This document shows positions 1 to 64,000 of a DNA stretch of 64,000 nt, one piece after another. Source of the DNA: Acinetobacter sp. NCu2D-2 (GTDB lineage Bacteria; Pseudomonadota; Gammaproteobacteria; Pseudomonadales; Moraxellaceae); assembly GCF_001647675.1 (NCBI RefSeq), contig NZ_CP015594.1, positions 310,001 to 374,000 on the forward strand. The letters are read 5' to 3'. Both the position numbers and the translations under genes were made by a program. Numbering within the stretch: the first letter of the stretch is position 1; each line of letters opens with the position of its first letter. The notes beneath the pieces are model-generated. The model made no database searches, had not been told where the DNA came from, and was given only the letters and a program-made list of their open reading frames with translations.

Positions 1-629
1 GCAGTTTGAGTTGCCGTAGGGATTGCAGTACTGATTGCAGGCGTCACTTGCTTTGGAATTGAGCTTGCAGAAAGCATAGGTGGTGCAATTTTTTTGACCG
101 CTAATGGCTTTTCAAGCGCAACAACAGGTTTTGGCGCAGAATATTGTGTGCTGACAGGTAAATTTAGCCCGATATCTTTTTCGCTCACCACTACAATTGG
201 CTTTAATGGACGCTCGTTTTGGCTGGCTGTTAGCTGAGTCGTTTCTTTCTTCGCCTGTAAAGGTTTACGGATGTGTTGCAGGTGTGCTGCATTCCCTTCT
301 TTAATTTTAATAATAATATTGAGTTCACGATCGGTCATCGGGCGAGATGAGGTAATCGTAATCACGCCTGTACCATTACCATTACGGCGGGTATAGAAGT
401 TTAAATGTCCGGGCGGTTGATGCATTGCGCCAATCGATGCCAAATCATCTGGGGAAGCGAGACTGACTTCAACCGGAATCTGACTATTCGATTGTCTGAA
501 ATTAATTTCTGCATAGAGTAACTCACCTGGTGCAGATTGAATCTGAACAGGATCAACATTGATCGCAAAACTCGTCTGTGTAGCAATAGTGGCTAAAATG
601 GCAATCTTTAATTTGTTATATGCAGTCAT
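1..629 (-). CDS. fimV: FimV-like pilus assembly/peptidoglycan-binding protein, N-terminal part
   Basis: This gene is cut by the left window edge, so only about the first 209 codons are visible. The start is the ATG at 627-629. It opens with a hydrophobic signal-like segment ending near SFA (residues 5-22). A conserved FimV N-terminal module follows, with the pattern SAPGELLYAEI and then SLASPDDLASIG at about residues 30-65, which closely resembles the LASPEDFARAG block of Pseudomonas FimV. A Lys/Pro/Thr-rich low-complexity linker comes next. FimV is an inner-membrane protein with a periplasmic region that supports type IV pilus assembly and twitching in pseudomonads. The neighbour asd is upstream on the same strand, as in Pseudomonas (asd, then fimV, truA). 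A terminator between the two suggests separate transcripts. The family call is good; the function in this organism is inferred. Confidence 0.8.
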   Translation of the reverse strand, partial: MTAYNKLKIAILATIATQTSFAINVDPVQIQSAPGELLYAEINFRQSNSQIPVEVSLASPDDLASIGAMHQPPGHLNFYTRRNGNGTGVITITSSRPMTDRELNIIIKIKEGNAAHLQHIRKPLQAKKETTQLTASQNERPLKPIVVVSEKDIGLNLPVSTQYSAPKPVVALEKPLAVKKIAPPMLSASSIPKQVTPAISTAIPTATQT

Positions 630-721
630 CTTAATTTTTGAGCTCAGTCACGGTCGCAAAGCGAAAATTGTAGATTATCGAGAAGTCTATGTTTTGTAAA
701 ATATTTGATTGATCTTGGCAT

Positions 722-752
722 AAAAAAGCCGATCAATAAAGATCGGCTTTTT
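722..752 (-). terminator. Rho-independent terminator after asd
   Basis: A 12-bp stem (723-734 with 741-752) contains the core AAGCCGATC/GATCGGCTT and has a six-base loop. Read on the minus strand it ends in a run of U. It lies 21 bp beyond the asd stop and before fimV. Confidence 0.85.
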
Positions 753-773
753 GAAAAGTCTTACGCTGTCGAC

Positions 774-1892
774 TTAAGCATTTTTATAATCAATTAAAAT
801 GCGAAGCATACGACGTAAAGGCTCAGCAGCACCCCAAAGCAATTGGTCACCCACAGTGAAAGCGCCAAGGTATTCTTTACCCATATTGAGTTTACGTAGA
901 CGACCGACTGGCACAGATAGCGTACCTGTTACAGCAACAGGAGTTAAGTCAGTCATAGATGCTTCACGGGTATTTGGTACCACTTTAGACCAGTCATTGG
1001 CACTTGCAATGATATCTTCAATTTCGTTCAGTGGAACGTCTTTACGAAGTTTCAATGTAATTGCTTGTGAGTGGCAACGCATTGCGCCGATACGAACACA
1101 GTGACCATCAATTGGTACGATTTGCTGGTTACCTAGGATCTTGTTGGTTTCAACTTGACCTTTCCATTCTTCTTTCGACTGACCGCTTTCAAGCTGTTTG
1201 TCGATATATGGAATGAGAGAACCTGCTAAAGGTACACCAAAGTTTGCAGATGGGAAGCCTTCACCACGTTGCAACTGTGCAATTTTAGAATCGATATCTA
1301 AAATTGGAGAACGCGGATCATCAAGTAGATCTTTAGTATTGTTATATAAATAGCCCATGCCTGTAATCAATTCACGCATGTTTTGCGCGCCAGCACCAGA
1401 AGCTGCTTGATATGTCATGGAGGTTGCCCATTCCACCAAATTGTTTTGGAATAGACCACCAAGACCCATCAACATCAGTGAAACAGTACAGTTACCGCCA
1501 ACAAATGTTTTTGTGCCTTTCACGAGACCGTCTTTGATCACGTTCATGTTGACTGGATCAAGCACGATGATGGCTTCATCATCCATACGCAGGGTAGATG
1601 CTGCATCAATCCAGTAGCCATCCCAGCCTTCAGCTTTGAGTTTTGGGAACACTTCGGTCGTGTAGTCGCCACCTTGGCAGGTAATAATGACATCCATTTG
1701 CTTCAGACTATTAATGTCTGTTGCATCCATAAGTGCTGGGGCGGTCTTGCCGCCAAATGCTGGTGCTTCACCACCAGCATTACTGGTAGAGAAGTAGAAT
1801 GGCTCAAAATGAGCGAAATCATTCTCTTCAACCATACGTTGCATAAGGACGGAACCAACCATCCCGCGCCAACCGACCAGACCTACTTTCAT
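774..1892 (-). CDS. asd: Aspartate-semialdehyde dehydrogenase
   Basis: This is the second enzyme of the aspartate pathway. It reduces aspartyl-phosphate to aspartate semialdehyde with NADPH, feeding lysine/diaminopimelate, threonine and methionine synthesis. The product of 372 residues matches the roughly 370-residue gammaproteobacterial type. The N-terminal dinucleotide-binding loop GWRGMVGS is at about residues 8-15. The catalytic Cys is in GGNCTVS at residue 135, the same number as in the E. coli enzyme. [15 protein letters not shown] block carries the substrate-binding residues. I use the ATG at 1890-1892 rather than an upstream in-frame start, because the protein then begins [10 protein letters not shown] as in the family and has a GAGG ribosome site just upstream. 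It is divergent from the gene at 2078. Confidence 0.97.
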
Positions 1893-2077
1893 GTCATTTT
1901 GCCTCGGTGCGTTAAAATAAAAAAGGGTATTCGAGTGTATCAAAAGGTGTGCTAACTGCAAGCGCTACACAACCAAAACACGATTAATATTGTGCAATAT
2001 ATCTTGTTTATGTTACATGGAAAATTGATATTAATTTATGAATTAGACAAAAAATTAGAATATAACAGCGAGGTTTT

Positions 2078-3205
2078 ATGATTTGGATTGAGATTATTGC
2101 ATGCTTTGTCATTTGGCTCAGTTTTTGGTCATTGATCCCGCGAGATGAGTGGTGGTTCCGTGGAGCGGACTTTCCACGACTACAAATTTTAGCTTTAGGC
2201 TTTATTTCTTTAGCGTTTTTAATGTTCTGGAATGAGCCTTGGACAGTCGCTCGACAAACCATTTTCGTACTTTTAATTGCGGCTTTGGCTTATCAATTGA
2301 AAATGGTTTTACCTTATACCTTTATTTGGAAAAAACAGGTCAAAAAAGTCCGTGATGACGAATTAGATCCAAGTAAACAAATATCTCTCATTGTCTCGAA
2401 TGTGCTGACGCCAAATCAAAAGTATCATTTATTGATTGAACAAATCGAGAAGTATCAACCTGATTTGGTTTTAACTTTAGAAACTGACCAAACCTGGCAA
2501 AACGAACTTTCAGTGATTGAAAAGGATTATCCATATCGCGTGCCTGTCCCATTGGATAATCTTTATGGTATGCATCTCTACAGTAAACTTGAGCTTAAAG
2601 ACATCGAAGTTAAGTTTATTTTGAGTGATGAAATTCCATCAATTCATACCACTGTAATTTTGCCATGTGGTCAACCTGTGCAGCTTTATTGCTTACATCC
2701 AAAGCCACCAAGTCCAACCGAAGCCAAAGACTCAACCTTGCGTGATGCAGAATTATTAATTGTTGGTGATCAAATTAAAGATCTTGATGAAAGCTGTATC
2801 GTGATGGGGGACTTAAATGATGTGGCATGGTCGCGGACCACACGTTTATTTCAACGCATTAGTGGCTTATTAGATCCGCGTGTCGGACGCCATTATGTTA
2901 ATACCTTCCATGCCGATTATCCGTTGTTACGTTGGTCACTTGACCATGTGTTCCATAGTACTGACTTTGCCTTGGTAAAAATGGAACGACTGCCGCACGT
3001 CGGTTCTGATCATTTCCCAGTTTATGTGGTATTGCAAACTGGACGTAAGTTTGAACAAGTTCAGCAAGAGTTAGAACAAACCGATGCGGATGAAGAAGAA
3101 GCACAACAAGCTATTCAGGAAGGTATTGAAAAAGCTGAAAAAGAAGAGAAACAAGTAACCGATGAAATCGCGCAAGATTATAAGGATGGAACGAAATCAG
3201 TGTAG
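2078..3205 (+). CDS. Membrane-anchored endonuclease/exonuclease/phosphatase-fold protein
   Basis: The product has 375 residues. Two or three hydrophobic segments occupy residues 1-85 (about 3-20, 36-51 and 61-80). A domain of the endonuclease/exonuclease/phosphatase superfamily follows. Its metal and catalytic signature is visible in order: Asn in SNVLTPN (108), Glu in TLETDQ (135), GDLND (about 245), SLDHVF, and the C-terminal GSDHFPV (about 310). The last 50 residues are rich in Glu, Lys and Gln and probably form a coiled coil. In this superfamily such proteins cleave phosphodiesters in DNA or lipids; the substrate here is unknown. The ribosome site is GAGG before the ATG. The gene stands alone, followed directly by the candidate regulatory RNA at 3294. 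Confidence 0.85.
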   Translation: MIWIEIIACFVIWLSFWSLIPRDEWWFRGADFPRLQILALGFISLAFLMFWNEPWTVARQTIFVLLIAALAYQLKMVLPYTFIWKKQVKKVRDDELDPSKQISLIVSNVLTPNQKYHLLIEQIEKYQPDLVLTLETDQTWQNELSVIEKDYPYRVPVPLDNLYGMHLYSKLELKDIEVKFILSDEIPSIHTTVILPCGQPVQLYCLHPKPPSPTEAKDSTLRDAELLIVGDQIKDLDESCIVMGDLNDVAWSRTTRLFQRISGLLDPRVGRHYVNTFHADYPLLRWSLDHVFHSTDFALVKMERLPHVGSDHFPVYVVLQTGRKFEQVQQELEQTDADEEEAQQAIQEGIEKAEKEEKQVTDEIAQDYKDGTKSV

Positions 3206-3219
3206 ATTCATGAGAAAAG

Positions 3220-3237
3220 TGTACGAAATAGCTTACA
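3220..3237 (+). promoter_or_regulatory. GacA-type upstream activating sequence
   Basis: The sequence TGTACG-AAATAG-CTTACA matches the Pseudomonas GacA box TGTAAG-N6-CTTACA at 11 of 12 defined bases, with the exact six-base spacer. Its centre lies about 65 bp upstream of the start I predict for the RNA at 3294, downstream of a -10-like TATTCT at 3282-3287. No good -35 is present, as expected for an activator-dependent promoter. The match is seen directly; binding by GacA is inferred. Confidence 0.7.
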
Positions 3238-3293
3238 TTGCTTTCGTCCAATAGCGGATAGTCAGCACAAAGTAAAGCCCGTATTCTAGACTC

Positions 3294-3478
3294 ATCAGCA
3301 CAGGGAGTCGCGAAAGGATATTCGCATAAGGAAGACGAAGCTGAAGTGAAACATCATGGAGATGATGCTGACAGGGAAAGCAAATAAGTAAAGAATAAGT
3401 TTGAAAGCACAAACCTCATTAGCCCGAGTTTTACAGGATGTAGAACTCGGGTTAAATTATTTAAGGGTGTTATTTTTT
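3294..3478 (+). ncRNA. Candidate RsmX/Y/Z-CsrB-like small RNA that would bind CsrA/RsmA
   Basis: This is an intergenic, non-coding stretch of about 160-185 nt with six GGA motifs (3304-3306, 3316-3318, 3330-3332, 3358-3360, 3375-3377 and 3436-3438). Three of them are displayed in hairpin loops. Stem GCGAA/TTCGC (3310-3314 with 3321-3325) has loop AGGATA. Stem CATCAT/ATGATG (3352-3357 with 3362-3367) has loop GGAG. A 13-15 bp stem (3421-3435 with 3439-3453) has loop GGA flanked by ACA and TGT, close to the CsrA SELEX consensus ACARGGAUGU. The last hairpin is followed by a T-rich tract ending in TTATTTTTT and probably ends the transcript. Known RNAs of this kind sequester CsrA/RsmA and are switched on by GacS/GacA. 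The ends, and which Csr-type RNA this most resembles, are inferred. Confidence 0.72.
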
Positions 3479-3511
3479 AAGACCCAGTCTTATACCCATT
3501 ATGCAAATCAA

Positions 3512-4447
3512 TTAATAAATTTTTTCAAAACCTTCAGGCCGTGTTTTAAAGCGGCGGTGGAACCACATATATTGGGTTGGAGCGATACGTAACTGACGTT
3601 CAATAATCAGATTCACACGTGTTGCATCATCAAGTTCATCATCACTTGGTAAATTCTCGACAGGTGGTTCAATCAGTACATGATACTTTGGATCAGCAAT
3701 ATCACCATGACGATAAAAATACAAAGGAATGGCTGCTGCTTTGGTCATTTTGAGTAAACGTCGATGAGCCGTTACTGTTGCAGCAGGCACACCAAAGAAT
3801 GGCGCCATTACCCCTTGTTTAAGCCCAAAATCCTGATCGGGACTGTACCAAATCGGGTGACCGTCTTTTAATTTTCGAACCAAACCACGCATGTCATCAT
3901 GATCAATTTGATTAGCATAAATGGTGGCGCGGCAACGATAAATCAACATATCGAGTAATGGGTTGTTTTGGGGGCGATACACCACATCTGGCTCGAAATA
4001 TTGTGCACACAAATATCCACCTGCATCGAGCAAAGTCGAATGAGTACCGAGTAAAAGCATACCTTTACCTTCGGCTTGTGCTTGATGGATATATTCTAAT
4101 CCTTCAATGCTGACACGACCTTTAAACCATTTTGGGCTATACCATGCATTGAGTGTCTCAAATACACCAATCATTTGATCGACAAAGACTTGACGCGCAT
4201 TGGCTTCAACTTCAGCCGGTGACCATTCAGGAAAGCACACTTCAAGATTACGAAGTGTTGTTTCACGGCGTGATTTCAGCGCTTTAAAACAGATATTGCC
4301 TAAAGCCTGTCCTAAGCGATATTGCAGTGCCCAAGGTAAAATTGCCAAAATCATCAGACATACAATTCCAATCCAAATGCCCCAATATTGCGGAAGCAAG
4401 AAAGACCATTGGAATTCACCGGGTTTATATTCGGGCTGATGACTCAT
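3512..4447 (-). CDS. lpxL: Lipid A lauroyl-type acyltransferase (LpxL/HtrB family)
   Basis: This is an inner-membrane acyltransferase that moves an acyl chain from acyl-ACP onto Kdo-lipid IVA late in lipid A synthesis. The product of 311 residues has the family's usual length. One membrane anchor lies at about residues 20-40 (after SFLLPQYWGIW). The catalytic HX4D motif is HSTLLD (His136 to Asp141). A second conserved block, YSPDQDFG, lies near residue 210. The N-terminal QYWGIW pattern resembles HtrB/LpxL more than LpxM, but the two families are close and LpxM cannot be fully excluded. The gene is on the minus strand and convergent with the candidate sRNA. Confidence 0.88.
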   Translation of the reverse strand: MSHQPEYKPGEFQWSFLLPQYWGIWIGIVCLMILAILPWALQYRLGQALGNICFKALKSRRETTLRNLEVCFPEWSPAEVEANARQVFVDQMIGVFETLNAWYSPKWFKGRVSIEGLEYIHQAQAEGKGMLLLGTHSTLLDAGGYLCAQYFEPDVVYRPQNNPLLDMLIYRCRATIYANQIDHDDMRGLVRKLKDGHPIWYSPDQDFGLKQGVMAPFFGVPAATVTAHRRLLKMTKAAAIPLYFYRHGDIADPKYHVLIEPPVENLPSDDELDDATRVNLIIERQLRIAPTQYMWFHRRFKTRPEGFEKIY

Positions 4448-4502
4448 AAGCTGTATGTGTAATAGTTGAATTTTTGCAGTTTAGCAGAGAAGATTTTGAA
4501 AT

Positions 4503-4532
4503 AAAAAAGCATCTGTATAAATACAGATGCTT
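4503..4532 (-). terminator. Rho-independent terminator after uup
   Basis: The stem AAGCATCTGTA/TACAGATGCTT (4507-4517 with 4522-4532) has a TAAA loop, followed on the minus strand by a U run. It lies 22 bp beyond the uup stop. Confidence 0.85.
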
Positions 4533-4554
4533 AGCAGGTCTAAATTGAGAAAAC

Positions 4555-6465
4555 TTAACCTTTAGACAGGTTTTCTAATTCTTCCCAACGTTCTAGTTTT
4601 TCGAACAATAGTTCGTCAATTTCACCAAGACGTTCTGACAATTGCATCGCTTTGTCTGAATCAGTCACAAACAATGAACCATCTGCGAGTAAAGCATTAA
4701 TATCCGCTTGTTCTTTTTCAAGTGCTTCCATTTCTGCCGGTAATTGCTCAAGGGCACGTTGGTCTTTGTAGCTTAATTTGACCTTTTTCGCTGCGGGTGC
4801 AGCAGTTGCTGCTGCGGCCTCTGCTTTAGCTTGTGCTTTTTTTACCGCTGCTTTTTGATCGACCACTTTGTCATCAGGACGCTGTTGTAGATAATCTTGA
4901 TAGCCACCGATATATTCATTGATATTGCCTTTACCATCAAAGACCCAAGTCGATGTCACGACATTGTCCATGAAGGCACGGTCATGTGAGATCAGTAGCA
5001 AAGTGCCTTTATAAGCGCTGAGCATTTCTTCAAGTAGTTCAAGCGTCACCATATCCAAGTCATTGGTTGGTTCGTCCATCACGATGAGGTTTGATGGTTT
5101 AAGCAAAAGTTTCGCAAGCAAAATACGGTTACGTTCACCACCAGACAATGCTTTTACAGGGGTGCGGGCACGTTCAGGGCTAAACAAGAAGTCTTGTAAA
5201 TAACTGTAGATGTGACGACGACTTCCATTAATATCGACGTGGTCAGAACCTTCAGCCACGTTGTCTTTGACTGATTTTTCTAAATCGAGCACATTACGCA
5301 ATTGGTCAAAATAAGCGACTTCAAGCTGCGTACCGGTTTTCACTGTACCTGTATGTTCTTGCTGACCCAAAATCGCTTTAATCAGCGTGGTTTTACCGAC
5401 ACCGTTATCGCCGACTAAACCAATACGGTCACCACGAAGTACAAGTGCTGAGAAGTCTTTAATAATTGGTGCATTGTCACCAAATTGAACGCCCAAATTC
5501 TCAATTTCAAAAACGACTTTCCCTGAACGCTGCGCGTCTTGGGTAGCCATACTGACTTTACCTTGTTGTGAGCGACGTGCTTTAGATTCTTCACGTAGTG
5601 CTTTTAAAGCACGTACACGACCTTCGTTACGGGTACGACGCGCCTTAATACCTTGGCGAATCCAGACTTCTTCTTCAGCTAAGCGTTTGTCAAACAGCGC
5701 ATTTTGCTTTTCTTCCGCTTCCATTTGCTGTGCTTTGAGTTCTAAGTAACGTGAATAGTTCCCTTCATAGCTGCGCAAAATACCTCGATCAAGCTCAACA
5801 ATACGTGTCGCAATGCTGTCCACAAATGAACGGTCATGGGAAATGAATAGTAATGTCAGATTGTTTTGATCTAGAAGGAATTTCTCTAACCATTCAATGC
5901 TTTCAACGTCCAAATGGTTTGTTGGTTCATCAAGTAACAGCACATCAGGTTGCATGAGTAGAGCACGTGCTAAAAGTACACGACGCTTACGACCACCAGA
6001 TAGATCAGCCAAATCAGCTTCAGGGTCTAAACCCATTTTTCCTAAAATTGAATTGACGCGAGTTTCAAGTGACCAACCATCAAGTTGATCCATTTGATGT
6101 TGCAGGTTACCCATACGTTCACAGGCTTCCATATCGCCTAGCACACAGGCATCACTTGCTGCATGATAGTCACGTAGGACTTGTGCAGCTTCACCGACAC
6201 CATCTGCTACAATATCAGCAACCTTACCGGAGTCCATCGGCACGTCTTGGGCAAGCATGGAAATGGTAATGCCATTTTGCAGCGAAACTTCGCCATTATC
6301 GGGTAGCAAACTTCCGTCAATCAGTTTAAGTAAGGTAGACTTACCTTCACCATTACGGCCGATCAAACACACTCGTTCGCCACGTTCTAAACTGAAATTT
6401 GCGCCGTCGAGCAGGGCAGGTCCACCAAACGCAAGTTGGACATCCCTAAGGGTAATATAGGCCAT
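4555..6465 (-). CDS. uup: ABC-F ATPase, Uup type
   Basis: The product is a soluble ATPase of 636 residues with two ABC domains and no membrane segments, the ABC-F layout. Domain 1 has Walker A GRNGEGKST (about 36-44), signature LSGGRKRR and Walker B LLLDEPTNHLD. A charged linker rich in Arg/Lys follows. Domain 2 has GDNGVGKTT, LSGGERNR and VMDEPTNDLD. The C-terminal 100 residues are Ala/Lys/Glu-rich coiled coil, which in Uup binds DNA or RNA. E. coli Uup has 635 residues and affects transposon excision and ribosome function. The start at ATG 6463-6465 (MAYITLRDV) has AGGAAA upstream and fits the family better than a longer in-frame start. It is divergent from slyX, with only 33 bp between start codons. 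Confidence 0.93.
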   Translation of the reverse strand: MAYITLRDVQLAFGGPALLDGANFSLERGERVCLIGRNGEGKSTLLKLIDGSLLPDNGEVSLQNGITISMLAQDVPMDSGKVADIVADGVGEAAQVLRDYHAASDACVLGDMEACERMGNLQHQMDQLDGWSLETRVNSILGKMGLDPEADLADLSGGRKRRVLLARALLMQPDVLLLDEPTNHLDVESIEWLEKFLLDQNNLTLLFISHDRSFVDSIATRIVELDRGILRSYEGNYSRYLELKAQQMEAEEKQNALFDKRLAEEEVWIRQGIKARRTRNEGRVRALKALREESKARRSQQGKVSMATQDAQRSGKVVFEIENLGVQFGDNAPIIKDFSALVLRGDRIGLVGDNGVGKTTLIKAILGQQEHTGTVKTGTQLEVAYFDQLRNVLDLEKSVKDNVAEGSDHVDINGSRRHIYSYLQDFLFSPERARTPVKALSGGERNRILLAKLLLKPSNLIVMDEPTNDLDMVTLELLEEMLSAYKGTLLLISHDRAFMDNVVTSTWVFDGKGNINEYIGGYQDYLQQRPDDKVVDQKAAVKKAQAKAEAAAATAAPAAKKVKLSYKDQRALEQLPAEMEALEKEQADINALLADGSLFVTDSDKAMQLSERLGEIDELLFEKLERWEELENLSKG

Positions 6466-6498
6466 AATGTTTCCTGAAATCCCAAATGAGGACTTTAA

Positions 6499-6744
6499 AT
6501 GACTAAACAACAAAATTTAAATGATCAGGCGTCATTTTCCGCACCCATTGAAGATTTGCAAGTAAGAATTGCATTTTTAGATGATTTAGTTGATCAACTG
6601 AATGATCAAGTGACCAAGCAAAACTTGGAAATCGCTGATTTGCAAAAACAAATGAAGCTTTTGTATCAACGTATCGAATCTGCCGATTTATCCGAAGGTA
6701 TTGCGGCTTTTGATCCAATGACCAATCGTCCACCACATTATTGA
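6499..6744 (+). CDS. slyX: SlyX family protein
   Basis: This is a small protein of 81 residues made almost wholly of one coiled coil (about residues 18-60, with heptads such as LQVRIAFLDDLVDQLNDQV). It ends in the short proline-rich tail PPHY that marks SlyX proteins. The molecular role of SlyX is unknown. The ribosome site GAGGAC lies before the ATG. The gene is divergent from uup, and its promoter must lie in or very close to the uup 5' end. Confidence 0.88.
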   Translation: MTKQQNLNDQASFSAPIEDLQVRIAFLDDLVDQLNDQVTKQNLEIADLQKQMKLLYQRIESADLSEGIAAFDPMTNRPPHY

Positions 6745-6897
6745 TGCTTTCTTTAACTGTGGCTTTATAGTTTGATTTTAGATCATTGAAAGGCTGAATA
6801 TTTCATAGACAAATCAAACGAATTGCGTCATAAAGTGATTAAGTTATATCTCAACACTTCATTCTGTTTTACTGCGTGGGTTTCTTAAAATAATCTT

Positions 6898-7902
6898 ATG
6901 AGCCAAAAAGCTGTTCTGCTTGATCTTGAAAATAATCTGCCTACGATTCAATTGCTTCGTGAAATTATTGAACATTATTCAGTACTCTACCTGTTTAATT
7001 GTTCAGGGAAATTTGAATTTTCTTTAGAAGATATGACTGAATTTTCTTCATGGGTAGCAAGTGGGCAAGTGGTATTTTTAGCGACACCCACGGCTCCGCA
7101 TAAAGAATTTGAATATGCGATTTTGGTGGGGCAACTGCTTGCTTTACTCGAGCAACCTGCGCATATCGAACTCATTTCTGCTATGGACAGTAGTGTCACT
7201 TTGGCAAAAATGTTTGAAGCTTCAAATATCAGTTGTCATTTGATTCAAGTACAAGCTGAATCAGCCTCTACAGCGCGTCCACAGGCTAAATTCAATTTAC
7301 CAAGTATTGAAACCATTAAAGCCAAACCAAAATTGATGTTGGTTAAAAAATATTGCGATGCTGTGGTGAAAATGACGGGCAAACCGACAACTTTAGACGG
7401 TTTAAAGAACTCGCTTGCCAATACTTTGCAGCTAGAAGATAAGCAAGTACAGCATTTGGTTGGCTTGCTCATGAACTTGAAACTGATAAAAAATCAGGAT
7501 GGACAGATTCATTTTAGGAAAAAAGTGCTTAAGCAGTGGGCTGAATTACAGTTAGATGCAGCACAAGAGGCAGCTTCGATTTCAGCATTGCTTGAGCAGG
7601 TGATGGCAGAACTGCAACCACAGGTTGAGTCTGAACAAGAATCGCAACAGGGAATGAATGCGGTTCATCAGGATTTATTTAAAAACTTTGGAAAAATTGA
7701 TCCTGTGCAGTTAGAAGTTGCGCGCAAATTACGTGAACTTCGAGATGACAAACCTAAAGATATCTATGAATTACGTGATCTATTAGAACAGTTATTTCCA
7801 CAGTCCGATGTGCGTCTGTTGTTAAAGGAATTAATTGAAAAAGGCTATATCTATTGGAACGGTCATGAAGTGTTATATAGTCATGAGATGTATCTGAATT
7901 AA
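6898..7902 (+). CDS. PIN-like domain protein with two winged-helix-like regions, copy 1
   Basis: I do not recognise a named family. The protein of 334 residues begins KAVLLDLENN (residues 4-13), like the first acidic motif of PIN/NYN-type nucleases, and the first about 120 residues alternate strands and helices in that style. Two segments look like small winged-helix domains: residues about 145-200 (ending LKLIKNQDGQIHF) and about 280-330 (ending YIYWNGHEVLYS). The paralogue follows immediately. Compared with it, the later acidic residues of the nuclease-like domain are poorly kept here (PHKEFEYAILVGQL against GKDAADFGLTFIAGQL), so this copy may bind without cutting. No clear ribosome site is seen before the ATG. 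Confidence 0.75.
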   Translation: MSQKAVLLDLENNLPTIQLLREIIEHYSVLYLFNCSGKFEFSLEDMTEFSSWVASGQVVFLATPTAPHKEFEYAILVGQLLALLEQPAHIELISAMDSSVTLAKMFEASNISCHLIQVQAESASTARPQAKFNLPSIETIKAKPKLMLVKKYCDAVVKMTGKPTTLDGLKNSLANTLQLEDKQVQHLVGLLMNLKLIKNQDGQIHFRKKVLKQWAELQLDAAQEAASISALLEQVMAELQPQVESEQESQQGMNAVHQDLFKNFGKIDPVQLEVARKLRELRDDKPKDIYELRDLLEQLFPQSDVRLLLKELIEKGYIYWNGHEVLYSHEMYLN

Positions 7903-7921
7903 AATAATTTTATGAGGGCCT

Positions 7922-8875
7922 ATGAAGAAAATATTGCTATTAGATATAGAGAACCTGCCTAAAACTGAAACTGAACTTTTAAAATATTGCTCACAATATA
8001 ATTATATATATTTGGTTTATGCAAAAACTCCTTCTGGTTTTAGTTTGGATGGAGTGGTAAAACTAGCACCATTTATTTCATCTGGAAAATTAAAAGTTTT
8101 AAAGATGCCGAAAGTGGGTAAAGATGCAGCTGATTTCGGTCTGACATTTATCGCTGGGCAGCTCTCAACGCAATTTAAATCTAGTGATGTTGTCTTTGAA
8201 GTTATGTCGAATGATCATTCGATGGAATATGTCGTAGATCTTTTAAAAATAGCTAAATTTCAAGCAAATTTGATTTCAAATAAACCTTTAGTTACACCAC
8301 AAATAGTAAAAGAAATTAAGTCAGAAATAAATGTTGACTCTCTAATCTATCAATATTGTGAATATTTAATTAAACAAGGTTCAAGACCATCAAAATTAGA
8401 TAGTTTAATTAATTCACTTAAGGCAATACTTAAGGTTGAAGAGGATGTAGCAAGAGTATTAGTAGAATTATTGAAAAAAAATAAAATTATTAAGTTTGAA
8501 AATAATAAACCTAATTATCAAGATACTGTTTTGCAAAGTTATCTGAAACAAAAGAATATTACGGCTGAAACGGCTGAAACGGCTGAAACGGCTGAAACGG
8601 CTGAAACGGCTGAAACGGCTGAAACGGCTGAAACGGCTGAAAATATAGGATATAAATTAGATCAGAAACTTTCAAATATACGCTTACGGCTGATGCCTTT
8701 TTTAAATGTAATTCCTGAAAAAAGACCAAAATATTTAGCGAGTTTTGAAGTGCTATTGGAAAAATGTGTTCCTAAAGAACAGGTTTCTGAAACTTTAGAG
8801 TTATTAATTAAGTCTTGCTTAATTAGTGTGCATAAAAGAGAAATTACTTATAGTCCACAGCTTTTTGGAAACTAA
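7922..8875 (+). CDS. PIN-like domain protein with winged-helix-like regions, copy 2, repeat-containing
   Basis: This is a paralogue of the preceding gene, 20 bp downstream with a good GAGGG ribosome site, so probably the same operon. It has 317 residues. The PIN/NYN-like domain has acidic residues at the expected places: ILLLDIEN (Asp8, Glu10, Asn11), KDAADF (Asp68, Asp71) and SNDHSME (Asp98). A winged-helix-like region follows (about 145-205), then nine TAE tripeptides encoded by a perfect 9-bp tandem repeat, then a second winged-helix-like region (about 240-315). The gene is clearly more AT-rich than its neighbours and uses AAA/TTA/ATA codons heavily, which suggests different ancestry or relaxed selection. 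By analogy with NYN-winged-helix proteins an RNA-related role is possible but unproven. Confidence 0.78.
   Translation: MKKILLLDIENLPKTETELLKYCSQYNYIYLVYAKTPSGFSLDGVVKLAPFISSGKLKVLKMPKVGKDAADFGLTFIAGQLSTQFKSSDVVFEVMSNDHSMEYVVDLLKIAKFQANLISNKPLVTPQIVKEIKSEINVDSLIYQYCEYLIKQGSRPSKLDSLINSLKAILKVEEDVARVLVELLKKNKIIKFENNKPNYQDTVLQSYLKQKNITAETAETAETAETAETAETAETAETAENIGYKLDQKLSNIRLRLMPFLNVIPEKRPKYLASFEVLLEKCVPKEQVSETLELLIKSCLISVHKREITYSPQLFGN
8561..8641 (+). repeat. Tandem repeat, 9 perfect copies of a 9-bp unit
   Basis: Nine uninterrupted copies of ACGGCTGAA encode nine Thr-Ala-Glu units inside the gene at 7922-8875. The unit is a multiple of three, so slippage would change linker length without breaking the frame. 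The repeat is GC-richer than the AT-rich gene around it. Confidence 0.97.
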
Positions 8876-8945
8876 TTTCTTTAACGGTGCTTGCCTTTTA
8901 TATTGTGCTTATGCAACTCTAATAATAGGACATAAAGGTTGAACT

Positions 8946-9395
8946 ATGGAAAACACTGGAATTTGGGTTGCGGTTGTCATCATTGTTTTTGTGATGGGTT
9001 CGATTTTGGGTCTGCGCGTCAGTCCAAGAGAAAAGGCCATTGGCATCATGCGTGATCGTGCGCGTAAATTGGGATTGCATCCCCGTTTGGTCGTTGCACC
9101 TGACTGGACCAAAATTCCAATGGCGACAGAAAATCGTGCCAGTATGGTGGCGTATTATAGCGTATTGCTTCCTGAAGCGCGTTTGCCTCTTATGCGTGCA
9201 CGTGTAGTCGACCAAAAGTTACAACTTGTACACGGCGATGACAAATTTAAAGATTTTCCCATTGCATTAAAGGGTATATATGCTATTGATATGCAGGCGA
9301 ACTGCGTGGGAATGTTTTGGGATGAAGAAGCCGATTTAAAAGCCACCCAGTTAGACGATATCAAAGCATTATTACATTCTTTGGCTGAACTTTAA
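8946..9395 (+). CDS. Conserved hypothetical protein with one N-terminal membrane anchor
   Basis: The product has 149 residues. A single hydrophobic helix (about residues 6-24, GIWVAVVIIVFVMGSILGL) is followed by a soluble basic then mixed domain with no motif I recognise. The ribosome site AAGG lies before the ATG. It is 30 bp upstream of topA on the same strand. Small membrane-anchored proteins of unknown function precede topA in pseudomonads too, so the link may be old; that comparison is from memory. Confidence 0.75.
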   Translation: MENTGIWVAVVIIVFVMGSILGLRVSPREKAIGIMRDRARKLGLHPRLVVAPDWTKIPMATENRASMVAYYSVLLPEARLPLMRARVVDQKLQLVHGDDKFKDFPIALKGIYAIDMQANCVGMFWDEEADLKATQLDDIKALLHSLAEL

Positions 9396-9425
9396 TTTAG
9401 AGATAAACAGGATTAACAGTTAATT

Positions 9426-12068
9426 ATGGCGAACGCTCCTCGATCCACATCCAAAAGTAGCACAGCAAAATCTTCTGAAGCTGGGAGCAAGCGTGCCTTA
9501 GTGATTGTGGAGTCGCCTGCAAAAGCGAAAACAATCAACAAATATTTAGGTTCGAACTACATTGTGAAATCATCTGTGGGTCACGTACGTGACTTACCTA
9601 CAGGTGGTGGTGCAAAAACTGCTGAGAAAAAACCAGCAACACGTACCAAGCTGACGCCAGAACAAAAAGCGGAAAAATCACAACAAGCGCTGATTAACCG
9701 TATGGGTGTCGATCCTGAGCACGATTGGAAAGCCAAATACGAAGTTCTTCCTGGTAAAGAAAATGTCGTCGCCGAACTGAAAAAATTGGCATCGCAAGTC
9801 GATGAAGTCTACCTCGCAACGGATATGGACCGTGAAGGGGAAGCCATCGCTTGGCATTTAAAAGAAGTGATCGGCGGTGATGATTCACGTTATCAACGTG
9901 TGGTATTTAACGAGATTACCAAAAATGCCATTCAGGAAGCCTTTAAACAGCCGTCACGCCTAGATATCGATAAAGTCAATGCACAGCAAGCACGTCGCTT
10001 CTTAGACCGTGTGGTGGGCTTTATGATCTCGCCATTACTGTGGGAAAAAATTGCCCGTGGTTTATCGGCAGGTCGTGTACAGTCGGTTGCGGTTAAACTT
10101 GTGGTGGAACGTGAACGCGAAATCCGTAAGTTTATCCCTGAAGAATATTGGCAAGTCTTTGCAAATACTAAATCGAAGAAAGATGACATCCGTCTAGAAG
10201 CTGTGAAGCAAAATGGTAAAACCTTAAAACTTCACAACAAAGCGGAAACCGATGCGCTTCTAAATCTGATCAAAGATGCTGAATATAAAGTATCAAGTCG
10301 TGAAGATAAACCGACTAAGGTCAATCCAAGCGCACCGTATATCACATCGACCCTTCAACAAGCAGCTAGTACTCGTCTCGGTTTTTCTGTGAAGAAAACC
10401 ATGATGCTCGCGCAGCGTTTGTATGAAGCTGGTTTTATTACCTATATGCGTACCGACTCGACCTTCTTAAGTGATGATGCCGTCAATATGGTGCGTGGTC
10501 ATATTGAAACAGAATATGGCAATAAATACTTACCTGCTAAGCCAAACCGATATGGTAATAAGGCAGGTGCACAAGAAGCCCATGAAGCGATTCGTCCATC
10601 CAATGTAGCTTTAAAAGGTGATAGCCTTGTCGGTGTGGAACGTGATGCACAGCGCTTGTATGACCTCATTTGGCGTCAGTTTGTAGCCTGTCAGATGACA
10701 CCAGCCGAATACTTGTCTTCAACTATTTTGGTTGATGCCAACGGCGTAGAACTGAAAGCCAAAGGTCGTACACTGGTATTTGACGGCTTTACCAAAGTTC
10801 GTGGTCAAAACAAATCCGATGATGATGTGTTATTGCCTGCAGTCAAAGTGGGTGAAGTACTGAAACTTGAGAAACTTGATCCTTCTCAACACTTCACCAA
10901 ACCACCTGCACGCTTTACTGAAGCATCACTCGTTAAAGAACTCGAGAAAAAAGGCATTGGTCGTCCATCCACCTATGCGGCAATTATTTCCACCATTCAA
11001 GACCGTGGTTATGTGAAGCTCGACAACCGTCGTCTCTTTGCCGAGAAGATGGGTGAAATCGTCACAGATCGTCTCGATGAAAACTTTAATAACCTGATGA
11101 ACTATGCGTTTACCGCAGATTTAGAAGGTCAGCTCGATAAAGTAGCCGATGGCGAACGTAATTGGAAAGAGCTTTTAAACAGTTTCTATGGCGATTTCAA
11201 ACAACGTCTAACCAAAGCACAAGGTGAAGACGGCATGCGTCGTAATCAGCCAGTTGAAGTCGATGCGGTGCATTGTAAAGAGTGTGACCGTCCAATGCAG
11301 ATTCGTACCGGTACCACGGGCGTATTCTTGGGCTGTTCAGGCTATAACTTACCGCCAAAAGAACGTTGTAAAGGCACATTTAACCTTACACCTGTAGAGT
11401 CTTTGGCTGCGCTGTCAGATGATGATGCGGCTGAAACTGCAGACCTGATGTCGAAAAAACGTTGTCCAATTTGTGAAACTGCAATGGATAGCTATGTGAT
11501 TGATGGTGGTCGGAAACTACATGTCTGCGGCAATAACCCAGACTGTAACGGTTATGAGCTCGAAGAAGGTGAGTTCAAAATCAAAGGTTACGATGGTCCA
11601 ACCATTCCATGCGACAAGTGTGATGGCGAAATGCAGTTGAAGACCGGTCGTTTTGGTCCTTACTTTGCCTGCAACAGCTGTGACAATACCCGTAAAGTAT
11701 TGAAAAATGGTCAGCCTGCACCGCCGCGTGTAGATCCAATCAAAATGGAACACTTGCGTTCAACCAAACACGATGACTTCTTTGTTCTTCGTGATGGTGC
11801 AGCAGGTTTGTTCTTGGCAGCAAGTAAGTTCCCGAAAGTGCGTGAAACCCGTGCACCGAAAGTGGCAGAGCTGCGTACTGTGGCCGACCAGCTTGATCCA
11901 AAATATCAATTTATTTTGCAAGCCCCAGATGTTGACCCAGAAGGGAATCCGACATTGGTGAAATTTAGCCGTAAAAACCAAGCGCAATATATCGGCTCGG
12001 AAACACCTGAAGGCAAACAAACCAAATGGTCTATGGTCTTTAATGATGGTAAATGGGTTGAAGCCTAA
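9426..12068 (+). CDS. topA: DNA topoisomerase I
   Basis: This is a type IA topoisomerase that relaxes negative supercoils by a transient 5'-phosphotyrosine break. The product of 880 residues is close to E. coli TopA (865). The TOPRIM domain starts at about residue 24 ([13 protein letters not shown]), and its acidic triad appears in [14 protein letters not shown]. The active Tyr is Tyr340 in TYMRTDST. The C-terminal part holds three or four Cys-rich zinc-ribbon-like segments ([27 protein letters not shown] and following CxxC pairs), then a tail of single-strand-binding-like repeats. The Ser/Ala/Lys-rich first 20 residues are disordered. A strong terminator follows. Confidence 0.97.
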
Positions 12069-12080
12069 AGCATATTAAAT

Positions 12081-12110
12081 AAAAAATGCTGACTTCGGTC
12101 GGCATTTTTT
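12081..12110 (+). terminator. Rho-independent terminator after topA, UUCG loop
   Basis: The stem AATGCTGAC/GTCGGCATT with one G-U pair is capped by a C-UUCG-G tetraloop and followed by TTTTTT. It lies 12 bp past the topA stop. Confidence 0.92.
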
Positions 12111-12159
12111 ATGCATAATTATGAATAATTTAAAGAATTAAAATAAGGCTAGAACTTTT

Positions 12160-12912
12160 ATGTGGAAGAAAATCAGGATATTGATTTTATTATCCATTTT
12201 ATTCATTGTGGCTATAAATGCCTATCGCGATCAAAACCAAGATTGGTCAAAACCTATTTTTGTACTTCTGCATCCCATTAATGCTGATGGTTCATCAGCC
12301 ACGCAGCAATATATTCAGCAGCTCAATACGCAAGACCTCGATGGAGTACAGCAGTACTTAACTGAGCAAGCGAGCCAATATACGAATCAACCGATCAAAT
12401 TTTATTTTCAGCTGGGTCGTGAGTTAAAACAATTACCACCGAAAGTCCCTGAAAATGGATCAGTGCTAGATGCAATGCTGTGGAGTTTAAAATTTCGTTA
12501 TTATGCATGGCAACAAAAGCAAAGTAGTGACCCAAGCGCAAGCGTAACGCTGTATTTAAATTATTATGATCCTGCACAAATCAGTGTTTTAAAGCATTCA
12601 ACTGCGTTAGAGAAAGGACGAATTGGCTCAGTGAATTTATTCGCGTCTAAGAAGAATGCTGAACGAAATAAAGTGGTTTTAGTCCATGAATTGCTGCATG
12701 CCTTTGGTGCAACAGATAAATATGATTTAGCTACCGGACAACCAATTTACCCGATTGGTTATGCTTATCCCCAACAGCAGCCTTTGTTTCCACAGGCAAA
12801 AGCAGAGTTGATGGGTGGTGTGATTCCTGTATCCAAATCCAAAAGTAAAATGCCAGAATCGATTAATGAAACGCTGATTAGTCATCTGACAGCGAAAGAA
12901 ATAGGTTGGTAA
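12160..12912 (+). CDS. Membrane-anchored HEXXH metalloprotease-like protein
   Basis: The product has 250 residues. An N-terminal hydrophobic helix (about 5-20) acts as an uncleaved anchor or signal, placing the rest in the periplasm. The motif HELLHAFGATD (His176, Glu177, His180, Gly183, Asp186) fits the zincin pattern HEXXHXXGXXD, which is the metzincin-like ligand set with Asp as third ligand known from snapalysin-type peptidases. No other domain is recognised. The gene follows the topA terminator and is monocistronic. The motif is seen directly; peptidase activity and substrate are inferred. Confidence 0.78.
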   Translation: MWKKIRILILLSILFIVAINAYRDQNQDWSKPIFVLLHPINADGSSATQQYIQQLNTQDLDGVQQYLTEQASQYTNQPIKFYFQLGRELKQLPPKVPENGSVLDAMLWSLKFRYYAWQQKQSSDPSASVTLYLNYYDPAQISVLKHSTALEKGRIGSVNLFASKKNAERNKVVLVHELLHAFGATDKYDLATGQPIYPIGYAYPQQQPLFPQAKAELMGGVIPVSKSKSKMPESINETLISHLTAKEIGW

Positions 12913-12920
12913 TCCGAAAT

Positions 12921-12946
12921 TGTGGATAACTCAAATATTATCCACA
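12921..12946. promoter_or_regulatory. Pair of inverted perfect DnaA boxes
   Basis: TGTGGATAA (12921-12929) and TTATCCACA (12938-12946) are perfect 9-mer DnaA boxes (consensus TTATNCACA) in inverted orientation, 8 bp apart. They lie in the 154-bp gap upstream of the helicase gene. No U-run follows, so a terminator is unlikely. DnaA binding is inferred. Confidence 0.55.
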
Positions 12947-13066
12947 TATTGATGAAAAGATATGCACAAGCTCTTTGTTGCATAAAATATAACAGGGATT
13001 ATTTCTCAGTCTGACTTCGAGCAGTGATCTGTTAAACTAAGCATCTCCCCAGCACGATGATCGAAT

Positions 13067-15055
13067 ATGAGTTTAGCCAACCTGATTGATGAATTAAACC
13101 CTCAACAAAAAACTGCTGCAACGACTGATGCAAAGCACAGTTTGGTCTTGGCGGGGGCAGGCTGTGGCAAAACCAAAACGATTGTGGCACGTGCAGCCTA
13201 TTTGATTGAACAAGGCGTACCTGCCAATCAAATCCAGATTTTAACTTTTACTCGCCGCGCAGCGAGTGAAATTGTCGCGCGTGTAGAGTTGGCACTTGGG
13301 GATCAAGCCAAAGGTTTACGTGCATCTACTTTTCATACCTTTTGTATGTATTTGCTGCGCCGTATTCCCAAAGCCTTTGGTTTAGAGCAGTTCTCGATTA
13401 TTGATCGTGATGATCAACTGATGATGTTCCGCCTGATTCGCGGCAAAGATGATAAGAAAAATCCCAATGGTTTACCAAAGCCGCAAGAGTTGTGTGATTT
13501 ATATTCCTTTGCACGCAATACTCGTCAAAAACTCAGTATCGCGCTAGAAAAACAAATGCCTGAGCATTTGGCGTATATCAACGTGATTGGCGAGATCATG
13601 AAAGAATACGAAACACGAAAACGTGCGCGTAGTTTCTTAGATTACGATGATATTTTGGCGATTGTTGCGGCTGCACTCGCTGAGTCTGATGGTTTGGTTG
13701 ATTATGTCGCTTCAATTTGTCGTCATATGCTCGTTGATGAAATGCAGGATACCAACCCTCTGCAATGGGCATTACTCGAACCCTTAAAAGACAAAATCAA
13801 TTTGTTCTGTGTGGGGGATGATGCGCAGTCGATTTACGGTTTCCGTGGTGCTGATTTTGAGAATATTCATCATTTTAAAGAACGTGTACCTGATGCCGAA
13901 ATTTTTAAACTTGAGAAAAATTACCGTTCTACTCAAGAGATTCTAGATTTATCCAATTGGTTACTGGATCAATCCGAAATTAAATATGACAAACGCTTAG
14001 ATGCTCATCGAGGGGAAGGCATTAAACCGAAAATGCATATTTTTCCAAACGAGTTTGATGAAGCTAAATGGATCGCCATAGATATCAAAGAGCGTCACTA
14101 TATTGAGGGTAGTAAGTGGTCAGACCATATGGTATTGGTGCGTTCGAGTTTTGCAGCACGTCATATTGAAGCAGCGTGTATTGCCGCGAATGTGCCTTAC
14201 CGCTTTATTGGTGGTATGAAATTGCTCGAAACCGCGCATGTGAAGGACTTAATGAGTCTCTTACGTGTGATTGCCAATCCACTTGATGATATTGCGTGGA
14301 TGCGTTTTCTGACGCTGTGGAATGGGGTGGGTGATGTTGGTGCGAGTAAACTTGCACAGCAACTGTTGCTTGAGCCGAATATGGATAGCATTGCCACCAA
14401 GCTTGAACAATTTGGCAAGATTCCTTTAGACACAATTCTCATCATGAAGCAGATGGATGTACTGCGTTCAGAAGTGCATGCTTGCGTAAGTTTGGCGATT
14501 CAAGCGATTGAAAATCAACTCGCTGAAAACTATAAAAAAGATTGGAGCCGTCGTCAAAGCGATTTTGAACTCGTTAAACAGTTATCATCAAAACATGGTC
14601 AACTGAGTGAGTTTTTGGAAGCTTATGTGCTCGACCCTGTGTCGATTTCAGAAATTGAACGTCAATCTGATACTGATGTTGTGACTCTTATTACTATTCA
14701 CTCCGCCAAAGGGACAGAACAAAAAGTCTGTTATGTGGTCAATGTCACACCGGGGCAATATCCACATGCGCGAGCACAGGGTGATTTTGATGAAGTTGAG
14801 GAAGAACGTCGTGTGCTCTACGTGGCATTAACCCGTGCACAAAATGAATTGATTCTGACTAAACAAAATTTAAATCATTGGGCACGTGAAACGGTGGATG
14901 AAAAGGGACGCAAAGTCGAAAGTTATTTTATGAATGATTTAACCCGAAATTTATGCACCATGGAAACTCACTATAAAACCCGTCAGCAAACGGTAAAAAG
15001 TGCGTTGATTGAACGAAAATCGATTAATTTAGATTTTGGTATTGATCTCGATTAA
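13067..15055 (+). CDS. Superfamily 1A UvrD/Rep-like ATP-dependent DNA helicase
   Basis: The product has 662 residues and all helicase motifs in order: Q-motif LNPQQKTAA, Walker A AGAGCGKTKT (about 29-38), motif Ia LTFTRRAA, LDYDDIL, motif II LVDEMQDTNP, motif III VGDDAQSIYGFRGA, motif IV NYRSTQEIL, motif V TIHSAKGTEQ and motif VI RRVLYVALTRAQ. These proteins move 3' to 5' on single-stranded DNA. The layout fits the UvrD/Rep/PcrA group, but the sequence (DEMQD instead of DEYQD, HSAKGTE instead of HSAKGLE) is not a standard UvrD or Rep, so I give no symbol. Two DnaA boxes lie upstream. No strong ribosome site is visible before the ATG. Confidence 0.9.
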   Translation: MSLANLIDELNPQQKTAATTDAKHSLVLAGAGCGKTKTIVARAAYLIEQGVPANQIQILTFTRRAASEIVARVELALGDQAKGLRASTFHTFCMYLLRRIPKAFGLEQFSIIDRDDQLMMFRLIRGKDDKKNPNGLPKPQELCDLYSFARNTRQKLSIALEKQMPEHLAYINVIGEIMKEYETRKRARSFLDYDDILAIVAAALAESDGLVDYVASICRHMLVDEMQDTNPLQWALLEPLKDKINLFCVGDDAQSIYGFRGADFENIHHFKERVPDAEIFKLEKNYRSTQEILDLSNWLLDQSEIKYDKRLDAHRGEGIKPKMHIFPNEFDEAKWIAIDIKERHYIEGSKWSDHMVLVRSSFAARHIEAACIAANVPYRFIGGMKLLETAHVKDLMSLLRVIANPLDDIAWMRFLTLWNGVGDVGASKLAQQLLLEPNMDSIATKLEQFGKIPLDTILIMKQMDVLRSEVHACVSLAIQAIENQLAENYKKDWSRRQSDFELVKQLSSKHGQLSEFLEAYVLDPVSISEIERQSDTDVVTLITIHSAKGTEQKVCYVVNVTPGQYPHARAQGDFDEVEEERRVLYVALTRAQNELILTKQNLNHWARETVDEKGRKVESYFMNDLTRNLCTMETHYKTRQQTVKSALIERKSINLDFGIDLD

Positions 15056-15138
15056 ACTAGTTCATAATCGTTTTATGCAAAAAGTAGAGTAGGCGCGTGC
15101 TTTTTGAATTATTTTGCCTATCTTCTTAAGGTTATCCG

Positions 15139-15393
15139 ATGAAAATTTTAGTTCGTAACTTAGAACGTACTGTGACTGAAGCTGAATTGCTTGAATTGTT
15201 TAAAGCTTATGGCACCGTAGACACATGTACATTGGTACTTGATGCTGAAACAGGCAAGTCTAAAGGCTTTGCCTTTGTAGAAATGCCGAATGGTCGTGAA
15301 GCGGTAAAAGCCATCAAAGGTCTTAATACACTTCGTTTGCACGGTCATGGAATTCGTGTCAAACAAGCTGAAGAAAAGCCTGAAGCGAAATAA
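15139..15393 (+). CDS. RNA-binding protein with a single RRM
   Basis: The product of 84 residues is essentially one RRM fold. RNP2 is ILVRNL (residues 3-8), RNP1 is KGFAFVEM (about 43-50), and a basic-acidic tail KQAEEKPEAK follows. Stand-alone RRM proteins occur in cyanobacteria and several Proteobacteria, where they are linked to cold response and RNA chaperoning, but the role here is unknown. A strong terminator lies 3 bp past the stop. Confidence 0.92.
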   Translation: MKILVRNLERTVTEAELLELFKAYGTVDTCTLVLDAETGKSKGFAFVEMPNGREAVKAIKGLNTLRLHGHGIRVKQAEEKPEAK

Positions 15394-15395
15394 TC

Positions 15396-15420
15396 AAAGG
15401 AGCGTAAAGCTCCTTTTTTT
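15396..15420 (+). terminator. Rho-independent terminator after the RRM gene
   Basis: The stem AAAGGAGC/GCTCCTTT (15396-15403 with 15409-15416) has loop GTAAA, followed by a T run. Confidence 0.88.
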
Positions 15421-15576
15421 ATCACTCGAAAAGTTACGATTTCAATTGTGAAAAATAGGGGATTAAGAAGAGAATCCGTATAAATTCCAAAATAGATGTT
15501 TCATTTTGATTGTAAAAAAACTGTCCAAGATTTAAGTTATAAACGCCAAAATTTGTTTTAACCCTAGGATATATCC

Positions 15577-16080
15577 ATGAGTCGTGTTGCTCGCTATCAT
15601 GCGGACCGTACCAATCAAAAACTCTACTTTGCCCGTCTTTCCTGCCAACAAGCTGAACAAGTGGATCACGTACAGCAAGCGCAAGCCCATCGTGAAGCGG
15701 CTGTATTTCATTTGCATGGTGCGGTGTTGGCATTCTTACAAGAATTGGTTCGTTACTATCGCTTGAATGATTTGAGTCCAACGCTGAAGTCTATTGAAGA
15801 ACATATGGCTGCCAAAGGTCAGGTATCCCCTGAAGTTGTGGTGATGCAACAGTTGTCTAAAGATGGTTTTATTGCTGAATTAAAACGTGCATATCGTCTT
15901 TGTCAGTACACGCCTGAACCAAGCGTGCCAGAACCTGAAGATGAAACCTCATCGAATCTGATTATTAAAGTGACTCAAACAACGCAAGCATGGTTGCCTG
16001 ATACTGCGATACTACGTGAATGGCATCGTGAGTTAACTCAGCTTATTGATGGTTTTCGTAATGAAATGGTTGAGTTTTAA
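15577..16080 (+). CDS. Conserved hypothetical protein, DUF6586-like
   Basis: The product has 167 residues, is soluble and mostly helical. The start SRVARYHADRTNQKLYFARLSCQQAEQ resembles the TNQKLYFARLAL opening I recall for the DUF6586 family found near topA in Pseudomonas. A Pro/Glu-rich linker (about 112-125) splits it into two helical halves. The ribosome site AGGATAT lies before the ATG. Function is unknown. The family assignment is from memory and moderate. Confidence 0.75.
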   Translation: MSRVARYHADRTNQKLYFARLSCQQAEQVDHVQQAQAHREAAVFHLHGAVLAFLQELVRYYRLNDLSPTLKSIEEHMAAKGQVSPEVVVMQQLSKDGFIAELKRAYRLCQYTPEPSVPEPEDETSSNLIIKVTQTTQAWLPDTAILREWHRELTQLIDGFRNEMVEF

Positions 16081-16178
16081 GAGACGATTGTTCGCTTAAA
16101 ATAGACCTATCTTGAAATTGAATCATTGAGCCCCATATTAAATCATCTAAACGTTTAAAAATGCACTTGTCTATATGA

Positions 16179-16196
16179 CCATGTTGAACATGGAGG
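16179..16196 (+). promoter_or_regulatory. Hairpin overlapping the Shine-Dalgarno of the 16201 gene
   Basis: The stem CCATGT/ACATGG (16179-16184 with 16188-16193) has a TGA loop. The Shine-Dalgarno GGAGG at 16192-16196 starts inside the 3' arm, so folding would partly mask it. Regulation is inferred. Confidence 0.4.
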
Positions 16197-16200
16197 ATCT

Positions 16201-16479
16201 ATGTCTATTGAACAATTGAAAGAATTATTTGGTAATCAAGACGCGATTTTAGAACTTGTTCAACTTGAAAATGGTGAATTGGCTTTACGTAATGCAGGCT
16301 CTGAAACTCAGCCGCTTTTAACCATTCAATTTAATGATGAAGTGAAGAAACTATTGGGTGATCAAGTGCCAGTTATTGCTCAACATATGATTCAAGCTGC
16401 ATTATTTGGTTTGCTGGAAAAAGAAGTTAATGAAATGCAGGCAGAAATCGTGGATCAAAAACCAAAATTTTATAGCTAA
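16201..16479 (+). CDS. Small conserved hypothetical protein
   Basis: The product of 92 residues is acidic and soluble. The sequence suggests an N-terminal helix, a beta pair (LVQLENGELALRN, LLTIQFNDE) and a long C-terminal helix, with no known motif. The ribosome site is strong (GGAGG, 4 bp before the ATG) but sits next to a small hairpin. It is closed by a terminator shared with the convergent antiporter gene. Function is unknown. Confidence 0.8.
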   Translation: MSIEQLKELFGNQDAILELVQLENGELALRNAGSETQPLLTIQFNDEVKKLLGDQVPVIAQHMIQAALFGLLEKEVNEMQAEIVDQKPKFYS

Positions 16480-16490
16480 CAGATATCAAT

Positions 16491-16522
16491 AAAAAAAGCG
16501 CACTTTAAAGTGCGCTTTTTTT
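16491..16522. terminator. Bidirectional terminator
   Basis: A near-perfect palindrome, AAAAAAGCGCACTTT followed by its complement, has A and T runs on both sides. It serves the 16201 gene on plus and the ybaL-type gene on minus. Confidence 0.92.
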
Positions 16523-16534
16523 ATGGGTGATGAT

Positions 16535-18253
16535 TTAGTGTGAAGGGCTATGCTCATGCGCAATGTGGATCTGATGCAAAATATGTTCGCTCATATTTTT
16601 TGCCATTTCCTCTTTTGCATAATAAACCTGACCAACATTGTCACGACGAATGACCTCAGCTTCTTCCTTGCTTTCAGCACATAGCAAGACCTGAATTTTA
16701 GGATTTAAAGTTTTTGCGATATCCACGATTTTATGAATGTCGATAATGTCCATCGGGGAGATCACGAGCAGGCGTGCATGCTGAATATGTGCTTGAATTA
16801 AAACGCTAGGTTCAGTGGCTGCACCTGAAACGGCAGCAATACCTTTAGCACGTAAATTTTCTACAATCTCACGATTTTCTTCTGCAATCACGACTTTAAT
16901 GTTTTGATCCATTAAAGAGCGAGTCACACGACGACCGACCTCACCATGACCAATCATCACCACCTGATCGCGCAGGTAGTCCTGTGAGACCTCATCTGGA
17001 AGCATCGCCAAGGGGTCACCACTACGTTCAAGTAAACGTGCCAATGACGAGCGCTCACGAATCCATGTTTGAACTGGTTCAATTGCAGAGAAAATAAATG
17101 AGTTCAAAGTAATTGAAATGAGTGCACCTGCCAAAATTAGGTTTTGGCCTTCAAGCGACAGTAAGTTCAGTGACACACCAAGCGCTGCCAAAATAAATGA
17201 GAATTCACCAATTTGTGCAAGCGATGCCCCAACTGTAAGAGCAGTATTGATTGGATAACGGAAGAATAAAACCAATGCCATGGCCGCAATGGTCTTACCA
17301 ATCATAATGATGCCAACAACAGAGAGTACATGTAGGGGTTGTTCAATCAAAATTCTTGGGTCGAATAACATCCCGACTGAAACGAAGAATAAAATTGAAA
17401 AAATTTCACGCAAAGGTAAAGTTTCTTCTTCAGCACGATGGCTAAAGTCAGATTCTTTAACCACCATCCCCGCGAAGAATGCACCGAGTGCCATTGAAAC
17501 ACCAAAGACTTTGTATGCACCGAAGGCAATCGAAATTGCTGCTGCCACCACTGTTAAGGTAAAGAGTTCACGAGAACCTAAGCGGGCAACAAACTGCATG
17601 ATCATTGGCACTAAACGTTTACCAATAATCAGCATGAAAGCAATAAAGCCGGCTACTTTGAGCAAGGTAATGCCTAAGGTGATCCAGACATTCTGATCGC
17701 TACTACTACCTTGCAGTGCCTGACCACCGAGCAATACTGCGGTTGCAGGTAGCAATACCAATGCCAGAACCATGACCAGATCTTCAACCAGCAGCCAGCC
17801 AACGGCGATTTTACCGTTAATGGACTCGAGTAGACCACGATCGCCAAGGGCTTTCAGGAGTACAACGGTACTGGCACACGATAGACTCAGACCAAAGACC
17901 AGGGCAGTACCAAAACTCCAGCCCCAGAGCATAGAGACACCAACACCGAGCAAGGTTGCTACTGCAATTTGCAGAATCGCACCAGGCAGGGCAATACGCC
18001 TTACCTGCATCAGGTCATTGAGGGAAAAGTGCATCCCGACACCAAACATCAGGAACATGACGCCGAGTTCAGCCAACTGATTGGCAAGATTAATTTCACC
18101 GACAATACCCGGTGTGTTCGGGCTAATGATAATGCCCGCAATTAAATATCCGATAAGAGGGGGGAGTCGTAAGCGTGCTGCTATATAGCCAAACACAAGT
18201 GCAAGACCAAAACCTACCGCTAGTAATATGATGAGATCTACGTCATGTGGCAC
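16535..18253 (-). CDS. ybaL: CPA2-family cation/proton antiporter with RCK domain (YbaL type)
   Basis: This is an inner-membrane antiporter of the KefB/KefC/YbaL group. The product has 572 residues. About 12 membrane segments fill residues 1-385, with the family signatures LAELGVMFLMFGVGMHFS and LSCASTVVLLKALGDRG. A cytoplasmic RCK/TrkA-N domain occupies about 415-535 (QVVMIGHGEVGRRVTRSL, a Rossmann loop), which binds nucleotides and gates transport. The His-rich tail is short. Length and the N-terminal core match E. coli YbaL (558) better than KefB/KefC. It probably exports K+ or a similar cation in exchange for protons. The exact ion is not shown by the sequence. Confidence 0.9.
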   Translation of the reverse strand: MPHDVDLIILLAVGFGLALVFGYIAARLRLPPLIGYLIAGIIISPNTPGIVGEINLANQLAELGVMFLMFGVGMHFSLNDLMQVRRIALPGAILQIAVATLLGVGVSMLWGWSFGTALVFGLSLSCASTVVLLKALGDRGLLESINGKIAVGWLLVEDLVMVLALVLLPATAVLLGGQALQGSSSDQNVWITLGITLLKVAGFIAFMLIIGKRLVPMIMQFVARLGSRELFTLTVVAAAISIAFGAYKVFGVSMALGAFFAGMVVKESDFSHRAEEETLPLREIFSILFFVSVGMLFDPRILIEQPLHVLSVVGIIMIGKTIAAMALVLFFRYPINTALTVGASLAQIGEFSFILAALGVSLNLLSLEGQNLILAGALISITLNSFIFSAIEPVQTWIRERSSLARLLERSGDPLAMLPDEVSQDYLRDQVVMIGHGEVGRRVTRSLMDQNIKVVIAEENREIVENLRAKGIAAVSGAATEPSVLIQAHIQHARLLVISPMDIIDIHKIVDIAKTLNPKIQVLLCAESKEEAEVIRRDNVGQVYYAKEEMAKNMSEHILHQIHIAHEHSPSH

Positions 18254-18347
18254 TCAACACTCCTTTTTTGTCTTGCATGAGAGGGAAATAAGCACAAAAA
18301 GTGCCAAAACAGTTTGAAATTTTAGCAATTTGCATAAAAAAAATGCA

Positions 18348-18371
18348 AAAAAAAACGACCTGTGAGGGTCG
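18348..18371 (-). terminator. Terminator after rpmG
   Basis: The stem CGACC/GGTCG (18356-18360 with 18367-18371) has loop TGTGAG, followed on the minus strand by a long U run. It lies 20 bp past the rpmG stop. Confidence 0.75.
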
Positions 18372-18391
18372 CTTTTTTCAAAAAACTAAAA

Positions 18392-18547
18392 TTATTTAAT
18401 TTTAGCTTCTTTGAAGATTACATGTTGACGGATTTTTGGATCAAATTTTTTGATTTCCATTTTTTCCGGCATAGTACGTTTGTTCTTAGTAGTGGTATAG
18501 AAATAACCTGTACCAGCTGAAGAAACTAAGCGAATCTTATCACGCAT
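18392..18547 (-). CDS. rpmG: 50S ribosomal protein L33
   Basis: The product has 51 residues, [17 protein letters not shown] and onward, ending IFKEAKIK. It has the basic composition and the [12 protein letters not shown] signature of L33. The zinc-binding Cys pairs are absent, so it is the zinc-independent form usual in Gammaproteobacteria. It lies 16 bp downstream of rpmB in the normal rpmB-rpmG order. Confidence 0.96.
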
Positions 18548-18563
18548 TGTCCTGACTCCTTAC

Positions 18564-18800
18564 TTAGATCTTTTGACCTTGAGCACGAAGGTCAGCAACA
18601 ACCTTTTCGATACCCAATTTGTCGATAATACGCATACCTTTAGTAGTTAGACGAAGACGTACGAAACGTTTTTCGCTTTCTAACCAGAAACGGTGGTGGT
18701 GCAGGTTCGGCTCGAACCGGCGCTTAGTTTTGTTGTTGGCGTGTGAGACGTTGTTACCAACGACTGGACGCTTGCCGGTAACTTGGCAAACCTTAGACAT
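18564..18800 (-). CDS. rpmB: 50S ribosomal protein L28
   Basis: The product has 78 residues, [29 protein letters not shown] and onward, the classic L28 opening. It is a basic protein of the large subunit, first gene of the rpmB-rpmG pair, and has the standard length. Confidence 0.97.
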
Positions 18801-18965
18801 GGTGTAACTCCATTGATTCAGCCAACAGCAAATCTGTATGGCCAGTCAAAAATAAACGGATTGAATTCATTCAAGGGGCGTTTTATACCAAAAATGCGCT
18901 TAAAAGACAAGCGATTTCAGCTAAAACGAAACATGAGCTAGTTTGATAGCTCATGCCTTGATCAG

Positions 18966-20414
18966 TTAACGAAGAAGAGTCTTCGAAATCAGTTTATGAA
19001 TCGGCTTATTAAACGGCGGGAGAATGTATTTTAAGCTATACAGCTTAGGATTGGACATTACAGACCGTTCATGCGACAAACTGAAGAAGCCTTCAGGTCC
19101 ATGATACTTGCCCATACCAGAGGCACCAATGCCTCCAAATGGCAGGTCATCTTGTGCAACATGGGTCAGAACAGTATTTTGCCCGAAGTGCCCTGAATGT
19201 GTTCGCTGTGCGACATAATCGGCACGCGCTTGATCAAAGTCGAAATAGTATAATGCAAGAGGACGCGGACGGCTATTAATAAACTCGATTACATCGTCAA
19301 TTTGATCATATTCCATGATTGGAAGCAGTGGACCAAAGATTTCATTCTGCATAATTTGCATATCTGGCGTGACATTGGTCAGAATGGTCGGTGCAATTTT
19401 GCGTAAGTCAGCAGCATTTTCATTACGCGGATTAATTTCAATAATATTTGCCCCATTGTTACGAGCATCTTCTAAATAGCCTTGCAGACGGTTGTACTGT
19501 TTATCATTAATAATCGAGGTGTAATCCTGATTATGCGTGATATCTGGGTACATGGTTTCAACAAAGTGTTTAAAGTGCTCAATAAATTCAGCTGTTTTAC
19601 CACGCGGTAAGAACATATAGTCGGGCGCAACACAGGTTTGGCCTGCATTCCACAGTTTACCTACTGCAATACGTTCTGCGACATCTTTCAAATCGATTGA
19701 TGGATGAACCAGCACAGGGGACTTACCACCAAGTTCTAAAATGACAGGCACTAAGTTTTCAGCTGCAGCAGCCATTACCGTTTTTCCGACAGATGTCGAA
19801 CCTGTGAAAATCATTTTATCGAAAGGTAATCGGCAGAATGCATCAGAAATTGCACCACCACCATTGACCACCGCTACCAATTCTTTTGGGAAAGCTTCAG
19901 CAAGTGCTTTTTCAAGGACATTACCAAACGCTGCAGATGCACTCGAAATTTTGATCATGGCATGGTTACCTGCAGCCAAGGCACAAATTAAAGGCCCAAC
20001 TGAAAGTAATAAAGGATAATTCCACGGTGCCATAATGCCGATCACACCTAAAGGTTGATATTGCACCCAGGCTTTTGCAGGTTGGTGAATAATTCCGATA
20101 TGACGCTTTGACGGTTTCATCCAATTGGTCAAATTTTTACTATAATATTTAATTTGTTCAAGACAGGTGAGTAGTTCACCGATCTTCGTTTCACCAATGG
20201 AACGATTACCGTAATCTTGATTAATTGCATCAGCAAATTGATCTTGATACTTAACTAAGATACGCTTGAGACGTGCTAAACGATCGATACGTTCCTTTGC
20301 AGTCGGTAGTGGATAGCGCGAATAAGCGTGTTTTTGTTGTGTCAGTATGTCGTTTAAATGCTGACGATCAAAAAGATGGGGTGTCATTGAGCTTGTTTTT
20401 GTGTGACTGTTCAT
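18966..20414 (-). CDS. NAD(P)-dependent aldehyde dehydrogenase (coniferyl-aldehyde dehydrogenase-like)
   Basis: The product has 482 residues and the aldehyde dehydrogenase fold. The glutamate motif ILELGGKSP (Glu227) and the catalytic Cys motif NAGQTCVAPDY (Cys261) are both intact, as is the coenzyme block FTGSTSVGK. The closing segment SKTLLR is basic, and the C-terminal region (LYSLKYILPPFN) resembles the membrane-associated long-chain and coniferyl-type group. It oxidises an aldehyde to the acid; the substrate is not shown. It is divergent from a TetR-family gene with a 20-bp palindrome between them, so it is probably controlled by that repressor. Confidence 0.88.
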   Translation of the reverse strand: MNSHTKTSSMTPHLFDRQHLNDILTQQKHAYSRYPLPTAKERIDRLARLKRILVKYQDQFADAINQDYGNRSIGETKIGELLTCLEQIKYYSKNLTNWMKPSKRHIGIIHQPAKAWVQYQPLGVIGIMAPWNYPLLLSVGPLICALAAGNHAMIKISSASAAFGNVLEKALAEAFPKELVAVVNGGGAISDAFCRLPFDKMIFTGSTSVGKTVMAAAAENLVPVILELGGKSPVLVHPSIDLKDVAERIAVGKLWNAGQTCVAPDYMFLPRGKTAEFIEHFKHFVETMYPDITHNQDYTSIINDKQYNRLQGYLEDARNNGANIIEINPRNENAADLRKIAPTILTNVTPDMQIMQNEIFGPLLPIMEYDQIDDVIEFINSRPRPLALYYFDFDQARADYVAQRTHSGHFGQNTVLTHVAQDDLPFGGIGASGMGKYHGPEGFFSLSHERSVMSNPKLYSLKYILPPFNKPIHKLISKTLLR

Positions 20415-20450
20415 GCCGCACTACCATATTGAAAAATCGATTAATTATTT

Positions 20451-20470
20451 TTTAGAGTAAATACTCTAAA
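20451..20470. promoter_or_regulatory. Palindromic operator between aldehyde dehydrogenase and tetR genes
   Basis: TTTAGAGTA-AA-TACTCTAAA is a perfect inverted repeat with 9-bp arms, placed 36 bp from one start codon and about 58 bp from the other. Size, symmetry and place are typical of a TetR-family operator acting on both genes. Binding is inferred. Confidence 0.7.
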
Positions 20471-20528
20471 TAGTCAAGTTACTTTATGTGTTAGCCTACT
20501 AATGCATTTGCTGAATGGTTATTTTAGG

Positions 20529-21248
20529 ATGTCCCATACCAAAACGTTAAAAACCAAAGAACGTATATTGCAGTTGAGTTTGCAGTTGTTTAACGAGCGT
20601 GGCGAACGTTCCGTGACCACCAATCATATTGCTGCTGAATTGGGAATGAGTCCTGGCAACTTGTATTACCATTTCCGTAATAAAAACGAGATCATTAAAG
20701 AATTAATGGAGCAATACCAAAAGCAAACTTTGGAAATGCTCGCATTACCGGATGATCGTCAACTTGATGCCAATGACAAAATTCACTACTTCCAAGTGTT
20801 AAGTAGTCAGTTGTGGGCATATCGTTTTTTACATCGTGATGTCTATCACTTGGTAGAAAACAATGAAGATTTCCGTCGTTTGTATCCGCGCTTTGCGGGT
20901 GAAGTGATGCAGCAGGGGCAGAAAATTTATAAAGCCTTTGTAAATGCAGGCTTAATGGAAATGACTGATTCTGAAATTGAAGCACTGATCATTAACTTAT
21001 GGATTGTGCTGACCAACTGGACCAACTTCCTGTATATGTCGGGCCATATTACCGATTCGAATACCTTGGAAGAAAAATGGGTTTGGCAAGCGCTACGTCA
21101 GATGGTGTTCTTGGAAGGTGCGTACTTACGTGGTGAGAGTCGTCAAACCTATGAAAGCTTACTCAATAGCATGGGTGGCTCAGAATTGTTTGCAAGTCTT
21201 TCATCGATTAAGAATACGGATGCTGAATCAGCTATTCAGAATCTGTAA
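20529..21248 (+). CDS. TetR/AcrR-family transcriptional regulator
   Basis: The product has 239 residues from the ATG at 20529; an in-frame ATG 27 bp upstream is possible, and neither start has a clear ribosome site. The N-terminal helix-turn-helix covers about residues 8-55 (TKERILQLSLQLFNERGERSVTTNHIAAELGMSPGNLYYHFRNKNEI). The remaining helical domain would bind a ligand and dimerise. It lies divergent from the aldehyde dehydrogenase with a palindromic site between, suggesting aldehyde- or fatty-compound-responsive repression of that gene and itself. Confidence 0.92.
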   Translation: MSHTKTLKTKERILQLSLQLFNERGERSVTTNHIAAELGMSPGNLYYHFRNKNEIIKELMEQYQKQTLEMLALPDDRQLDANDKIHYFQVLSSQLWAYRFLHRDVYHLVENNEDFRRLYPRFAGEVMQQGQKIYKAFVNAGLMEMTDSEIEALIINLWIVLTNWTNFLYMSGHITDSNTLEEKWVWQALRQMVFLEGAYLRGESRQTYESLLNSMGGSELFASLSSIKNTDAESAIQNL

Positions 21249-21308
21249 GAAACGCGCTAGAATGCTCGGCTTATTTTTTAATTTAACTGATTAGTGACTT
21301 TAACCACC

Positions 21309-22175
21309 ATGAATATGACGACTGCCAATACCGCACGTTTATTGATTACTTGTGAAGACAAGCCAGGCATCGTACAGGCTGTGTCTAGCTTCTTATATCA
21401 TCAAGGCGCAAACATTACTGCACTTGATCAATATGCGACGGAAGCACAAGGCGGGCGTTATTTCATGCGCGTTGAGTTTGAACTCGACAACTTACAAAGC
21501 CGTAAAGAAAGTTTAATTCAAACTTTTGCTGTAAATGTTGCAGAACGCTATGAAATGCAATGGCGTTTAGCACTCGTCAGTGATGTGAAGAAAGTCGGGA
21601 TTTTGGTGTCTAAAGTTGACCATGCCTTACTTGAACTGCTTTGGCGTCATGCGCGTGGCGGTTTGCCATGTGAAATTACCAAAGTGGTTTCAAACCATGA
21701 AACACTACGTGAATCGGTTGAAAACTTCGGTATTCCATTTGAAGTTGTGCCAGTAAACAAAGAAAACAAACGCGAAGCTTATGCAAAAATTGATGAGTTG
21801 ATGCAAGGCAATGACTTGTTGATTTTAGCGCGTTATATGCAAATTCTTGATGAAGAGTTTGTACAAAAATGGGAAATGAAAGTGATCAATATTCACCATT
21901 CATTCCTCCCTGCTTTTGTGGGCGCAAACCCTTATAAACAAGCACATGAGAAAGGCGTGAAGTTGATTGGTGCTACAGCGCACTACGTAACAGCAGATCT
22001 TGACCAAGGTCCAATCATTGAGCAAGACGTAGAGCGTGTAAACCATGACTTTACTGTTGAGCAATTACGTGAATTGGGTCAGGACGTAGAGCGTAATGTC
22101 TTGGCACGCGCAGTAAAATGGCATCTGGAAGATCGTATTATTGTCGATGGCAATAAAACTGTTGTTTTCCAATAA
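21309..22175 (+). CDS. purU: Formyltetrahydrofolate deformylase
   Basis: The enzyme hydrolyses 10-formyl-THF to formate and THF, balancing one-carbon pools and supplying formate to PurT. The product has 288 residues. The N-terminal ACT domain (RLLITCEDKPGIVQAVSSFLYHQGANI) covers about 9-90. A formyltransferase-fold domain follows, with NIHHSFLPAFVGANPYKQA (catalytic His) and the DLDQGPIIEQD motif. I prefer the ATG at 21309 to a GTG five codons earlier; the ATG at 21315 is equally possible. A good terminator follows. Confidence 0.94.
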   Translation: MNMTTANTARLLITCEDKPGIVQAVSSFLYHQGANITALDQYATEAQGGRYFMRVEFELDNLQSRKESLIQTFAVNVAERYEMQWRLALVSDVKKVGILVSKVDHALLELLWRHARGGLPCEITKVVSNHETLRESVENFGIPFEVVPVNKENKREAYAKIDELMQGNDLLILARYMQILDEEFVQKWEMKVINIHHSFLPAFVGANPYKQAHEKGVKLIGATAHYVTADLDQGPIIEQDVERVNHDFTVEQLRELGQDVERNVLARAVKWHLEDRIIVDGNKTVVFQ

Positions 22176-22190
22176 AACAATGAAACATCA

Positions 22191-22219
22191 AAAAGGCATA
22201 CTTTAAGTATGCCTTTTTT
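22191..22219 (+). terminator. Rho-independent terminator after purU
   Basis: The stem AAAAGGCATAC/GTATGCCTTTT has loop TTTAA, followed by a T run. It lies 16 bp past the purU stop. Confidence 0.9.
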
Positions 22220-22375
22220 GTATCTGCGTCAAAAAAATACTGGAAAGATGACATTAGTAGTTGCAAATGAAAACACTTCTCATTTATTATTGGCGTACTT
22301 TAATTGTGCTAACCGATGCGCTTAATTGATCTTTTCTAAAATAGATTAGATTGATCCATCGAGGTAATAGATTTA

Positions 22376-23164
22376 ATGAGTCAAATTGCTGCGCCCCAAA
22401 TGCCTACACCGCCGAATCAGATGAAGAAAAAAGCAATCTCTATCGTAGCGGCTGTTTTAATCGGGCATGTGGGTGTGATCTGGGGTGTTAGCCAGATGAA
22501 AGCCCCTGAACTGGCTCCTATTGATAAGAAGCCCTTAAAAGTGCGCTTTGTAAAATTGCAAGAATCTCCACGTCCATTACCGCCTAAGCCGAAAGCAGAA
22601 CCAAAAAAAGAGCCGCCAAAGCCTAAAGAAGTTAAGATTGTAGAAAAACCTGTACCAGCACCACCAAAAAAAGTTGAAAAAGTTCAACAAGTGCAAAAGC
22701 AAACTGCACCAAAAACAGTGACAGCACCACCGATAGAAGCAAAACCGACACCAGCACCTGTTGTGCCTACGGTAGTCACTGAAACAAAAGTAAAACCTGC
22801 GCCAGCACCTGTTACGCCACCAGCACCTGTTACGCCACCAGCACCGGCTACGCCGCCTGCACCTCCAGCGCCACCTGCACCGAAGAATGTTTCTCTCGGG
22901 GGCGGGGTAAGTTGGTTGCGTGCGCCAAAAGTGTCAATGTCTCCAGGTGAACTTCGCTCGAGTTGTTCAATGGTGGTGGATATTACTGCGAATGAGCAAG
23001 GTAAAGTAACGACTGCTACAGCACGAAATTCATCATGTAGCCCTGCAGTGAACCGTAAAGTGGAATCTGCAGTGCGACGTGCACAACTCACCAAATATGT
23101 TGAAAATGGTGTGGCATACCCAATACGTGGTGTGGAACAACCATTCGATTTTCAAGTGAAATAA
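22376..23164 (+). CDS. tonB: Energy transducer TonB
   Basis: TonB couples the inner-membrane proton gradient to outer-membrane receptors. The product has 262 residues. The N-terminal membrane anchor is at about 20-38 (ISIVAAVLIGHVGVIWGV, with the His expected in the TonB anchor). A long periplasmic spacer (about 60-175) is rich in Pro, Lys, Glu and Ala. The C-terminal domain from about 180 carries the paired Cys (SCSMVVDITANEQGKV, SSCSPAVNRKVESAVRRA). exbB follows 29 bp later, then exbD, a complete TonB system. Candidate promoter elements (TTGCAA at 22261, TATTAT at 22285) lie in the leader. I could not identify a convincing Fur box. Confidence 0.92.
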   Translation: MSQIAAPQMPTPPNQMKKKAISIVAAVLIGHVGVIWGVSQMKAPELAPIDKKPLKVRFVKLQESPRPLPPKPKAEPKKEPPKPKEVKIVEKPVPAPPKKVEKVQQVQKQTAPKTVTAPPIEAKPTPAPVVPTVVTETKVKPAPAPVTPPAPVTPPAPATPPAPPAPPAPKNVSLGGGVSWLRAPKVSMSPGELRSSCSMVVDITANEQGKVTTATARNSSCSPAVNRKVESAVRRAQLTKYVENGVAYPIRGVEQPFDFQVK

Positions 23165-23193
23165 ATTACGGCTAACCCATTAGGAGTTCGAGT

Positions 23194-23814
23194 ATGAACT
23201 TTTCAGTTTATTGGCAACATGCAGATGCAGTGAGTAAAACACTGTATTTCGTATTATTGGCAATGTCGATTGCAACGTGGACCATTGTGGTTTTACGTTT
23301 GCTTGGTACACGTCAATTAAAACAAATTGCGTATGCTCAATTATCTGAAGCATTAGATAAGCTGAAAGCTAAATTTGCTCCATTAGCATTTGAACAACGT
23401 AAGGCAGTGGCTGAACAAGCGCTTTTACGTCAAATTGCTGTTGAAAAAGCCAATGCTGAAAAAGGTATTGCAGTGCTCGGTACATTGGCTTCAATTGCAC
23501 CATTCGTTGGTTTGTTCGGTACAGTATGGGGTATTTTCCACGCCCTAGTTGCTGTCGGTCGTAGCGGTCAAGCAGGCCTTGCTCAAGTGGCGACACCTGT
23601 AGGTGAAGCATTGATTATGACTGGTCTTGGTTTGGCTGTGGCTATTCCAGCAGTATTGGCATACAACATCTGCGTACGTGCAAACCGTACACTGAGCAAT
23701 GAATTACAAGATCATGCGCATAGCTTATTGATCGATACCATGTTGCAACAGGAATCAGCACAAAAAGCTGAAGCGAAAGTTGCGCAAAGCAGTTTAGTTG
23801 GAGGTCAAGCTTAA
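23194..23814 (+). CDS. exbB: Biopolymer transport protein ExbB (MotA/TolQ/ExbB family)
   Basis: This is the proton-channel pentamer subunit of the TonB system. The product of 206 residues has three membrane segments (about 17-35, 95-120 and 138-165). The conserved blocks are LGTLASIAPFVGLFGTVWGIFHAL and TPVGEALIMTGLGLAVAIPAVLAYN. The stop overlaps the exbD start by one base (TAATG), implying translational coupling. Confidence 0.94.
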   Translation: MNFSVYWQHADAVSKTLYFVLLAMSIATWTIVVLRLLGTRQLKQIAYAQLSEALDKLKAKFAPLAFEQRKAVAEQALLRQIAVEKANAEKGIAVLGTLASIAPFVGLFGTVWGIFHALVAVGRSGQAGLAQVATPVGEALIMTGLGLAVAIPAVLAYNICVRANRTLSNELQDHAHSLLIDTMLQQESAQKAEAKVAQSSLVGGQA

Positions 23815-24218
23815 TGGCTTTTCAATTGGGTGAAGACAACGATACAGGCATGAATGAGATGAATCTCATTCCCTTGATCGACATTATGTTGGTATTGATG
23901 ATCATCTTCTTGGTGACAGCAACCGTTGCTAACCCATCAATTCCATTAACCTTGCCGCAAACAGATGCTAAAGTGATCGACTTGCCACCTGAAAATGTCA
24001 CCATCAGCATTAATGCGCAAGGTGATGTTGCTTGGAATGGTAATGTTGTATCACTTGATGAGTTAGAAAGTCGCTTTAATACTGCAGGGCAGGCACAGCG
24101 TCAACCGACCATCGTGCTCAAAGCAGATAAAGAATCACGTTATGATGTGGTTGCTCAAGTGATGTCACGTGCGAGTGGAGCCGGACTCAGTGATATTGCA
24201 TTCGCAACAGATCATTAA
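23814..24218 (+). CDS. exbD: Biopolymer transport protein ExbD
   Basis: This is the second inner-membrane partner of TonB. The product of 134 residues has one membrane helix (about 23-45) carrying the essential Asp in NLIPLIDIMLVLMIIFLV, then a periplasmic domain with the usual VTISINAQGDVAWNG and VLKADKESRYDVVAQVM strands. It is the last gene of the operon, with a bidirectional terminator after it. Confidence 0.95.
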   Translation: MAFQLGEDNDTGMNEMNLIPLIDIMLVLMIIFLVTATVANPSIPLTLPQTDAKVIDLPPENVTISINAQGDVAWNGNVVSLDELESRFNTAGQAQRQPTIVLKADKESRYDVVAQVMSRASGAGLSDIAFATDH

Positions 24219-24228
24219 ATATAAAACA

Positions 24229-24258
24229 AAAAAAGCGACCATTTCAGTCGCTTTTTTT
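24229..24258. terminator. Bidirectional terminator between exbD and msrA
   Basis: The stem AAAAGCGAC/GTCGCTTTT has loop CATTTCA and A and T runs on either side. It serves the convergent exbD and msrA genes. Confidence 0.9.
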
Positions 24259-24265
24259 ATATCAA

Positions 24266-24784
24266 TTACTTCAGTAATTCGACAAACTTACTGCGCAATT
24301 TATTCAGTTTTGGTGGAATGGCAAAATTGCAATAGCCTTGGTTTGGGTTACGTGCAAAGAAATTTTGATGATATTCCTCAGCAGGGTAGAAGGTCGGTGC
24401 TGGACTCAATTCAGTTACGACTTGTATGCCCTCTGCTTGAAGTGTATTAATCATCTCTTGTGCCTGATCACGTTGTTCATCACTCAAATAGAAAATCACA
24501 GAACGATACTGTGTACCGACATCATTGCCTTGACGATTGAGTGTGGTTGGATCATGTGTGGCAAAAAAGACATCTAAAATCTGTTTGAAGCTAATTTGGC
24601 TGTCATCAAAGTCGATTAAAATAACTTCTGCATGGTTGGTATCGCCGCGACAAATATCATCATAGCTTGGGTTTGTTGTGTGACCACCTGCATAGCCACT
24701 GACGACTTTTTCAATCCCTTGAACTTGTAAAAAAACAGCTTCCGTACACCAAAAGCAGCCACCACCTAACAGTGCTTGTTGCAT
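24266..24784 (-). CDS. msrA: Peptide-methionine (S)-S-oxide reductase
   Basis: MsrA repairs oxidised methionine. The product has 172 residues. The catalytic motif GCFWC is at residues 9-13, followed by [30 protein letters not shown] and [12 protein letters not shown], all standard MsrA blocks. I place the start at the ATG 24782-24784 ([13 protein letters not shown]), which has AAGGATAGAGGC upstream, instead of a longer in-frame start. Confidence 0.96.
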
Positions 24785-24847
24785 GCCTCTATCCTTAATG
24801 TAATTCAATGAACTTAAGCTCGATTGTATACTGAAAATCTTGGAAGT

Positions 24848-24874
24848 AAAAAAGCCTGACGAATCAGGCTTTTA
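24848..24874 (-). terminator. Terminator after the META-domain gene
   Basis: The stem AAAAGCCTGA/TCAGGCTTTT has loop CGAA, followed on the minus strand by a U run. It lies 9 bp past the stop at 24883. Confidence 0.88.
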
Positions 24875-24882
24875 TTTTTGCA

Positions 24883-25353
24883 TTAGCGAGGTTGTACAGC
24901 ACTGGTAAATTGCAAGACAGGATTACCGTTTCGATCGAATAATTTCAGGGTCTTATTAAAGACTTGGTAATGGGTCACTTTTGCTAAAGCATCTTGGAAC
25001 TTTTGTTCCACACCACTGGTGTTGTTTAAGCATGCCATACGTGTGGTGGCTAACTGGCTTAAGCTCAATGTATCACGTCCAGCCGTATAACTACCCATTA
25101 AGCGGTTACAGCCATCTGAGCCGCTAAGGCGCTGTGTCGTGCCGTCAAATTGTAAACTTGGAATATTTCGAACTGATGGATCGCTTTTAATTTCAAACAT
25201 GCCAATATGTGTAGCAATCCAAGTGCCATGTTGAAGTTGTAATAGATTTGCGGCTTCAATTGTTTGAGATGGGCCTTCAACAGGCGTACTTTGACAAGCG
25301 GTCAGAATCAGACTGCTTCCTAAAAGGCTGGTGGCTATGAGTTTTTTTAGCAT
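24883..25353 (-). CDS. META-domain (HslJ-like) lipoprotein
   Basis: The product has 156 residues. The lipoprotein signal is MLKKLIATSLLGSSLILTAC with the lipobox LTAC and modified Cys20. The META domain covers about 38-150 and has the hallmark pair SGSDGCNRLMGSY and ATTRMAC with conserved Cys residues. HslJ in E. coli is a heat-inducible membrane protein linked to novobiocin resistance. The role here is probably in envelope stress but is inferred. Confidence 0.88.
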   Translation of the reverse strand: MLKKLIATSLLGSSLILTACQSTPVEGPSQTIEAANLLQLQHGTWIATHIGMFEIKSDPSVRNIPSLQFDGTTQRLSGSDGCNRLMGSYTAGRDTLSLSQLATTRMACLNNTSGVEQKFQDALAKVTHYQVFNKTLKLFDRNGNPVLQFTSAVQPR

Positions 25354-25451
25354 CGTAAAGGCTTTTATTGTCAGGAAACATTTGATTATATAAACAAATT
25401 TAATTTCGCTCGGCTAGTTAAATTTACAAAATTAGAATGAATTTATTGATC

Positions 25452-26486
25452 TTAAGGCTTTAGATTTTTTCGCATCAATTCCGAATATTGTTGACTACTT
25501 ATATTGCTGCCAAAAGGGACTTTAGGGTTTACATGGGCTTTTTGATACCACGTTGCAATATCCCATTCGTGGTGAATAGCATGTAAGTCATAGAGATAAT
25601 TAGGCAAGTAACCTGAAACAATCAGTCGATAATCGGTTGGAATTGGTTTATTCGAAACAGCCTGAACCATATCAAAGACCAATGTGGTGCAGTTGCTGGT
25701 CAATGTGTTATACCATTTAGGTTCAGCACGTAAATCATCAGCTTTTTTCAAATAGGCATTAAACAAGGCCTTGGCTTCGTTTTTTTGCATATTAACCGGG
25801 AAGAAATAAACCTGTTCACCACGAATATTACTTCGGGTATAGACAATATCCTTTTCATCAGACGCGATTAGACTTAATTCAAACTTTCTAAAAAAACCAC
25901 CAATCGCAGAGAAATCTTCATCTTTTTCTTTACGAATTTCGATGGAGAAGGTTAGGGGTTTTTGATCAGCAAAATCAAAGCTAATGAGGGTATGTGCAAT
26001 TTTAGGTCCCATCCAATAGGAGGTAATCACATTGACGCCTGTGATTTGATTCAGGTCAAACTGACGTGTTTCCCAACGTTCAGTATAACTGCCATCATGA
26101 TGCCAATCGAAATTACGGACATTGTGTAAGGTAACCAGATCGCCTTGCTGTTCATAATGCAGCATTTCAGCAACTTCAGCATTCCACACCCGATCTTGAC
26201 GCGCTTCTATATTAAAGTACCAAACTAAGCTTAAAGCAAAAATGAGAATGTAGATGAGAATATCTAAAGGGCGTGAAATTAGATGACGACTAAAATAAAT
26301 ACCCAGTACAACACAGCTCAGTGCAATCCAAAGTACGATTAAAACGCTACTGAACAGCAGACCTAAAGGTTGCTGAATCCAAATGGCAAGACTCAGCCAA
26401 AGACTAGAGCCAATCACAAACACAACAAATACTGCATGAAATAGCCGAGTGAGCCAAAGGACTACAGTATTTGTGGGTGTTTGCAT
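25452..26486 (-). CDS. DUF4105 (Lnb-type periplasmic domain) membrane protein
   Basis: The product has 344 residues. Three hydrophobic helices occupy about residues 8-90, and the large C-terminal part lies in the periplasm. The DUF4105 domain is recognised from NVRNFDWHHDGSYTERWETRQFDL and from WYNTLTSNCTT (about 267-277), whose Cys is the predicted nucleophile, with Asp/His downstream (YDLHAIHHEWD). The domain is papain-like and also forms the N-terminal periplasmic part of the lipoprotein N-acyltransferase Lnb, but no Lnb activity can be claimed here. Confidence 0.82.
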   Translation of the reverse strand: MQTPTNTVVLWLTRLFHAVFVVFVIGSSLWLSLAIWIQQPLGLLFSSVLIVLWIALSCVVLGIYFSRHLISRPLDILIYILIFALSLVWYFNIEARQDRVWNAEVAEMLHYEQQGDLVTLHNVRNFDWHHDGSYTERWETRQFDLNQITGVNVITSYWMGPKIAHTLISFDFADQKPLTFSIEIRKEKDEDFSAIGGFFRKFELSLIASDEKDIVYTRSNIRGEQVYFFPVNMQKNEAKALFNAYLKKADDLRAEPKWYNTLTSNCTTLVFDMVQAVSNKPIPTDYRLIVSGYLPNYLYDLHAIHHEWDIATWYQKAHVNPKVPFGSNISSQQYSELMRKNLKP

Positions 26487-26514
26487 AATCAGGACTTTAT
26501 TAAAAATTTATGCT

Positions 26515-27027
26515 TTATTTTCTGTAGGTTGCGAACTCAAAAGCAATGCCTGTTTTGTCGTCAATATGTGACTCGGATGCGATCTTTTTAAACTCAGTTG
26601 GTATAGCTGGATAATGTGCATCACCTTGAACATCGAGTTCAACATGGGTCAATTCTAGACGATCTGCAATGTTAATCGTTTGTTTAAAGATTTCACCGCC
26701 ACCGATAATAAAGACTGTGTCAGGTTTTTCAGATGCTTTTACATCAGAGACTGCTTGTGACAACGCATCTTCAATGCTGTAGGCCACTTTAGCACCTTCA
26801 AAAGACCAGTTTTGATCGCGCGTGATAATCCAATTCACACGTTTTGGCAGGGTGCGCCCCATTGACTCTAGGGTCTTACGCCCCATGACCACCACGCCAC
26901 CTTGGGTAATTTCCTTAAAATGTTTGAGGTCGGCTGAAATATGCCAAGGCAAGTCATTTCCTTTACCGATGCAGTGTTGCTGATCCATTGCGACGACGTG
27001 TACGACTTCTAAACCTTGAAATGCCAT
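26515..27027 (-). CDS. folA: Dihydrofolate reductase
   Basis: FolA reduces dihydrofolate to tetrahydrofolate with NADPH and is the target of trimethoprim. The product of 170 residues is slightly longer than the E. coli enzyme (159). Visible motifs are VVAMDQQHCIGKGNDLPWHISADLKHFKEITQGG with the active acidic residue in the loop, VVMGRKTLESMGRTLP, and IIGGGEIF. I use the ATG at 27025-27027; a TTG five codons earlier is the other in-frame option. It lies about 100 bp downstream of thyA with a terminator-like palindrome between. Confidence 0.95.
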   Translation of the reverse strand: MAFQGLEVVHVVAMDQQHCIGKGNDLPWHISADLKHFKEITQGGVVVMGRKTLESMGRTLPKRVNWIITRDQNWSFEGAKVAYSIEDALSQAVSDVKASEKPDTVFIIGGGEIFKQTINIADRLELTHVELDVQGDAHYPAIPTEFKKIASESHIDDKTGIAFEFATYRK

Positions 27028-27077
27028 GCAGAAATTATCCAAATAAGAAAACAGAAATTTTGTCTATTAAAATGCAA

Positions 27078-27102
27078 AATCCCCCTTTAAGAAAGGGGGA
27101 TT
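27078..27102 (-). terminator. Palindromic intergenic repeat acting as terminator after thyA
   Basis: A perfect hairpin AATCCCCCTTT/AAAGGGGGATT has an AAG loop, followed on the minus strand by a T-rich tract. A second copy-like element with the same CCCCTTT/AAAGGGG core is found at 33126-33142, so this is probably a dispersed Acinetobacter repeat. Confidence 0.8.
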
Positions 27103-27126
27103 GATGCGATCTGGAAAATATTTAAA

Positions 27127-27969
27127 TTAAACAGCAACAGGTGCTTTAATTGCAGGATGAGATTCATAGCCTACAATTTCAATATCTTCAAATTTGAAAT
27201 CAAATAAATCTTTAATTTCAGGATTGAGTTTGAGCTGACATAACCCTAGAGGTTCACGAGTTAATTGCAATTGTGCTTGTTCAAAGTGGTTGGCATAAAG
27301 ATGTGTATCACCGCCGGTCCAAACGAAATCGCCAACGTCTAAGTCACACACTTGTGCAATCATATGTGTGAGTAACGCATAGCTCGCAATGTTAAATGGC
27401 ACGCCTAAAAAAACATCCGCACTACGTTGATACAACTGACAAGACAATTTGCCATTATGCACAAAGAATTGGAATAGGGTATGACACGGCGGTAAAGCAA
27501 CTTTGCCCGCTTCATTTGGGTTCCAACCAGATACGATCAAACGACGTGAATTTGGATTGGTTTTAATCTCATTGATGAGCCATTTGATTTGGTCAAAACC
27601 GTCTTGGTTATAGCTGCCATCTTCATTTTTTGTCGCGCCAAAATTACGCCATTGATGACCGTAAACTGGACCTAGCTCGCCTTCAGGGCGACCAAAACGC
27701 GCAGTCTGTTCTGCTGTTGACCACTCATCCCAAATGCTGACTTTATTGTCTTTTAAATACTGAACGTTGGTATCGCCTTTGAGGAACCAAAGAAGTTCAA
27801 TCACAATGGAACGGAAATGAACTTTTTTGGTCGTAAGTAAAGGGAAACCTTTTGAAAGATCAAAACGCATTTGATGACCGAATACTGAACGTGTCCCAGT
27901 ACCTGTACGGTCGCCTTTATCACCACCGTTGTCGAGGATATGTTGTAAAAGGTCAAGATATTGGCGCAT
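27127..27969 (-). CDS. thyA: Thymidylate synthase
   Basis: ThyA methylates dUMP to dTMP with methylene-THF, producing the dihydrofolate that FolA recycles. The product has 280 residues. The catalytic Cys is Cys162 in [11 protein letters not shown]. Other family blocks are [45 protein letters not shown] and DTHLYANH. The pair thyA-folA in this order is common in Proteobacteria. Confidence 0.97.
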
Positions 27970-28133
27970 AAGTCTCTCTTAAAATATTGTTTAAATGACC
28001 TTGGCATGCACATGAAACGTCATTTTCATGTTGAATTGCATCAGAGGTTACATTGAATAAATGGCATCATAACATTTTTTTTAAAGATTGCTGATAGACC
28101 GTTCACGACAAAAATAAGCCGAAACATAGGCAT

Positions 28134-28163
28134 AAAAAAGCACCCGATTTCGAGTGCTTTTTT
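28134..28163 (-). terminator. Terminator after the lipocalin gene
   Basis: The stem GCACCCG/CGAGTGC with one mismatch has loop ATTT and A/T runs on both sides. It lies 14 bp past the lipocalin stop at 28177. Confidence 0.82.
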
Positions 28164-28176
28164 AGAAAATAATCAC

Positions 28177-28668
28177 TTATGCTGTTTTATGACCCGTATG
28201 CACGGTGTGAATTAAATCTGATAAATCATAACCAATTGATTTTGCATAAGCCAAATATTCAGCTTTGGTTCTTTCATCTAAACTTGGTGAGCGATGTAAT
28301 AACCACAAATATTTTTTATTGGGTTCACCCACTAACGCAGTTTGATAGTTTTCATCAAGTTTTAGTACCCAATAATCCCCTTTAGTAAATGGGATCCAAC
28401 GGAAACCTTCAGGCAAGAAACTAACTTCAAGTTTTGCATTTTCTGCATCGACAATTGTCGCTTCACCAATGGATTCATCAAGTTGTTTTTTCTCATCCAA
28501 GCAGCGGTTTTGTACACGGACTTTACCATCTTCATTTAAACTGTATACGGCAGAAATGTCGGTGCTGTCTTCTGGTTGATGTTTCATAGGTAAACGAGCA
28601 ATTTCGTACCATGTTCCTAAATATTGATCTAATTTAAAATTTGAAACGGTCATTAAGTCTTGACTCAT
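28177..28668 (-). CDS. Lipocalin family protein (Blc-like, without signal peptide)
   Basis: The product has 163 residues. The lipocalin signature GTWYEIARLPMKHQ is at about 17-30 (from LDQYLGTWYEI), and later structural blocks match bacterial Blc (VYSLNEDGKVRVQNRC, GDYWVLKLDENYQTALVGEPNKKYLWLLHRSP). E. coli Blc is an outer-membrane lipoprotein, but here the start at 28668 (MSQDLMTVSNF, with a strong GGAGT site) gives no lipobox or signal peptide, so the product should stay in the cytosol. The ligand is probably a fatty or lysolipid molecule. Confidence 0.9.
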   Translation of the reverse strand: MSQDLMTVSNFKLDQYLGTWYEIARLPMKHQPEDSTDISAVYSLNEDGKVRVQNRCLDEKKQLDESIGEATIVDAENAKLEVSFLPEGFRWIPFTKGDYWVLKLDENYQTALVGEPNKKYLWLLHRSPSLDERTKAEYLAYAKSIGYDLSDLIHTVHTGHKTA

Positions 28669-29067
28669 TGTGTACTCCGTTTTTCTAGTCAATTAAAAAT
28701 TTCACAATGAGTCTAAACAAGATCAATAACTTAAAGTGCTGTAGTCCTGTAGTGAAATGTTGCATCTGTATTTGTTCATCGTAGGAATTGTTTAAAGATG
28801 AAGAAGATATGAACGGGATTTAAATTTACGTGAAAAAGAACGTAATTTGATCAATAAATGCACTTCTTTTTACTTAAAGAAACATGTTTTGTAACTGAGT
28901 TATTTTATTTAATTAATTATTAATCAAAGTCTTATATTTTAGGGTTTACATGATGGTTAAATTTTTTTACATTTTGAGGGTGAATATTAACATTGATCAG
29001 GCTAGTATGATCAGCCTGTTAACGAGATATAGGCCGCAATATGCAGGCGAGGAGCGATTGGTAAAGA
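28669..29067. other. 399-bp gene-free region with hairpin and short upstream ORF
   Basis: This is an AT-rich divergent spacer. Near its right end are the direct repeat TGATCAG (28994-29000, 29008-29014) inside a hairpin CAGGCT/AGCCTG (28998-29003 with 29013-29018), and a seven-codon ORF MQARSDW at 29041-29064 just before the 29068 start. I see no tRNA or protein gene. Confidence 0.55.
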
Positions 29068-29586
29068 ATGGTTTATGATAATCCAGCGAACTTGAGTGCT
29101 GTACATGCTCCAGTCCAAGCAAATGTCATAATACGTTCCCAATCGGAGCAACGACCTAAAAAAGCAGTACGTAAAGAAACAGCGAAGCCAACGCATACAA
29201 GTTTTGGTGCAGCCAATGGTCAGCGTATTGATATTGCGAAATTTACCAGCTTCCTACAAGGCATTACACGTAGTACCAGTACACAGAAATGTGCCAAAAG
29301 TATTCGTGTAGGTTTGCAATCTGCAGGTGCAAAAATTGTTAACCATCCAGTAGCTGCAGCAGACTGGGGCAATACTTTGCAGCAGATTGGTTATAAGAAA
29401 ATTAACCTGTCTTTTGATCGTCCTAAGAAAGGCGATATCTATATCATTAACCGTACCAATCAACATGTTTACGGTCATATTGCGGCATATTCGGGTTCAG
29501 CTTGGGTTTCTGACTTTAAGCAAAATGGTTACGCGGTATATCGCGATCCAAATGTGAAGTATGAATATTATCGTTTAGATCACTAA
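29068..29586 (+). CDS. NlpC/P60- or CHAP-like cysteine amidase candidate without signal peptide
   Basis: The product has 172 residues. A basic, disordered N-terminal region (about 1-50, rich in Lys, Thr, Ala) precedes a compact domain. KCAKSIRVGLQSAG places a candidate nucleophile Cys75 at the start of a helix. A beta strand DIYIINR is followed by HVYGHIAAYSGSAWVSDFKQ, which supplies the His137 typical of Cys-His peptidoglycan amidases and ends with a YYRL strand. This order and spacing resemble NlpC/P60 and CHAP enzymes and type VI amidase effectors. There is no secretion signal and no recognised immunity gene next to it. Enzyme class and target are inferred. Confidence 0.62.
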   Translation: MVYDNPANLSAVHAPVQANVIIRSQSEQRPKKAVRKETAKPTHTSFGAANGQRIDIAKFTSFLQGITRSTSTQKCAKSIRVGLQSAGAKIVNHPVAAADWGNTLQQIGYKKINLSFDRPKKGDIYIINRTNQHVYGHIAAYSGSAWVSDFKQNGYAVYRDPNVKYEYYRLDH

Positions 29587-29606
29587 GTCTAAAGCGAGCA
29601 GCAGAG

Positions 29607-29972
29607 TTACAACCGTTTAGCTCTGTTGCTGTAAATTGAACATAAAAATAAGCCAATTCCCATAAATCCCACACCTTGAACCATCAATGCCCAAGCCTTG
29701 TCGGTCATGCTCGTTTGTATCGAGTAATACATCACAATAATTAGTGCTAAGACAGGTACATAACGAATATAGCTTATGCCTGTAACCTTGGTATATCGTA
29801 GGCTGAATCCATAGCTGAGATGTAAAGTAATTCCAAGCGCCACACAAATGCCCACATAAATTGCGTCAAGTTTGATGATGTTTGAGCACAATACAATCAA
29901 GACGCAGGTACACATAATGAACATCAGTTTGATTTGACGTGCACAGCGTTCGGAATACCAAAAATTAAGCAT
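29607..29972 (-). CDS. Small membrane protein, paralogue of the upstream gene
   Basis: The product has 121 residues from the ATG 29970-29972 (MLNFWYSERC), with four predicted hydrophobic segments and a short basic tail SNRAKRL. It resembles the 29965 gene (start MLEFWF, C-terminal QGIGFM against QGVGFM), so the two arose by duplication. Its start overlaps the upstream stop by 8 bp, indicating translational coupling. Function is unknown. It is convergent with the amidase-like gene. Confidence 0.65.
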   Translation of the reverse strand: MLNFWYSERCARQIKLMFIMCTCVLIVLCSNIIKLDAIYVGICVALGITLHLSYGFSLRYTKVTGISYIRYVPVLALIIVMYYSIQTSMTDKAWALMVQGVGFMGIGLFLCSIYSNRAKRL

Positions 29973-30351
29973 TAGGATGAGTTTTATCGTTTTTATTAAG
30001 CAAAGATAAGGGTGAAAACAGGCAAATAGATAGAACCATAAAACCAATGCCTTGAGCACCAGGAATCAGAATTTCGCCGTTTTGCATATTCATAAAAATC
30101 AGTGCCAGCAAGAGTGCAATTGGAATCCAAGTCAGTAAACGATACAGCAGCCCCGCAGGATTTTGACTAGCAAAGTGAATTTTGCAATAACGACAGATCA
30201 AGAAAATAATCCCTGTCCCCACGAACATTAAAATTGCATCAAGCTTTAACGGCTGCATCCAATATAAAGCTGCTGTTCCTGCGGCAGCGAGTACAAGCAG
30301 AATTAATTTTTTGACGATTGAAATCTGTGGGTTAAACCAAAACTCAAGCAT
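29965..30351 (-). CDS. Small membrane protein, first of a paralogous pair
   Basis: The product has 128 residues from the ATG at 30349-30351 (MLEFWFNPQISIVKK), with four hydrophobic segments and a polar Asn/Lys-rich tail. It belongs with the overlapping gene 29607-29972. No motif is recognised. It lies downstream of lgt but is separated from it by a terminator, so it has its own transcript. Confidence 0.68.
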   Translation of the reverse strand: MLEFWFNPQISIVKKLILLVLAAAGTAALYWMQPLKLDAILMFVGTGIIFLICRYCKIHFASQNPAGLLYRLLTWIPIALLLALIFMNMQNGEILIPGAQGIGFMVLSICLFSPLSLLNKNDKTHPNA

Positions 30352-30403
30352 AGATTGATCGATAACAATAGGACTGAAAGGCACTTTAGCATATTTTAAA
30401 GTG

Positions 30404-30429
30404 AAAAAAAGCGGGGCTTTTGACCCCGC
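30404..30429 (-). terminator. Terminator after lgt
   Basis: The GC-rich stem GCGGGG/CCCCGC (30411-30416 with 30424-30429) has loop CTTTTGA. On the minus strand it is followed by seven U. Confidence 0.9.
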
Positions 30430-30453
30430 AATCATGCTAAAAATGCTGAAAAC

Positions 30454-31263
30454 TTAATGATTTTTGAGTGGACCCCAATCATAAATTTTCTTTTGGTAGG
30501 CATACCACATCATCCATAAACCAACCAAAATCATCGGTAGGCTCAGGAATTGACCTTTACTCATCCACGCAACGAATAATTGTCCGTTGTCTGGCTCACG
30601 GAAGAACTCAACGACGAAACGTGCTAAGCCATAACCAATGAGGAAGAGTGCTGAAACAGCCATACGCGGACGCGGTTTTGAACTGAACCACCAAAGGATG
30701 ATAAATAAAATTAAGCCTTCACACAGTGCTTGATAAAGCTGTGACGGATGTCGTACTAACTGTAATGGATCACTTGGGAAGATCATACCTAAGGCAAAGT
30801 TCGGGTCCGTAACTTGGCGGCCGTAGAGCTCCCCGCCAATAAAGTTACCAATACGACCGAACATTAAACCTGTTGGTACACAAGGTGCAATAAAATCTAA
30901 GGTTTGGAACCATGTCATTTTGTACTTCTTGCACCAGAACAGCATCGCAGCCATAACGCCCAAGAAGCCGCCGTGGAAACTCATACCGCCAGTCCAAATT
31001 TGGAATAGCCAAAGCGGATCAGCAAGGAATTGTGAGAAACCATAGAATAAGACGTATCCTAAGCGACCACCTAAAATTACCCCTAAAGCACCATAGAAGA
31101 TTAAGTCTGACACCATGTCAGGTGTCCAACCACGTTCTTTCGAGCGATAAGTTGCTAAGCCCCAAGCGAATAAAAATGCCAGTAAATACATCAGTCCATA
31201 CCAATGAACTTGTAAAGGGCCAATTGCAACTGCAACAGGGTCAATATTTGGATAGGTGAGCAT
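30454..31263 (-). CDS. lgt: Prolipoprotein diacylglyceryl transferase
   Basis: Lgt attaches diacylglycerol from phosphatidylglycerol to the lipobox Cys of prolipoproteins, the first step of lipoprotein maturation. The product of 269 residues has seven membrane segments. The Lgt signature [14 protein letters not shown] (about 136-149) and the conserved [12 protein letters not shown] block are present, as is [11 protein letters not shown] near the N-terminus. The window encodes at least two of its substrates (24883 and 45978). Confidence 0.96.
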
Positions 31264-31368
31264 TCATGTACCTTGTCATTCTGTTTTGTACAGATTTTAG
31301 CTGAAACATCATAAAAATGTTGTACATTCAATGTGTAAAGATCAAAACCTGATAAATGAGCAGATTCT

Positions 31369-32151
31369 ATGTGTATTGTTGCGCTGGCTTGGAACGTCTT
31401 GGATCAGAAGCCACTTTGTCTGATTTCAAATCGTGATGAGTTTTATCATCGACCAACAGAAGCTTTAGCTTCGTGGCCAAATAGTCCAATTATTGCAGGG
31501 CAGGATCTACAATCGGGTGGGACATGGATGGGTGTGACCGCACAGGGACGCTGGGCAGTGTTAACGAACTTTCGTGATGGACGTGATCAAAATAATTACC
31601 CTACGTCACGTGGGCATATTATTCAGGCATTTCTTGAATCAGATTTAACGCCAATTCGCTTTGCTCAAGCATTGGAACAACGGCAATGCGATTATGCAGG
31701 TTTTAATTTATTTATCGGAGATCGCACTCAAGCAGTCTATATGAGTAATCGTGGAGAAGCTCCACAAGTATTGCCTAATGGGGTATATGTGGTTTCGAAT
31801 GGATTGCTGAATGAACCTTGGGAAAAGACCAAACATTTGCGTAAACGCTTTACTCAAGAATTCTTACCGATGTTGCAGCAGCCACAAATTCCAGCGGATG
31901 ATTTGAATCGGGCAGCATGGGATATATTAGAAGATGAACGGAAAATCGTGCCTGATTTACTCCCTTCAACTGGAATTTCGCTTGAAATGGAAGAATTACT
32001 ATCCTCAACCTTTATACAAAGCTCTGTGTACGGTACACGCTGTTCAAATTTTTTAACCATGACTCATGATCAGTGGCAATGGTTGGAAAAATCCCAACAA
32101 GGTGAGACAGCCGGTCAGATCATTCAAAAAGTCATTGCCTTGCACTCTTAA
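31369..32151 (+). CDS. NRDE (TANGO2) family protein
   Basis: The product of 260 residues begins MCIVALAW. It shows the family-defining SNRDEFYHRPT, then AGQDLQSGGTWMGVTAQGRWAVLTNFR and SNRGEAPQVLPNGVYVVSN. The second-position Cys is conserved, consistent with an Ntn-hydrolase-like fold. The animal homologue TANGO2 affects heme and lipid trafficking; the bacterial role is not settled. Confidence 0.92.
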   Translation: MCIVALAWNVLDQKPLCLISNRDEFYHRPTEALASWPNSPIIAGQDLQSGGTWMGVTAQGRWAVLTNFRDGRDQNNYPTSRGHIIQAFLESDLTPIRFAQALEQRQCDYAGFNLFIGDRTQAVYMSNRGEAPQVLPNGVYVVSNGLLNEPWEKTKHLRKRFTQEFLPMLQQPQIPADDLNRAAWDILEDERKIVPDLLPSTGISLEMEELLSSTFIQSSVYGTRCSNFLTMTHDQWQWLEKSQQGETAGQIIQKVIALHS

Positions 32152-32239
32152 ATATAGCTAAAACACTGAAGCGGAATAAATCTTTGTAAGCGCCTTGGAT
32201 ATGTTAGGATTTTAGTCATCCTGTCTATATCCTTTTATT

Positions 32240-33121
32240 ATGGCACTGCTTGTTCCGCTCATTTCATTTCTGATTGGTTATTGGGGCGTGCATTATCTGA
32301 AAAGGATTCGTCCTGTTCTTGCTGCACTCTTGGCAAGGTTACTTATCCCTTTAATCATCATCTACAACATGGTGTTTTATAAGGAAGGCAGTCTTTGGCT
32401 TGTCGGCTTCAGTCTCAGTTGTTCAATTATTTTATTTAGCCTGTTTTATCTGTGGCAAAAAGATAAGTTACGTGCACTGTGTTTTAGCTATTTGAATGGC
32501 GTTTGGCTAGGGCTGCCATTTGCTTTGGCTGTATTTGGTCCAAATGCCATGCCGACCATTATTGCGCTATATATCGGTGGGTCATTGTTTGGCAATGTTA
32601 GTGCTGTTATGGCGGTAAGCACAGAGCGGCAGAGTACGTCATTCATTGTTAAAAATGTTTTAAGATCACCGCCCGTAATAGCATTAAGCATTGCGGCTGT
32701 ATTGTCCTTTTGGGATTTAAGCACTTATGAATTTCATCCATGGATTCAAACGGCATACGGTTTAAATAAGTTTCTTGTGACTTTTGCCGGCATGTGTATT
32801 TTAGGGATGTGGCTCAGTAAAGTGAAAATAGGGCTAAATGATCTAAAACGGAGTATGGGTTTAATTGCAGGACGTTTTGTTTTGTCGCTGAGCTTCGCAG
32901 CTGTTGCCTATTTTTGTCTGCCGATTCCGCATCAAACATTGGTGTATGCGGTGATGATGATGTACTTCCTATTACCGCCAGCTGCCAACATTGTGGCACT
33001 TGAAACTTATTACCAAGGGACAGGTGTGTCGGCAAAATATATTGCTTCAGGTACGATTGCGAGTGCAATTTTGATTGGGGTGTATGGGTTGATTGTGCAT
33101 GCCTTGATTCCTGCACTATAA
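32240..33121 (+). CDS. AEC-family (auxin efflux carrier-like) permease
   Basis: The product of 293 residues is nearly all membrane, with about ten helices. The opening LVPLISFLIGYWGVHYLKRI and the repeated LL-G-P patterns (LNGVWLGLPFALAVFGPNAMP, FLLPPAANIVALETYY) are typical of the AEC family, which transports organic acids. The substrate is unknown. The stop is followed directly by a string of hairpin repeats. Confidence 0.84.
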   Translation: MALLVPLISFLIGYWGVHYLKRIRPVLAALLARLLIPLIIIYNMVFYKEGSLWLVGFSLSCSIILFSLFYLWQKDKLRALCFSYLNGVWLGLPFALAVFGPNAMPTIIALYIGGSLFGNVSAVMAVSTERQSTSFIVKNVLRSPPVIALSIAAVLSFWDLSTYEFHPWIQTAYGLNKFLVTFAGMCILGMWLSKVKIGLNDLKRSMGLIAGRFVLSLSFAAVAYFCLPIPHQTLVYAVMMMYFLLPPAANIVALETYYQGTGVSAKYIASGTIASAILIGVYGLIVHALIPAL

Positions 33122-33125
33122 AGTT

Positions 33126-33248
33126 CCCCTTTGCTAAAGGGGGATTTAGGGGGATTGATAGAGGTCAATTAGAAAAATCCCTCCCAACCTCCCTTTATTA
33201 AAGGGAGGAGCTTTTTAGCTCAATCCTTATTCTTCTCCTGACAGGAGA
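33126..33248. repeat. Cluster of intergenic hairpin repeats
   Basis: At least three hairpins stand in a row between convergent genes: CCCCTTT/AAAGGGG (33126-33132 with 33136-33142), CCTCCCTTT/AAAGGGAGG (33188-33196 with 33200-33208) and TCTCC/GGAGA (33234-33238 with 33244-33248). The first two share their core with the palindrome at 27078-27102, pointing to dispersed repeats. They would also act as terminators for both genes. Confidence 0.75.
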
Positions 33249-33266
33249 GGGAATGAATAAAGCTTC

Positions 33267-33893
33267 TTACTTCTCCAAACACGCTTTAAACAGCTTCATT
33301 GCTTGTCCACGATGGCTGATTTTATTTTTTTCTTCTTTGGTCATTTCTGCACTCGAGATTCCAAGTTCAGGTAGCCAGAACAGTGGATCATAACCAAAGC
33401 CATTTTCACCACGCGCTTGTTCTAAAACTTCGCCTTTCCAAATGCCTTGGAAAATTTGCGGTAAAGGGTCATCAGCATGTTGTACTAAGGCAAGCACACA
33501 AACGAACATGCCTTCAATCGCTGCGCCATCTTTACGGAATGGTTGAAGCTCTGCTAACAATTTTTCATTGTTTGCAGCATCGTTACCATGCTCACCTGCA
33601 TAACGTGCAGAGTAAATGCCAGGTGCACCGCCAAGTACAGGAACATAGATGCCTGAGTCATCGGCAATAGCAGGTTTCCCTGAAATACGTGATGCGTGAC
33701 GGGCTTTAATGATGGCATTTTCAACAAAACTTAAACCATCTTCGATTGCATCTTCAATATTGAGTTTACCTTGTGCGATAACTTCGACAGGTAGGTTTAA
33801 TTCTGCAAAAAGTTTTTCAAATTCTGCAATTTTACCTTTGTTATTGCTGGCAAGGACAAGTGTGCCTTGAGATAACCAATCTGTAGAAGCCAT
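33267..33893 (-). CDS. rdgB: XTP/dITP diphosphatase (RdgB/HAM1)
   Basis: The enzyme removes inosine and xanthosine triphosphates from nucleotide pools. The product has 208 residues from the ATG 33891-33893; GAAGAG lies 7 bp before it, and a longer start at 33908 is possible. Motifs are LVLASNNKGKIAEF at the N-terminus, IADDSGIYVPVLGGAPGIYSARYAG, and GENGFGYDPLFWLPELG with the closing SHRGQAMK. rdgB follows metX-metW as in Pseudomonas. Confidence 0.95.
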   Translation of the reverse strand: MASTDWLSQGTLVLASNNKGKIAEFEKLFAELNLPVEVIAQGKLNIEDAIEDGLSFVENAIIKARHASRISGKPAIADDSGIYVPVLGGAPGIYSARYAGEHGNDAANNEKLLAELQPFRKDGAAIEGMFVCVLALVQHADDPLPQIFQGIWKGEVLEQARGENGFGYDPLFWLPELGISSAEMTKEEKNKISHRGQAMKLFKACLEK

Positions 33894-33959
33894 ATTTTTA
33901 CTCTTCATATCCGTTTTCAATGTCACTAGTTTAACAATGCTGATGAGTTTAAAGGCAAT

Positions 33960-33986
33960 AAAAAAGCACCTTCTAGGTGCTTTTTT
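33960..33986 (-). terminator. Terminator between the Sel1 gene and rdgB
   Basis: A perfect stem AAAAAAGCACC/GGTGCTTTTTT has loop TTCTA. It lies 12 bp past the stop of the 33999 gene. Confidence 0.9.
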
Positions 33987-33998
33987 ATGATTAGAACC

Positions 33999-34589
33999 TT
34001 AAAGTCCTTGAATCCATTTATCTGCACGATCACGGGCTTGACGGATTTGCTCTTGGGTCAAGTTCGCTGCAAGCGCCGTTTTCTTACCTTCAGACAGAGA
34101 AATTACTTTGTTATCAAGCATGCCATCACGGGTAGACAACTCATACCATTGATAAGCCCCGACATAGTTTTTCTTTTTCTCTTCCATCATCGCAAGATTA
34201 AAGCTCGCACGGTTATCGCCATGACTGGCTGCTTTTTCGAAATAACTACGTGCAAGTGCTTCGTCTTTTTTAGTGCCAATACCATCAGCAAGCATACGGC
34301 CAACATTTAGCTGAGCAACACTTAGACCTTGATCGGCTGCTGCTTTGTACCAAGCAAATGCCTGACGTTCATCTTTTTGAATGTCTTTACCAAACTGATA
34401 CTTAGTAGCAAGATAGAACTGTGCACCTGCTTGACCTGCTTTTGCAGCTTTAATCAACTGGTTAATATCCATCACAGAATATTGAGCAGCTTGGCTGGCA
34501 ACAGAAGGTGTTGGAGTAACATAGTCTGCATGGCTTTGTACACTGAACAGTCCAGCAAATAGCGTCGTTGTTAGTAGTAATTTTCTCAT
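33999..34589 (-). CDS. Periplasmic Sel1-like repeat protein
   Basis: The product has 196 residues. The signal peptide MRKLLLTTTLFAGLFSVQSHA is cleaved before DYV. Three Sel1-type repeats follow: AGAQFYLATKYQFGKDIQKDERQAFAWYKAAADQG, SVAQLNVGRMLADGIGTKKDEALARSYFEKAASHG, and a shorter third. Sel1 repeats mediate protein contacts. The start overlaps the metW stop by 4 bp (ATGA), so it is the last gene of the metX-metW operon. Confidence 0.86.
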   Translation of the reverse strand: MRKLLLTTTLFAGLFSVQSHADYVTPTPSVASQAAQYSVMDINQLIKAAKAGQAGAQFYLATKYQFGKDIQKDERQAFAWYKAAADQGLSVAQLNVGRMLADGIGTKKDEALARSYFEKAASHGDNRASFNLAMMEEKKKNYVGAYQWYELSTRDGMLDNKVISLSEGKKTALAANLTQEQIRQARDRADKWIQGL

Positions 34590-35179
34590 AGCGCGCTCAC
34601 TCGATAAATCGCGACTTCACCGAATAAATTAGGAAGATGCTTACTCAGTAAACTATCTTGCTGATCCCCATTTACTGCAAGTCGGTCAATAATTCTAATG
34701 TTGTTTTCAGCACAAAGTGCTTCAAAATCACGGAATGTACAGAGGTGGATATTCGGTGTGTTATACCACATATACGGCAAGGCTTCCGAAACAGGCATTC
34801 TTCCTTTCAGTGCCAAGAAAGAACGGGTCTTCCAATGAGCAAAGTTCGGGAAGGTAATAATCGCCTGTTTACCGACACGCACCATATCACGCAATAATAC
34901 GTCAGGTGCATCTACTGCTTGCAAAGCTTGTGCCATGACCACGTTGTCAAAAGACTGATCGGCAAAGCGGCTTAAACCTAAATTTAAGTCTTGTTGAATA
35001 ATATTTAACCCACGACTGACCGCAATTGCAATCTTTTCCTGATCAATTTCCAATCCGTAGGCACGAATATCATGTTTTTTGCTCATTTGTGCGAGCAGTT
35101 CACCATCGCCACAACCCAAATCAAGCACACTTGAGCCTGGTTTGATCCATTTTTCCGCGAGCTGTTGATCAATACGCAT
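34586..35179 (-). CDS. metW: Methionine biosynthesis protein MetW
   Basis: The product is a class I SAM-methyltransferase-fold protein of 197 residues with the SAM motif VLDLGCGDGELL (about 18-29). The MetW block WYNTPNIHLCTFRDFEALC lies near 135-155. MetW is required with MetX for homoserine acylation in several Proteobacteria. The start overlaps the metX stop by one base (TAATG), showing tight coupling. Confidence 0.95.
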   Translation of the reverse strand: MRIDQQLAEKWIKPGSSVLDLGCGDGELLAQMSKKHDIRAYGLEIDQEKIAIAVSRGLNIIQQDLNLGLSRFADQSFDNVVMAQALQAVDAPDVLLRDMVRVGKQAIITFPNFAHWKTRSFLALKGRMPVSEALPYMWYNTPNIHLCTFRDFEALCAENNIRIIDRLAVNGDQQDSLLSKHLPNLFGEVAIYRVSAL

Positions 35180-36339
35180 TAGATTGCCTCCTTCGGTGTT
35201 GCTTTCAGGTGATTTTCACCACCAAGGAATGCACGTAAAGATTTTACATACAGTGGAATAGGGAATAAGAACGAGTCATGACCTTGTTCAGCGTCAATAT
35301 CCACATAGCTGACTGGCTTATGGTTGGTAATTAAGGCATCCACCAATTCTTGTGAACGAGAAGGTGAAAAGCGCCAGTCGGTGGTGAATGATACGACCAA
35401 GAATTTACATTTGGTATTGGCCATTGCTTTCACCAGTGACTGTTCATATTCACGTGATGGATCGAAGTAATCGAGTGCCTTGGTCATAATCAAATAAGTA
35501 TTGGCATCAAAGTTACGGCTGAACTGTTCACCTTGATAACGCAAATAACTTTCAACTTGGAATTCAACATCGAAACCATACATAAACTTGCCAGACTTTA
35601 AATCACGGCCAAATTTTTGTTTCATGGCTTCTTCAGATAAATAAGTGATATGGCCGACCATACGTGCCAAAATCAAACCACGTTTTGGATAGCTGTCATG
35701 TTCCAAGTAACGGCCATTGTGGAAGTCTGGATCAGATAAAATCGACTGACGTGCCACTTCGTTAAAGGCAATATTTTGTGCAGACAATTTTGGCGTACTT
35801 GCGATAATCACACACTTGCGTAAACGATCAGGATAATCCACAGACCATTGCAATGCCTGCATACCACCGAGTGAACCACCCACCACAGCATCCCATACAT
35901 CAATGCCTAAACGGTCAGACAATAAGGCTTGTGTTTTAACCCAGTCACGAACTGTCACTAATGGAAAGTCGGGACCATAAGGGCGATTGTCATTTTCAGG
36001 ATTTGGTGATGTCGGACCAGTCGAGCCGCTACAGCCACCAATATTATTTAAAGATACTACAAAGAATTTAGAAGTATCGATAGCCTTGCCGGGACCAATA
36101 CATGAGTCCCACCAACCTGGTTTCTTATCATCTTCATGATGATAGCCGGCTGCATGGTGATGACCTGAAAGGGCATGACAAATCAGAATTGCATTGGACT
36201 TATCGGCATTTAATTCGCCGTAAGTTTCAACCATAATTTCATAACGCGGGAGAATGCGTCCACATTCAAGCTCTAACGGCTCTTCGAATGAAAACTTTTG
36301 TGGGGTAACTAAGCCCACCGAATCAGCTGGAAAAGACAC
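35179..36339 (-). CDS. metX: Homoserine O-acyltransferase, MetX type
   Basis: The enzyme activates homoserine for methionine synthesis. The product has 386 residues in the alpha/beta-hydrolase fold: oxyanion block [12 protein letters not shown], nucleophile Ser156 in GGSLGGMQ, and the C-terminal Asp/His of [13 protein letters not shown] and [10 protein letters not shown]. Database names usually say acetyltransferase, but MetX of Acinetobacter baylyi has been shown to use succinyl-CoA, so O-succinyltransferase is likely here too. The acyl donor cannot be read safely by eye. Confidence 0.94.
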
Positions 36340-36372
36340 GGGAGTAATTCGCCTTAAATCTTTAGTATGAAT

Positions 36373-36403
36373 AAATAAAAGGATACCACTAGCGGGTATC
36401 CTT
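36373..36403 (-). terminator. Terminator after leuA
   Basis: The stem AAGGATACC/GGTATCCTT (36379-36387 with 36395-36403) has loop ACTAGCG. On the minus strand it is followed by TTTTATTT. Confidence 0.75.
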
Positions 36404-36451
36404 CTAAAGTCATTTTAATGCTATGAATTATTGCTAATTCTAATAGTGTGT

Positions 36452-38149
36452 TTACACCGCAGCAGCAATCACTTGATCAGTGCTTAACACGCCTTGATCA
36501 ATTAAGCGGTTGGTTGAGGCAATAATCGCTTCAATAGATGCAGTCACGATGTTGTCGTGAACACCTGCACCAAAGGCCGCTTTACCTGTACCTTTCACTT
36601 GAAGTTCAACCAATGCTAATGCTTTGGCATGTGCACCTGAGCTGATGCTGCGTTCTTCATAGTTCAATACATCAATTGGCAATTGAAGCGCATTCAAGAT
36701 TGCTGAAATTGGACCATTACCTTCACCACGAACGTGCTGAGTCTGACCATTGACTTCAATATCAAGCTCAATCACTTGTTTGCCATTTTCATCATGCAAA
36801 CGGTAGTTCTTCGCTGCGTAATGTGCAGTTTTTGCTTCTACATATGTTTGTTTGAACAATGACCAGATCGCTTGTGCTGAAATCTCAGTACCGTCTTCAT
36901 CAGTTTTTTGCTGTACGATTTGTGAGAATTCAATTTGTAAACGACGTGGCAATACGACGTTGTAATTTGATTCTAACAAGTAGGCAATACCACCTTTACC
37001 AGACTGTGAGTTAACACGAATCACAGCGTCGTAGTCGCGACCCAAGTCTTTTGGATCGATTGGTAAATACGGCATATCCCAAATTTCTTCGTTCTTTTGG
37101 AACTCAAAACCTTTTTTGATCGCGTCTTGGTGTGAACCTGAGAATGCAGTAAATACTAAATCACCTGCATACGGATGACGTGGATGAACAGGCAAGCCTG
37201 TGCATTCTTCAATCGTTGCAATGATTTCGTTAATGTTTGAGAAATCTAATTCAGGTGCAACACCTTGAGTGTACATGTTCAACGCAATTGCAGCGACGTC
37301 GACGTTACCAGTACGTTCACCGTTACCAAACACACAACCTTCGACACGGTCAGCACCCGCCATGATTGCCAATTCAGATGCGGCAATACCACAGCCACGG
37401 TCGTTATGACAGTGAACTGAAATAATCACACCATCACGACGTGCAAGGTTACGGTGCATCCATTCGACTTGGTCGGCATACACGTTTGGAGATGATACTT
37501 CCACAGTTGCAGGCAAGTTTAAGATCACTTTATTGCTTGGTGATGCTTCCCAAATTTCAGTCACAGCATCACAAACATCTTTCGCGACTTCTAATTCAGT
37601 TGCAGTGAAGCACTCAGGAGAATACTGGAACACAAATTCAGTTTCAGGTTGCTTCGCAGCATATTCTTTGACTTTTTGCGCAGCATTAATCGCAAGTTGT
37701 TTTGCACCTTCCACATCCACATTCAAGACTTTTTGACGGAATGTCGGAGAATTTGAGTTATAGATATGCACGATGGCACGTTTAGCACCTTGAAGTGATT
37801 CAAAAGTACGTTGGATCAAATGATCACGTGCTTGAACCAATACTTCAATATAAACGTCATCAGGAATATGACCTTCTTCAATCAATTTACGCGTGAAGTC
37901 AAAGTCAATTTGTGATGCTGATGGGAAACCGATTTCAATATGTTTGAAACCAATTTTCACCAACATTTGGAACATTTTAAATTTTTGCTCAATGTTCATT
38001 GGCTCAAAGATCGCTTGGTTGCCGTCACGTAGGTCGGTACTCATCCAGATCGGCGCTTTATTAATTTCATTGTTCGGCCATTGACGGTCTGGTAAGTCCA
38101 CACGTTGATACATGCGACGGTATTTTTTACTTGGATCAGCCAACATCAT
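36452..38149 (-). CDS. leuA: 2-isopropylmalate synthase
   Basis: LeuA condenses acetyl-CoA with ketoisovalerate, the first committed step to leucine. The product of 565 residues is of the long class II type. The catalytic TIM-barrel begins with STDLRDGNQA (about 37-46). The metal motif VHCHNDRGCGIAASELA and GNGERTGNVDVAA are intact. The C-terminal regulatory domain (from about 435) carries leucine feedback control in this family. The ribosome site AAGGAG lies before the start. I see no leucine-rich leader peptide upstream. Confidence 0.96.
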   Translation of the reverse strand: MMLADPSKKYRRMYQRVDLPDRQWPNNEINKAPIWMSTDLRDGNQAIFEPMNIEQKFKMFQMLVKIGFKHIEIGFPSASQIDFDFTRKLIEEGHIPDDVYIEVLVQARDHLIQRTFESLQGAKRAIVHIYNSNSPTFRQKVLNVDVEGAKQLAINAAQKVKEYAAKQPETEFVFQYSPECFTATELEVAKDVCDAVTEIWEASPSNKVILNLPATVEVSSPNVYADQVEWMHRNLARRDGVIISVHCHNDRGCGIAASELAIMAGADRVEGCVFGNGERTGNVDVAAIALNMYTQGVAPELDFSNINEIIATIEECTGLPVHPRHPYAGDLVFTAFSGSHQDAIKKGFEFQKNEEIWDMPYLPIDPKDLGRDYDAVIRVNSQSGKGGIAYLLESNYNVVLPRRLQIEFSQIVQQKTDEDGTEISAQAIWSLFKQTYVEAKTAHYAAKNYRLHDENGKQVIELDIEVNGQTQHVRGEGNGPISAILNALQLPIDVLNYEERSISSGAHAKALALVELQVKGTGKAAFGAGVHDNIVTASIEAIIASTNRLIDQGVLSTDQVIAAAV

Positions 38150-38579
38150 GAGAGAGCTCCTTGTATAACCTGAGTGACCGTACTCTTGTATGAAGCGGTA
38201 AGCAGGCTACAAATAGATTTTGTCTATATAATCTTTCTGTTCAAGTATCTTAAATAAGAAAATTAAAAATCATCTTTGATATTGATGACTTAAATTAACC
38301 AAACTTATTTTACCTTGAACTTATAACTTAAAGTTTAGTCCACTTGAGCTGAAAAGTTTTTGCTTTTTTTATGGATTTTAGTCGTATGTCAAAAAAGCTT
38401 TTCTGATAATGTGCTTATTCTGAGAATTTTTTTCATAATTCGTGTTTATGTACTTTTCAATTTTCTTAAATAAGAAATTTTTCGCAATTTTTATCATGAT
38501 TATAAGGTCAAAGCGAAACATTTATATGTATTGAAGCGTTGGAGAGATTCATGTGAGTTCAATCCAACGCGATATTGAT
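38150..38579. other. 430-bp AT-rich gene-free region upstream of leuA
   Basis: It contains the 14-mer TCTTAAATAAGAAA twice (38248-38261 and 38464-38477), each an inverted repeat around AA, and a hairpin with arms GCGTTGGA/TCCAACGC (38536-38543 with 38563-38570) close to the piuC stop. No ORF or RNA gene is evident. Confidence 0.55.
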
Positions 38580-39263
38580 TTATATTTCAGCCCATTTTCG
38601 CATGAGGTTGTGGTACAGATTGGTGAGTTTAATTACTTCATCATGTTCATCACCCAATTGCATGCGTAAATTTTGAATGGTTTGATCTAGGTTGAATAAC
38701 ATATGACGTTCTGCATCATCACGGATCATACTTTGTACCCAAAAGAAGGAAGCAGTGCGGCAACCTCGAGTGACAGGTGTTACTTCATGCAAACTTGTAG
38801 ACGGATACAAAATCATATCGCCTGCAGGAAGTTTTACTTCATGGTAGCCATAGGTATCTTCTACGACCAGTTCACCGCCTTCATATTCTTCAGGCTCACT
38901 TAAAAAAACGGTGCAAGATAAATCTGTTCTTAGACGTTCATTGGTGCCACGAATTCGTCGAATTGAGTTATCGACATGAAAACCAAAGGCTTCGTTATTT
39001 TCATAACGATTAAACAGCGGCGGAATAATATCCAGCGGAATCGCAGCCGACAAAAACAGCGGATGTTGACCAAGCGACTCTAAAATAATCGTACTTAAAT
39101 GATGAGTAAGGGGATGATCCTCAGGCAACTGTTGATTTTGTTTAACAGTTGCAGAAAGTGTTCCTGCAGTGACTTTGCCATTGACCCATTCGACTTTATC
39201 CATTTCCTGACGGAAATACTGAACTTGTTCTTTGCTTAACACATTTGGAATATGGTGAATCAC
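38580..39263 (-). CDS. piuC: Fe(II)/2-oxoglutarate-dependent PKHD-type hydroxylase, PiuC/YbiX type
   Basis: The product has 227 residues. The double-stranded beta-helix iron ligands are all present: His96 and Asp98 in FHVDNS, and His159 in SLHEVTPV, with the 2-oxoglutarate-binding Arg169 in RGCRTASF. Length and motifs match PiuC/YbiX proteins, which accompany TonB-dependent siderophore receptors. It lies downstream of the receptor gene on the same strand, with a terminator between that would allow partial read-through. The physiological substrate is unknown. Confidence 0.93.
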
Positions 39264-39312
39264 AGCATGACCTTCTTGGTATTGTTAAGGGTTCTTACGA
39301 TCTAGCATATAT

Positions 39313-39342
39313 AAAAATAGCCTCTGAGCAGAGGCTATTTTA
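39313..39342 (-). terminator. Terminator-like hairpin between the receptor gene and piuC
   Basis: The stem AAAATAGCCTCT/AGAGGCTATTTT has loop GAGC. A second weaker hairpin (AAAACCCATA then TATGGGATTTT) lies between it and the receptor stop. It could attenuate piuC expression. Confidence 0.78.
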
Positions 39343-39384
39343 ATTTAAAACCCATAATTAAAATATGGGATTTTAAGCTTTAAC

Positions 39385-41733
39385 TTAGTATTTAAAGTTT
39401 AAAGATAACACTGCACTACGACCTTCTGCTTCTGTTGCATAGTGAGAAGAGTAGGCTTTTGTAAAGTAACGTGTGTCAGTTAGGTTGTTAACATTTAATT
39501 GTAAATCTACATTTTTGTTAACGTTATAACGTGCCATTGCATCGTAGCGCACATAACCTGGAACGAACTTAGTATTGGCCGCATTACCATAAACTTTGTC
39601 CATGGCAATAGCACCAGCACCCAATGTTAAAGCAGGAGTTACATCATAGGTTGTCCAAAGCGTTGCAGAGTTTTTAGCAACATTTTGTACTTGATTACCA
39701 TTGTTAGGGCTTGGTTCATAAGTCTTAGGTGTTGTACTTGGTTTTACTTCAGTAAAACCACCATCAACTAATTCGCTGTCTAGATAAGTATAGCCTGCTG
39801 AAACAGCCCATTTATCAGTAATTTGCCCGTTAATACCAAATTCAAAGCCATCTACACGAGTTTCACCAATGTTACGAGTTGTTCCATCATCTGCTGTTGC
39901 ACGTGTATTTGTTTTTTCAGTACGGAAAATAGCTGCAGTGAGATTCAATTTATCATTTAAGATATCCCATTTCGTACCGAGTTCCATGGTACGGACTTCT
40001 TCTGGTTTTAAATTTTGAATAGCAGCGGTAATACCTTCAGAACCATCACCACCATCTACACCAACTGGATTCGATGAAGTTGCATAACTCGCGTAGATAG
40101 AGCCATTTTCAACAGGTTTATAAGTAATACCTGCTTGATAGTTGATAAAGTCTTTATCATTCTTGATAGATACTTTGTCGCCTGCAACAGCAGTAATGGT
40201 GGTGTTGTTTTCACCAGTTACTGCATTGTTACGTGCACCGTAAGTCATAGTTTGTTCGGTAGAGTAATCGTCCCAACGAAGACCTAAATCCAGAATCCAT
40301 TGAGGGGTTAATTTAATACTGTCAAGAAGATAGATAGAAGTGTTTTTTGTTTCAATATTATATTGATCTGCACCATCAGTACTTAAAGATCCTTTCCAAG
40401 GTCCACGGTTAGGATTTTGGACGGATGTACACCAACCTGATTGGATTGCTGCATCAGAACATGATTGGTTAGCACTACCAGTCGCGTTTTTACCATCAAT
40501 AATATATTGCGTACGATCGGTATCTTGTTTAGAAAACTCAGCGCCCAAGTTAAAGCTATGTTCTAGTGCTCCAGTATTTAGTTTACCAGTCAATGCTAAT
40601 TGATCTGTAAATGAATCAGTATTAGCTACACGAGAGTTTGCTCGAGCAAAGACATTACCCGTCAATTCACCAGTCGTTTTATTATAGAAGTTACCTTTAG
40701 AGTCATCTGGGTTAGTCCAAAGGAAATCATTCTTAGAATTACTATAAACAGCAGTATTACTGATCGTTAAGTTATCAGTTAAGTCGTGCTCTAACTTAAG
40801 AGTACCAATTTGATTTTCCTGTTTTTGGAAATCACGATCTTTCCAGCCATAGTAAATGCCTTGTTTAACATCAATCGGTTTACCATTACCGTTTAAATGT
40901 GTGAAATCTTTGGCAGGGTCGGCATTGGCACTAAAAGGATTATTGTAAGGCACACCTGAATCTGGCGTATCATCAGATTTTAAGAAGTAATAACCTAAAG
41001 TTGCACGCGTTGGGGTGTCTAAGCCAAATGTAATACTCGGTGCAATACCGACACGTTTATATTCAGCACCATCATCTTGACCAGCTTTGTTATTTTGATG
41101 CCCCATCACTGCAACACGAGCTGCAATACCATTACCAAAATCTTTATTGGCATCTAAGGTAATACGTGCGTAATCGTCAGTCCCTTGCGCAACAGAACCT
41201 TCTAAAGCATCACCCGCTTTGGCTACTTTAGAAATCATGTTGATACTACCGCCTGTAGTACCAGCACCGCCCATTGCAGATGCCGAACCTTTGGTCACTT
41301 CAACTTGTTCAACCGCAAACATTTCACGGTTTTGTGAAGTCGCACTACGTACGCCGTCGACATACATAGAGCTTTCAGAGTTATAACCACGAATAAATGG
41401 GCGGTCACCATTTGGGTTACCGCCTTCACCTGCACCTAAAGTAATACCAGGCACATTACGTAGAGCATCAGATAAAGTCGTAACTTGAGTATCTTCAATA
41501 ATCTGTTTAGAAATCACCGAAACTGATTTTGGTGTATCAAGTAAAGGTGCGACAAATTTTTTATTTGCAGATTCATCTACTTTTAAGCTTTGCTGTTTTT
41601 CTGCTGCAACAGTTTGTTGGATAGTTTCAAGTTTAATGACTTGATCATCTGCCAAAGCATTACCCGCAACAATTGAAAGGGAAGAGGCAATAGCAGATGA
41701 AACGATTTTTTTACGCGTTTTAATGAAGGCCAT
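39385..41733 (-). CDS. piuA: TonB-dependent siderophore receptor, PiuA-like
   Basis: This is an outer-membrane iron-siderophore receptor of 782 residues. A signal peptide ends at ALA (about residue 28). The plug domain (about 55-190) has TPKSVSVISKQIIEDTQVTTLSDALRNVPGI and the receptor block VEVTKGSASAMGGAGTTGGSINMISK. A 22-strand barrel follows and ends with the aromatic C-terminus SLNFKY needed for membrane insertion. The next gene, piuC, and the Fur box upstream support the PiuA assignment. In Acinetobacter and Pseudomonas PiuA-type receptors take up catechol-type siderophores and siderophore-conjugated antibiotics. The exact siderophore is inferred. Confidence 0.92.
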   Translation of the reverse strand: MAFIKTRKKIVSSAIASSLSIVAGNALADDQVIKLETIQQTVAAEKQQSLKVDESANKKFVAPLLDTPKSVSVISKQIIEDTQVTTLSDALRNVPGITLGAGEGGNPNGDRPFIRGYNSESSMYVDGVRSATSQNREMFAVEQVEVTKGSASAMGGAGTTGGSINMISKVAKAGDALEGSVAQGTDDYARITLDANKDFGNGIAARVAVMGHQNNKAGQDDGAEYKRVGIAPSITFGLDTPTRATLGYYFLKSDDTPDSGVPYNNPFSANADPAKDFTHLNGNGKPIDVKQGIYYGWKDRDFQKQENQIGTLKLEHDLTDNLTISNTAVYSNSKNDFLWTNPDDSKGNFYNKTTGELTGNVFARANSRVANTDSFTDQLALTGKLNTGALEHSFNLGAEFSKQDTDRTQYIIDGKNATGSANQSCSDAAIQSGWCTSVQNPNRGPWKGSLSTDGADQYNIETKNTSIYLLDSIKLTPQWILDLGLRWDDYSTEQTMTYGARNNAVTGENNTTITAVAGDKVSIKNDKDFINYQAGITYKPVENGSIYASYATSSNPVGVDGGDGSEGITAAIQNLKPEEVRTMELGTKWDILNDKLNLTAAIFRTEKTNTRATADDGTTRNIGETRVDGFEFGINGQITDKWAVSAGYTYLDSELVDGGFTEVKPSTTPKTYEPSPNNGNQVQNVAKNSATLWTTYDVTPALTLGAGAIAMDKVYGNAANTKFVPGYVRYDAMARYNVNKNVDLQLNVNNLTDTRYFTKAYSSHYATEAEGRSAVLSLNFKY

Positions 41734-41769
41734 GACAAACCTAAAATGAGGGTTAAAAAATAGTATGAG

Positions 41770-41788
41770 AATAATAATGATTCTTATT
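41770..41788 (-). promoter_or_regulatory. Fur box upstream of the siderophore receptor
   Basis: The 19-bp AT-rich sequence reads AATAAGAATCATTATTATT on the minus strand and resembles the Fur consensus GATAATGATAATCATTATC. It is centred 46 bp upstream of the receptor start. Iron repression by Fur is inferred from the match and the gene's role. Confidence 0.7.
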
Positions 41789-42342
41789 TATAAATGTTGC
41801 TTATATTGATTGGTTTTATAGATTTTATTTTTTTGTATAAAAGCTAAATTAGATTGCAATAGGAGTAGTTTTTTACTAGGTCTATGTTTTTAATAAAAAT
41901 CTAATTTTCACTCAAAAAATTAAAACATCATCGAGAAAATTAATCTTGAGATAACTTTGAAGAAAATATGAAAATTCCATATAAAAAGTGCAAAGGGGAT
42001 CAGACTCATTATTCGGATGTTTCAAAGCTCAATATGTATGCAGCTCAAAGATTCGAGAGGCTTCATGTTCTAAAAATATTCTATATAGATGAAATGAAAT
42101 TCGAAAAATACAGGTGAGTTTGTGAGATAGACCTAAACAATAGAATAAGTGAAAAGTGTGAAAACGCTTCAATATCCTCCATCTTAATAAGAAATACGAA
42201 AAACTAAGATCAATTTGGCGAATTATCGAAGAAAACATCGATAAAAAAGCCAAGTCGCGTGTATTTTTTGTATATCATGAAATGTTGTCATATAATGTGG
42301 CACTTTAAAAATTGCAATTACTATTTCTATATCGAGGAAGCC
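41789..42342. other. 554-bp gene-free region between piuA and tig
   Basis: This is an AT-rich spacer. It holds the likely tig promoter, with a perfect TATAAT at 42291-42296 and a weak TTGTAT 17 bp before it. No conserved protein or RNA gene is visible; a 74-codon minus ORF (42029-42253) has no coding character. Confidence 0.6.
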
Positions 42343-43674
42343 ATGCAAGTAACTTCTGAAGCGGTTTCGGGCGTTGCCCGTCGTTTAAATGTATCTGTAC
42401 CGACGAGCCGTATTAACGAGCAGTTCGAAGCTCGCTTAAAGCGTACTGCTAAAACTGTGAAGATCAACGGCTTCCGTCCAGGTAAAGTGCCTGTAAACGT
42501 TGTACGTCGTGAATATGGCGCAGGTATCTATCAAGAAGTTGTGAACGACATCATTCGTGACACAGTTTTCGAAGCAATCCAACAAGAAAAAATCAATGCT
42601 GTTGGTATGCCAAACATCGAAAAAACTGAAATGAAAGAAGATGCTTTAGTTTATGAAGCAACTGTTGAAGTTTATCCAGAAGTTGAAGCTAAATTCGAAG
42701 GCTTAGAGGTTGAACGTAAAGCAACTGAAGTAAGTGACAAAGACGTTGAGAAGATGATTGAAAATCTTCAAAAACAACGCGCTTCTTGGGCTGAAACTAA
42801 AGGCATGGCTAAAAAAGACATGCAAGTAACTTTCGATTTCGAAGGTACTGTTGATGGCGAAAAATTTGAAGGCGGCGCTGCGCAAGACTTTAAACTTGTT
42901 TTAGGTTCTGGTCGTATGATCCCTGGCTTCGAAGATGGCATCATCGGTATGAAGAAAGGCGAAGAGAAAGTTATCGATGTAACTTTCCCAGAAGACTACC
43001 AAGCTGAAAACTTAGCTGGTAAAGCTGCTCAATTCAAAATCAACGTTAAACTTGTTGAAAAACAAAAACTTCCAGAAGTTGATGCTGAATTCTTAAAAAT
43101 CTTCGGTGTAACTGAAGAAGAAGGCGTTGAAAAACTTAAAGCTGACGTTCGTAAAAACATGGAACGTGAAGTGAAAAACGGTCTTCGTAACCAAGTAAAA
43201 GGCGCAACTTTTGATGCGCTTGTAGCTGCAAACGAAGTTGAAATTCCTGAAGCAATGCTTGCTCAAGAAATCGACCGTCAACGTCAACAAATGATCCAAC
43301 AATTCACTCAACAGTTTGGTGCTCAAGGTGCGAAAGCATTTGATTCAAGCATGCTTCCTGATGAATTGTTCAAAGAACAAGCTAAAAAATCAGTTAAACT
43401 TGGCGTATTGGTAAGCAGCATTCTTGCTAAAGCGAAAATCGAAGTTGACGCTGCACGTGTAGATGCGTACATCGAAGACATGGCTTCTTCTTACGAAGAT
43501 CCTAAAGAAGTGATTGAATTCTTCAACAACGACAAGCAACAACGTTCACAAATTGAAGCAGTTGTTCTTGAAGACCAAGTTGTAGATTATATCTTAGCTG
43601 CTGCTAAAGTATCTGAGAAAAAAGTAAGCTACGAAGACTTATTGAAAGAGCAACAAGCTCGTCAACAAGGCTAA
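42343..43674 (+). CDS. tig: Trigger factor
   Basis: This is a ribosome-associated chaperone and peptidyl-prolyl isomerase. The product has 443 residues. The ribosome-binding N-terminal domain carries [16 protein letters not shown] (the GFRxGxxP signature, about 43-58). The FKBP domain is at about 150-245 ([39 protein letters not shown]), followed by a helical C-terminal chaperone domain. The start at 42343 has GAGGAAG upstream. It is very rich in AAA, GAA and CTT codons, as expected for a highly expressed gene. tig-clpP-clpX is the classical order. Confidence 0.97.
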
Positions 43675-43688
43675 GCTTCGCTGGTCAT

Positions 43689-43717
43689 AAAAAAGGCGCT
43701 CTAAGCGCCTTTTTTTT
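43689..43717 (+). terminator. Terminator after tig
   Basis: The stem AAAAAAGGCGCT/AGCGCCTTTTTT has loop CTA, followed by T. It lies 14 bp past the tig stop, so clpP needs its own promoter. Confidence 0.92.
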
Positions 43718-43866
43718 CTCCATAAGGTTTTAATCCATTGCAGATTTTCACAAATCTTATGCAAAAAAAAGCATGGAAACGCGAGCGAATATTTTGCAAT
43801 TTAAGCAATTATCCCTCATATTGTGATTATGGGTTAAGTCACAAAAATTTAGGAATAAATAAACGT

Positions 43867-44472
43867 ATGTATGTTCCAACGATTGAAAACGCTTTAGTTC
43901 CAATGGTGGTAGAACAGTCATCTCGTGGTGAGCGTTCTTTTGATATTTATTCACGTCTTTTACGTGAGCGGGTGATTTTTTTAACAGGTGAAGTTGAAGA
44001 TAACATGGCGAACTTAATTGTTGCGCAAATGTTATTCCTTGAAGCTGAAAATCCAGATAAAGACATTCATTTATACATTAACTCACCAGGCGGTTCGGTG
44101 ACTGCAGGTATGGCGATTTACGATACCATGCAATTCATTAAACCAGATGTTGTGACTTACTGTATGGGTCAAGCGGCATCAATGGGTGCTTTTCTTTTGA
44201 ATGCCGGTGCTAAAGGTAAGCGTTACTGCTTGGAAAATGCCCGTGTCATGATTCACCAACCGCTGGGTGGTTTTAAAGGTCAGGCATCTGATATTGAAAT
44301 TCATGCACGTGAAATTCTGTTTATTAAAGAGCGTTTAAATCGCTTAATGGCAGAACACAGTGGTCAGGAATATGAAAAAGTAGCACGTGATACAGATCGT
44401 GATAACTTCATGACTGCGCAACAAGCGAAAGAATACGGTCTCGTGGACGAAGTTTTATCTAAACGTCCATAA
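43867..44472 (+). CDS. clpP: ATP-dependent Clp protease proteolytic subunit
   Basis: ClpP is the serine peptidase of the ClpXP/ClpAP machines. The product has 201 residues from [19 protein letters not shown]. The catalytic Ser105 is in [12 protein letters not shown], the His130 in VMIHQPLGG, and the Asp in ARDTDRDNF. An open reading frame extends upstream, but the family start is the ATG at 43867; an AGGA ribosome site lies somewhat far (about 12 bp). Confidence 0.96.
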
Positions 44473-44500
44473 GTTTTAAGATTGAGATATTGGAGTGACT

Positions 44501-45811
44501 ATGTCCGAACATACTCAAGGACAAAAGCATTGTTCATTCTGTGGCAAAACACAGTCTGAAGTTGGCAAACTCATTGCAGGCGAAGACGCTTATATTTGTA
44601 ATGAATGTGTCGACGTATGCTTAGATTTGGTTCAAACCAGTCAGCAAGTTGAAACCAATGACTGGGCGAACCGTCCTTTGCCGAAACCGCATGAAATCCG
44701 TGCGGCCTTGGATCAATATGTGATTGGTCAGGATGTCGCTAAAAAGACATTATCTGTTGCGGTATATAACCATTACAAACGCTTAAAAGTGCAAAATAAT
44801 GGCAAGAAAGCAGCGGATGGTGTAGAGATTTCAAAAAGTAATATCATGCTGGTTGGACCTACGGGTTCAGGTAAGACATTACTTGCGCAAACACTTGCTC
44901 GTCTGCTTGATGTGCCATTTGCGATGGCAGATGCAACCACATTAACTGAAGCAGGTTATGTCGGTGAAGACGTTGAAAACATTGTACAAAAGCTACTTCA
45001 AAAAGCCGACTACGATGTAGAAAAAGCGCAAAAGGGTATTATCTATATCGATGAGATCGACAAGATTACCCGTAAGTCTGAAAACCCTTCAATTACACGT
45101 GATGTGTCAGGTGAAGGCGTTCAGCAAGCATTATTGAAAATGATCGAAGGTACGGTTGCTTCAATTCCGCCACAAGGTGGTCGTAAGCATCCGCAGCAAG
45201 AATTCATTCAGATTGACACTTCGAACATCCTGTTCATTTGTGGTGGTGCGTTCTCAGGTCTAGAGAAAATAGTACAACAACGTCAGGAAAAAGGTGGCAT
45301 TGGCTTTACTGCAGAAGTGCGTAAAAAAGATGAAACCAAAAAGCTGTCTGACTTGTTCCGTCAAGTGGAAGCAACTGACCTGGTAAAATTTGGTTTAATT
45401 CCAGAATTTATTGGTCGTTTGCCAGTGATCGCAACTTTGGATGAACTGGATGAAGAAGCATTGATGCAAATTCTGACAGAGCCAAAAAATGCCTTAACGC
45501 GTCAATATCAACATTTGTTCGATATGGAAAATGTTGACCTTGTGTTTGAAGATTCTGCATTGCGCGCTGTGGCGAAAAAAGCCCTTGAACGTAATACAGG
45601 TGCGCGTGGTCTACGTTCAATCCTTGAGAACTCATTGCTTGAAACCATGTATGACTTACCAAGTCGTTCAGACGTTGGTACAGTTGTAGTGAATGAAGCA
45701 GTGATTAATGGTGAAGCTGCGCCTGAGTTCTTGCCTGAACGTCAGGAAAAGGTTGAAACAGAGTCTGCTGCAAAAGTTGATCTAAAGGTGGTGAATAGCA
45801 AATCTGCATAA
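44501..45811 (+). CDS. clpX: ClpX ATPase subunit of Clp protease
   Basis: ClpX is a AAA+ unfoldase that recognises substrates and feeds ClpP. The product has 436 residues. The N-terminal zinc-binding domain has CSFCGK and CNECVDVC (Cys4 cluster, about 12-40). Walker A is GPTGSGKT (about 124), Walker B is IIYIDEIDK, and the pore loop GYVGEDV and RxxxGA-type sensor ([12 protein letters not shown]) are present. The ATG at 44501 has GGAG 7 bp upstream. The lon gene, often next in Enterobacteria, is absent here. Confidence 0.97.
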
Positions 45812-45826
45812 TCGCTATTCATCTGA

Positions 45827-45862
45827 AACGTGCGGAAATGAAATGTTTTCGCACGTTTTTTT
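45827..45862 (+). terminator. Terminator after clpX
   Basis: A long stem beginning AACGTGCGGAAA pairs with TTTTCGCACGTT around loop TGAAATG, followed by TTTTT. Confidence 0.9.
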
Positions 45863-45977
45863 ATTCCAAAAATAAAGGGGTGATGGTAATCTCATCACTT
45901 GGGCGTGGATGCCAAAACACAAATATAAATTCGTAAAACATGTACATACAAGAATAAAGACGCAGTGAGGGAAAGAC

Positions 45978-46694
45978 ATGCGTGTAATCGCGATGGTCAT
46001 CATCAGCAGTTTAGCTTTGATGGGGTGTCATGGTAAGAAAGCCGTGGTCGAACAGCCTGCATTAGCCAGTACTTTAAAAAATATCGATTTAACCAAGAAA
46101 CCAGGTTTTGCCGAGCAGCATCGTTTAGGCATGTTTACTATTGGAAGTTGGGTTAATCAAAAGCAAGGTCAACATTTCCAAGTGGTTAAGCCACAGCATG
46201 ATCAAGCTGCAATTGTGTACTTATATCGACCTGATTCAAAATGGAACCGTCAGGAAATCGTGGCTGCGAGTCTGTTTATCAATCAGGAACGTATTCCAAG
46301 TCTTTTAAATAATCATCATTATTGGCTGGAAATTCCTGCGGGTACTTATCGCTTAAGTACCAGCCGACCGCTGGGTGCACTGCATTTTCAGAAACCTAAA
46401 TATGTTGATTTCACTGTGCAAGCAGGTGAGTCATATTTTATTAAATATGATGAAGAAAATATTGGTACTCGCTATACCCCAACGGGTCCACTGATTTTAG
46501 TACCTAAAAGTGTAGCGATGACGGAAATAGCATTTACAGAACAGAAGTCGGACAGCTTCAATTTTGTCGCTGAAGATCAGCATACCGGCAAGGTTCGTAA
46601 AAAAGCGCAAAAACTCAAAGAGCCTGATTATGATCCGAAACAAGATGTGCAATTAACCACACCATTTAAATTGTGGAACCCAATGACGTGGTAA
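45978..46694 (+). CDS. DUF2846-type lipoprotein
   Basis: The product has 238 residues. The lipoprotein signal ends in the lipobox LMGC (Cys17). The central domain (about 75-175) has AAIVYLYRPDSKW, GTYRLSTSRPLGALHFQKPKYVDFTVQAGESYFIKYD, the pattern I associate with DUF2846 carboxypeptidase-like beta sandwiches. The tail is Lys-rich and unstructured. The function of the family is unknown. The gene is closed by a terminator shared with the convergent fumarase gene. Confidence 0.8.
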   Translation: MRVIAMVIISSLALMGCHGKKAVVEQPALASTLKNIDLTKKPGFAEQHRLGMFTIGSWVNQKQGQHFQVVKPQHDQAAIVYLYRPDSKWNRQEIVAASLFINQERIPSLLNNHHYWLEIPAGTYRLSTSRPLGALHFQKPKYVDFTVQAGESYFIKYDEENIGTRYTPTGPLILVPKSVAMTEIAFTEQKSDSFNFVAEDQHTGKVRKKAQKLKEPDYDPKQDVQLTTPFKLWNPMTW

Positions 46695-46713
46695 TTGCTC
46701 AAATACATGACAT

Positions 46714-46740
46714 AAAAAAGCACCCCAAAGGGTGCTTTTT
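46714..46740. terminator. Bidirectional terminator
   Basis: The stem AAAAAGCACCC/GGGTGCTTTTT has loop CAAA. It lies between convergent lipoprotein and fumarase genes. Confidence 0.9.
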
Positions 46741-46765
46741 AAATTCTGTATAGAAGTGTGCAATC

Positions 46766-48292
46766 TTATTTTGCAGCAGCGTCAACTACAGGAATTTTAC
46801 CAATTTTTGCTTGCCAGATTTTTGGTGCAGTTGCGTGTACAGAAGTACCATTTACGTCAACAGCCACAGATACAGGCATGTCTTTCACAACAAATTTGTA
46901 GATCGCTTCCATACCAAGGTCAGCAAATGCAACGACTTCAGCTTCACGAATCGCTTTAGACACTAAGTATGCAGCGCCACCTACAGCCATTAAGTAGGTT
47001 GCTTTATTGTCTTTAATTGCTTCAACGGCAGCAGGACCACGGTCTGCTTTACCGATCATGCCGTAAAGACCAGTTGCTTCTAAGACTTGGCGAGTGAATT
47101 TATCCATACGTGTTGCAGTTGTTGGACCTGCAGGACCAACCACTTCGTCACCCACTGGATCAACAGGGCCAACGTAGTAAATGAACTTACCTTTAAGGTC
47201 GACAGGAAGTTCTTCACCACGATTTAACATGTCCACCATGCGTTTGTGCGCAGCGTCACGACCTGTATAAATCGTACCGTTAAGAAGTAATGTGTCACCT
47301 GGTTTCCAAGAGTTCATTTCTTCTTGCGTGATGTTGTCTAAGTCAACACGTTTAGAAGAAGATGAATCCCAAGTTACTTCAGGATAGTCTTCAAGTTTAG
47401 GCGCCATAATATTGGCAACACCTGAACCATCAAGCGTGAAGTGTGCGTGACGAGTTGCCGCACAGTTTGGAATCATACCCACTGGTTTGCCTGCAGCGTG
47501 ACATGGGTAATCTTTGATTTTGATGTCTAGAACAGTCGTTAAACCACCAAGACCTTGTGCACCAATACCGAGCGCGTTTACTTTCTCGAAGATTTCGATA
47601 CGAAGTTCTTCAAGTTTAGACTGTGGACCACGACGAAGAAGTTCGTCCATATCCAATTCTTCCATCAATGCTTCTTTTGCAAGCATCATAGCTTTTTCAG
47701 CAGTACCACCGATCCCGATCCCGAGCATACCTGGTGGACACCAACCTGCACCCATGGTTGGAACAGTTTTCAGTACCCAATCCACAATTGAGTCAGATGG
47801 GTTCAACATTGCCAATTTAGATTTATTTTCTGAACCGCCACCCTTCGCAGCAACCGTGATATCGACTTTGTTACCAGGAACAAGTTTGTGATAGATCACA
47901 GCAGGGGTGTTGTCTTTAGTGTTCTTACGACCGAAAGCAGGGTCAGCAAGTACAGATGCACGTAGGATGTTCGAGTTTTCTAAGTAACCTTGGCGTACAC
48001 CTTCGTTAATCGCATCGTCTAAGCTCATCGTTAAATCAAATTTAACGTCCATGCCCACTTCAACGAATACGTTTACGATACCGGTATCTTGGCAGATTGG
48101 ACGATGGCCTTCTGCACACATACGAGAGTTAATTAAGATTTGTGCGATCGCATCTTTTGCAGCTTTGTTTTCTTCACGGTCATACGCACGGCTCATCGCT
48201 TGGATGAAGTCTTGTGGATGGTAGTAAGAAATGAACTGAAGCGCATCTTTAACCGATGTGATCAAGTCATCTTGCTTGATAATAGTTGTCAT
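46766..48292 (-). CDS. Class I (iron-sulfur) fumarate hydratase
   Basis: The enzyme interconverts fumarate and malate in the TCA cycle using an oxygen-sensitive [4Fe-4S] cluster. The product has 508 residues. Cluster Cys are likely in PICQDTG, IPNCAATRHAHF and a third in GAGWCPPGM. The C-terminal beta domain has YYVGPVDPVGDEVVGPAGPTTATRMD, shared with tartrate dehydratases. It is of the single-chain FumA/FumB type, so fumA is the nearest name; tartrate activity cannot be excluded. Confidence 0.92.
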   Translation of the reverse strand: MTTIIKQDDLITSVKDALQFISYYHPQDFIQAMSRAYDREENKAAKDAIAQILINSRMCAEGHRPICQDTGIVNVFVEVGMDVKFDLTMSLDDAINEGVRQGYLENSNILRASVLADPAFGRKNTKDNTPAVIYHKLVPGNKVDITVAAKGGGSENKSKLAMLNPSDSIVDWVLKTVPTMGAGWCPPGMLGIGIGGTAEKAMMLAKEALMEELDMDELLRRGPQSKLEELRIEIFEKVNALGIGAQGLGGLTTVLDIKIKDYPCHAAGKPVGMIPNCAATRHAHFTLDGSGVANIMAPKLEDYPEVTWDSSSSKRVDLDNITQEEMNSWKPGDTLLLNGTIYTGRDAAHKRMVDMLNRGEELPVDLKGKFIYYVGPVDPVGDEVVGPAGPTTATRMDKFTRQVLEATGLYGMIGKADRGPAAVEAIKDNKATYLMAVGGAAYLVSKAIREAEVVAFADLGMEAIYKFVVKDMPVSVAVDVNGTSVHATAPKIWQAKIGKIPVVDAAAK

Positions 48293-48405
48293 ACAAAAAT
48301 CTCTTGAGCGGGCTGATAGCTAGCGGGCTAAATTATAAGATAAAAACAGAAAGTTGTGGGCGTTTATACAGCGTTTTGGGTCTAAAGTTTAATAGCCCAT
48401 CTATG

Positions 48406-48575
48406 TGTCATATTTATGTTAAAAACTGTCATATATGACAAGAAAAGCGTCATATACGCTGTCATATTTCATATATTACAGGTTTATTTTTTATCTAAAT
48501 ATTTATTAAGTTATTGAAAATTATATTTATATTAAATATTACAATGAATTTTATATTGTCATATAACTGTCATAA
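48406..48575. promoter_or_regulatory. Cluster of TGTCATAT octamers upstream of the fumarase gene
   Basis: Six close copies of TGTCATAT are spread over 170 bp in the divergent region: 48406-48413, 48427-48434 (inside the 14-bp palindrome TGTCATATATGACA, 48427-48440), 48449-48456 (C for T at the first base), 48460-48467, 48557-48564 and 48568-48575 (A for T at the last base). This density in a short region points to a protein-binding array. The regulator is unknown to me. Confidence 0.6.
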
Positions 48576-48617
48576 AACTTTCGCATAATGCACTCATCGA
48601 AACTTGAGTATGTTTTT

Positions 48618-48704
48618 ATGATTACAGTCGTTGCATCAGTTATTGGTTTTTCTATGTTTATCGCAGCTACTTGGTTCTACGGTCAACAAGAAGATCAAGC
48701 CTAA
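48618..48704 (+). CDS. 28-residue putative small membrane protein
   Basis: The micro-ORF begins MITVVASVIGFSMFIAATWF and ends YGQQEDQA, with one hydrophobic helix (residues 2-20) followed by a polar tail. It is too short for normal gene calling. The hydrophobic core is typical of regulatory micro-proteins such as those of transport and oxidase complexes, but I see no named family. The ribosome site is weak. It lies downstream of the TGTCATAT cluster, divergent from fumarase. Translation is unproven. Confidence 0.42.
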   Translation: MITVVASVIGFSMFIAATWFYGQQEDQA

Positions 48705-48850
48705 CGCTTTATCTTCTTTTTTTATGCCTATCTAAATTTCTTCTTCCATAATAATTACATTTTCCCCATACAATAAAATATCTTCTGCCTTGATCCCAAG
48801 CATCCCAGATTTATACTTTTAATAATCCTATTCAAAAAAGGATGTGTCTC

Positions 48851-49054
48851 ATGCGTCCATACTATTTTTTGATGATTATGACTTTAAGTATATTCTCATA
48901 CGCTTCTGCTGCTTCGTCTATTCCATCCTATCCTGAACAACCCTGTGATCAAAAAAGTTGCCAAGACCAACAAGAGCAGTCCTTAGACTCTAAGGAAGTC
49001 GCTCCTATTCCGATTCATCCCTGTGTTCCGTTAGAGAGCTGTTTTCCTCCCTAA
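48851..49054 (+). CDS. Small secreted Cys/Pro-rich protein
   Basis: The product has 67 residues from ATG 48851, chosen because AAGGA lies 9 bp upstream. The signal peptide (about 1-18, YYFLMIMTLSIFSYASA) is followed by a 47-residue mature part rich in Pro, Ser and Gln with four Cys in two pairs: PCDQKSC and PCVPLESC. The pairs could form disulfides in the periplasm. I know no family. It ends before a strong terminator. Confidence 0.62.
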   Translation: MRPYYFLMIMTLSIFSYASAASSIPSYPEQPCDQKSCQDQQEQSLDSKEVAPIPIHPCVPLESCFPP

Positions 49055-49075
49055 TCAAAAAATTCACGATAAAAT

Positions 49076-49104
49076 AAAAAACCATCTGTAAGAGATGGTT
49101 TTTT
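49076..49104. terminator. Bidirectional terminator between the small secreted gene and pta
   Basis: The stem AAAAAACCATCT/AGATGGTTTTTT has loop GTAAG. It is nearly perfect, with A and T runs on each side. Confidence 0.9.
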
Positions 49105-49118
49105 GATTTGAGACGATT

Positions 49119-51260
49119 TTAATTTGAACTTTGTTGTTCTGCCTGAATCGCGGTTAATGCAATAGTAAAGACAATATCATCGACCAACGCACCGCGTGAC
49201 AGGTCATTTACCGGTTTATTTAAACCTTGCAACATTGGACCCACACTCACTACATTGGCTGCACGTTGTACCGCTTTGTAAGTGGTATTACCTGTGTTCA
49301 AATCAGGGAAAATAAACACATTGGCACGACCTGCAACATCTGAATCAGGGGCTTTTTGACGACCTACACTTTCAACCGATGCCGCATCGTATTGCAGTGG
49401 GCCATCAATCAGTAAATCAGGACGACGTTCTTGAGCAATACGGGTCGCTTCGGCAACTTTCTCAACATCTGCGCCTGTACCTGATGTTCCAGTTGAATAA
49501 GAAATCATAGCAATACGAGGATCGATGCCAAAGGCTTTAGCAGAGTCGGCAGATTGAATCGCAATTTCAGCCAATTGCGCTGCATCAGGGTCAGGGTTAA
49601 TCGCACAGTCACCGTAGACATAGACTTCATCTGGCAACAGCATAAAGAACACTGAAGACACCAATGAGTAATCAGGTGCGGTTTTAATCAGCTGGAAAGC
49701 AGGGCGTACCGTATTGGCTGTGGTGTGAACTGCTCCAGATACCAAGCCATCGACTTGATCTAACGCCAACATCATCGTACCAAGCACTACCGTATCCTGA
49801 AGTTGCTCTTTGGCTTGAAGTTCGTTGAGTTTACCTTTGCGCAGTTCAACCATCGGACTGACATATTGTTCACGAATGGAATCAGGATCAATAATTTCTA
49901 AATCTGTCGGTAACTCAATTCCACGTGCTTTTGCCACTTCATGCACTGCTTCAGGTTTTGCCAATAAAACACACTGTGCAATACCACGTGACTGACAAAT
50001 GGCAGCAGCTTGAACGGTACGGGGTTCATCACCTTCAGGCAGCACAATACGTTTTTTTGCGGCAATGGATTTTTGTACCAGTTCATGACGGAAGGCTGAT
50101 GGGGATAAGCGTGTCTGATAAGAGCCATTTAACACTTGGGTCAACCATTCGGGATTAATATGGCTAGATACAAAGCGTGTTACCTGTTCTGCACGTTCAA
50201 TATCATCGACTGGAATTTCATTGCTTAAATTGGCAAGCTTTTGTGCAGTTTCAAAGGTACTTAATGATGTATGTAAAATTGGTAAGCCTTGTTTAATCGC
50301 TGCCTGACAGAAATCTAATACCAAGTGACTCGGTTGATGGTATTCAGTTAATACTAAACCTGCCAACGGAATGCCATTGCTACTTGCAAGGCTACTTGCC
50401 AGTAAGACATCAATACGGTCAGATGCGCTGATGATCAGTTCACCCGCAATAAACTTATGCAGTTCTTGTTCGATATTGGCTGAAATCAAGCTACTGTGTT
50501 GTACACGGCGCTGTTTCGCTTCACCTTCATTAATCCATTCAGCTGCAATGTGCGCAGCTAAATCGGTCATGCGTGGCACGCTGAGGGTTTTACTGAATGG
50601 AACTAAGCCAATAATCGGTAGCTGTGCTGAACCAATATGTGCATGAGTCTTTTGAATCTCTGCGACAAAGGCACTTGTTTCCTCAGTTAAACTTAAATTC
50701 GGATCAAGTGTGACCGGAATTTGAGCGGATTCCTCAGGTAGACCTTTGGTGCGCATAAACAACACACCTGACAAACGAATTGATGAAGCACCACCAAAAT
50801 TACGGATTTGGTTTTCAACTTTATCCGCTGTATAGACAGGATTGTGGATATCAGCATTACTGACCAAAATCACTTTTGCATCTAAGGCTTGAGCAAGTGC
50901 TGTATTTAAATCATCAACAAAATTATCGCGTGCGTTTGGCACTAAACCTTCAACAATAATCAAATCATGTTGTTTGGCAATTTCACGATGTAAGCGCACA
51001 GCATCTTCAAGCAACTCATCTTGTTCATCATGGCTCAGTTGTTGCAAAACTTTTGTATAGGAAATTGGCTCAACGGTTTGGCTTTTTGACACGTGCTGAT
51101 AGAGTACCGTCGTACGGTCTGTTACATCAGTAGTTTCTTGTGAAAAGGCTTTTAAAAAGCCAGCTTTAACGCCCTGACATTCGAGTGCGTAAATTAAACC
51201 TAAACATGCAGACGTTAAACCTACGCCTTCCCCAGTTGGAACCAATAAAATCGTTTTCAT
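49119..51260 (-). CDS. pta: Phosphate acetyltransferase, long form
   Basis: Pta interconverts acetyl-CoA and acetyl phosphate. The product of 713 residues is the long bacterial type. The N-terminal P-loop-like/DethB domain begins KTILLVPTGEGVGLTSACLGL (about 2-22). A middle DRTGG-type domain follows. The C-terminal catalytic domain (from about 390) has RIVLPEGDEPRTVQAA and the block YSTGTSGTGADVEKV. It is 50 bp downstream of ackA on the same strand; the pair forms the acetate node. Confidence 0.95.
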   Translation of the reverse strand: MKTILLVPTGEGVGLTSACLGLIYALECQGVKAGFLKAFSQETTDVTDRTTVLYQHVSKSQTVEPISYTKVLQQLSHDEQDELLEDAVRLHREIAKQHDLIIVEGLVPNARDNFVDDLNTALAQALDAKVILVSNADIHNPVYTADKVENQIRNFGGASSIRLSGVLFMRTKGLPEESAQIPVTLDPNLSLTEETSAFVAEIQKTHAHIGSAQLPIIGLVPFSKTLSVPRMTDLAAHIAAEWINEGEAKQRRVQHSSLISANIEQELHKFIAGELIISASDRIDVLLASSLASSNGIPLAGLVLTEYHQPSHLVLDFCQAAIKQGLPILHTSLSTFETAQKLANLSNEIPVDDIERAEQVTRFVSSHINPEWLTQVLNGSYQTRLSPSAFRHELVQKSIAAKKRIVLPEGDEPRTVQAAAICQSRGIAQCVLLAKPEAVHEVAKARGIELPTDLEIIDPDSIREQYVSPMVELRKGKLNELQAKEQLQDTVVLGTMMLALDQVDGLVSGAVHTTANTVRPAFQLIKTAPDYSLVSSVFFMLLPDEVYVYGDCAINPDPDAAQLAEIAIQSADSAKAFGIDPRIAMISYSTGTSGTGADVEKVAEATRIAQERRPDLLIDGPLQYDAASVESVGRQKAPDSDVAGRANVFIFPDLNTGNTTYKAVQRAANVVSVGPMLQGLNKPVNDLSRGALVDDIVFTIALTAIQAEQQSSN

Positions 51261-51310
51261 CGCGTCAATTTCACAATCATAAAAATAATGGACAACAAGA
51301 TCAGGCCTGC

Positions 51311-52528
51311 TTAAGCAAGCGCTGTTTCCAATTCAGACTTTTTTGTTAGAGCTTGCTCCATCTCAGCGACAACATGCTGAGTTTCTTTGGCAATGCGACC
51401 TTCTTCATCAGTCGGTACCACCCAAATTTGAGGACCTGTACCTGCATCGATACGACCTTCAGTACCGCGCTTTAACTGATTATTGATGTTTTGATCTAGG
51501 TTAAAGCCAAAGTGTGGTAGGTAAGCTAAAGTTTTTTCACGAATATACGCTGAATTTTCCCCAATACCACCTGTGAAGAACAAACCATCTAATTGAGGTA
51601 GGCCACAGCTGAGCGCTGCTAAAGATTTTGCTAAACGATAGCAAAACACTTCAATAGCAAGCGTAGCATCTTCATTGCCTTGTTCAGATGCTTCAATCAA
51701 GGTACGCATATCATTAGATAAATCAGACAAGCCGAGTAAACCGGATTGGCTATTGAGCATTTTGTCAATTTTATAGATATCCCAGCCTAAATTAGCAGCT
51801 AAGAAACTATGAATACTTGGGTCAACATCACCACTACGCGTACCCATCACCAAGCCCTCTAGTGGTGTGAGTCCCATCGAAGTATCTACACTTTGACCAT
51901 TCCAAACGGCACAAGTTGAGCTACCATTACCCAAATGCGCCACTAACCAGCCACCTTTTTTGAAGCTACCCGCCAGCTCAGAACCACGCTCTGAAACATA
52001 GGCATGGCTCGTACCGTGGAAGCCGTAACGGCGCACATTGTGCTCAGTGTATAAAAACTTTGGCACTGCATAGCGATAGGCATGTGCAGGCATAGTTTGA
52101 TGGAATGCAGTATCAAATACGGCAACTTGAGGTAAGTCTGGGAAAAGACGTTGAGTGGCTTCAATCCCAATTAAGTGTGCAGGGTTATGTAACGGTGCAA
52201 GTGGCGTTGCTTCACGAATTTTTTCAATGATTTCAGCATCAATCAGTTCTGCTTTGGTTAAACTACCGCCATGTACAACACGGTGACCAATCGCATCGGG
52301 CTTGTAGTTGGCAAGACGTTCCAAGCCTACTTCTAGAGCCTTTTTATGATCAGCAAATGGAATATGAATATCGACAGGTTCGTTACCAACAGTGACCCCT
52401 TTGATACGGGCGTTTTCTGTGCCTAAGTTTTCAGCTAAACCATGAATACGAAAATCTTGCTCTTCAAGTAAAAGTGCAAACTTGATTGAAGAAGAACCAC
52501 AATTGATAACTAATACTGATTTAGACAC
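51311..52528 (-). CDS. ackA: Acetate kinase
   Basis: AckA makes acetate and ATP from acetyl phosphate. The product of 405 residues has the ASKHA fold. Blocks are [16 protein letters not shown] (N-terminal phosphate loop), [50 protein letters not shown], and FTGGIGENS at about residue 325. It is first in the ackA-pta operon. Confidence 0.96.
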
Positions 52529-52987
52529 GATTTTTTACCCAATTTCTAATTAAAATTCTCATCCATCTTATTGATCTGCTTGTTTGCGATGGCAATGCAA
52601 TTAAGACCAGTGCTGCAGTTGTAACATGGGCTTTTTTTTGCTCATAGATAGACTTTAGGTGATTAGACTTAAGGACTATCGACCCGAGTACTCATAATAT
52701 CTAGAATTTATGAGTTAATCGTTTTCATTTATTAAAAAAATAATACCGAGTGTCACACTGCATTTTTACAGTTATAGCAGAGATAAAATCTTTTTTGATG
52801 AATAAATAAACAATGTTTTTATTTTAAGCAATTTAAATTTTAAATCCGAGCACAGCCAACAAAATGCTACAGATCTCTAAATCAAAAATGAACCATGGGG
52901 TTCATTTCTAGCAAATTAGATTTTATTTTTACATTATACGTAAATAAGCCCTGCGAACAGGGCTTATAAAAAACAAATGATTGAGTA
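52529..52987. other. 459-bp gene-free region between proA and ackA
   Basis: The right part holds two hairpins for proA termination. One has arms AAATGAACC/GGTTCATTT (52886-52894 with 52899-52907), with U-rich sequence after it on the minus strand. The other is ATAAGCCCTG/CAGGGCTTAT with loop CGAA at 52944-52967. The left part is AT-rich and would carry the ackA promoter. I see no gene. Confidence 0.65.
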
Positions 52988-54253
52988 TTACTGGCGAATT
53001 TGACCATCACCAAAGACAACCCATTTTTGAGAAGTCAGACCTTCTAAGCCGACAGGGCCACGTGCATGGATTTTATCGGTTGAGATTCCGATTTCTGCAC
53101 CTAAGCCATATTCAAAACCATCGGCAAAACGCGTTGATGCATTCACCATCACAGAGCTTGAATCGACGCCTGCCAAGAACTCGCGCGCAATGCTGTAGTT
53201 TTCAGTAATAATTGAATCGGTATGATGTGAGCCATATTTATTAATATGTTCAATCGCTTCTTCAACACCAGAAACCACTTTTACTGCCAAAATTGGACCA
53301 AGGTATTCTTCGTACCAATCTTCTTCAGAAGCCGAAACTACACTGTTACCTAAAATAGCGCGCACTTGAGGGCAGCCACGTAATTCAACTTGCTTTTCTT
53401 TATAGAGTTCAGCAACAAGAGGAAGGAACTCGCTAGCGACTTTTTCATCAACCAATAAGGTTTCCATGGCATTACATACGCCATAACGATGCGTTTTTGC
53501 ATTTAAGGCAATTGGCAATGCTTTTTGTAAGTCCGCTTGTGCTTCTACAAAGACATGACAATTACCATCCAAATGCTTAATCACAGGTACACGCGCATCA
53601 TTGGTAATGCGTTCAATCAAACCTTTACCGCCACGAGGCACAATCACATCGACATATTCAGGCATCGTGATAAGTTGACCGACAGCAGCGCGGTCTGCCG
53701 TTTGAACCACTTGCACAGCAGCTTCTGGTAAACCTGATACCTTAAGTGCATGTTGAATGGCAGTGGCAATCGCTTTGTTAGATTCAAGTGCTTCAGAACC
53801 ACCACGCAGGATAATGGCATTTCCTGATTTAAGCGCAAGAGATGCCGCTTCTAAAGTTACATTTGGGCGTGATTCGTAAATCATACCGACCACGCCTAAA
53901 GGTACACGCATCTTACCAAGCTGGATACCTGTCGGGCGATACGCCATATCAGTGATTTCACCAATCGGATCTTTTAAGCTGATGACATCTTTTAAGCCAT
54001 CCAGCATGCCTTTAAAACGTGCGGGGGTAAGTTCTAAGCGATCAAGCAGGGCACTATCCAAATTGTTTTGATGTGCTTTATTCATATCAATTTGGTTGGC
54101 AGCTAAAATTTCAGCTTGGCTATTTTCTAAAGCTGTATAAATAGCTGACAATGCATTGTTTTTAGTTTGGGTAGACGCGCGAGCCAATACACGAGATGCT
54201 TGACGTGCTTGTTGTCCTACCGTTTGCATATATTGTTCAATAGACTCTTGCAT
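52988..54253 (-). CDS. proA: Gamma-glutamyl phosphate reductase
   Basis: ProA makes glutamate semialdehyde, the second step of proline synthesis. The product of 421 residues has the aldehyde-dehydrogenase fold: coenzyme region [24 protein letters not shown], active-site motif [15 protein letters not shown] with the catalytic Cys, and [21 protein letters not shown]. proB is not adjacent. Confidence 0.96.
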
Positions 54254-54581
54254 AGCGGTTTGATCACTTAGAAATTTCCTCTTGATATTAACAGTCTACG
54301 CCAACACAATGAACCCCAAAGACTAAAAATGATCCATATTCCTACATGGCAAAAAAACATTTTGAAATTGTTTTCTACTTAAAAGCAGATAAGTGGTTGT
54401 TGAATCAGTTGCTTGTTAAATGTCCCTCTGTATAGAATGAAACAAGCGACAATGATGTCACATATGAATAACGAATAATGAGCAGGAAACATTGACTTGG
54501 GTGGCTGATAAAAACTAAGTCATGAAGCTCTCAAAAACATTCCTTGCATAATAAAAACAAGTAAGGATGGAGGAAAGGAAT
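54254..54581. other. 328-bp gene-free divergent region
   Basis: This is the divergent spacer between proA (minus) and the hydrolase-PilZ gene (plus). It is AT-rich, and I see no clear operator, RNA or ORF beyond the strong ribosome site AGGAAAGGA of the downstream gene. Confidence 0.5.
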
Positions 54582-55919
54582 ATGAATTCCATTATCCAAA
54601 TGGACTACCACACGCTCGACCAACAAGACCACCACAGTTTTTTTGATCTATACGATAGAAATAGCTTTAAACAACCTGTTCGGACAACATGGATCGAGGG
54701 TTGGAAAATTGAGTATATGGCGATCGCACGTCCAGATACACTACACATGCGTCCGATGGTGATCATTGGTGGGGCATTCCAAAACTTTAACTCTTATAAG
54801 TACTGCGTTGAACAATTGTTTGATGCAGGTCCTATCATTCTGATTGATATGCCGTCTATGGGGGCCAATCAACAAATCAAGAATGCAGAAACAGGGGTTT
54901 CAGCAGGTTCTTTAGAACTTGAAGATATTGCATCGATGCTAGGAAAATGGCTGGAAATGATGCAATTGCCGAAGGTTTCTGTGTTGGGGATGTCCTTAGG
55001 TTCGGTAGTGGCATCTTGCCTTGCCGATGAGCGTCCTGAATTGGTAGACCGTTTGATTTTAATGGGTGTGATGCAAAAGACCCGTAAAAGTTGGCGGATG
55101 CTATTAGAAGAATCTATTGCGCTGATGCGGGAAGGGCGTATGGATGAATTTGGCCAAGCCGTGATTTTATATTTGGTCAATCATGCACGCTTGAAAGATA
55201 CTCGTATGTCACCGACTGCGAAACGTTTGTTCTTTAAGCAAATGGCTGAGTTTTCAACGGTTGAACAAGACCGTTATGAGGTGAATTGTACACGTCTATT
55301 ACGCTTGACCAATGTTCCTATTCCGAAGTGTAAGGTACTCGTGGCATGTGGTCAGTATGACAGTTTTACTTTGCCGCATGAAAATGCAAATTTCGCGTTG
55401 CAATGCCCAGACATGCAGTATGTACAAATTGCCAATGCGGATCATGTCCCTCAGTTGCAACGCCGTAAAGAAACGATGCATTTATTTGCGACTTTCTTAC
55501 GTGATGAACCTGTCGATCAATTAGAGGGCATTATTCCATTTACTCGTGAGCAAATGCAGCAGATTGAACGTCGTGGTGAAGAGCGAATTCCAGTTCAAGA
55601 TCCAGAGCGTTTCTTATCACATCGTCATTCTGATCTTATCTTGCCATCGACCATTGTGGATATTAACTTCTTTGGTGTATTGCTTGAGATGAATGCGGGT
55701 GATGCAGAACGTGCTGCCGAATATCCACGGGATATGGCATTGCATCTAGAAGATGAGCAGGGTGAATTTAAGATTGAATGTTTGATCTTTGAACATAATC
55801 ATCATCAGGTGCGTGCTTTGTTTAAACATGGCAGCTTTGAAATTGCGGAGCGATTAGGTCGCTTTGTCGAACTACAAAAAGCTTTATTGAATGCGGGTCA
55901 ACTTGTTGAAGCTATTTAA
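54582..55919 (+). CDS. Alpha/beta-hydrolase (RhlA-like) fused to a C-terminal PilZ-like domain
   Basis: The product has 445 residues from ATG 54582, whose GGAGGAAAGGAAT site decides the start. Residues about 40-310 form an alpha/beta hydrolase: nucleophile Ser138 in GMSLG, acid Asp in CGQYDSFT, His in NADHVPQL. Features such as IIGGAFQNFNSY and VLVACGQYD resemble RhlA-like acyl-transfer hydrolases. Residues about 325-440 match PilZ. RRGEER (Arg331 and Arg335, the RxxxR motif) is followed by DINFFG (Asp360, Asn362, Gly365, close to DxSxxG), then beta-barrel-like strands. If so, activity would respond to cyclic di-GMP. The fusion is seen in one uninterrupted frame; the roles are inferred. Confidence 0.8.
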   Translation: MNSIIQMDYHTLDQQDHHSFFDLYDRNSFKQPVRTTWIEGWKIEYMAIARPDTLHMRPMVIIGGAFQNFNSYKYCVEQLFDAGPIILIDMPSMGANQQIKNAETGVSAGSLELEDIASMLGKWLEMMQLPKVSVLGMSLGSVVASCLADERPELVDRLILMGVMQKTRKSWRMLLEESIALMREGRMDEFGQAVILYLVNHARLKDTRMSPTAKRLFFKQMAEFSTVEQDRYEVNCTRLLRLTNVPIPKCKVLVACGQYDSFTLPHENANFALQCPDMQYVQIANADHVPQLQRRKETMHLFATFLRDEPVDQLEGIIPFTREQMQQIERRGEERIPVQDPERFLSHRHSDLILPSTIVDINFFGVLLEMNAGDAERAAEYPRDMALHLEDEQGEFKIECLIFEHNHHQVRALFKHGSFEIAERLGRFVELQKALLNAGQLVEAI

Positions 55920-55927
55920 TTGGATTC

Positions 55928-55960
55928 AAAAAAACAGCGTCAAGAGACGCTGTTTTTTTT
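55928..55960. terminator. Bidirectional terminator overlapping a gene end
   Basis: The stem ACAGCGTC/GACGCTGT has loop AAGA, followed by eight T. The minus-strand methyltransferase stop codon (55940-55942) lies inside the hairpin, so coding and termination overlap. Confidence 0.9.
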
Positions 55961-56794
55961 CGCGGCATGAATCATCCAAACTAAATCACCGAGGTGCTCC
56001 TCCGTTTTTGAGTAAGGTTGCTCAGAAAAATAAAGTTTGGGTTGCTTAACCTCTACAATTTGAAAACCTGTATTTTGAAAAAAGTCTTTCAATTCTTGAG
56101 GGGATTGGAAGTGAAAAGTAAACGCACTTCGTGACATAAATTTTAGTAATTTACTACAGGTCCAGATAAAGTTTGCCAAACGATTTTTGACAGGCTCAGG
56201 ATAGATATCGCTTAAGTAATGTAATTCACTAAATTGACTGCCGTATTGATTAATCCCTTTCAGTAAAGTTTCAAGCATCGCTAAATTAAAGTAGTTAATG
56301 AGACCTTCACTAATAATCACTAAAGGCTTAGACGGGTCGAACACTGCAAAGACTTGAGCCAATTCCTCACTAAAAATATCTCCTGTTAGCACTTCAGGGG
56401 AGGATTCATCAATCATTTTTAAGGCATGTGTTTTGGTCTTTGCCATATCGGGCAGGTCGAGTTCTCGATAATTAATCTCAGGATATTTCTGGCGGAAATT
56501 CCAACTCCGAGGAGACAAACCACAAGCAATTTCGAGCACCTGTAAATCAGGGTGAGTTTCAATTAATTCACTTAAATGTTCATCAATCATTTGATGACGT
56601 TGTTTTAATGTGGTGCGCATGCTGCCACCGACATTTTTTTCTGCCCAAGACTCAAGAGGATGAACGAGTTTGGCAAGAAATTTACCTTTGGATGTGGCAA
56701 ATACAGGATGGGAAATCCCCATTTTGTACCAGATATAACCGGTATAGTGAGCGGTAAATGAGATATGTCGATGCTGTGAAAGTTGTTGTGTCAT
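55940..56794 (-). CDS. Class I SAM-dependent methyltransferase, leucine carboxyl methyltransferase-like
   Basis: The product has 284 residues. The SAM-binding loop is LEIACGLSPRSWNF (about 86-99) with the acidic ELDLPDM block after it. The IISEGLINYF stretch and FHFQSPQELKDFF resemble the leucine carboxyl methyltransferase/polyketide O-methyltransferase group. The target is unknown. It is convergent with the hydrolase-PilZ gene and shares its terminator. Confidence 0.83.
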   Translation of the reverse strand: MTQQLSQHRHISFTAHYTGYIWYKMGISHPVFATSKGKFLAKLVHPLESWAEKNVGGSMRTTLKQRHQMIDEHLSELIETHPDLQVLEIACGLSPRSWNFRQKYPEINYRELDLPDMAKTKTHALKMIDESSPEVLTGDIFSEELAQVFAVFDPSKPLVIISEGLINYFNLAMLETLLKGINQYGSQFSELHYLSDIYPEPVKNRLANFIWTCSKLLKFMSRSAFTFHFQSPQELKDFFQNTGFQIVEVKQPKLYFSEQPYSKTEEHLGDLVWMIHAAKKNSVS

Positions 56795-56845
56795 GTCATC
56801 CTGACCTTATTGTTGTTTTCTTCATAGTACAAAAGATATCTTAAT

Positions 56846-56877
56846 AAAAAAGGAACACCTTGTCGTGTTCCTTTTTT
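56846..56877 (-). terminator. Terminator after nagZ
   Basis: The stem AAAAAAGGAACAC/GTGTTCCTTTTTT has loop CTTGTC. It lies 21 bp past the nagZ stop on the minus strand. Confidence 0.92.
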
Positions 56878-56898
56878 AAATTCAGATAAACAAATGAT

Positions 56899-57921
56899 TT
56901 AATTCAATTCATTTCGAAATGCCAAAATCTTATCGCGGATACTTTGCCACTCAACACCTAAATTTAAGTCAGCGGTAATGGTTAATTCAGGGATTTGACC
57001 GCGCATACGTTCTAGACGTTCTTGATTCGGTAGAGGAAGATCTTGAATACCTGTTAATGCTACACATTGTGCAGCACGGTCATTGCAAACTAAGCCCATA
57101 TCACATCCAGCTTTAAGCGCAGCCTGAATACGTGCATCAGCACCACCTGCAACACATGCCGCTTGCATGCTGAGATCATCAGAAAACAGTACGCCGTCAA
57201 AACCAAGTTCTTTGCGTAAAATGTCCTGAATCCAAAATTTAGAGAAGCCCGCAGGGTTTGGATCGACTTGATCATAGATCACGTGTGCAGGCATCAGTGC
57301 ATCAAGTTGACTTTGCAACTGAATAAAGGTCTGCATGTCTTTTTGACGAATTTCGTCTAGACTGCGTGAATCTACCGCTGCGGCAACATGAGAATCAGCT
57401 TTGACTGAACCATGACCTGGGAAATGTTTGCCTGTAGATGCCATACCTGCACGTTTCATGCCTTTTAAAAAGGCACTGGCTAATAGAATAATATCCTGAA
57501 TATTGGTGGCAAAACTTCGGTCACCGATCACATCGCTAATATCATTTAAATCCAGTACAGGCGCGAAACTAAAGTCAATACCGACAGCTAAGACTTCGCT
57601 TGCCATTAACCAACCACATTTTTCAGCTAAATCTAAAGCTCGGGCTTGATCTTGTTGGTAGAGCTCACCAAAACGCCCCATCGCTGGCAGCAAGGTAAAG
57701 CCTTGTTTCAGGCGTTGGACACGCCCACCTTCTTGGTCAACTGCAATTAAAATGTCAGGACGAATCTGACGCATATGGTTGGTCAGTGCGCGTACTTGAG
57801 CAGGCGACTCGATATTGCGACCAAATAAAATCACGCCACCGACTTGCGGAGCCGCTAATAGTTCAATATCTTCTTGTGTAAGTGTTGTGCCTGCGATGTC
57901 GAGCATCAATGCGCCAATCAT
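56899..57921 (-). CDS. nagZ: Beta-N-acetylhexosaminidase
   Basis: NagZ removes N-acetylglucosamine from anhydromuropeptides during cytosolic peptidoglycan recycling, a step tied to AmpC induction in other bacteria. The product of 340 residues is the family length. Motifs are VGGVILFGRN, AVDQEGGRVQRLKQGF, the histidine loop KHFPGHGSVKADSHVA, and the catalytic Asp block GVLFSDDLSM. The ATG at 57919-57921 is the family start; an upstream TTG-initiated extension is not conserved. Confidence 0.95.
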   Translation of the reverse strand: MIGALMLDIAGTTLTQEDIELLAAPQVGGVILFGRNIESPAQVRALTNHMRQIRPDILIAVDQEGGRVQRLKQGFTLLPAMGRFGELYQQDQARALDLAEKCGWLMASEVLAVGIDFSFAPVLDLNDISDVIGDRSFATNIQDIILLASAFLKGMKRAGMASTGKHFPGHGSVKADSHVAAAVDSRSLDEIRQKDMQTFIQLQSQLDALMPAHVIYDQVDPNPAGFSKFWIQDILRKELGFDGVLFSDDLSMQAACVAGGADARIQAALKAGCDMGLVCNDRAAQCVALTGIQDLPLPNQERLERMRGQIPELTITADLNLGVEWQSIRDKILAFRNELN

Positions 57922-58120
57922 ATGCGGAGTCCGTCTTAGAATTTTCGGGAAAAACAATACCTGAATTTTGCAATGATTTGCTACACTTTGGTAGCACAGA
58001 ATATGATAAAACTACACGATATAAACATATTAAGTTGTTTAAGATATTGAATCTCTTAAATTCTGATCGAAAAACGACACAGTTAAATTGGTTAAAAGAC
58101 CAAGGAAGTACGAATTATTT

Positions 58121-60310
58121 ATGAAACTTCAAACATTAGCTTGTGCAGTTGCGATTGCCACAGGCGGCTTATTTTTCACCCACGTAGTTAATGATGCAAT
58201 CGCAGCAGACAAAGCTGCAGTGGTGAATACTGCGATTCAGCCATCTCAAGAACAAGCATTGGTTTCGCGTCAATTAGCAACTCTTGTCGATCGTCAGCAT
58301 TATTTAAATCAACGTCTTGATGCTGCAACCTCACAACGTATTTTCGATTTTTATATTGATAGTTTAGACCCTGAACATACTTTATTCCTTGCACCTGAGC
58401 TTGAAGATTATAAAAAACGTTTCGGGAGTAACTTCGGTACAAACTTGAAGTCGGGCAACTTGTCTGGTCCATTCGAGATCCATGCACAATATCGTGAGCG
58501 TTTAAAGCAGTTCTACAGTTATATGCTTGAAGAGCTGAAAAAGCCGCAGAATTTACATCAGGCAAATGTCTATATCGATACTGATCGTGAAAAAGCGCCG
58601 TTTTTCAAAAATGCAGCGGAACAGCGCGAGCATTGGAACAAGATGCTGGTTTCACAGCTGATTAACTTGACTATCAGCAAAGAAGAAGAGAAAGCCAAGC
58701 AAAAAGCACTTAAAGACAATCCAGAATTGGCCAATGGTCAAGACTTGGCAGGTCCAGAAGATCTAACGCCTGAGCAAACTTTGACGAAGCGTTATACACG
58801 TCAATTAGAACGTTTAAACCGTTTAAAGAGTGATGATGTCCTCGATAAAACCTTAAACGCGATGATGCTCACTTACGATCCACATAGTAACTATTTCCCA
58901 CCTGTGGATGCGATGGAGCTGAATCGTCAAACGACCTTGCAATTAGAAGGCATTGGGGTGTCGATTCGTCCTGAACGTGGCAACGAAGATTACACCAAGA
59001 TTGAAACCATTGTCGAAGGTGGACCTGCAAGTAAAACAGGTCAAGTCAAATCAGGTGATCGCATCATTGGTGTCGCGCAAGATGGCGAAAAAATGGTGGA
59101 TGTGATTGGCTGGCCAAGTAATGAAATCGTCGGTTTGATTCGTGGTAAACGCGGTACAAAAGTGACGATTCGATTGCTCGGAGCTGGTGCCTCTTTAGGA
59201 CAAGCACGTAATGTCACCATTACCCGTGATGTGATTCAAGAAGAAGATGCCGGTGTACGCAGCCGTACTGTTGATATCGAACGTGATGGTAAAACATATA
59301 AATATGGTGTGATTGAAATCCCATCATTCTATTTAAATTATCGCGCGCGCCGTGCAGGTACAGATTATCGCTCGGTGTCTGAAGATACCAATAAGGCACT
59401 GAAATCTTTATCGGCACAAAATGTTGCCGGGATTATTGTCGATTTACGTAATAATCCAGGTGGTTCACTTGAAGAAGTTGCTCGTATGCTAGGTCAAGTG
59501 ATTAAGTCAGGTCCTGTGGTACAGATTCGTGATGGCAATGGTAATGTCAGCGTCTTTGAAGATGATGACGGTGGTGCGCAAACTTACGATGGCCCATTGG
59601 CAGTGATGATTAACTTGGCTTCTGCATCAGCAAGTGAAATTTATTCTGCTGCGATTCAGGATTATGAACGAGGTATCGTGATTGGGAGTACAACGACGGG
59701 TAAAGGGACGGCACAGGTTCAACTTGATTCCTTAGCTTATGGTCAGGCAACACTGACTCAGCGTAAGTTCTATCGTGTGACCGGTGGTAGTACCCAGAAC
59801 AAAGGCGTGATTCCAGACATTAAGCTAGTCGACATTTACAATGACGAGTTTGGTGAACGTAAAGCAAAGAATGCGTTGAAGTGGGATACCATTCCAACTG
59901 CGCCATTCAAACGTGAAGGTGAGGTGCAAAAATATGTGCCTGATCTCATCAAGTCATCGACGACACGTGTGAGTCTTGATCCTCAATTTAAATATTTAGA
60001 ATCACGTACTTCATTGATGAAAAAAGCGGAAGATAAAAAGCGTGCGGTCTTGGATTTAACTCAGCGTAAAGCTGAATTATTGGAGATTGAACGTAAAACA
60101 CTTGAAGCTGAAAACTTACGCCGAGCAGCAACAGGTTTAAAACCTTATGCGAATTGGGAAAGTTATCAGGCGGCTATGGATGCATTGATTGAATCTCGAG
60201 CGAAAATGAAAGCAAAAGATCGCCCAGCGTTGCCTGAAGATGAAGCCTTTGTTAAAGAGGCAGCAAATGTGCTTTTAGATTATTCAATTCTGAAAACTAA
60301 CTCAAAATAA
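58121..60310 (+). CDS. prc: Carboxy-terminal processing protease (tail-specific protease, S41)
   Basis: This is a periplasmic serine protease that degrades SsrA-tagged and misfolded proteins and processes peptidoglycan enzymes. The product has 729 residues from ATG 58121. The signal sequence (about 3-30) ends near AIAA. A helical N-terminal domain follows, then a PDZ domain (about 285-345, LEGIGVSIRP and GPASKTGQVKSGDRIIGV). The S41 catalytic region has the Ser in SASASE (501-505) and the Lys in TTGKGTAQ near 528. Its N- and C-terminal DUF3340-like parts match E. coli Prc. A long C-terminal coiled region follows. Confidence 0.95.
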   Translation: MKLQTLACAVAIATGGLFFTHVVNDAIAADKAAVVNTAIQPSQEQALVSRQLATLVDRQHYLNQRLDAATSQRIFDFYIDSLDPEHTLFLAPELEDYKKRFGSNFGTNLKSGNLSGPFEIHAQYRERLKQFYSYMLEELKKPQNLHQANVYIDTDREKAPFFKNAAEQREHWNKMLVSQLINLTISKEEEKAKQKALKDNPELANGQDLAGPEDLTPEQTLTKRYTRQLERLNRLKSDDVLDKTLNAMMLTYDPHSNYFPPVDAMELNRQTTLQLEGIGVSIRPERGNEDYTKIETIVEGGPASKTGQVKSGDRIIGVAQDGEKMVDVIGWPSNEIVGLIRGKRGTKVTIRLLGAGASLGQARNVTITRDVIQEEDAGVRSRTVDIERDGKTYKYGVIEIPSFYLNYRARRAGTDYRSVSEDTNKALKSLSAQNVAGIIVDLRNNPGGSLEEVARMLGQVIKSGPVVQIRDGNGNVSVFEDDDGGAQTYDGPLAVMINLASASASEIYSAAIQDYERGIVIGSTTTGKGTAQVQLDSLAYGQATLTQRKFYRVTGGSTQNKGVIPDIKLVDIYNDEFGERKAKNALKWDTIPTAPFKREGEVQKYVPDLIKSSTTRVSLDPQFKYLESRTSLMKKAEDKKRAVLDLTQRKAELLEIERKTLEAENLRRAATGLKPYANWESYQAAMDALIESRAKMKAKDRPALPEDEAFVKEAANVLLDYSILKTNSK

Positions 60311-60334
60311 TCATAGAATTAATTTGAATGATTC

Positions 60335-60368
60335 AAAAATCAGTCTGTTTATACAGGCTGATTTTTTT
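60335..60368 (+). terminator. Terminator after prc
   Basis: An imperfect stem made of AAAAATCAG, CTGT, ACAG and CTGATTTTT is followed by T8. It lies 25 bp past the prc stop. Confidence 0.88.
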
Positions 60369-60747
60369 TATTTGTTTTATAACCGTAAATAAAAGTTTAA
60401 TTGCATCTGTTTAAAGTGTTAGCTGTGTTATGTAAGCCTTGAAAGCTGTGATGTATATCTAATTATTGGGCAGATTTGACAAGTATTAAGATTTGCTAAA
60501 ATTGAAAAGAATCATAATATATAAGTCATATTTTTATTATTTGTGCGCTGTGTTCTTGAAGAGAACTTAATCTATTCATTATCGGTAAAACTTGATTAAA
60601 AAGTTATCTGCTTTTTTGCAGATAAGATCTAAGAAAAAGGTAAGGGTGATGTAGAAGATTATGATCTTGACAGTATTTTAAAACAGTATTGTCCCAAAGC
60701 AGCTGGGTCTTTTTTATCGTATAAAAAGGCCTCTACGGAACATATTT
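60369..60747. other. 379-bp gene-free leader before the cyclic di-GMP gene
   Basis: It is AT-rich with a hairpin TTATCTGC/GCAGATAA (60604-60611 with 60618-60625, loop T6). A short CCCA/TGGG hairpin followed by T6 lies at 60693-60715, 32 bp before the ATG. I do not see the conserved core of a cyclic di-GMP riboswitch. A regulated leader remains possible. Confidence 0.5.
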
Positions 60748-62805
60748 ATGATTCATATCCATTATGATTTCAGTCTAGTTATAGGTTCAATCGTTGTTGC
60801 TTTAGTGACCTGCTTTTTTGCAGTTTCTATTGAACAAATGTTGTTCCGAGGCAACCGACCGAAGTATGAAAAACTCATCTTGGTTGCAAGCGGCATCATT
60901 CTAGGCTTGTCTATTTGGTGTATGCACTTTGTAGGGATGACTGCCAGTCATATTCCTACAGAATATCATTTTGACGTTGGTCTTACCTTTACTTCCTATA
61001 TCATTGCTTTTATTGCATCTACATTTGCTGTTTGGCTTACCACACGACCAACACTGCCATTTGCTCGACTTGTACTCGGTGCTGTACTGATGGGACTTGG
61101 AATCTCAGGTATGCACTATACGGGCATGATGGGGATGGTCTTAAAGTCACATTCGGTAAGCTATGACCCAGTGATGACCATTTGTTCGGTATTAATCGCA
61201 ATTAGTGGAGCTGGTTTAACGTTTTGGATGTCCTTTAAAAATAGGAACATCACGCGCCACAATTTCTGGATTAAAGCGGCAATTGCCTTAATGCTCACCA
61301 TGACCATTGCGGGTATGCATTATACCGGTATGGCAGGCATGACCTTCCACGCGGTCGATGAAAGCCAAATGGCCCATGGCAATATTTCAAATGATTTATT
61401 GTTTGCCATTATTTTCGTAAGTTGTTTGATTCTCGTGGCTGCATTTAGTGTTGCTGTGCTTGAACAACGTCTTGAACATCGTAATCGTCAATTGTCTAAA
61501 GCCAATAAAGAACTGGCAAACTTAGCGGTACAAGATAACTTAACCAAATTGCCAAATCGCATGTTCCTCACGGAATATGCACATTTCTTATTTGCTGATC
61601 ATCGTTATAATCAAGACAAAATTGCATTCTTATATATTGATTTAGACCGCTTTAAAGCAGTCAATGACGTCTTTGGTCACCATGTGGGTGATCAACTTTT
61701 AATTCAACTGGCAAACCGTATTCATGGTTTACTCGATGACTATTCAAAACTGCTTCGTATTGGTGGTGATGAATTTTTAATGGTCTTAGAAAAAGCCACT
61801 GTTGAAAAGGCATCCGATATTGCTGAACATATTTTAGATTTGATTCAAGACAGCTTTCTTATTGCAGGCAAAGCCATCAATATTTCAGGAAGTATTGGGA
61901 TTGCGATGTATCCTGAACATGGTAACAATGTTCAAGACTTGATGATCAATGCAGATGCTGCAATGCTGACCTCGAAACACCAAGGTCGAAATACCTACTC
62001 GGTCTTTAATTTCACTGAGGATCAGCATGAGTCTAAGAGCCAGACCAAACTGATTAATGATCTTTATAAAGCGGTCGAAGAGCAGCAATTTGTACTCTAT
62101 TATCAACCTAAATTTACTACATCAGATCGACAAATTTGTGGGGTTGAAGCGCTGATTCGTTGGCGTCATCCTGTGATGGGCTTACTTGCGCCGAATATGT
62201 TTATTCGAGGTGCAGAGAAAACAGGCCTGATAATTCAGATGGGGTATTGGGCACTTGAACAAGCGTGCAAACAAATTCAAATTTGGGAACGTGAAGGCGA
62301 TGGTCCATTCCCAATTGCTGTGAATTTATCTGCAGTCCAATTTGAACATAAACATCTGTTTAAAATTTTAGAAGACTTATTTGATAAATATAAAATTCAT
62401 CCACATCACTTGATGATTGAGATTACTGAATCAACGGCTATGCATCACATTGAATCGAGTGTACGTAACTTAGAACGCTTACGTGATATGGGGATTCAGC
62501 TTGCGATTGATGATTTTGGTACGGGGCATTCAAGTTTCCTTTATTTGAAAAATCTCCCTGTTGATGAACTCAAAATTGATAAAGAGTTTATTGAAGATCT
62601 AACTTCTGGCTCGAAAGAAGAAATGATTCTGGAAAGTATTATTCACTTGGCAATCAATTTAGGCCTTAAAGTGACAGCAGAAGGCGTTGAAACCCAGTTA
62701 CAGGCAGATATTTTGACACGACTAGGTTGTCAGCAATTACAAGGTTATTTATTGGGGCGTCCAATGGATATTGAGCAACTTGAATCGCAAATTTTTGTCT
62801 CTTAA
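60748..62805 (+). CDS. MHYT-GGDEF-EAL membrane protein
   Basis: The product has 685 residues. The N-terminal seven-helix MHYT sensor (about 1-245) carries three or four copies of the signature: MHFVGM, MHYTGM and MHYTGM. MHYT is thought to bind a metal and sense oxygen, CO or NO. The GGDEF domain (about 265-420) has an intact GGDEF at 339-343, and the EAL domain (about 430-685) an intact EAL at 467-469, with NLSAVQF, EITES and IDDFGTGHSS all present. Both synthesis and breakdown of cyclic di-GMP are therefore possible. NbdA and MucR of P. aeruginosa share the layout. The PilZ-like gene 5 kb upstream is a possible responder. Confidence 0.93.
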   Translation: MIHIHYDFSLVIGSIVVALVTCFFAVSIEQMLFRGNRPKYEKLILVASGIILGLSIWCMHFVGMTASHIPTEYHFDVGLTFTSYIIAFIASTFAVWLTTRPTLPFARLVLGAVLMGLGISGMHYTGMMGMVLKSHSVSYDPVMTICSVLIAISGAGLTFWMSFKNRNITRHNFWIKAAIALMLTMTIAGMHYTGMAGMTFHAVDESQMAHGNISNDLLFAIIFVSCLILVAAFSVAVLEQRLEHRNRQLSKANKELANLAVQDNLTKLPNRMFLTEYAHFLFADHRYNQDKIAFLYIDLDRFKAVNDVFGHHVGDQLLIQLANRIHGLLDDYSKLLRIGGDEFLMVLEKATVEKASDIAEHILDLIQDSFLIAGKAINISGSIGIAMYPEHGNNVQDLMINADAAMLTSKHQGRNTYSVFNFTEDQHESKSQTKLINDLYKAVEEQQFVLYYQPKFTTSDRQICGVEALIRWRHPVMGLLAPNMFIRGAEKTGLIIQMGYWALEQACKQIQIWEREGDGPFPIAVNLSAVQFEHKHLFKILEDLFDKYKIHPHHLMIEITESTAMHHIESSVRNLERLRDMGIQLAIDDFGTGHSSFLYLKNLPVDELKIDKEFIEDLTSGSKEEMILESIIHLAINLGLKVTAEGVETQLQADILTRLGCQQLQGYLLGRPMDIEQLESQIFVS

Positions 62806-62822
62806 GTAGCAAAAGCTCGATC

Positions 62823-62851
62823 AAAAAGCACAGTTTATACTGTGCTTTTTT
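62823..62851 (+). terminator. Terminator after the MHYT-GGDEF-EAL gene
   Basis: The stem AAAAAGCACAGT/ACTGTGCTTTTT has loop TTAT. It lies 17 bp past the stop. Confidence 0.9.
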
Positions 62852-63015
62852 ATTCTAAATTCATGAGTAATTCAGTCATACAGATGCAGCTTAAAAGGCA
62901 TTCTTGCTGAATGATCTATACATAAACGGTACCAGATTTCTGCTACAATATCGCCAATTTTTCATATTGATCAATTTGATCTTTTGCGCTGTGGTATCTG
63001 CAGTAGGTATTTTCC

Positions 63016-64000
63016 ATGAGTTTTAAACAAGAGTTAGCGGCGCAGGTCGCTCAGCGACGCACATTCGCGATTATTTCCCACCCCGATGCGGGTAAAACGA
63101 CCATGACAGAGAAATTGCTGTTATGGGGTCAAGCTATTCAGGTTGCGGGTATGGTAAAAAGCCGTAAATCTGATCGTGCTGCGACATCGGACTGGATGGA
63201 AATGGAAAAAGAACGTGGGATTTCGATTACCACGTCTGTGATGCAGTTCCCGTTCAAAGACAAGATGATCAACTTACTCGATACCCCGGGGCATGAAGAC
63301 TTCTCTGAAGATACTTATCGTACTTTGACTGCGGTTGACTCAGCACTTATGGTGATTGATGGTGCAAAAGGTGTCGAAGAACGTACCATTAAATTGATGG
63401 AAGTGTGTCGTATGCGCGATACACCCATCATTTCTTTCGTCAACAAAATGGACCGTGAAATCCGTGAGCCTTTAGAGCTTTTGGATGAAATTGAAAACGT
63501 TTTAAAAATTAAATGTGTTCCTATTACATGGCCGCTCGGTACAGGTCGTGACTTTGCGGGTGTATATAACTTACTCGAAGAAAAATTCTACGTCTATAAA
63601 GCAGGTTTTGGTTCAGTCATCACTGATATTGAAGTACGTGATGGTTATGACCATGCAGACCTTCGTGAAAAGGTAGGTGATTTGGCTTGGGCTGCCTTTG
63701 AAGAATCTCTTGAATTGGTACAAATGGCAAATGAGCCATTAGATCCTGCTGAATTCCTTGCGGGTCGTCAAACACCAGTGCTGTTTGGTACGGCTTTGGG
63801 TAACTTTGGTGTCGATCATGTTCTAGATGCATTTAGCCAATATGCACCTGCACCTAAAGCACATCCGACACATGACCGTAAGGTTGAATCGACAGAAGAA
63901 GGCTTTACTGGCTTCGTATTTAAAATTCAAGCCAATATGGATCCGAAACACCGTGACCGTATTGCGTTCATGCGAATCTGTTCAGGTAAGTACGAAAAAG
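63016..64000 (+). CDS. prfC: Peptide chain release factor 3, N-terminal part
   Basis: This is a GTPase that recycles RF1/RF2 after termination, cut by the right window edge after about 328 codons. The GTP-binding P-loop SHPDAGKTT (about 21-29) is followed by [35 protein letters not shown] (the conserved Gly-His-Glu of translation GTPases) and NKMDRE. Its order matches RF3 rather than EF-G or LepA. Confidence 0.96.

What the first reader, a model, noticed from the sequence alone, without database searches (positions are those of the whole stretch)
3206..3478. Candidate Gac/Rsm small RNA: GacA box plus six GGA motifs in an Acinetobacter intergenic region
A nearly perfect GacA upstream activating sequence (TGTACG-N6-CTTACA, 11 of 12 bases, correct spacer) sits about 65 bp before a stretch with six GGA motifs. 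Two occupy the loops of perfect short hairpins (loops AGGATA and GGAG). A third fills the loop of a 13-15 bp terminal stem with flanks ACA/TGT, matching the CsrA SELEX core. Protein-coding signals are absent, and the transcript would end before convergent lpxL. This is the combination that defines RsmX/Y/Z in pseudomonads. I do not know of such an RNA described at this locus, and it would make CsrA activity here switchable by GacS/GacA.
Basis: partly seen in the sequence, partly recalled or inferred. Interest (0 to 1): 0.92.

Follow-up and report, generated by a model that had tools for sequence, protein, structure and literature searches.

The report
GacA-box CsrA-sponge RNA in Acinetobacter
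Between two ordinary genes this Acinetobacter chromosome carries a conserved small-RNA gene that looks built to be switched on by the GacS/GacA sensor system and to soak up the global regulator CsrA; no experiment has yet shown it.

Summary
Window 3220-3237 is a near-consensus GacA box; 45 bp after it comes a -10-like TATTCT, then an RNA gene of about 160 nt (about 3294-3456) with six GGA motifs, three in hairpin loops, ending in a terminator whose tip reads ACA-GGA-TGT. A covariance model built without the box finds the RNA in 146 of 155 Acinetobacter genomes and in three other genera of the family. Of 26 model-found loci tested (16 in Acinetobacter that BLAST had missed, 10 outside the genus), 24 carry the box with at most 2 mismatches, 72-73 nt upstream of the model start; random stretches do so at 0.3%. 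Stems covary. No Rfam sRNA family matches. The genome encodes CsrA and a GacA-like regulator. Best reading: a Gac/Rsm CsrA-sequestering sRNA, a new member of a known kind. CsrA sRNAs were predicted in Acinetobacter before; two printed loci are not this one, the 2006 list could not be read. The genome also holds at least four short RsmX/Y/Z-like RNAs, whose relatives sit on many Acinetobacter plasmids. Transcription, GacA control and CsrA binding are untested.

The parts
3220..3237 (+). GacA-type upstream activating box TGTACG-AAATAG-CTTACA
   Evidence: 1 mismatch to TGTAAG-N6-CTTACA; at the aligned place all 117 distinct BLAST-found loci have at most 3 mismatches, 115 at most 2
3282..3287 (+). 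-10-like hexamer TATTCT, no -35 seen; putative start about 3293-3295, box centre about -65
   Evidence: read; conserved columns; the simple sigma-70 scan did not list it. Inferred, no start-site data
3294..3456 (+). small RNA gene, about 160 nt
   Evidence: covariance-model hit 3293-3453, 150 bits (this sequence is in the model); fold z -5.1
3295..3344 (+). closing helix TCAGC (3295-3299) / GCTGA (3340-3344) around hairpin 2; one pair alternates A-U, G-U and G-C
3304..3306 (+). GGA 1, unpaired
   Evidence: GGA in 48 of 51 aligned rows
3310..3325 (+). hairpin GCGAA-AGGATA-TTCGC, GGA 2 in the loop
   Evidence: GGA in 43 of 51 rows at these columns, other rows look shifted by a base; 4 of 5 pairs with changes on both sides
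3330..3332 (+). GGA 3, unpaired (AAGGAAG)
   Evidence: GGA in 50 of 51 rows
3352..3367 (+). hairpin CATCAT-GGAG-ATGATG, GGA 4 in the loop
   Evidence: GGA in 51 of 51 rows
3375..3377 (+). GGA 5, in a short variable stem-loop
   Evidence: GGA in 46 of 51 rows at the aligned columns; stem weak, 60% of cells paired
3403..3419 (+). conserved unpaired stretch GAAAGCACAAACCTCAT, function unknown
   Evidence: a related stretch in four loci of another genus
3419..3455 (+). terminator stem with ACA-GGA-TGT at its tip, GGA 6
   Evidence: terminator scan; GGA in 50 of 51 rows, 8 of 13 pairs with changes on both sides
2078..3205 (+). upstream neighbour: endonuclease/exonuclease/phosphatase family protein (EEP)
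   Evidence: PF03372, E 6e-34; no NCBIfam match
3512..4447 (-). convergent neighbour: LpxL/HtrB-like lipid A acyltransferase
   Evidence: TIGR02207 293.5 bits (cut-off 297.8), PF03279

Best explanation
The stretch is a stand-alone small-RNA gene of the Gac/Rsm (CsrB/RsmXYZ) type. Phosphorylated GacA binds the palindromic box centred about 65 bp upstream and activates a promoter with a -10 but no evident -35 element. The RNA of about 160 nt presents six GGA sites, three of them in hairpin loops, to CsrA dimers and takes CsrA away from its mRNA targets, so that GacS/GacA signals lower CsrA activity. Shown here: the sequence elements, their conservation, the covariation, the fixed spacing, and the presence of CsrA and a GacA-like regulator. 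Inferred: transcription, GacA control, CsrA binding and the direction of the effect.
For: Model R1, built without the box, finds the RNA in 146 of 155 Acinetobacter genomes and in 7 genomes of three other genera. Box test on loci whose finding did not use the box: of 16 Acinetobacter loci missed by BLAST, 15 have a box with at most 2 mismatches 72-73 nt before the model start; of the 10 best loci outside the genus, 9 do; random 76-nt stretches of the window reach this at 0.27%, about half of that being the window's own box. In the 117 distinct BLAST-found loci the aligned box has 0, 1, 2 or 3 mismatches in 25, 74, 16 and 2. Structure: 90.9% of cells paired against 30-44% when slid; 20 of 32 pairs with changes on both sides, reached by 0 of 500 shuffles. 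GGA in the three loops in 43, 51 and 50 of 51 rows. Fold z -5.1. The asd-EEP neighbourhood is kept in four loci of genus g10. One CsrA and a GacA/UvrY-like regulator in 20 of 20 genomes tested. Five TGTAMG-N6-CKTACA boxes in the genome, 0 for the reversed control pattern; four of them precede GGA-bearing RNAs with terminators.
Against: No Rfam sRNA family matches; near the locus only three chance-level hits to miRNA and snoRNA families. The GacA match is below the NCBIfam equivalog cut-off (264-272 against 280 bits); GacS was not sought. Eight of 155 Acinetobacter genomes gave no credible hit although they have the GacA-like regulator. The terminator's T run is poor. A conserved unpaired stretch is not explained by CsrA titration. 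No expression or binding data were available.
Confidence: 0.86

Rival explanations
1. A base-pairing regulatory RNA under GacA control, in which the GGA-bearing loops are secondary and the conserved unpaired stretch GAAAGCACAACCTCAT is the working seed.
For: That stretch is among the most conserved parts; it is unpaired in the consensus structure and partly kept in another genus.
Against: The GGA sites are conserved too. An exact 10-base complement occurs once in the genome, within what reads as a coding repeat, not near a start codon. Only one 10-base complement was tried.
Confidence: 0.07
2. A 3'-UTR-derived or processed RNA of the upstream EEP gene, with the hairpin as that gene's terminator.
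For: It starts about 90 nt after the EEP stop on the same strand; EEP adjacency is common (29 of 30 loci).
Against: The conserved box and -10 at fixed spacing imply its own promoter. In L110, L290, L296 and L298 asd was found so close to the RNA that no room is left for EEP, and EEP was not found there.
Confidence: 0.04
3. A palindrome-rich intergenic spacer without function that resembles an sRNA by chance.
For: Single motifs do occur by chance: the box with 1 mismatch is reached in 14 of 100 shuffles of the window.
Against: Conservation, covariation and box spacing over many genomes.
Confidence: 0.01

Closest known systems
RsmX/RsmY/RsmZ of pseudomonads (Gac/Rsm sRNAs)
   Same: GacA box about 65 bp upstream, GGA in hairpin loops and single strands, intergenic, terminator (features of the known RNAs recalled)
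   Different: No Rfam match; own conserved architecture with a closing helix and an unpaired GAAAGCACAACCTCAT stretch
CsrB/CsrC of enterobacteria
   Same: Expected mode of action: multi-site CsrA titration (recalled)
   Different: CsrB is much longer with many more sites (recalled); no match
Short RsmX/Y/Z-like RNAs of the same genus (L123, L124, L125, L333 and plasmid copies)
   Same: Same kind of box about 71 nt upstream, GGA hairpins, terminator tip of the GACAGGATGTC type; L123 and L125 match Rfam RsmY weakly, below threshold (27.2 and 22.7 bits against 57)
   Different: About 120-135 nt with mostly four GGA (three in L125), several copies, also on plasmids; no sequence relation to the window RNA seen beyond motifs, though this was not tested formally
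Earlier predictions in A. baylyi ADP1 and A. baumannii (Kulkarni 2006; PMC5568370; table in PMC7366521)
   Same: Same functional class in the same genus
   Different: The two loci printed in PMC5568370 are not this one (gene orientation; distance to dnaA, under stated assumptions). The 2006 list was not readable

Membership tests
Gac/Rsm-type CsrA-sequestering sRNA (functional class) | GacA box at fixed distance upstream | tested here: met
Gac/Rsm-type CsrA-sequestering sRNA (functional class) | several GGA motifs, part of them in conserved hairpin loops | tested here: met
Gac/Rsm-type CsrA-sequestering sRNA (functional class) | non-coding, intergenic, own terminator | tested here: met
   terminator T run weak
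Gac/Rsm-type CsrA-sequestering sRNA (functional class) | host encodes CsrA and GacA | tested here: met
   CsrA; GacA-like best match, below the equivalog cut-off
Gac/Rsm-type CsrA-sequestering sRNA (functional class) | host encodes GacS | not tested
   not searched
Gac/Rsm-type CsrA-sequestering sRNA (functional class) | transcription depends on GacA | not testable with these tools
   needs RNA from wild type and gacA deletion
Gac/Rsm-type CsrA-sequestering sRNA (functional class) | RNA binds and titrates CsrA | not testable with these tools
   needs binding and epistasis tests
Rfam families RsmX, RsmY, PrrB_RsmZ, CsrB, CsrC | score above the family's gathering threshold | tested here: not met
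   no match in the window, none of these families in 2800-4000 at E up to 5, no match in 20 homologous loci at E up to 0.1

The most novel reading that the evidence does not exclude
This RNA is the fixed, single-copy chromosomal member of a two-tier Gac/Rsm system: a core RNA at the asd-EEP locus of the Moraxellaceae, with a conserved unpaired second module, plus a multi-copy family of short GacA-box CsrA sponges carried on chromosomes and on many Acinetobacter plasmids. Plasmids would then raise the host's CsrA-sponge dose whenever GacA is active.
Probability: 0.4. Interest if true: 0.8.

Novelty: new member of a known kind. Interest (0 to 1): 0.6.

Why it matters
GacSA is described as a global regulator in A. 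baumannii (674 genes) and CsrA as critical for growth (PMC5295007 and PMC12802169, passages read), but in what I could read the RNAs that would connect them are only predictions. This gives a defined, conserved candidate with exact coordinates that can be tested by deletion in a laboratory strain such as A. baylyi, where the locus is present. The plasmid-borne relatives raise the separate question whether plasmids tune the host's Gac/Rsm output.

Tried and rejected
Rfam at gathering and permissive thresholds: no sRNA family for the window RNA. RNAalifold on the MAFFT alignment gave two helices only; I wrote the other helices by hand from the sequences, so one search counts a structure derived from these sequences, on an alignment not fitted to it; several rows look misaligned in hairpin 2. 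Antisense target for the conserved stretch: one exact 10-base complement, not near a start codon, not pursued. The fifth box of the genome (L121, upstream of a probable rpsO) has few GGA motifs and was left open. The second R1 match, on the minus strand at the same place, I read as an echo of the terminator palindrome. In the nine Acinetobacter genomes without an R1 match I looked for boxes with a looser pattern: 39 places, but the reversed control pattern gave 19; 18 places came as loci, none of them with asd, EEP or lpxL, and 7 of the 18 with four or more GGA behind the box, among them copies of the short type (L317, L318, L327). So this did not find the missing RNAs. Literature: ten searches; in the rows listed (20 of 49, 20 of 43, 15 of 16) I saw no title or abstract describing an RNA at this locus or plasmid-borne Rsm RNAs in Acinetobacter. 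Supplementary files could not be read; the 2006 prediction paper and a 2018 A. baumannii transcriptome paper (recalled) are not held. Term searches only were made in PMC11472050, PMC12802169, PMC12646401, PMC6978653, PMC12609611, PMC9928087, PMC5295007 and PMC7366521; one section was read in PMC5568370.

Full report
What is there. The window is part of an Acinetobacter chromosome (G000:C1:310001-374000). Between a gene for an endonuclease/exonuclease/phosphatase family protein (EEP, 2078-3205, +) and a convergent LpxL/HtrB-like gene (3512-4447, -) lie 306 bp. Position 3220-3237 reads TGTACG-AAATAG-CTTACA, one mismatch from TGTAAG-N6-CTTACA, the only such match in 64 kb. A -10-like TATTCT lies at 3282-3287. 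From about 3294 the sequence can form a closing helix TCAGC/GCTGA, hairpins with AGGATA and GGAG loops, and a terminator stem with ACA-GGA-TGT at its tip; six GGA motifs lie in 3294-3456. The minimum-free-energy fold of the single sequence differs in the 5' part, pairing the closing helix's 5' strand with a later GCTGA; its centroid has the closing helix as named here.

Is it more than chance? Six GGA in 163 nt are at the 0.6% level for this window and the fold is 5.1 standard deviations better than shuffles. The decisive evidence is comparative. BLAST finds the stretch in 146 of 175 genomes of the genus, own genome included. I had loci from 119 of these genomes plus one extra short match (L115), which did not align and was dropped; 117 of the 119 sequences are distinct. 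In these 117 the aligned box has at most 3 mismatches (0: 25, 1: 74, 2: 16, 3: 2).

Box test without the box. From 51 representatives (A1) I built a covariance model of the RNA alone, without box or promoter (R1). In 328 genomes of the family it finds the RNA in 153: 146 Acinetobacter genomes and 7 genomes of three other genera. Nine same-genus rows stand at the head of the list without a match, so I take the genus count as 146 of 155. A laxer second pass over 25 chosen genomes recovered one of the nine (G082, E 3e-5) and gave further weak hits in other genera. I then looked upstream of 29 model-found loci. Of 16 Acinetobacter loci that BLAST had missed, 15 have a box with at most 2 mismatches 72-73 nt before the model start; the sixteenth (L298) has one at 22 nt. 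Of the 10 best loci outside the genus (one per genome, E up to 0.006), 9 have it at 72-73 nt; the tenth (L172) has one at 194 nt. The G082 locus (L173) has one at 67 nt. Two weak hits (L180, L182; E above 0.2) have none. Twelve further weak loci were not examined. Random 76-nt stretches of the window reach at most 2 mismatches in 0.27% of cases, about half of which are the window's own box.

Structure. On the structure-blind alignment A1, 90.9% of cells of the 32 named pairs are standard pairs, against 30-44% when the partner strand is slid; 20 pairs show changes on both sides, and none of 500 shuffles reaches this or the covariation score (1 of 500 reaches the number of pair types). One pair of the closing helix alternates A-U, G-U and G-C; the terminator tip alternates ACA/TGT and GCA/TGC around GGA. 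The structure was written from these sequences, so the share of paired cells is partly built in. GGA at the six sites is present in 48, 43, 50, 51, 46 and 50 of 51 rows. The stem around the fifth GGA is weak (60% of cells paired), as is the innermost pair of hairpin 2 (36 of 51 not paired).

Neighbourhood. In the 30 best loci of the genus (L132-L161), asd was found in 30 and EEP in 29 of the stretches held; the four loci of genus g10 have asd and EEP as well, L174 and L177 have EEP, and L172, L175, L176 and L178 show none of asd, EEP and lpxL within about 1.5 kb. In L110, L290, L296 and L298 asd lies next to the RNA with no room for EEP. So the RNA gene is an old resident of this locus, and it does not depend on EEP. 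In A. baylyi and A. baumannii lpxL lies some 3 kb further.

Partners. The genome has one CsrA. A GacA/UvrY-like regulator is present in 20 of 20 genomes tested, 264-272 bits, far above the next regulator (at most 118 bits) but below the equivalog cut-off of 280. The nine Acinetobacter genomes without an R1 match are among these 20, so loss of GacA does not explain them. GacS was not sought.

How it most likely works. By analogy with RsmX/Y/Z (recalled): GacA-P binds the box and activates the -10 promoter; the RNA offers GGA sites to CsrA and relieves its mRNA targets. Sequence elements and their conservation are shown here; transcription, activation and binding are inference.

Relation to known RNAs. 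No Rfam 15 sRNA family matches the window RNA or 20 homologous loci. By function it would belong to the Gac/Rsm sRNAs; by sequence it is not a member of a described Rfam family. CsrA sRNAs in Acinetobacter are not a new idea: the table in PMC7366521 (passage) lists [RsmX, RsmY, RsmZ] for A. baumannii with references to Kulkarni 2006 and Cerqueira 2014, and PMC5568370 (section 16) prints two loci in A. baylyi ADP1. I hold that those two are not this gene. At ACIAD2750/2751 the upstream gene faces away from the RNA, here EEP runs the same way. ACIAD0018/0019 lies at 25 kb, and in A. baylyi DSM 14961 no dnaA lies within 52 kb downstream of our locus; this assumes that ADP1 is collinear with the type strain and that its coordinates begin at dnaA (recalled). 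Whether the 2006 list holds this locus I could not see.

The wider family. Five TGTAMG-N6-CKTACA boxes occur in the genome. Besides the window locus, three (L123, L124, L125) precede short RNAs with GGA hairpins and a terminator with ACAGGATGT at its tip; a model of these and plasmid copies (R2) adds a fourth strong copy, L333. In the 19 Acinetobacter genomes I count 101 places of 60 bits or more, 0 to 9 per genome, median 5 (own genome 4). The 12 loci given there, one per genome, all have a box with at most 2 mismatches at 69-72 nt. BLAST with L123 matches 276 records of the plasmid collection, 275 of Acinetobacter, but only 8 cover 80% of the query; the collection also holds some records of chromosome size. 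All 15 plasmid loci that I looked at (L163, L164, L166, L299-L310) have a box with at most 3 mismatches, nearly always 70-71 nt before the RNA, and at least three GGA; in 8 of the 15 a RelE-type toxin gene is annotated next to or near it. This is a lead outside the finding and, if real, its most surprising part.

Open points. The unpaired stretch GAAAGCACAAACCTCAT (3403-3419) is highly conserved and unexplained. Eight of 155 Acinetobacter genomes lack a recognisable copy. The terminator's T run is poor.

Verdict. Observation confirmed, interpretation supported; a new member of a known kind, with good computational and no experimental support.

Noticed in passing
L123 (G000:C1:2597791), L124 (G000:C1:2666678, - strand), L125 (G000:C2:186541), L333 (G000:C2:159768, - strand): Four short RsmX/Y/Z-like RNAs with GacA-type boxes in the same genome; L123 and L125 match Rfam RsmY weakly, below threshold.
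   Followed up: partly
Plasmid records, e.g. NZ_CP059389.1 2605-2821, NC_010310.1 10614-10813, NZ_CP053099.1 8181-8254: Short RNAs with a GacA-type box and GGA hairpins on Acinetobacter plasmids: BLAST matches in 276 collection records; 15 of 15 inspected have the box (at most 3 mismatches); 8 of the 15 lie near a RelE-type toxin gene.
   Followed up: partly
window 3403-3419: Highly conserved unpaired stretch between the GGA array and the terminator; no target found with one 10-base complement.
   Followed up: partly
L121 (G000:C1:222964): A box of the same pattern upstream of a probable rpsO, followed by few GGA motifs and a terminator; unclear whether a degenerate relative.
   Followed up: no
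window 7922-8875: PIN-domain protein (PF18475) with a run of Glu-Thr-Ala repeats.
   Followed up: no
NZ_CP033846.1 3019-3097 (L309): A short GacA-box RNA of the Acinetobacter type on a plasmid recorded from Klebsiella oxytoca.
   Followed up: no
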